This document shows positions 1-12,596 of a DNA stretch of 12,596 nt, piece by piece (position 1 is the first letter of the stretch; every line of letters begins with the position of its first letter). The notes under the pieces are model-generated. The model was not told where the DNA came from, made no database searches, and saw only the letters and a program-made list of their open reading frames with translations. The position numbers and the translations under genes are program-made. The DNA is from Klenkia sp. GTDB taxonomy: Bacteria; Actinomycetota; Actinomycetes; Mycobacteriales; Geodermatophilaceae. Location: positions 1-12,596 of the forward strand of contig JAOPVM010000295.1 in assembly GCA_025966215.1 (NCBI GenBank). Direction: 5' to 3'.

Positions 1-358
1 ACTGCTGCAGACCATCGGCGAGTTCAGACGCCTACGACGCGGTGTAGCCCCCGCGCGGTCCGAGAACGCGGCGGACCTCAGCAGCCCTTAGGTCTCTAGT
101 TAACGCAACAGGTCGGCTGGCAAGCTCACCCGGCCGGTCCGCAAAAAGTCCGCAAGACGTTCCGTTCTGCCCGCGGACCTCCATGGACACCCAACTACGA
201 AACCGCAGTTCAGAGGCTGTTTCCAACGTCGACCAATCAAGGTCAAAAACCTTGGAAACGTTCCGCTTCAACGTCTGACGGTCGGCAAAATCTGCAGGTC
301 AGGGCACGCTGCCTTCGGTCAGTCCCCAGATGGGACCGACCGGACGTTGGGCGCGGGG
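1..358. other. Gene-free left end with repeats
   Basis: No convincing gene is seen here. The stretch, mainly 190-300, is less GC-rich than the rest of the window and shows no G/C-ending codon pattern in any frame. A minus-strand reading frame at 32-271 exists but starts with TTG and resembles nothing I know. Repeats are present: an 8-bp inverted repeat GTTTCCAA/TTGGAAAC (219-226 and 252-259) enclosing part of a 6-bp hairpin CAAGGT/ACCTTG (238-243, 249-254); a direct repeat GTCCGCAA at 137 and 148; and GCGGAC on the plus strand at 71 and 173. It lies beyond the broken 3' end of the integrase relic, so it may be decayed mobile-element DNA; that is inference. Confidence 0.5.
219..259. repeat. 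Nested inverted repeats
   Basis: GTTTCCAA at 219-226 pairs exactly with TTGGAAAC at 252-259. Inside and partly overlapping, CAAGGT at 238-243 pairs with ACCTTG at 249-254 around a 5-base loop. The two pairings share bases 252-254, so they are mutually exclusive. No T-run follows. The role is unknown; a decayed recombination or regulatory site near the integrase relic is one possibility. Confidence 0.35.
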
Positions 359-650
359 GTGGACAGTCCCCAGGGCCAGGCCGGCGGTGGTCATCTGCAT
401 GACCCAGGACTGCACGTGCGAGCGGCGGAGCGGGTGGAGCTCGACATCAGCGAAGGTCGAGGGTGACGCGGTCGGCCCCGGGGTCGGCGTGCATGCCGGT
501 GACGACGGTGGCGGCGACCTCGCCCAGCCAGCGGTGAGCGTGGGTCTTCCGGCCGACGTGTCGGGCGCGCTCCTCGTCCGCGTCGTCCCGGTAGCGGGCT
601 CGCCGGCGGCGCCCTCCCGGCGGGAGAGGCCGGCAACGGCGCCTCCTCGG
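359..650 (-). pseudogene. Tyrosine integrase N-terminal relic
   Basis: This is a broken remnant of an actinobacterial phage/ICE-type tyrosine recombinase. On the minus strand, about 650 down to 450 reads in one frame with blocks such as LPPGG, RARYRDDADEERARH, GRKTHAHRWLGEVAATVVTG and DPGADRVTL. These match the usual integrase start, in which an R-A-R-Y-R-D strand is followed by R-K-x-x-A-x-R-W-L and V-V-T-G-x-x-x-D-P. A stop follows at 447-449. In the next frame, 445 down to 359, VELHPLRRSHVQSWV then GLALGTV recalls the core-binding (SAM-like) domain (PSxVQAWV...LAPGTV). Roughly 40 residues normally lying between these blocks are missing, and the whole catalytic domain (R...H-x-x-R...Y) is absent. 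It is therefore frameshifted, internally deleted and 3'-truncated. The identification rests on recalled family patterns, without an alignment. Confidence 0.75.
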
Positions 651-717
651 CTGGGCAGGCGCCGGCGCGGCGATGAGCGCCGTGCTGGACCTCCACCCCT
701 TGACGCAGGTACTTACG

Positions 718-753
718 TTCGTGAAACTCACCTTCGTCAATGAAACCTAGGTT
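718..753. promoter_or_regulatory. Candidate control region upstream of the SAHH-like gene
   Basis: Two imperfect direct repeats of TTCGT...GAAAC lie at 718-727 and 733-746. A perfect 10-bp palindrome AACCTAGGTT sits at 744-753, directly before the ribosome binding site GAGGCGG (754-760) of the gene at 763. IclR proteins bind short palindromes near their targets, so this is a reasonable place for the IclR encoded by the second gene to act. A TTGACG hexamer lies at 700-705, but I see no well-spaced -10 partner, so the promoter itself is not defined. Assignment to IclR is inference. Confidence 0.3.
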
Positions 754-762
754 GAGGCGGCT

Positions 763-1971
763 ATGTCCGACAAGACGACTGTGCCCACACACGACGCGGC
801 CGACCTGGCCTCGCAGGGCGAGGAACGGCTGGGCTGGATCCGGTCCCGCATGCACCTGCTGGCGGCCATCCGGGAGGACTTCGCCGCGCGCAAGCCCTTC
901 GACGGCATGACGATCGGTGTGGGTCTGCACACCGAACCGAAGACCGCCGTGCTGTTCGAGACGCTCGCCGCCGGCGGGGCGCGGGTGCTGGGAACGGGCA
1001 ACCACGGCTCGACCCAGGACGACATGGTCGCGGCGCTGGCCACCTCCGGCGTCACCATCTTCGGGCGTCGTGAGGACACCCTCGCCGAGCACCACGACAA
1101 CCTGCGCAGGACCATCGACGCCCGGCCCGACATCCTGCTGGACAACGGCGCCGACCTGGCTGCCCTCGCCGCCGAGAGCGGTGCCGCCGGCCAGATCATC
1201 GGCGGCACCGAGGAGACCACCTCGGGTGCCTTCCGGCTGCGTGAGGCGTTCGAGGGCCAGATCCCCTTCCCCGTGATCGTCATCAACGACAGTCCGCTGA
1301 AGGCAATCGGGGAGAACCTGCACGCAGTCGGTCAGAGCACCGTCGAGAGCTGGATGCGCATCACCAACCTGATGATCCCCGGTCGCCGATTCCTCGTCGC
1401 TGGTTACGGCTGGTGCGGCCGCGGGATCGCGCAGTACCTGCGTTCGCTGGGCGGGCTGGTGTCGATCGCCGAGATCGATGAGATCAAGGCCTTCGAAGCG
1501 GCCTTCGACGGCTTCCGGGTCGGCACGGCAGCCGAGCTGCTGCCGGGCGCCGATGCCGTCATCACCGCCACCGGCCGGGCCGGGGTCATCTCCGCGGACC
1601 TGATCGACCTGATCCAAGATGGTGCTGTGCTGGGCAACATCGGACACTTCCCCTGGGAGATCGACGTGGCCGCGCTGAAGAAGCGCGCCACCACGATCAA
1701 CCCCATGACCTCCGCCATCGAGGTGCTGACGATGGAGGACGGCCGCGAGCTGACGCTGCTGGCCGACGGGCGCATGTTCAACCTGGCCGGCACCGCCCCG
1801 AAGGGCAACTCCATCGAGTCGATGGACCTGGGCTTCGCCCTGCAGGCCCTGTCACTGGAGCGCGTCGCCCTGGACGCAGGCTCGCTGCAGCCCGGCCCGC
1901 AGCGCGTGCCCGACGACATCGAGCGCCGCGTCGCCCGCGACATCGTGGCGCAGCTCAAGGGCGCTCACTGA
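763..1971 (+). CDS. Short S-adenosylhomocysteine hydrolase-like enzyme
   Basis: The protein has 402 residues and belongs to the NAD-dependent adenosylhomocysteinase (SAHH) family, which converts S-adenosylhomocysteine to adenosine and homocysteine by transient 3' oxidation. Visible motifs are GLH (His56), STQDD (83-87), GGTEETT (147-153), Lys180, the Rossmann NAD loop GYGWCGRG (214-221) and GNIGHF with His295. It resembles the short archaeal/Thermotoga-type enzymes (about 400 residues), not the ~480-residue housekeeping form usual in actinobacteria, and lacks the C-terminal KPDHYRY-like tail. The usual DDGGD reads DNGAD (127-131), the Asp-Asn pair after the catalytic Lys reads Glu184-Asn185, and the Cys195-equivalent is Val. 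It is therefore probably a specialised paralogue, perhaps acting on another 5'-substituted nucleoside. ATG 763 has a good RBS, GAGGCGG. Its stop overlaps the IclR start (TGATG). Confidence 0.9.
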   Translation: MSDKTTVPTHDAADLASQGEERLGWIRSRMHLLAAIREDFAARKPFDGMTIGVGLHTEPKTAVLFETLAAGGARVLGTGNHGSTQDDMVAALATSGVTIFGRREDTLAEHHDNLRRTIDARPDILLDNGADLAALAAESGAAGQIIGGTEETTSGAFRLREAFEGQIPFPVIVINDSPLKAIGENLHAVGQSTVESWMRITNLMIPGRRFLVAGYGWCGRGIAQYLRSLGGLVSIAEIDEIKAFEAAFDGFRVGTAAELLPGADAVITATGRAGVISADLIDLIQDGAVLGNIGHFPWEIDVAALKKRATTINPMTSAIEVLTMEDGRELTLLADGRMFNLAGTAPKGNSIESMDLGFALQALSLERVALDAGSLQPGPQRVPDDIERRVARDIVAQLKGAH

Positions 1972-2780
1972 TGAGCGAGCCGGTCTCGATGCCACCCTCC
2001 GTCACCCCTGTCCCGGGCGCTGCGGATCCCCGTGTCGAGACCGGCTCGACCACCGCCCCCGTCTACAGCGCCCCGGCGGTAGACAAGGCCCTCGACGTGC
2101 TCGAGCTGCTGTCGCTGGCTCCCTCTCCGCTGTCGCAGAACCAGATCGCGCACGAGGTCGGCCGCTCGGTCTCCCAGATCTTCCGGGTGCTGACCGTGCT
2201 GGAACGGCGCGGGTACATCGCGCGCGATCCAGAATCAGGCCTGTACTCCCTCACCATGGCGATGTTCGACGTCGCCCACCGCAAGGAACCCATCCGCACC
2301 CTGGTCGCCCTCGCCCACGGACCCATGCAGCGCCTGGCCGAGGAAGTCATGCAGTCCTGCAACCTGGGCTACCGCACCGGCTCCACGCTCACCATCGTCG
2401 CCGAGGCCGCGGGCGCCTGGGACTTCGGCTTCCGCGTGCGGGTCGGGGCCACGTTCCCGCTGCTGCCCTCCACCTCCGGCCTCGTGCTGCTGGCACACGC
2501 CGGAGACCTCGACCCGGCCGACCCTGCGCTGCCGTCCACCGACGAGGACACCCTGCGCACCATCCGGGCCCAGGGGTTCTGGACCTGCGCGGACGAGACG
2601 CACCCGGGCATCCTCGACATGGCCGCCCCGGTGACCCGGCGCGACGGATCGGCAGTAGCCGTCCTCACCGTGCCCTACGTCGCGACCTCCTACAGCAAGG
2701 TGCCCGCCGACGCGGTACGGGGTGCCCTGGTGCAGACCGCCGCCCAGATCAGCACGCGGCTGTCCGGAAGCGACCGATGA
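1971..2780 (+). CDS. IclR-family transcriptional regulator
   Basis: The protein has 269 residues with the two-part IclR architecture. An N-terminal winged helix-turn-helix spans about 35-95, with PLSQNQIAHEVGRSVSQIFR as the HTH and RRGYIARDPESGLYSL as the wing. The C-terminal effector-binding domain (about 105-265) includes a YRTGSTLTIV strand, the PLLPSTSGLVLLA region where family members usually read G-x-x-x-P-L-x-x-T-A-x-G-K, and AAPVTRRDGSAVAVLTV. It carries a 30-residue Pro/Thr/Ser-rich lead. It lies inside the catabolic gene set, overlapping the SAHH-like gene by 1 base and the kinase gene by 4 (ATGA), so it is probably translated from the same transcript and controls that operon in response to a pathway metabolite. 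The ligand cannot be told from sequence. A later ATG (residue 7) is possible, but the overlap and the AAGGGCG upstream favour 1971. Confidence 0.9.
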   Translation: MSEPVSMPPSVTPVPGAADPRVETGSTTAPVYSAPAVDKALDVLELLSLAPSPLSQNQIAHEVGRSVSQIFRVLTVLERRGYIARDPESGLYSLTMAMFDVAHRKEPIRTLVALAHGPMQRLAEEVMQSCNLGYRTGSTLTIVAEAAGAWDFGFRVRVGATFPLLPSTSGLVLLAHAGDLDPADPALPSTDEDTLRTIRAQGFWTCADETHPGILDMAAPVTRRDGSAVAVLTVPYVATSYSKVPADAVRGALVQTAAQISTRLSGSDR

Positions 2781-3721
2781 GCACGTCCGGCGCGCAGGTG
2801 ACCGGCCCCATCGCGGTGGCCGTCGTCGGCTCGGTCAACCTGGACCTGATCACCGTGGTCGACCACCTGCCGCTGCCCGGTGAGACCCAGCTGGCCACCA
2901 GCGATGACGAGGGCCTGGGCGGCAAGGGGGCCAACCAGGCTGCCGCAGCCGCTCGAGCCGGTGCCCGCACAGCCCTCGTGGCCGCTGTCGGTCACGACGA
3001 CGCCGGTGCACTGTGCCGGCGCGAGTTGGACCGGCTGGCGGTCGACACCACGCAGCTGCAGGTGGTCACTGCGGTGGCCACGGGGCGAGCGATCGTCATC
3101 GTCGACACCGCCGGGGAGAACACCATCGTGGTCTCCTCCGGGGCCAATGCCAGCCTGGCGCCCGACCACGTCGAGCAGGCGCTGGCGGCGCTGCCGCTGG
3201 GCCCCGGCAGCGTGCTGGTCAGCCAGGGTGAGGTCAGCGCCGACGTCGTGGATGCAGTCGGCCGGTTCGCCGGTACGCACGACCTGCGGTGGGTGCTCAA
3301 TCTCGCCCCTGTCATCGACGTCGACGTCGCCACGCTGACCCGGGCCTGGCTCGTGGTCGTCAACGAAGGTGAGCTGTCCGACCTGTGGGCCCAGCTCATC
3401 GACCCGGTGCAGCTGCCGCCGGCCCAGGGGCCTCCGGGTCCCGTCCAGATGGCCACAGCCGTGGCCGAGTCGCTCGGGGTCCAGGTGCTGGTCACCCGGG
3501 GCGCACACGGTTGTCTGCACGTGCGCGACCGAGTCGTGCAGGAGTTCCCGGCCCACCCGGTGGAGCGGGTGGTGGACACCACCGGCGCCGGAGACACCTT
3601 CGTCGGTACCTTCAGCGCCGCCATCGCCGGCGGAGCCGAGATCGACACCGCCGTCGCGGCCGCCAGCCGCGCAGCCGCCACCCTCATCGCCAGCCTGGGC
3701 GCCTCCCCGCGCTCTCCCTGA
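2777..3721 (+). CDS. PfkB-family sugar kinase (ribokinase-like)
   Basis: The protein has 314 residues, the usual ribokinase size. The N-terminal GSVNLDLITVVDHLPLPGET strand/lid region is typical. PfkB signature 1 is GGKGANQA (48-55), and signature 2 is DTTGAGDTFVGTF (267-279), whose Asp273 is the catalytic base and which forms the anion hole. A ribokinase-like LNLAP segment lies at 174-178 and a VVVNEGE motif at 193-199. Expected reaction: ATP plus ribose gives ribose 5-phosphate. Adenosine/nucleoside kinases share the fold, but GGKGANQA and the neighbouring nucleoside hydrolase, which releases free ribose, favour ribokinase. A Pro/Gln-rich stretch at about 206-222 (DPVQLPPAQGPPGP) looks like a small insertion. 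The start codon overlaps the IclR stop (ATGA); CGGAAG upstream is the likely RBS. Confidence 0.87.
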   Translation: MSTSGAQVTGPIAVAVVGSVNLDLITVVDHLPLPGETQLATSDDEGLGGKGANQAAAAARAGARTALVAAVGHDDAGALCRRELDRLAVDTTQLQVVTAVATGRAIVIVDTAGENTIVVSSGANASLAPDHVEQALAALPLGPGSVLVSQGEVSADVVDAVGRFAGTHDLRWVLNLAPVIDVDVATLTRAWLVVVNEGELSDLWAQLIDPVQLPPAQGPPGPVQMATAVAESLGVQVLVTRGAHGCLHVRDRVVQEFPAHPVERVVDTTGAGDTFVGTFSAAIAGGAEIDTAVAAASRAAATLIASLGASPRSP

Positions 3722-3729
3722 ACCCCGTC

Positions 3730-3759
3730 GGTGGCCGGCCGGGCGCGACACCGGCCGCC
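3730..3759 (+). other. Intra-operon hairpin after the kinase gene
   Basis: GGTGGCCGG (3730-3738) can pair with CCGGCCGCC (3751-3759) around a 12-base loop, with one G-U pair. It starts nine bases after the kinase stop codon, in the 146-base gap before the nucleoside hydrolase. There is no T-run. It could be a weak terminator or an mRNA-processing element that sets hydrolase expression apart from the upstream genes. The rest of this gap shows no other structure I can support. Confidence 0.35.
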
Positions 3760-3867
3760 ATCGCGGCACACCCGCGAAACCACCCTGCGCACCCGCCGGT
3801 TCCACCATGCCCCGTGCGCTCGCCGCACCGGGTCGGATCGCCCCGCCCCCGACTCTGGAGAACCTTC

Positions 3868-4800
3868 GTGCCCGCCACCTCGCTGGTCATCGACACCGAC
3901 ACCGCCTCCGACGACGCCATCGCGCTGATCATCGCCGCCCGGTCGGCGGCCACCGTGCGCGCCATCACCGTCGTCGGCGGCAACGTCCCCCTGCCCCAGG
4001 CCGTCCGCAACGCCCAGGTCACCCTCGAGATCGTCGGCCTGTCCGGGGTCCCGCTGCACCGCGGCCTGCCCCACCCGCTGTTGCGTCCCCTGGAGACCGC
4101 GCAGGAGGCGCACGGCGAGGACGGCATGAGCGGGGTGCCCTTCCCCGAACCCAGCTACCCCGTGGCCGAGGCCCACGCGGTCGCCGCTCTGCTGGACATC
4201 GCCGCCCACGAACCCGGACGACACCACCTGGTCACCCTGGGCCCGCTGAGCAACATCGCTGCGGCGCTGTTCATCGACCCCGACCTGCTCACCAGGTTCA
4301 CCAGGACGACGATGATGATCGGTGCCGCCGACAACCGCGGCAACATCGCCCCGACCGGGGAGTTCAACGCCTGGGTCGACCCCGAAGCGGCCGCGGTGGT
4401 GTTCGCCGCCCCAGGCCGCAAGGAGATGGTGGGTTGGGACGCCTCCCGCCAGTACGCCGTCATCACCCCCGAGGACGAGGCGCACCTGCGCACCCTCGGG
4501 CCGCTGGGTGTGCTCACCGCCGACGTCAACGGGGTCTACCGCGACTTCTGTCGAGAGGTGACCGGGGTGCCCGGATACGACCTACCCGACCCGCTGGCCA
4601 TGGCCGTTGCCCTGCACCCGGAGCTGGTCACCGAGCGGCAGCACCTGCACATGACGGTGGCCACCGATGCGGTCACCCGCGGGCAGACCTTTCCCGACCG
4701 CCGACCGGCCAGCCCGCCGCCCAACCTGGAGGTCATCACCGCCGTGGACAGCGACGCCTTCAAGCAGGTCCTGTTCACCTCGGTCGGCGACGAGCCGTGA
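3868..4800 (+). CDS. Nucleoside hydrolase (IUNH family)
   Basis: The protein has 310 residues, the usual family length, and cleaves the N-glycosidic bond of ribonucleosides to free base and ribose using bound Ca2+. The N-terminal Ca2+ loop DTDTASDDA (9-17) corresponds to the classic DTDxGxDDA. Other family marks are VVGGN (Asn39), LGPLSNIA (124-131), GEFNAWVDPEAA (164-175, with the substrate-binding Glu165/Asn167 pair) and DPLAM with the late Ca2+ Asp241. In inosine-uridine hydrolases the residue before that Asp is the general-acid His (H241 of the Crithidia enzyme). Here it is Pro240, so leaving-group activation must differ, as in purine-specific (IAG-type) members. The GTG start at 3868 is chosen because GGAG sits 7 bases upstream and the Ca2+ motif follows at the normal distance; no ATG is suitably placed. 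It is the last gene of this set; the product ribose suits the kinase upstream. Confidence 0.88.
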   Translation: MPATSLVIDTDTASDDAIALIIAARSAATVRAITVVGGNVPLPQAVRNAQVTLEIVGLSGVPLHRGLPHPLLRPLETAQEAHGEDGMSGVPFPEPSYPVAEAHAVAALLDIAAHEPGRHHLVTLGPLSNIAAALFIDPDLLTRFTRTTMMIGAADNRGNIAPTGEFNAWVDPEAAAVVFAAPGRKEMVGWDASRQYAVITPEDEAHLRTLGPLGVLTADVNGVYRDFCREVTGVPGYDLPDPLAMAVALHPELVTERQHLHMTVATDAVTRGQTFPDRRPASPPPNLEVITAVDSDAFKQVLFTSVGDEP

Positions 4801-4802
4801 CG

Positions 4803-4824
4803 ACCGACCAGGTCTCCGGTCGGT
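4803..4824. terminator. Hairpin after nucleoside hydrolase
   Basis: ACCGACC (4803-4809) pairs perfectly with GGTCGGT (4818-4824) around an 8-base loop, two bases after the hydrolase stop codon. It lacks a T-run, as many actinobacterial terminators do. It is the first of two hairpins in the 74-base gap between convergent genes. Confidence 0.45.
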
Positions 4825-4845
4825 ACACCGAGGTCTCCGCCGGGG

Positions 4846-4871
4846 CGGGCGCCCTCGGCCGTGGGCGCCCG
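4846..4871. terminator. Convergent-gap GC-rich terminator hairpin
   Basis: CGGGCGCCC (4846-4854) pairs perfectly with GGGCGCCCG (4863-4871) around an 8-base loop. It lies three bases beyond the LacI stop codon on the minus strand and 45 bases beyond the hydrolase stop on the plus strand, so it could serve both transcripts. There is no T-run. Confidence 0.6.
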
Positions 4872-4874
4872 ACG

Positions 4875-5867
4875 TCACCCGACTGCCCCGGTCGAACCGC
4901 GCACCACCAGCCGTGACCCGATCGTCTGACGCGCTGTGGGCTGCTCGGACAGCAGAAGATCGACCGCGCCGGCACCGATGTCGGCCGCCGACAACTCCAC
5001 CGTGGTCAGCTCCGGGGTGGTCATCCGGGCCAGATCGATGTCACCGACTCCGATCACCGACAGCTGGGACCCGACGGTTCCCGGCGCGGCCGCGCGGATC
5101 AACGCTGCGGCGAGGAGGTCGTCATCGCACATCACCGCCGTGACACCGGGGGAGGAGCGGAGCAGCTCGCGTCCAGCGTGCACCGCATCGTCGAAGTCCA
5201 AGGACGCACTGCGTTGCACCGCGACCACCGCGCCGCCCTGGTCGACCACCTGGGACGTGAAGGCCTGCCGCCGGCGGCGGTAGGTGAACCGGTCCCCGTT
5301 GGCCGCCAGGTAACCGATGGCGGTGTGCCCGAGTTCGCCGAGGTGCCGGGCAGCCTCGGTCATCCCCTGGGAGAAGTCGAACTCGATCAGCGGCAGGCCA
5401 GATGCGGCGCCGGCGTCGGCGAGAACCACCGGCAGCCCGGTGTCGGCGAGTGCCTGCGCCTCGGCAGGCCGGGCGCCGTAGGCGATCGCGCCGGCGAGCA
5501 CCCCGCCGCGCAGCATGTCGGCCAGACGCTTGACCCACTGCTCGTCGCTACCACTGTTCAGCAAGATCATCGAGTAGCCGGACTCGCGGGCTCGCCGCTC
5601 GGCAGCGAGCAGCACCGAGGAGAAGAAGGGCTGGGTGACCGTCGGCACCGCCAGGGCCAGCGTCGGGGCCAGCCCGGTGCGCAGCATCGCCGCGGCAGCA
5701 TTGGGGGCATATCCCAACTCGTCGGCCGCCTCGAGGATCCGGGCCGCCGTCTTGGCCGAGACCCTGGTCCCGGCCTTCCCCGAGATGACCAGGGAGACCG
5801 CCGACTGGGACACCCCTGCATGTCGCGCAACGTCACCACTGGTGACAGCTCGTCGCCGCGGCTCCAT
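4875..5867 (-). CDS. LacI-family transcriptional repressor
   Basis: The protein has 330 residues. The N-terminal LacI helix-turn-helix (about 8-30) reads VTSGDVARHAGVSQSAVSLV, followed by RVSAKTAARILEAADELGYAPNAAAAMLRTG, the third helix and hinge with the usual leucine that inserts into the operator centre. The rest is a periplasmic-binding-protein-like effector domain (about 62-330: LALAVPTVTQPFFSSVL, GYSMILLNSGSD, LPVVLADAG, ELGHTAIGYLA, VTAVMCDDDLLA, LSVIGVGDIDL). Start ATG 5867 is preferred because the HTH then begins at the normal distance and GGTGGGG precedes it; upstream extension would add 30 unrelated residues. It is divergent from the transporter operon, with a matching palindromic operator between them, so it most likely represses import genes until its ligand, probably a nucleoside or sugar, is present. 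CytR and RbsR are family precedents. It is convergent with the hydrolase. Confidence 0.93.
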   Translation of the reverse strand: MEPRRRAVTSGDVARHAGVSQSAVSLVISGKAGTRVSAKTAARILEAADELGYAPNAAAAMLRTGLAPTLALAVPTVTQPFFSSVLLAAERRARESGYSMILLNSGSDEQWVKRLADMLRGGVLAGAIAYGARPAEAQALADTGLPVVLADAGAASGLPLIEFDFSQGMTEAARHLGELGHTAIGYLAANGDRFTYRRRRQAFTSQVVDQGGAVVAVQRSASLDFDDAVHAGRELLRSSPGVTAVMCDDDLLAAALIRAAAPGTVGSQLSVIGVGDIDLARMTTPELTTVELSAADIGAGAVDLLLSEQPTARQTIGSRLVVRGSTGAVG

Positions 5868-5915
5868 CCCCACCGCCCCCACTCGTTGCCGGCTCGTAAC
5901 GATCGTGCCAGGCCA

Positions 5916-5944
5916 TTGACGCGCCCAGCAGGGAGCCCTAATTT
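5916..5944 (+). promoter_or_regulatory. Promoter of the transporter operon
   Basis: TTGACG (5916-5921) and TAATTT (5939-5944) are separated by exactly 17 bases, a good match to a housekeeping sigma-70/HrdB-type promoter. Transcription would start near 5950-5952, leaving a leader of about 55 bases before ATG 6005. The predicted start falls at the left edge of the palindromic operator. Confidence 0.6.
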
Positions 5945-5949
5945 GAGCG

Positions 5950-5969
5950 CAGGTCATTCGTATGACCTG
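5950..5969. promoter_or_regulatory. Predicted LacI operator overlapping +1
   Basis: CAGGTCATTCGTATGACCTG is a 20-bp palindrome with 9 of 10 base pairs symmetric and a central CpG, the standard form of a LacI-family operator. It begins about six bases after the -10 box, so bound repressor would block initiation or promoter escape. It lies between the lacI-type gene (minus) and the binding-protein gene (plus), supporting control of the importer by this repressor. The link to this particular repressor is inference from position and form. Confidence 0.72.
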
Positions 5970-6004
5970 TGCAACACCTCCTACCTAGAAGATCGGTCTG
6001 CGAG

Positions 6005-7069
6005 ATGTCACAGAGGTCAGGAGCGCGACGCGCGCTCATCGCTGCAGTCGCCGGCGTCACCGTGGTCGCCCTGGCGGCGTGCGGCTCCGGGGGCGGCTCG
6101 GAATCCGGTTCGTCCTCCGCGGAGGGTCCTGTCGTGTGGGTGGATGGCGGCGGTGCCTACCACGACGCCATGCAGGAGGGGGTCCTGGACCCCTTCACCG
6201 CCGACACCGGCATCGACGTCACCGTCGAGGCCGGCACCGACAACGCCAAGCTGCGCTCGATGGTCGATGCCAACCGGGTGGTCTGGGACGTCTACAACGG
6301 TGACAACACCTGGGGCACCAGCGTCGATGGCGACTACCTCGAGCCCCTGGACTACTCGGTCATCGACCAGGACCAGATCCTGGAGGGGTACTCCTCGGAG
6401 TACCGCGTCGCCAACTCCATCTACAGCATCGTGCTGGCCTACAACACCGACCAGGTGACCTCCGAGCCCTCCGGCTGGGCGGACTTCTTCGACCTGGACA
6501 AGTACCCGGGCAAGCGCGGCGTCATGGACTACTCCCTGGGTGGGCTGTTCGAGATCGCGCTGCTGGCCGACGGGGTGGCCCCGGAGAACCTCTACCCCCT
6601 GGACATCGACCGGGCCATCGCCAAGCTGGACACCATCAAGGACTCGCTGGTGTTCTGGCAGAGCGGCTCGGAGTCCGAGGAGATCGTCGGCAGCGGAGAG
6701 GTCGCCATGGTCATGACCTACAACGCCCGCGCCTACGACGCCCGGGAGAACCTGGGTCTGCCGGTGGACTACACCTTCAACCAGCAGATCCTGGCCGCCT
6801 CCTACCTGTCTGTGCCCAGGGGCACCCAGAACCTCGATGCCGCCATGCAGCTCATCGCCTACGCGGTGAGCGCCGAGCACAACGGGGCGCCGTCGCAGTT
6901 CAGCCCGCTGGCACCGTCGAACACCGAGGCGACCCCGGACGCGGCCATGGAGCAGGACCTGCCCACCGCGCACCTGGACCAGCCGCACGCCAGCTTCGAC
7001 GACGAGTACATCGCGCAGAACTCCGCCGAGATCGACAGCGCCTACCAGGCCTGGCGCGCCAGCTCCTGA
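6005..7069 (+). CDS. ABC importer substrate-binding lipoprotein (PotD-like)
   Basis: The protein has 354 residues: an extracellular solute-binding protein of the polyamine/spermidine-putrescine type (SBP family 1/8), anchored outside the membrane as a lipoprotein. The signal peptide has RSGARR, then a hydrophobic core, and a lipobox LAAC with Cys26 at the lipidation site, followed by a Gly/Ser-rich linker (27-39). The mature part opens with VVWVDGGGAYHDAMQEGVLDPF, and VDANRVVWDVYNGDN, YSIVLAYNTD, GWADFFDLDKYPGKRGVMDY and GSGEVAMVMTYNARAY are typical of PotD-like proteins. An upstream GTG (5969) in the same frame is rejected: it would overlap the operator and put 12 extra residues before the signal peptide. 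Despite the family label, the setting suggests the ligand is a nucleoside or related compound; that is inference. The first gene of the transporter operon. Confidence 0.9.
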   Translation: MSQRSGARRALIAAVAGVTVVALAACGSGGGSESGSSSAEGPVVWVDGGGAYHDAMQEGVLDPFTADTGIDVTVEAGTDNAKLRSMVDANRVVWDVYNGDNTWGTSVDGDYLEPLDYSVIDQDQILEGYSSEYRVANSIYSIVLAYNTDQVTSEPSGWADFFDLDKYPGKRGVMDYSLGGLFEIALLADGVAPENLYPLDIDRAIAKLDTIKDSLVFWQSGSESEEIVGSGEVAMVMTYNARAYDARENLGLPVDYTFNQQILAASYLSVPRGTQNLDAAMQLIAYAVSAEHNGAPSQFSPLAPSNTEATPDAAMEQDLPTAHLDQPHASFDDEYIAQNSAEIDSAYQAWRASS

Positions 7070-7074
7070 GGTAG

Positions 7075-7110
7075 CTCGTGGTGGGCCCTGGCGAGGGGGC
7101 CCACCACGAG
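7075..7110 (+). other. Strong intra-operon hairpin (expression-tuning element)
   Basis: A perfect 14-bp stem CTCGTGGTGGGCCC (7075-7088) / GGGCCCACCACGAG (7097-7110) with an 8-base loop begins 5 bases after the binding-protein stop codon, without a T-run. Placement between binding-protein and permease genes is the classic position for partial terminators or mRNA-stabilising hairpins that give more binding protein than membrane components (as between malE and malF). The permease gene follows 40 bases later in the same direction. Confidence 0.75.
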
Positions 7111-7150
7111 TCCTGCCGCCTGAACGGACAGCACAGAAAGGCATACCGGT

Positions 7151-8017
7151 ATGGCTACAACCCGGGTCAGAGACGGCCGTTCGGTCGCGCACCCCGTCAT
7201 GGTGGTCCCGCTGCTCACGCTGCTGGCCGTCCTCTTCCTCGCCCCCCTGGCCACCGTCGTCATCCGCAGCTTCACCTATCCGCTCGACGCCCCCGGTGGC
7301 CTGGGCAACTACACCCGGGTCCTCACCGACCCCATCGCCCTGCAGTACGCCGGCAACACCTTCCGCACGGCCCTCGTGGTCGCCGTGCTGACCGTGGTGA
7401 TCGGCTACTTCTACGCCTACGCCATGTACAAGGCCACACCCGGCTGGCGGATCTTCCTGCTGTTCGCAGCGCTCCTGCCGTTCTGGACCAGCCTGCTGGT
7501 GCGCAGCTTCGCCTGGTCGGTCATCCTGCGGGACACCGGCATCGTCAACGACCTGCTGGTGGGCACCGGCATCGCCGATGCGCCCATCCCGCTGCTGCGG
7601 ACCTCCTTCGCCGTCACCGTCGGCATGACCCAGATCCTGCTGCCCTTCGTCATCCTGCCCTGCTTCGCCGCGATGGGGCGGGTGGACAAGAACCTGCTCA
7701 GCGCATCCCGGAGCCTCGGCGCAGGGCCCATCGGCACGTTCTGGCGGATCTTCGTGCCGCTGACCGCACCGGGCACCGCCGCCGGCGCGGTGCTGACGTT
7801 CATCCTCGCGGTCGGCTACTACATCACCCCGGTGCTGCTGGGTGGACCCTCGGACCAGCCGATCGCGGTGCTGATCGAGAACGCGGTGCAGCAGCGCGGT
7901 GACTGGGCCACCGCCGGGGCGCTGGCCACCCTCGTCCTGATCATCGTCATCGGGCTCCTGGCCGCCGGCTGGGGACTGCTGGCACGAGCGTTCCTGCCTG
8001 GAAAGGACCAGCGATGA
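7151..8017 (+). CDS. ABC importer permease 1 (PotB-like)
   Basis: The protein has 288 residues and about six hydrophobic membrane segments. The first is PVMVVPLLTLLAVLFLAPLATVVI near the N-terminus, then a periplasmic loop, TALVVAVLTVVIGYFYAYAM, IFLLFAALLPFWTSLLV, VTVGMTQILLPFVILP, a TAAGAVLTFILAVGYYITPV segment and a final LATLVLIIVIGLLAAGWGLL. The EAA-type cytoplasmic loop that docks the ATPase is DKNLLSASRSLGAGPIGTFW followed by RIFVPL. This matches the first permease of spermidine/putrescine-type importers. GAAAGG (7136-7141) lies 9 bases before the ATG. The gene overlaps the next permease by 4 bases (ATGA), indicating coupled translation and a heterodimeric channel. Confidence 0.92.
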   Translation: MATTRVRDGRSVAHPVMVVPLLTLLAVLFLAPLATVVIRSFTYPLDAPGGLGNYTRVLTDPIALQYAGNTFRTALVVAVLTVVIGYFYAYAMYKATPGWRIFLLFAALLPFWTSLLVRSFAWSVILRDTGIVNDLLVGTGIADAPIPLLRTSFAVTVGMTQILLPFVILPCFAAMGRVDKNLLSASRSLGAGPIGTFWRIFVPLTAPGTAAGAVLTFILAVGYYITPVLLGGPSDQPIAVLIENAVQQRGDWATAGALATLVLIIVIGLLAAGWGLLARAFLPGKDQR

Positions 8018-8883
8018 CCGCCCCCACAGCTGCATCACCAGCAGCCACCGCCACCGGGGAAGGGGCACCGGTCACCGACGTGCAGCCTGCGTCGCCCCGA
8101 CGGTCACCGTTCCGCTGGGCCTGGGCCGTGCTCACCGCCCTGGTGGTGTTGCTGCTGCTCTTCCCGGCGCTGGTGGTGCTCCCCATGAGCGTCAGCACCA
8201 GTGAGATCCTCACCTTCCCGCCCAGCGGGTTCAGCCTGCGCTGGTTCGGGAATCTCTTCACCGATCCGCAGTGGACCCAGGCGCTGGCCAACAGCTTCCA
8301 GGTCGCGGTGCTCACCGCGGTCTTCGCCGCCCTGATCGGCACCCCGGCCGGGATCGCGCTGGGGTTCCGGCAGTGGCGGGGCCAGGGCCTCATCCTGGCC
8401 CTGGTCGTCTCCCCGGTCATCGTGCCGCCGATGGTCATCGCGGTCGGCATGTACGTCACCTACGCCCAGTTCGAACTCATCGGGTTCTGGGGTCTGGTGG
8501 CCGCCCACACCATGCTCGTGGTGCCCTTCGTCATCGTCACCGTGATGTCCTCGGTGGCCCAGATCAACCCCAGTGCCGCCGACGCCGCCCGCAGCCTGGG
8601 CGCCTCACCGGTGGTCGTGGTCGGGCGGATCCTGCTGCCCCTGGCGCTGCCCGGGATCGTCTCGGGGATGCTGTTCGCCTTCGTCACCTCCTGGGACGAG
8701 GTCGTCGTCGCGCTCTATCTCACCGACCCGGGCTTCAAGACCCTGCCGGTGGTGATGTGGGACCAGCTGCGCGAGCGCGTGGACCCCACCGTCGCCGCCA
8801 TCGCATCGATCCTGCTCATCGTCACTGTCCTGATCATGGCTGTCGCGCTGCTGCGCGGAAGGAGGCGGACCCGTGGCAATTGA
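8014..8883 (+). CDS. ABC importer permease 2 (PotC-like)
   Basis: The protein has 289 residues. It has a Thr/Ala/Pro-rich cytoplasmic N-terminus (about 1-30) and then six predicted membrane segments, beginning with WAVLTALVVLLLLFPALVVL. Others are VAVLTAVFAALIGTPAGIAL, LILALVVSPVIVPPMVIAVG, a VAAHTMLVVPFVIVTV segment, ALPGIVSGMLFAFVTSWDEV and IASILLIVTVLIMAVALL. The EAA loop is INPSAADAARSLGASPVVVV. The LYLTDPGFKTLPVVMW segment is typical of PotC-like partners. It pairs with the preceding permease. Its 3' end overlaps the ATPase gene by 11 bases and contains the latter's ribosome binding site. Confidence 0.92.
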   Translation: MTAPTAASPAATATGEGAPVTDVQPASPRRSPFRWAWAVLTALVVLLLLFPALVVLPMSVSTSEILTFPPSGFSLRWFGNLFTDPQWTQALANSFQVAVLTAVFAALIGTPAGIALGFRQWRGQGLILALVVSPVIVPPMVIAVGMYVTYAQFELIGFWGLVAAHTMLVVPFVIVTVMSSVAQINPSAADAARSLGASPVVVVGRILLPLALPGIVSGMLFAFVTSWDEVVVALYLTDPGFKTLPVVMWDQLRERVDPTVAAIASILLIVTVLIMAVALLRGRRRTRGN

Positions 8884-10009
8884 CGCCACCTCGGTGACGC
8901 TGCGAAACGTCGCCAAGCACTACGGGAACTCCACCGCCGTCGAAGGCGTGGACCTGACCATCCGCGCCGGGGAGTTCGTGTCCATGCTCGGGCCGTCGGG
9001 GTCGGGCAAGACCACCACGCTGAAGATGATCGCCGGCTTCGAGGCCCCCTCGACCGGACAGATCACCTTCGACGGCGTCGACGTCACCAACATCGCCCCC
9101 GAGAAGCGCAACATCGGCGTCGTCTTCCAGAACTACTCCCTGTTCCCCCACCTCACCGTCGGGCAGAACGTCGCCTTCCCGCTGAAGATGCGCAAGGTCC
9201 CCGCTGCCCAGCGGGACGAGCGCGTCGCCCGGGCGCTGGAGCTGGTGGAGCTGCCCGGGTTCGAGAAGCGCAAGCCCGACTCGCTGTCCGGCGGTCAGCA
9301 GCAGCGGGTCGCCATCGCCCGTGCGCTGGTGTTCGAACCCACCCTGCTGGTGATGGACGAGCCCTTGGGCGCGTTGGACCGCCGGCTGCGGGAGGTCATG
9401 CAGCTGGAGATCAAGGCACTGCACGACCGGCTGGGGGTCACGGTCATCTACGTGACCCACGACCAGGAAGAGGCGCTCACGATGAGCGACCGCATCATCG
9501 TGTTCAGCAAGGGCAAGATCGAGCAAGTCGGCACCCCGCGCGAGGTCTACGACGAGCCGGCGACGGAGTTCGTCGCCGACTTCGTCGGGGAGTCCCTGGC
9601 GATCAGCGCGACCTGGGACGGCAACGCGCTCATCGCCGACACCCTCGGCGTGCTCGCCGTCCCCGGCCCCGCGCTGCCTGCCGGGCCGGTCCGGGTGCTG
9701 TGGCGTCCGCACGCCATCGGCCTCACCGAGCGACCCGATGCCGACAGCAAGGACCTGCACGTGCAGGCCACCGTGCTCACCAGCGGCTACGCCGGGGGAG
9801 TGGTCAAGGCCCGCATCAGCCTGCCCACCGGCGACGAGGGCATCGTCTCCATCACCTCGGTCGGCGTCGACTACTCACCCGGTGCCACCATCGACCTGTA
9901 CCTGCGGGCCGACCGGGCGATCGTGCTGCCCACCGCGGCTGGCAAGCGCGGCGGTGGCATGTCCGAGACCGACCAGCGGGACGACACCACGGCCGGCCGC
10001 CGTGGGTGA
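8873..10009 (+). CDS. ABC importer ATPase (PotA-like)
   Basis: The protein has 378 residues and carries all nucleotide-binding motifs: Walker A GPSGSGKTT (40-48), Q-loop Gln86 in VFQNYSLF, signature LSGGQQQR (138-145), Walker B LLVMDE (158-163), D-loop and switch His196 in YVTHDQEEAL. The C-terminal part (about 240-360) is a TOBE regulatory domain with VRVLWRPHAIGL and LRADRAIVLPT, as in PotA/MalK-class importers, and ends in a Gly/Arg/Asp-rich tail. The start is GTG 8873, supported by GGAGG (8861-8865) 7 bases upstream inside the permease gene. It overlaps the following deaminase gene by 8 bases. With the binding protein and two permeases it completes the importer. Confidence 0.95.
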   Translation: MAIDATSVTLRNVAKHYGNSTAVEGVDLTIRAGEFVSMLGPSGSGKTTTLKMIAGFEAPSTGQITFDGVDVTNIAPEKRNIGVVFQNYSLFPHLTVGQNVAFPLKMRKVPAAQRDERVARALELVELPGFEKRKPDSLSGGQQQRVAIARALVFEPTLLVMDEPLGALDRRLREVMQLEIKALHDRLGVTVIYVTHDQEEALTMSDRIIVFSKGKIEQVGTPREVYDEPATEFVADFVGESLAISATWDGNALIADTLGVLAVPGPALPAGPVRVLWRPHAIGLTERPDADSKDLHVQATVLTSGYAGGVVKARISLPTGDEGIVSITSVGVDYSPGATIDLYLRADRAIVLPTAAGKRGGGMSETDQRDDTTAGRRG

Positions 10010-10475
10010 GGAGACCGCCCGCGCCACCGACGGAACGGTGGCGGGCAGCAGGATCGACCAGGCCACGGTCGAGGCGCTGGTGGCAGCCGCGACCAGCAGC
10101 CGCCAGCATGCCTACTCCCCGTACTCGAACCATCTGGTGGGCTCGGCGGTGCTCGATGGGGAGGGCCGCATCCACAGCGGCTGCAACGTGGAGACCGTCA
10201 CGTTGCAGCAGTCGATGCACGCCGAGCGCACCGCGGTGGCCGCCATGGTCGCTGCTGGGGGTCGACGCATCCAGGCCGTCACCGTCGTGGGCCCCTACTC
10301 CGGGGTGCCGTGCGCTGAGTGCAGGCAGGTCATCTGGGAGTTCAGCGGTGGCGATCCCGACGTGGTGGTCATCAGCGCCCCCCTGGGCGAGGAACCCGAA
10401 CTGCTGACGATGGGGCAGATCTATCCACGGCCGTACGGCCCGGAGACCAAGGGCATCGACCCCCGCGACTACTGA
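10002..10475 (+). CDS. Cytidine deaminase-like zinc hydrolase
   Basis: The protein has 157 residues (small, tetramer-type size) and belongs to the cytidine deaminase fold. Zinc motifs are HAERTA (His73, catalytic Glu75) and PCAECRQV (Cys104, Cys107). The ribose-binding CNVE (Asn62, Glu64) and the substrate-side YSPYS (38-42) are present. Short cytidine deaminases usually read CAERTA; His as first ligand is normally seen in the larger E. coli-type enzymes. Also unusual are YSNHLVG where YSxFxVG is standard, and CNVETVT where CNVENAS is standard. It may therefore deaminate a non-standard nucleoside or be blasticidin-S-deaminase-like. The GTG start at 10002 overlaps the ATPase stop; GTG 10038 is an alternative, and neither has a strong RBS. 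Its place at the end of the importer operon suggests it processes the imported substrate. Confidence 0.85.
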   Translation: MGEETARATDGTVAGSRIDQATVEALVAAATSSRQHAYSPYSNHLVGSAVLDGEGRIHSGCNVETVTLQQSMHAERTAVAAMVAAGGRRIQAVTVVGPYSGVPCAECRQVIWEFSGGDPDVVVISAPLGEEPELLTMGQIYPRPYGPETKGIDPRDY

Positions 10476-10563
10476 GGCGGCGGTCTGCAGTCAGACCTCG
10501 AGCACGTCGTCTCACGGCGTCCGGACATTCCGGTGGTGACCGATGACCGTGGGGGCAAGGCGG

Positions 10564-10599
10564 GTGGGCGGGCAGCAGCACGACTCGCTGCCCGCCCAC
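10564..10599. terminator. Convergent terminator hairpin
   Basis: GTGGGCGGGCAGC (10564-10576) pairs perfectly over 13 bp with GCTGCCCGCCCAC (10587-10599) around a 10-base loop. It lies in the 162-base gap between the convergent deaminase and MarR genes, so it can stop both transcripts. There is no T-run. A smaller 6-bp hairpin GGTCTG/CAGACC (10482-10497) directly follows the deaminase stop codon. Confidence 0.65.
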
Positions 10600-10637
10600 G
10601 AGCCGCATGCGCGTGCGAGCCGGGCTGCCCGCTCCGA

Positions 10638-11156
10638 TCAGCCGAGTCCCGGCCGCCCACCCGGGTCCTCCGCCGGCGTCGCTCCGGTGGCGGCCAGCGT
10701 GCGCTGCGCAGCGGAGATGGCCACGGTGAGATGGGCGTGCAGGGCGGTGAGTTCCTCGCCGGACAGACCCAGGCGTTCGACGATCCCGGCCGGGATCGAC
10801 TCGGCCCGGGCCCGCAGCGCCCGGCCCCGTTCGGTGAGGCTGAGCGCGAGGTTGCGCTGATCGCGCGGGTCCCGGTCGCGCCGCAGCAGACCGGCCGACT
10901 CCAGCCGCTTGAGCAGCGGCGACAGGGTGCCCGGATCCAGCTGCAGCAACCGCGACAGGTCCTTCGACGCGAGGGTCCCGTGCTGCCAGAGCGCCAGCAT
11001 GACCAGGTACTGCGGGTGGGTCAGGCCCAGAGGCTCCAGAACCGGCCGGTACACCGCGACGACGGTGCGTGCGGCCACCGAGAGGGCGAAACAGACCTGC
11101 TGGTCCAGGGCCAGCGGGTCGGCGCTGGTGGCCGACGCCGCCGTAGTCGTGGTCAC
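10638..11156 (-). CDS. MarR-family regulator, OhrR-like
   Basis: The protein has 172 residues. DQQVCFALSVAARTVVAVYR then LEPLGLTHPQYLVMLALWQH is the OhrR pattern, with the peroxide-sensing N-terminal Cys as Cys22. The winged HTH is LASKDLSRLLQLDPGTLSPL followed by LKRLESAGLLRRDRDPRDQRN, and a C-terminal dimer helix follows. OhrR is a repressor released when organic hydroperoxides oxidise the Cys. There is no second Cys, so it is a one-Cys type. Of the Tyr residues around the Cys in Bacillus OhrR, Tyr29 is kept (Tyr36), but the Tyr19 and Tyr40 positions are Ser26 and His47, so sensing may differ. The GTG start at 11156 is chosen because the next upstream ATG lies inside the operator; no clear RBS is visible. 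It is divergent from the DUF5313 gene, with a perfect palindrome between, suggesting control of both. Confidence 0.85.
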   Translation of the reverse strand: MTTTTAASATSADPLALDQQVCFALSVAARTVVAVYRPVLEPLGLTHPQYLVMLALWQHGTLASKDLSRLLQLDPGTLSPLLKRLESAGLLRRDRDPRDQRNLALSLTERGRALRARAESIPAGIVERLGLSGEELTALHAHLTVAISAAQRTLAATGATPAEDPGGRPGLG

Positions 11157-11181
11157 CGGTGCAGGATGCCACGGAACGCGT

Positions 11182-11201
11182 ATGCTTGGTGCACCAAGCA
11201 T
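11182..11201. promoter_or_regulatory. Perfect 20-bp palindromic MarR operator
   Basis: ATGCTTGGTGCACCAAGCAT is its own reverse complement over all 20 bases and lies between the divergent MarR and DUF5313 genes. The CTTGG...CCAAG arms are the general form of MarR-family operators. A possible plus-strand -10 box, TATGCT (11181-11186), overlaps its left edge, so bound regulator would block the DUF5313 promoter; the matching -35 (GGTGCA, 11158-11163) is weak. Confidence 0.75.
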
Positions 11202-11255
11202 CTCGAGCCCAGGCCTCGACATCGGGGTCCGACTCCGCACCGACCCAGGAGAGCC

Positions 11256-11720
11256 ATGACCTCGACCGACGCGCACCCCCGTCTCGTCGACGAGGCCGGA
11301 CCGCGAGTGCGGCCACCGGTCCACCGGTGGCTCTGGTACGCCTTCGGCGGCGGCCTGCCGCCCGCGCACCGCAGCTGGGTGCTCCACGACACCACCACGG
11401 GCAGCTGGGGAGTGCGGCACGTGGCCCGCAGCCTGGTGCAGATGGCCATCCCCAGCATCCTCATCCTCACGCTGCTGCCGGCCAGCTGGGCACTGCGCTG
11501 TGCCGTGGTCGGGGGCGGGGTCTTCCTCGGTCTGATCTTCTCGCTGGCCTACATGCCCGAGACGACCGAGCACCGGGTGATGAAGGCCGGCTACCCGGGT
11601 GGAACGGCGGTCCGCATCCGCGACGCGGCCGGGACCGCCCGGCAGAACCGGGAGACACAGCGCAAGCGTGCAGCCGCGGCCAAGCGGGCTGCTCGTTACC
11701 GGCGGCGCAACGGCGGTTGA
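11256..11720 (+). CDS. DUF5313-like membrane protein
   Basis: The protein has 154 residues and resembles the actinobacterial DUF5313 family, which has no known function. A soluble N-terminal part contains VHRWLWYAFGGGLPPAHRSW and VLHDTTTGSWGVRH. Two hydrophobic segments follow: SLVQMAIPSILILTLLPASW (about 67-86) and CAVVGGGVFLGLIFSLAYM (about 90-108). After them come ETTEHRVMKAGYP and a very basic tail rich in Arg/Lys/Ala, probably cytoplasmic. AGGAGAG lies just before ATG 11256. The divergent OhrR-like gene and shared palindrome suggest it is induced by oxidants or another signal sensed by that regulator; this is inference. Recognition of the family is from memory of the WLWYAFGG...WVLHD pattern. 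Confidence 0.8.
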   Translation: MTSTDAHPRLVDEAGPRVRPPVHRWLWYAFGGGLPPAHRSWVLHDTTTGSWGVRHVARSLVQMAIPSILILTLLPASWALRCAVVGGGVFLGLIFSLAYMPETTEHRVMKAGYPGGTAVRIRDAAGTARQNRETQRKRAAAAKRAARYRRRNGG

Positions 11721-11738
11721 GCAGGCGCCCGCCCTGCT

Positions 11739-11992
11739 CGACCTTCCTCCCCGCAGGCCGCCCACATCGCCCGCCACGCCACCCGACTCGTCGGCGCAGA
11801 GGGCGTCCGTTGCGCCGCGCTGACCGTCGCCGAAGCGCACGCGGTCGACGGGCACCGGCGGGAGGTCGCGGACCGCGGGGCGGAGGTCGACCCCCCACCG
11901 CGACACCGGTCCGGGTCCTGCTCGTCGGACGCCTCACCGAGCTGCCCGACCTGGTGGTGACCCAGGTGGCGGGCCCGCTGGCGTCACGCTGA
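11739..11992 (+). pseudogene. Frameshifted coding remnant, unidentified
   Basis: Two plus-strand segments in different frames have the strong G/C-third-position bias of real genes here, but no single frame spans them. About 11760-11893 reads AHIARHATRLVGAEGVRCAA then LTVAEAHAVDGHRREVADRG and AEVD. About 11909-11992 reads VRVLLVGRLTELPDLVVTQV then AGPLASR and stops at TGA 11990-11992. No start codon or RBS leads into the first segment. I do not recognise the protein. The most likely reading is a decayed gene with a frameshift near 11890-11905 and a lost 5' end; a sequencing error is the alternative. Bases 11993-12080 hold a GGAGGAG (12010-12017 region) with no fitting start codon. Confidence 0.45.
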
Positions 11993-12080
11993 CCCACGCC
12001 GCTGCCGTCCGGAGGAGATCGACGCAGGTCGGGGGCGGGTGGTCCTCCCGTCGGGCCGGTGCACTGCCGATAGTCAGCCC

Positions 12081-12251
12081 ATGACGACGACGGTGTGCGA
12101 TGCCGTGTGGTGCGCCGGGACCTCCGCGGCCACCCTGTCCTCGACGTCCGAGGGCCTGCTCGATGTCTTCCTCGCCGCGGGGTGGCTGTCCACCGCCGTC
12201 ACCGAGGCCCTCGAGGGCCTGGACCTGCCGGCGGCGCTCCCGCTGTCCTGA
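12081..12251 (+). CDS. Possible small protein, 56 residues
   Basis: The frame from ATG 12081 to TGA 12249-12251 encodes 56 residues, mostly hydrophobic or small, with two Cys near the N-terminus (VCDAVWC). Nearly every codon ends in G or C, apart from two GAT, unlike the other frames of this stretch, which favours real coding. No clear RBS precedes the ATG; an in-frame GTG at 12039 would add 14 residues with poorer codon pattern. I do not recognise it. It is followed by a terminator-like hairpin and is convergent with the VOC-family gene. Confidence 0.45.
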   Translation: MTTTVCDAVWCAGTSAATLSSTSEGLLDVFLAAGWLSTAVTEALEGLDLPAALPLS

Positions 12252-12303
12252 CCCGCCGCGGGGCTCCGTACCGTTGCCCCCACGTCCTCCGCCCACTCGC
12301 CAT

Positions 12304-12327
12304 GAGCGGGGGGAACAGGCCCCGCTC
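12304..12327. terminator. Terminator-like hairpin in convergent gap
   Basis: GAGCGGGG (12304-12311) pairs perfectly with CCCCGCTC (12320-12327) around an 8-base loop. It lies between the possible small gene (plus) and the VOC-family gene (minus). A short GTTT follows on the plus side; there is no true T-run. Confidence 0.5.
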
Positions 12328-12372
12328 CCGGTCGTTTCACGCGTCCGGGGCGGGGCTGCTCCACGTCCGGGG

Positions 12373-12596
12373 TCAGCGCGCGGGCGACTGCTGCCCGGCC
12401 CAGCTGTTGCCATCGGGGTCGTCGCAGAAGAAGAACGTCTCGTGGGCCCCGCCCGGGCCGGGCACCGTGCCGCCGCCCTCGACGTGCACGACCTCGGTCA
12501 CCGGCACCCCGCGGCCGGCCAACTCGGCGTGCGCGGCGACCGCGTCGCTCACGCACAGCTGCAGGCCCGTGAGCGTGCCCGGGGCCATCGGGGCCA
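12373..12596 (-). CDS. VOC/glyoxalase-family protein, C-terminal part
   Basis: This is the 3' end of a gene that continues beyond the right edge. The 74 or so visible residues read GTLTGLQLCVSDAVAAHAEL, then AGRGVPVTEVVHVEGGGTVP, and finish with FFFCDDPDGNSWAGQQSPAR before TGA at 12373-12375. The pattern L-x-V-x-D...A-x-L-x-x-R-G-V...F-x-D-P-D-G-N-x-W-x-x-Q is that of vicinal-oxygen-chelate (glyoxalase/bleomycin-resistance-like) proteins, many of which are uncharacterised in actinobacteria. An ATG at 12588 lies in frame, but the usual N-terminal half-domain would be missing, so it is probably internal. Function cannot be narrowed further. Confidence 0.8.
   Translation of the reverse strand, partial: APMAPGTLTGLQLCVSDAVAAHAELAGRGVPVTEVVHVEGGGTVPGPGGAHETFFFCDDPDGNSWAGQQSPAR

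Follow-up and report, generated by a model that had tools for sequence, protein, structure and literature searches.

Organization of the locus

The window, by which we mean the whole stretch of 12,596 nucleotides analysed, holds two divergent units, one with genes for an SAHH-fold NAD enzyme (SAHHL), an IclR-family regulator, a kinase and a nucleoside hydrolase, and one in which a LacI-family regulator stands beside the genes for a binding protein (SBP), two permeases, an ATPase and a deaminase. Profile comparison verified this gene set at the coordinates below with strong family matches, and the importer, deaminase, SAHH-like enzyme, hydrolase, kinase and IclR and LacI regulators listed in an earlier note on this DNA are all present.

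389..404, no strand, palindrome GGTCAT-N4-ATGACC 5' of the SAHHL unit, probable second regulator site
721..737, no strand, putative IclR-type site, GTGAAACTCACCTTCGT, with 8 of the 10 fixed positions of ATGAA-N7-TTCAT
763..1971, + strand, SAHHL, SAHH-fold NAD enzyme with altered active site (AdoHcyase_NAD, E 1.7e-39)
1971..2780, + strand, IclR-family regulator (IclR_C, 3.2e-14)
2777..3721, + strand, PfkB/ribokinase-like kinase (PfkB, 1.3e-47; ribokinase 214.2 bits, below the cut-off of 299.65)
3868..4800, + strand, nucleoside hydrolase (IU_nuc_hydro, 260 bits, cut-off 34.2)
4875..5867, - strand, LacI-family regulator, start inferred from the HTH (LacI, 6.1e-13)
5952..5967, no strand, putative LacI-type operator, palindrome GGTCAT-N4-ATGACC in the LacI-SBP gap, core GTCATTCGTATGAC
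6005..7069, + strand, ABC binding lipoprotein (SBP), GABA/opine-type subfamily (SBP_bac_8, 1.5e-37)
7151..8017, + strand, ABC permease 1, PotB/H type (BPD_transp_1)
8014..8883, + strand, ABC permease 2, PotC type (BPD_transp_1)
8873..10009, + strand, ABC ATPase, PotA subfamily (ABC_tran; TIGR01187, 364.1 bits vs cut-off 355.6)
9999..10475, + strand, cytidine-deaminase relative (CDA2) of a distinct subfamily, zinc motif HAE...PCAEC

The deaminase scores above the cut-off of NF004064 (97.6 vs 74), with HAE and PCxxC present, and below that of TIGR01354 (92.6 vs 113.65). The nearest NCBIfam model of the nucleoside hydrolase is UriH (172.6 bits, below the cut-off of 450), and the UriR model reaches 91.1 in the window, below its cut-off of 550. 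No RNA elements were found in the window at gathering scores, and sigma-70-type promoters and terminators did not rise above shuffles.

The nearest solved structures to the SBP are 4eq7 (1.8e-61), the GABA sensor 6dgv (9e-56) and the agropine protein 6hly (1e-38), with the mannopine type also near, while PotD (1pot) is matched at 3.9e-7 only and neither of the two families matched by the SBP is a PotD or PotF model. The structure 4eq7 was labelled polyamine by its depositors, and we take 4eq7/4euo to be a GABA-binding protein; Arg203 and Asp226, presumably residues with roles in a GABA-binding protein, found no confirmation in a literature search and were not used as evidence. The polyamine-type importer of the earlier note thus holds for the PotABCD-like ATPase but not for the binding protein, which belongs to another subfamily, and polyamine uptake was rejected. 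The known ligands of the closest solved SBP relatives are amino acids and opines rather than nucleosides, which weighs against a nucleoside pathway.

Conserved neighbourhoods and regulators

The search of other genomes for conserved neighbourhoods, a check set beforehand, found the arrangement LacI | SBP-permease-permease-ATPase-deaminase-SAHHL in the same order in all six neighbourhoods fetched (L133-L138), with SBP relatives 64-78% identical and LacI relatives 41-68% identical and adjoining the same importer. One of them (L133) additionally has kinase and hydrolase; in the five alphaproteobacterial operons (L134-L138), neither of these two window genes had a match within the stretch fetched, which weighs against the pathway. 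These six and two Mesorhizobium genomes (L039, L049) make up the eight non-window genomes found with this deaminase subfamily, and SAHHL lies near the deaminase in every one of them. In Mesorhizobium the deaminase is divergent to SAHHL-IclR and adjoins a sodium symporter (by Pfam in L039, by the same gene cluster in L049). The window SAHHL falls in the IclR clade and those of L133-L138 in another; therefore, the deaminase is joined to SAHHL of two subfamilies. Around the nearest deaminase of Devosia (L139) no SAHHL was found within the fetched stretch, and among plasmids a search for the deaminase turned up a single weak relative.

IclR, hydrolase and deaminase occur jointly in 39 of 80 SAHHL loci. 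Against the pathway weigh the 27 loci in which hydrolase and deaminase are both absent within 10 kb, some contigs being short; likewise, none of the 80 has a nearby gene matching the kinase or the binding protein of the window. Pfam matches around SAHHL in Subtercola (L053) comprise a PnrA-type importer, cytidine deaminase, pyrimidine phosphorylase, hydrolase, adenosine deaminase and purine phosphorylase, and these gene clusters recur in other Microbacteriaceae loci (on crude gene calls), an adjacency which is largely one inherited arrangement and not many independent events. On a plasmid of Vibrio nigripulchritudo the order is hydrolase-SAHHL-adenosine deaminase-ribokinase-DeoR-hypothetical-NupC, the last being a nucleoside transporter, with a kinase 30% and a hydrolase 25% identical to those of the window; because the partner there is an adenosine deaminase, the base is not fixed, which also weighs against the proposal. 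Seven of the 11 SAHHL-like plasmid records fetched (L089-L093, L143, L144) carry the family signature, and the other four (L094, L141, L142, L145) lack it and cluster with canonical SAHH. In 20 genomes compared, the neighbourhoods of canonical SAHH held no IclR, hydrolase or deaminase, whereas those of SAHHL held 20, 10 and 15, respectively. The gene association is beyond chance, as seen from the conserved importer-deaminase-SAHHL set elsewhere and from this canonical-SAHH control.

The palindrome GGTCAT-N4-ATGACC occurs exactly only at 389-404 and 5952-5967 in the 2.92-Mb draft genome, and in none of 200 shuffles of the window. In the LacI-SBP gap, the core GTCATTCGTATGAC is exact in L133 and L135, has one mismatch in L134, L136 and L138 and three in L137, and we infer that LacI binds at this putative operator. 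The copy at 389..404 is the weaker one, since it lies 359 bp from the SAHHL gene and its centre is CTGC instead of the conserved TCGT. The exact palindrome is missing from 92 of 96 loci compared, the four carriers being pieces of the window's own contig, and consequently it is probably not the IclR site. IclR would bind at the ATGAA-N7-TTCAT-like site, a pattern found exactly in 25 of 81 regions upstream of SAHHL genes, 48 of which contain TATGAAA (1.2 expected); an IclR match lies at most 600 bases from SAHHL in 70 of the 80 related loci.

Active site of SAHHL

SAHHL passes the NCBI equivalog model for adenosylhomocysteinase, NF004005 (374.2 bits vs a cut-off of 275), and its predicted structure is a confident, complete SAHH fold with NAD domain (mean pLDDT 93.8), all 50 matches listed being SAHH entries. 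An ordinary SAHH is encoded on another contig of the same genome, with 483.9 bits to PF05221 compared with 66.2 for SAHHL. Residues are numbered according to what we take to be the numbering of human SAHH. Their roles by number follow PMC4647836, where the C4' proton is carried by Asp131 and Asp190 serves as ligand of the 2'-OH, and the positions were cross-checked by alignment and against Asp128, Glu57, Lys59 and His298 of P. furiosus as given in part of PMC10978960.

The window SAHHL has HxExK together with Asn128 for Asp131, Glu184 for Asp190 and Asn349 for His353. In an alignment of 142 SAHHL-family rows and two canonical SAHH rows, all 142 have HxExK, Asn for the catalytic Asp131 and Glu for Asp190, and both canonical rows have both Asp residues. 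His55, Glu156, Thr157, Lys186, Asn191 and His301 are retained in all family rows, the hinge His353 is replaced by Asn/Asp, and the SCNIF stretch, which we take to lie near the 5' side, is replaced by TG[NS]... Solved archaeal enzymes contact O6 of inosine through HxExK (PMC10978960, in part), and the HxDxK found instead in 3 of 68 well-called rows of a separate alignment weighs against the proposed pathway. Judged by these residues, SAHHL is not a canonical SAHH. Sequence searches returned 2900 proteins at E <= 0.001 and 2044 at E <= 1e-60, of which the best 120 each were listed and which may include canonical SAHH; judging from these counts, the family is not small.

SAH, suggested as a substrate in the earlier note, is unlikely, because the Asp responsible for moving the C4' proton is absent from the family, which shows HxExK as oxo-base enzymes do, and because this genome encodes a separate normal SAHH; S-inosylhomocysteine is likewise disfavoured by Asn128 and the separate SAHH. 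No methyl-cycle or homocysteine genes were found among the identified genes of the window. His81 as a new invariant replacement acid was rejected, as it is His in part of the family only, Pro, Leu, Arg, Tyr, Gln, Phe and Ile also occurring.

Proposed pathway and relation to known systems

The gene set, the conservation of importer, deaminase and SAHHL across phyla, the operator-like palindromes and the altered SAHHL active site can be read from the sequence itself, and from these we infer a nucleoside substrate and the reaction of SAHHL. The joined import and breakdown of a modified nucleoside proposed earlier gains support from the importer-deaminase-SAHHL operon in six other genomes, one with kinase and hydrolase, and is also backed by the palindrome common to both units and by the V. 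nigripulchritudo cluster. A general pathway of import, deamination, hydrolysis and phosphorylation around a SAHHL step on a nucleoside is probable, and we lean slightly towards a dedicated, LacI- and IclR-controlled scavenging of a sugar-modified nucleoside in which SAHHL acts on a 3'-keto sugar. The ABC importer would take in the modified nucleoside and the deaminase relative would convert a cytosine or cytosine-like base to uracil, the order of steps not being set by the sequence. SAHHL would then hold the oxo base via HxExK, oxidise the 3'-OH with its bound NAD, work on the 3'-keto sugar without the Asp that serves SAHH as acid-base at C4', most likely on the C2'/C3' side (e.g. by epimerisation or other sugar repair), and re-reduce the sugar to an ordinary uridine-type nucleoside. 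The nucleoside hydrolase may cleave this product to uracil and ribose, which the kinase would convert to ribose 5-phosphate; where SAHHL genes have no hydrolase, deaminase or kinase nearby, the product might enter general salvage.

The epimerase-like reading of SAHHL is based on two substitutions, which weighs against it, and action at C2'/C3' rather than removal of a 5' group is a tentative suggestion, somewhat less likely than not. A bolder and rather doubtful proposal is that SAHHL represents a new class of enzyme with the SAHH fold, namely a nucleoside sugar isomerase/epimerase that depends on NAD, proceeds via a 3'-keto nucleoside without C4' deprotonation and yields an ordinary nucleoside from an unusual one of uracil or hypoxanthine type.

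Alternatively, SAHHL might still act on a deaminated nucleoside through SAHH-like elimination and hydration and release a thioether, ether or similar group from its 5' position, another residue serving for Asp131, the locus then salvaging 5'-substituted nucleosides. The SAHH fold and most catalytic residues are indeed retained, hydrolase and kinase would receive an ordinary nucleoside, and the SAHH homologue AgmF dehydrates a free nucleoside in the same type of reaction (PMC8599513, in part); AgmF, however, retains the C4' acid-base Asp and its D129A variant is dead (same excerpt), whereas this residue is Asn throughout the SAHHL alignment. Likewise, a Roseateles plasmid carries two SAHH-like genes with ExK, an ABC importer, a nucleoside hydrolase and an amidohydrolase whose best models include 5'-deoxyadenosine deaminase, but both SAHH-like proteins there keep that Asp. 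As the SCNIF stretch is also lost and His81, the one replacement candidate examined, is not invariant, we consider 5' removal unlikely.

It is improbable that SAHHL is a degenerate SAHH serving as a nucleoside sensor or inactive partner and not as an enzyme, as the loss of the key catalytic Asp and the frequent proximity of IclR might suggest, given that the other listed catalytic positions are unchanged in all rows despite sequence identity dropping to about 40% in the family, that the fold is confidently predicted as complete, and that operons of different build combine SAHHL with a transporter and enzymes. Still less probable is a juxtaposition, by chance or bin error, of an amino acid/opine importer and deaminase with an unrelated nucleoside salvage operon. 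The affinity of the SBP to GABA/opine proteins would fit it, as would the composition of the contig, atypical for its bin (tetranucleotide distance 0.172 vs 0.087-0.143 for nine other contigs), and the lack of SAHHL in all 77 relatives; this reading is, however, already largely refuted by the six other genomes in which importer, deaminase and SAHHL share an operon, and against it also stand the palindrome shared by both units, with two copies in the draft genome, and the MarR on the right flank, 66-74% identical to genes in 11 of 28 other genomes of the Geodermatophilaceae.

A literature search of an open library found no description of the SAHHL family or locus. Proteins that pass NF004005 as adenosylhomocysteinases make up a family of their own, in which the carrier residue for the C4' proton of SAHH is missing. 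If nucleosides are the substrates of SAHHL, predictions of the methyl cycle that include it are in error and a catabolic route for a modified nucleoside has yet to be discovered; if the isomerase/epimerase class holds true, the enzyme is misnamed adenosylhomocysteinase across Actinomycetota, Pseudomonadota, Bacillota, Acidobacteriota and Chloroflexota, and it defines the breakdown route of a nucleoside pool for which no one has searched. Since importer, deaminase and operator belong to the operon itself, it offers a direct way to the substrate.

Canonical SAHH has the adenine motif HxTxE/Q, Asp131, Asp190 and the hinge His353, where the SAHHL family has HxExK, Asn, Glu and Asn/Asp, respectively. 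The S-inosyl-L-homocysteine hydrolase type of SAHH from Euryarchaeota shares HxExK and the short C-terminus with SAHHL, but that of P. furiosus retains Asp128, Lys-x3-Asp-Asn and the hinge Gly-His, which the SAHHL family lacks, and bacterial SAHH-like rows of Paenibacillus and Roseateles have ExK with both Asp residues, unlike SAHHL. The window resembles the uridine utilisation operon of Corynebacterium glutamicum, the layout of which we take to be uriR-rbsK1-uriT-uriH, in its logic of LacI regulator, importer, ribokinase and pyrimidine nucleoside hydrolase; its proteins, however, fall far below the UriR and UriH cut-offs, and we know of no deaminase or SAHHL in that operon. The catabolism of 2'-O-methyl nucleosides (LbNH, AgNH, RK9NH, FJS/PHYHD1) is, as proposed here, a salvage of sugar-modified nucleosides, with hydrolases in bacteria, but it employs hydrolases or 2-oxoglutarate oxygenases, and the excerpt of PMC12709175 cited here describes no SAHH-like catabolic enzyme. 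AgmF, the dehydratase of angustmycin biosynthesis, whose homologues are widespread according to the cited part of PMC8599513, is, like the proposed SAHHL, an SAHH homologue acting on a free nucleoside and not on SAH. It is biosynthetic, though, and retains Asp129 and Asp188, whereas from its residue set (Asp129, Lys184, Asp188, His56 and His299) SAHHL keeps the Lys and both His and has both Asp replaced.

Gene content and origin of the locus

The window comes from a draft genome of 2.92 Mb that is 73% complete, and gene and family matches confirmed the genes and coordinates from which the earlier note had proposed a locus for the import and breakdown of a modified nucleoside.

Genes of the locus (window positions)
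763-1971, SAHH-like NAD enzyme (SAHHL), leftmost gene of the named set
1971-2780, IclR regulator, 3' of SAHHL
2777-3721, PfkB kinase, ribokinase-like
3868-4800, nucleoside hydrolase
4875-5867, minus strand, LacI regulator, divergent
6005-7069, ABC binding lipoprotein (SBP)
between the SBP and the cytidine-deaminase relative, two permeases, then a PotA-type ATPase
9999-10475, cytidine-deaminase relative
right flank, after the cytidine-deaminase relative, MarR gene, with DUF5313 next

The long stretch 5' of SAHHL (1-762) holds no convincing gene, its two candidate ORFs being without a Pfam match. The NCBIfam equivalog NF004005 calls SAHHL an adenosylhomocysteinase (374.2 bits against a cut-off of 275) despite the replaced catalytic aspartate, and consequently the database entries of this family are probably misnamed.

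No SAHHL was detected at E <= 1e-100 in the 77 relatives searched, and the composition of the contig is atypical for its bin, lying at a distance of 0.172 from the centroid of nine other contigs, themselves at 0.087-0.143. Of 28 other family genomes, 11 (two of eight congeners included) carry a gene 66-74% identical to the right-flank MarR gene. Horizontal acquisition of the locus is more likely than an erroneous assignment of the contig to the bin.

Conservation and probable regulatory sites of the importer-deaminase-SAHHL set

The deaminase was searched for in 394 genomes of the window's class, the source genome included, and in 199 genomes of the family of a deaminase-bearing Mesorhizobium. 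Matches at E <= 1e-30 came from the source genome and eight others. The earlier note had made its reading depend on the two gene sets occurring together elsewhere, and this was observed: SAHHL lies near the deaminase in all eight, of which both Mesorhizobium loci had also come from an earlier SAHHL scan, and a LacI gene beside an SBP-permease-permease-ATPase-deaminase-SAHHL order is present in six of six neighbourhoods (L133-L138), with identities to the window proteins of 64-78% for SBP, 64-82% for the deaminase, 41-68% for LacI and 43-48% for SAHHL. In L133 a kinase (36% identical to that of the window) and a nucleoside hydrolase (29%) continue the set after SAHHL; no relatives of either window protein were matched in the stretches examined of L134-L138. 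In the two Mesorhizobium loci the deaminase is divergent to SAHHL-IclR and adjoined by a sodium symporter (by Pfam in L039, by shared gene cluster in L049). The deaminase is also present in five of the seven Mesorhizobium genomes that were searched by way of their SAHHL loci, a SAHHL-selected sample that is not independent evidence. A 45%-identical deaminase relative in Devosia (L139) is close to genes resembling, by eye, a PnrA-type ABC importer, with no SAHHL within the stretch examined.

The exact palindrome GGTCAT-N4-ATGACC occurs at 389-404 and 5952-5967, nowhere else in the draft genome, and in none of 200 shuffled windows. The core of the 5952-5967 site, GTCATTCGTATGAC, is found in the LacI-SBP gap exactly in L133 and L135, with one mismatch in L134, L136 and L138, and with three in L137. 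Allowing one mismatch, each genome contains one to three matches (zero or one for the reversed-pattern control), and in six of seven genomes one or two of these lie inside the gap; in genome G544 the sole match lies outside it. The 389-404 copy is probably, but not certainly, a regulatory site of the SAHHL side, because it is without the conserved centre and 359 bp 5' of the gene. Directly 5' of SAHHL, a second element resembles one enriched before SAHHL genes elsewhere, and probably serves IclR. A different palindrome with a CG centre, GGAAACGTTCC, was noticed by eye at 254-264.

Neighbourhoods and phylogeny of the SAHHL family

A scan of genome contigs gave 130 SAHHL relatives, and the best 80 were analysed; most are from Microbacteriaceae, others from Mesorhizobium, Kaistia, Devosia and a small number of MAGs. 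In 70 of these loci an IclR gene is no more than 600 bases from SAHHL, and a nucleoside hydrolase and a deaminase lie within 10 kb in 45 and 48, respectively; counted from the listing, all three are present in 39, and neither hydrolase nor deaminase in 27. Thirty genomes were hand-picked from the 80 to span lineages, so that the proportions are not those of a random sample, and a canonical SAHH was found in 28 of the 29 searched. In 20 canonical neighbourhoods of 19.9 kb no IclR, hydrolase or deaminase was found and an ABC ATPase occurred in three, whereas the SAHHL loci of the same genomes showed IclR in 20, hydrolase in 10, deaminase in 15 and ABC ATPase in 14.

A branch with 100/100 support in the tree separates the SAHH-type rows (the genome's own SAHH, Nonomuraea, Paenibacillus, Rubrobacter and two from Roseateles) from the remaining 30. 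The window falls in an IclR clade (14 rows, 100/98) with Microbacteriaceae, Mesorhizobium, Kaistia and Devosia, while L133-L138, L091 and L093 form a LacI-operon clade (8 rows, 100/100), and therefore the window joins the importer-deaminase module of the latter with an SAHHL of the former. Firm support is limited to 15 of 33 inner branches, midpoint rooting groups V. fortis and Photobacterium with the SAHH side, and the long branches of L090 (V. nigripulchritudo), RosA, RosB (both Roseateles) and CANON make finer placing unsure.

SAHHL and other SAHH-like genes also stand in further gene arrangements. In Subtercola lobariae (L053), Pfam matches around SAHHL-IclR comprise a PnrA-type importer, cytidine and adenosine deaminases, pyrimidine and purine phosphorylases and a hydrolase, gene clusters seen again, by crude gene calls, around SAHHL in many other Microbacteriaceae loci; PTS EIIA and IIB genes lie nearby (13397-14174). 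A V. nigripulchritudo plasmid shows the order hydrolase-SAHHL-adenosine deaminase-ribokinase-DeoR-hypothetical-NupC, its hydrolase and kinase being 25% and 30% identical to those of the window; ascorbate-type PTS genes (by annotation) with transketolase and transaldolase lie near (L090, 2792-7921). The SAHHL genes of Vibrio fortis and Photobacterium have a LysR gene on their 5' side, and the annotation near the V. fortis gene names no nucleoside genes. On a Roseateles plasmid (NZ_CP084754.1, 361436-371492; L145, L146), a tandem pair of SAHH-like genes is divergent from a LacI gene and accompanied by a sugar-type ABC importer, an amidohydrolase, whose best models include 8-oxoguanine and 5'-deoxyadenosine deaminases, all below cut-off, and a nucleoside hydrolase. 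Both SAHH-like proteins retain Asp131/Asp190 and have ExK, but one is without His55 and His301.

Putative role of SAHHL

In three loci that were put together separately (the window, L133 and V. nigripulchritudo), a hydrolase and a kinase from distantly related members of their families are neighbours of SAHHL, and by family these enzymes would require an ordinary ribose nucleoside and ribose, respectively. The simplest reading is that SAHHL repairs the sugar moiety of an unusual nucleoside, the base of which would be prepared by the deaminase. On plasmids of Ensifer canadensis (L091, 11992-14172, by Pfam) and Rhizobium rhizoryzae (L144, 8977-11157, by eye), a Gfo/Idh/MocA-type oxidoreductase gene directly follows SAHHL, a pairing suggestive of keto-sugar chemistry. 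The main rival, in which SAHHL strips a 5' group off the nucleoside, suits the enzyme chain equally well, but the aspartate needed for this removal in SAHH and AgmF is absent from every row of the SAHHL family. With low confidence, we hypothesize that, rather than removing a 5' group, SAHHL acts at the C2'/C3' side.
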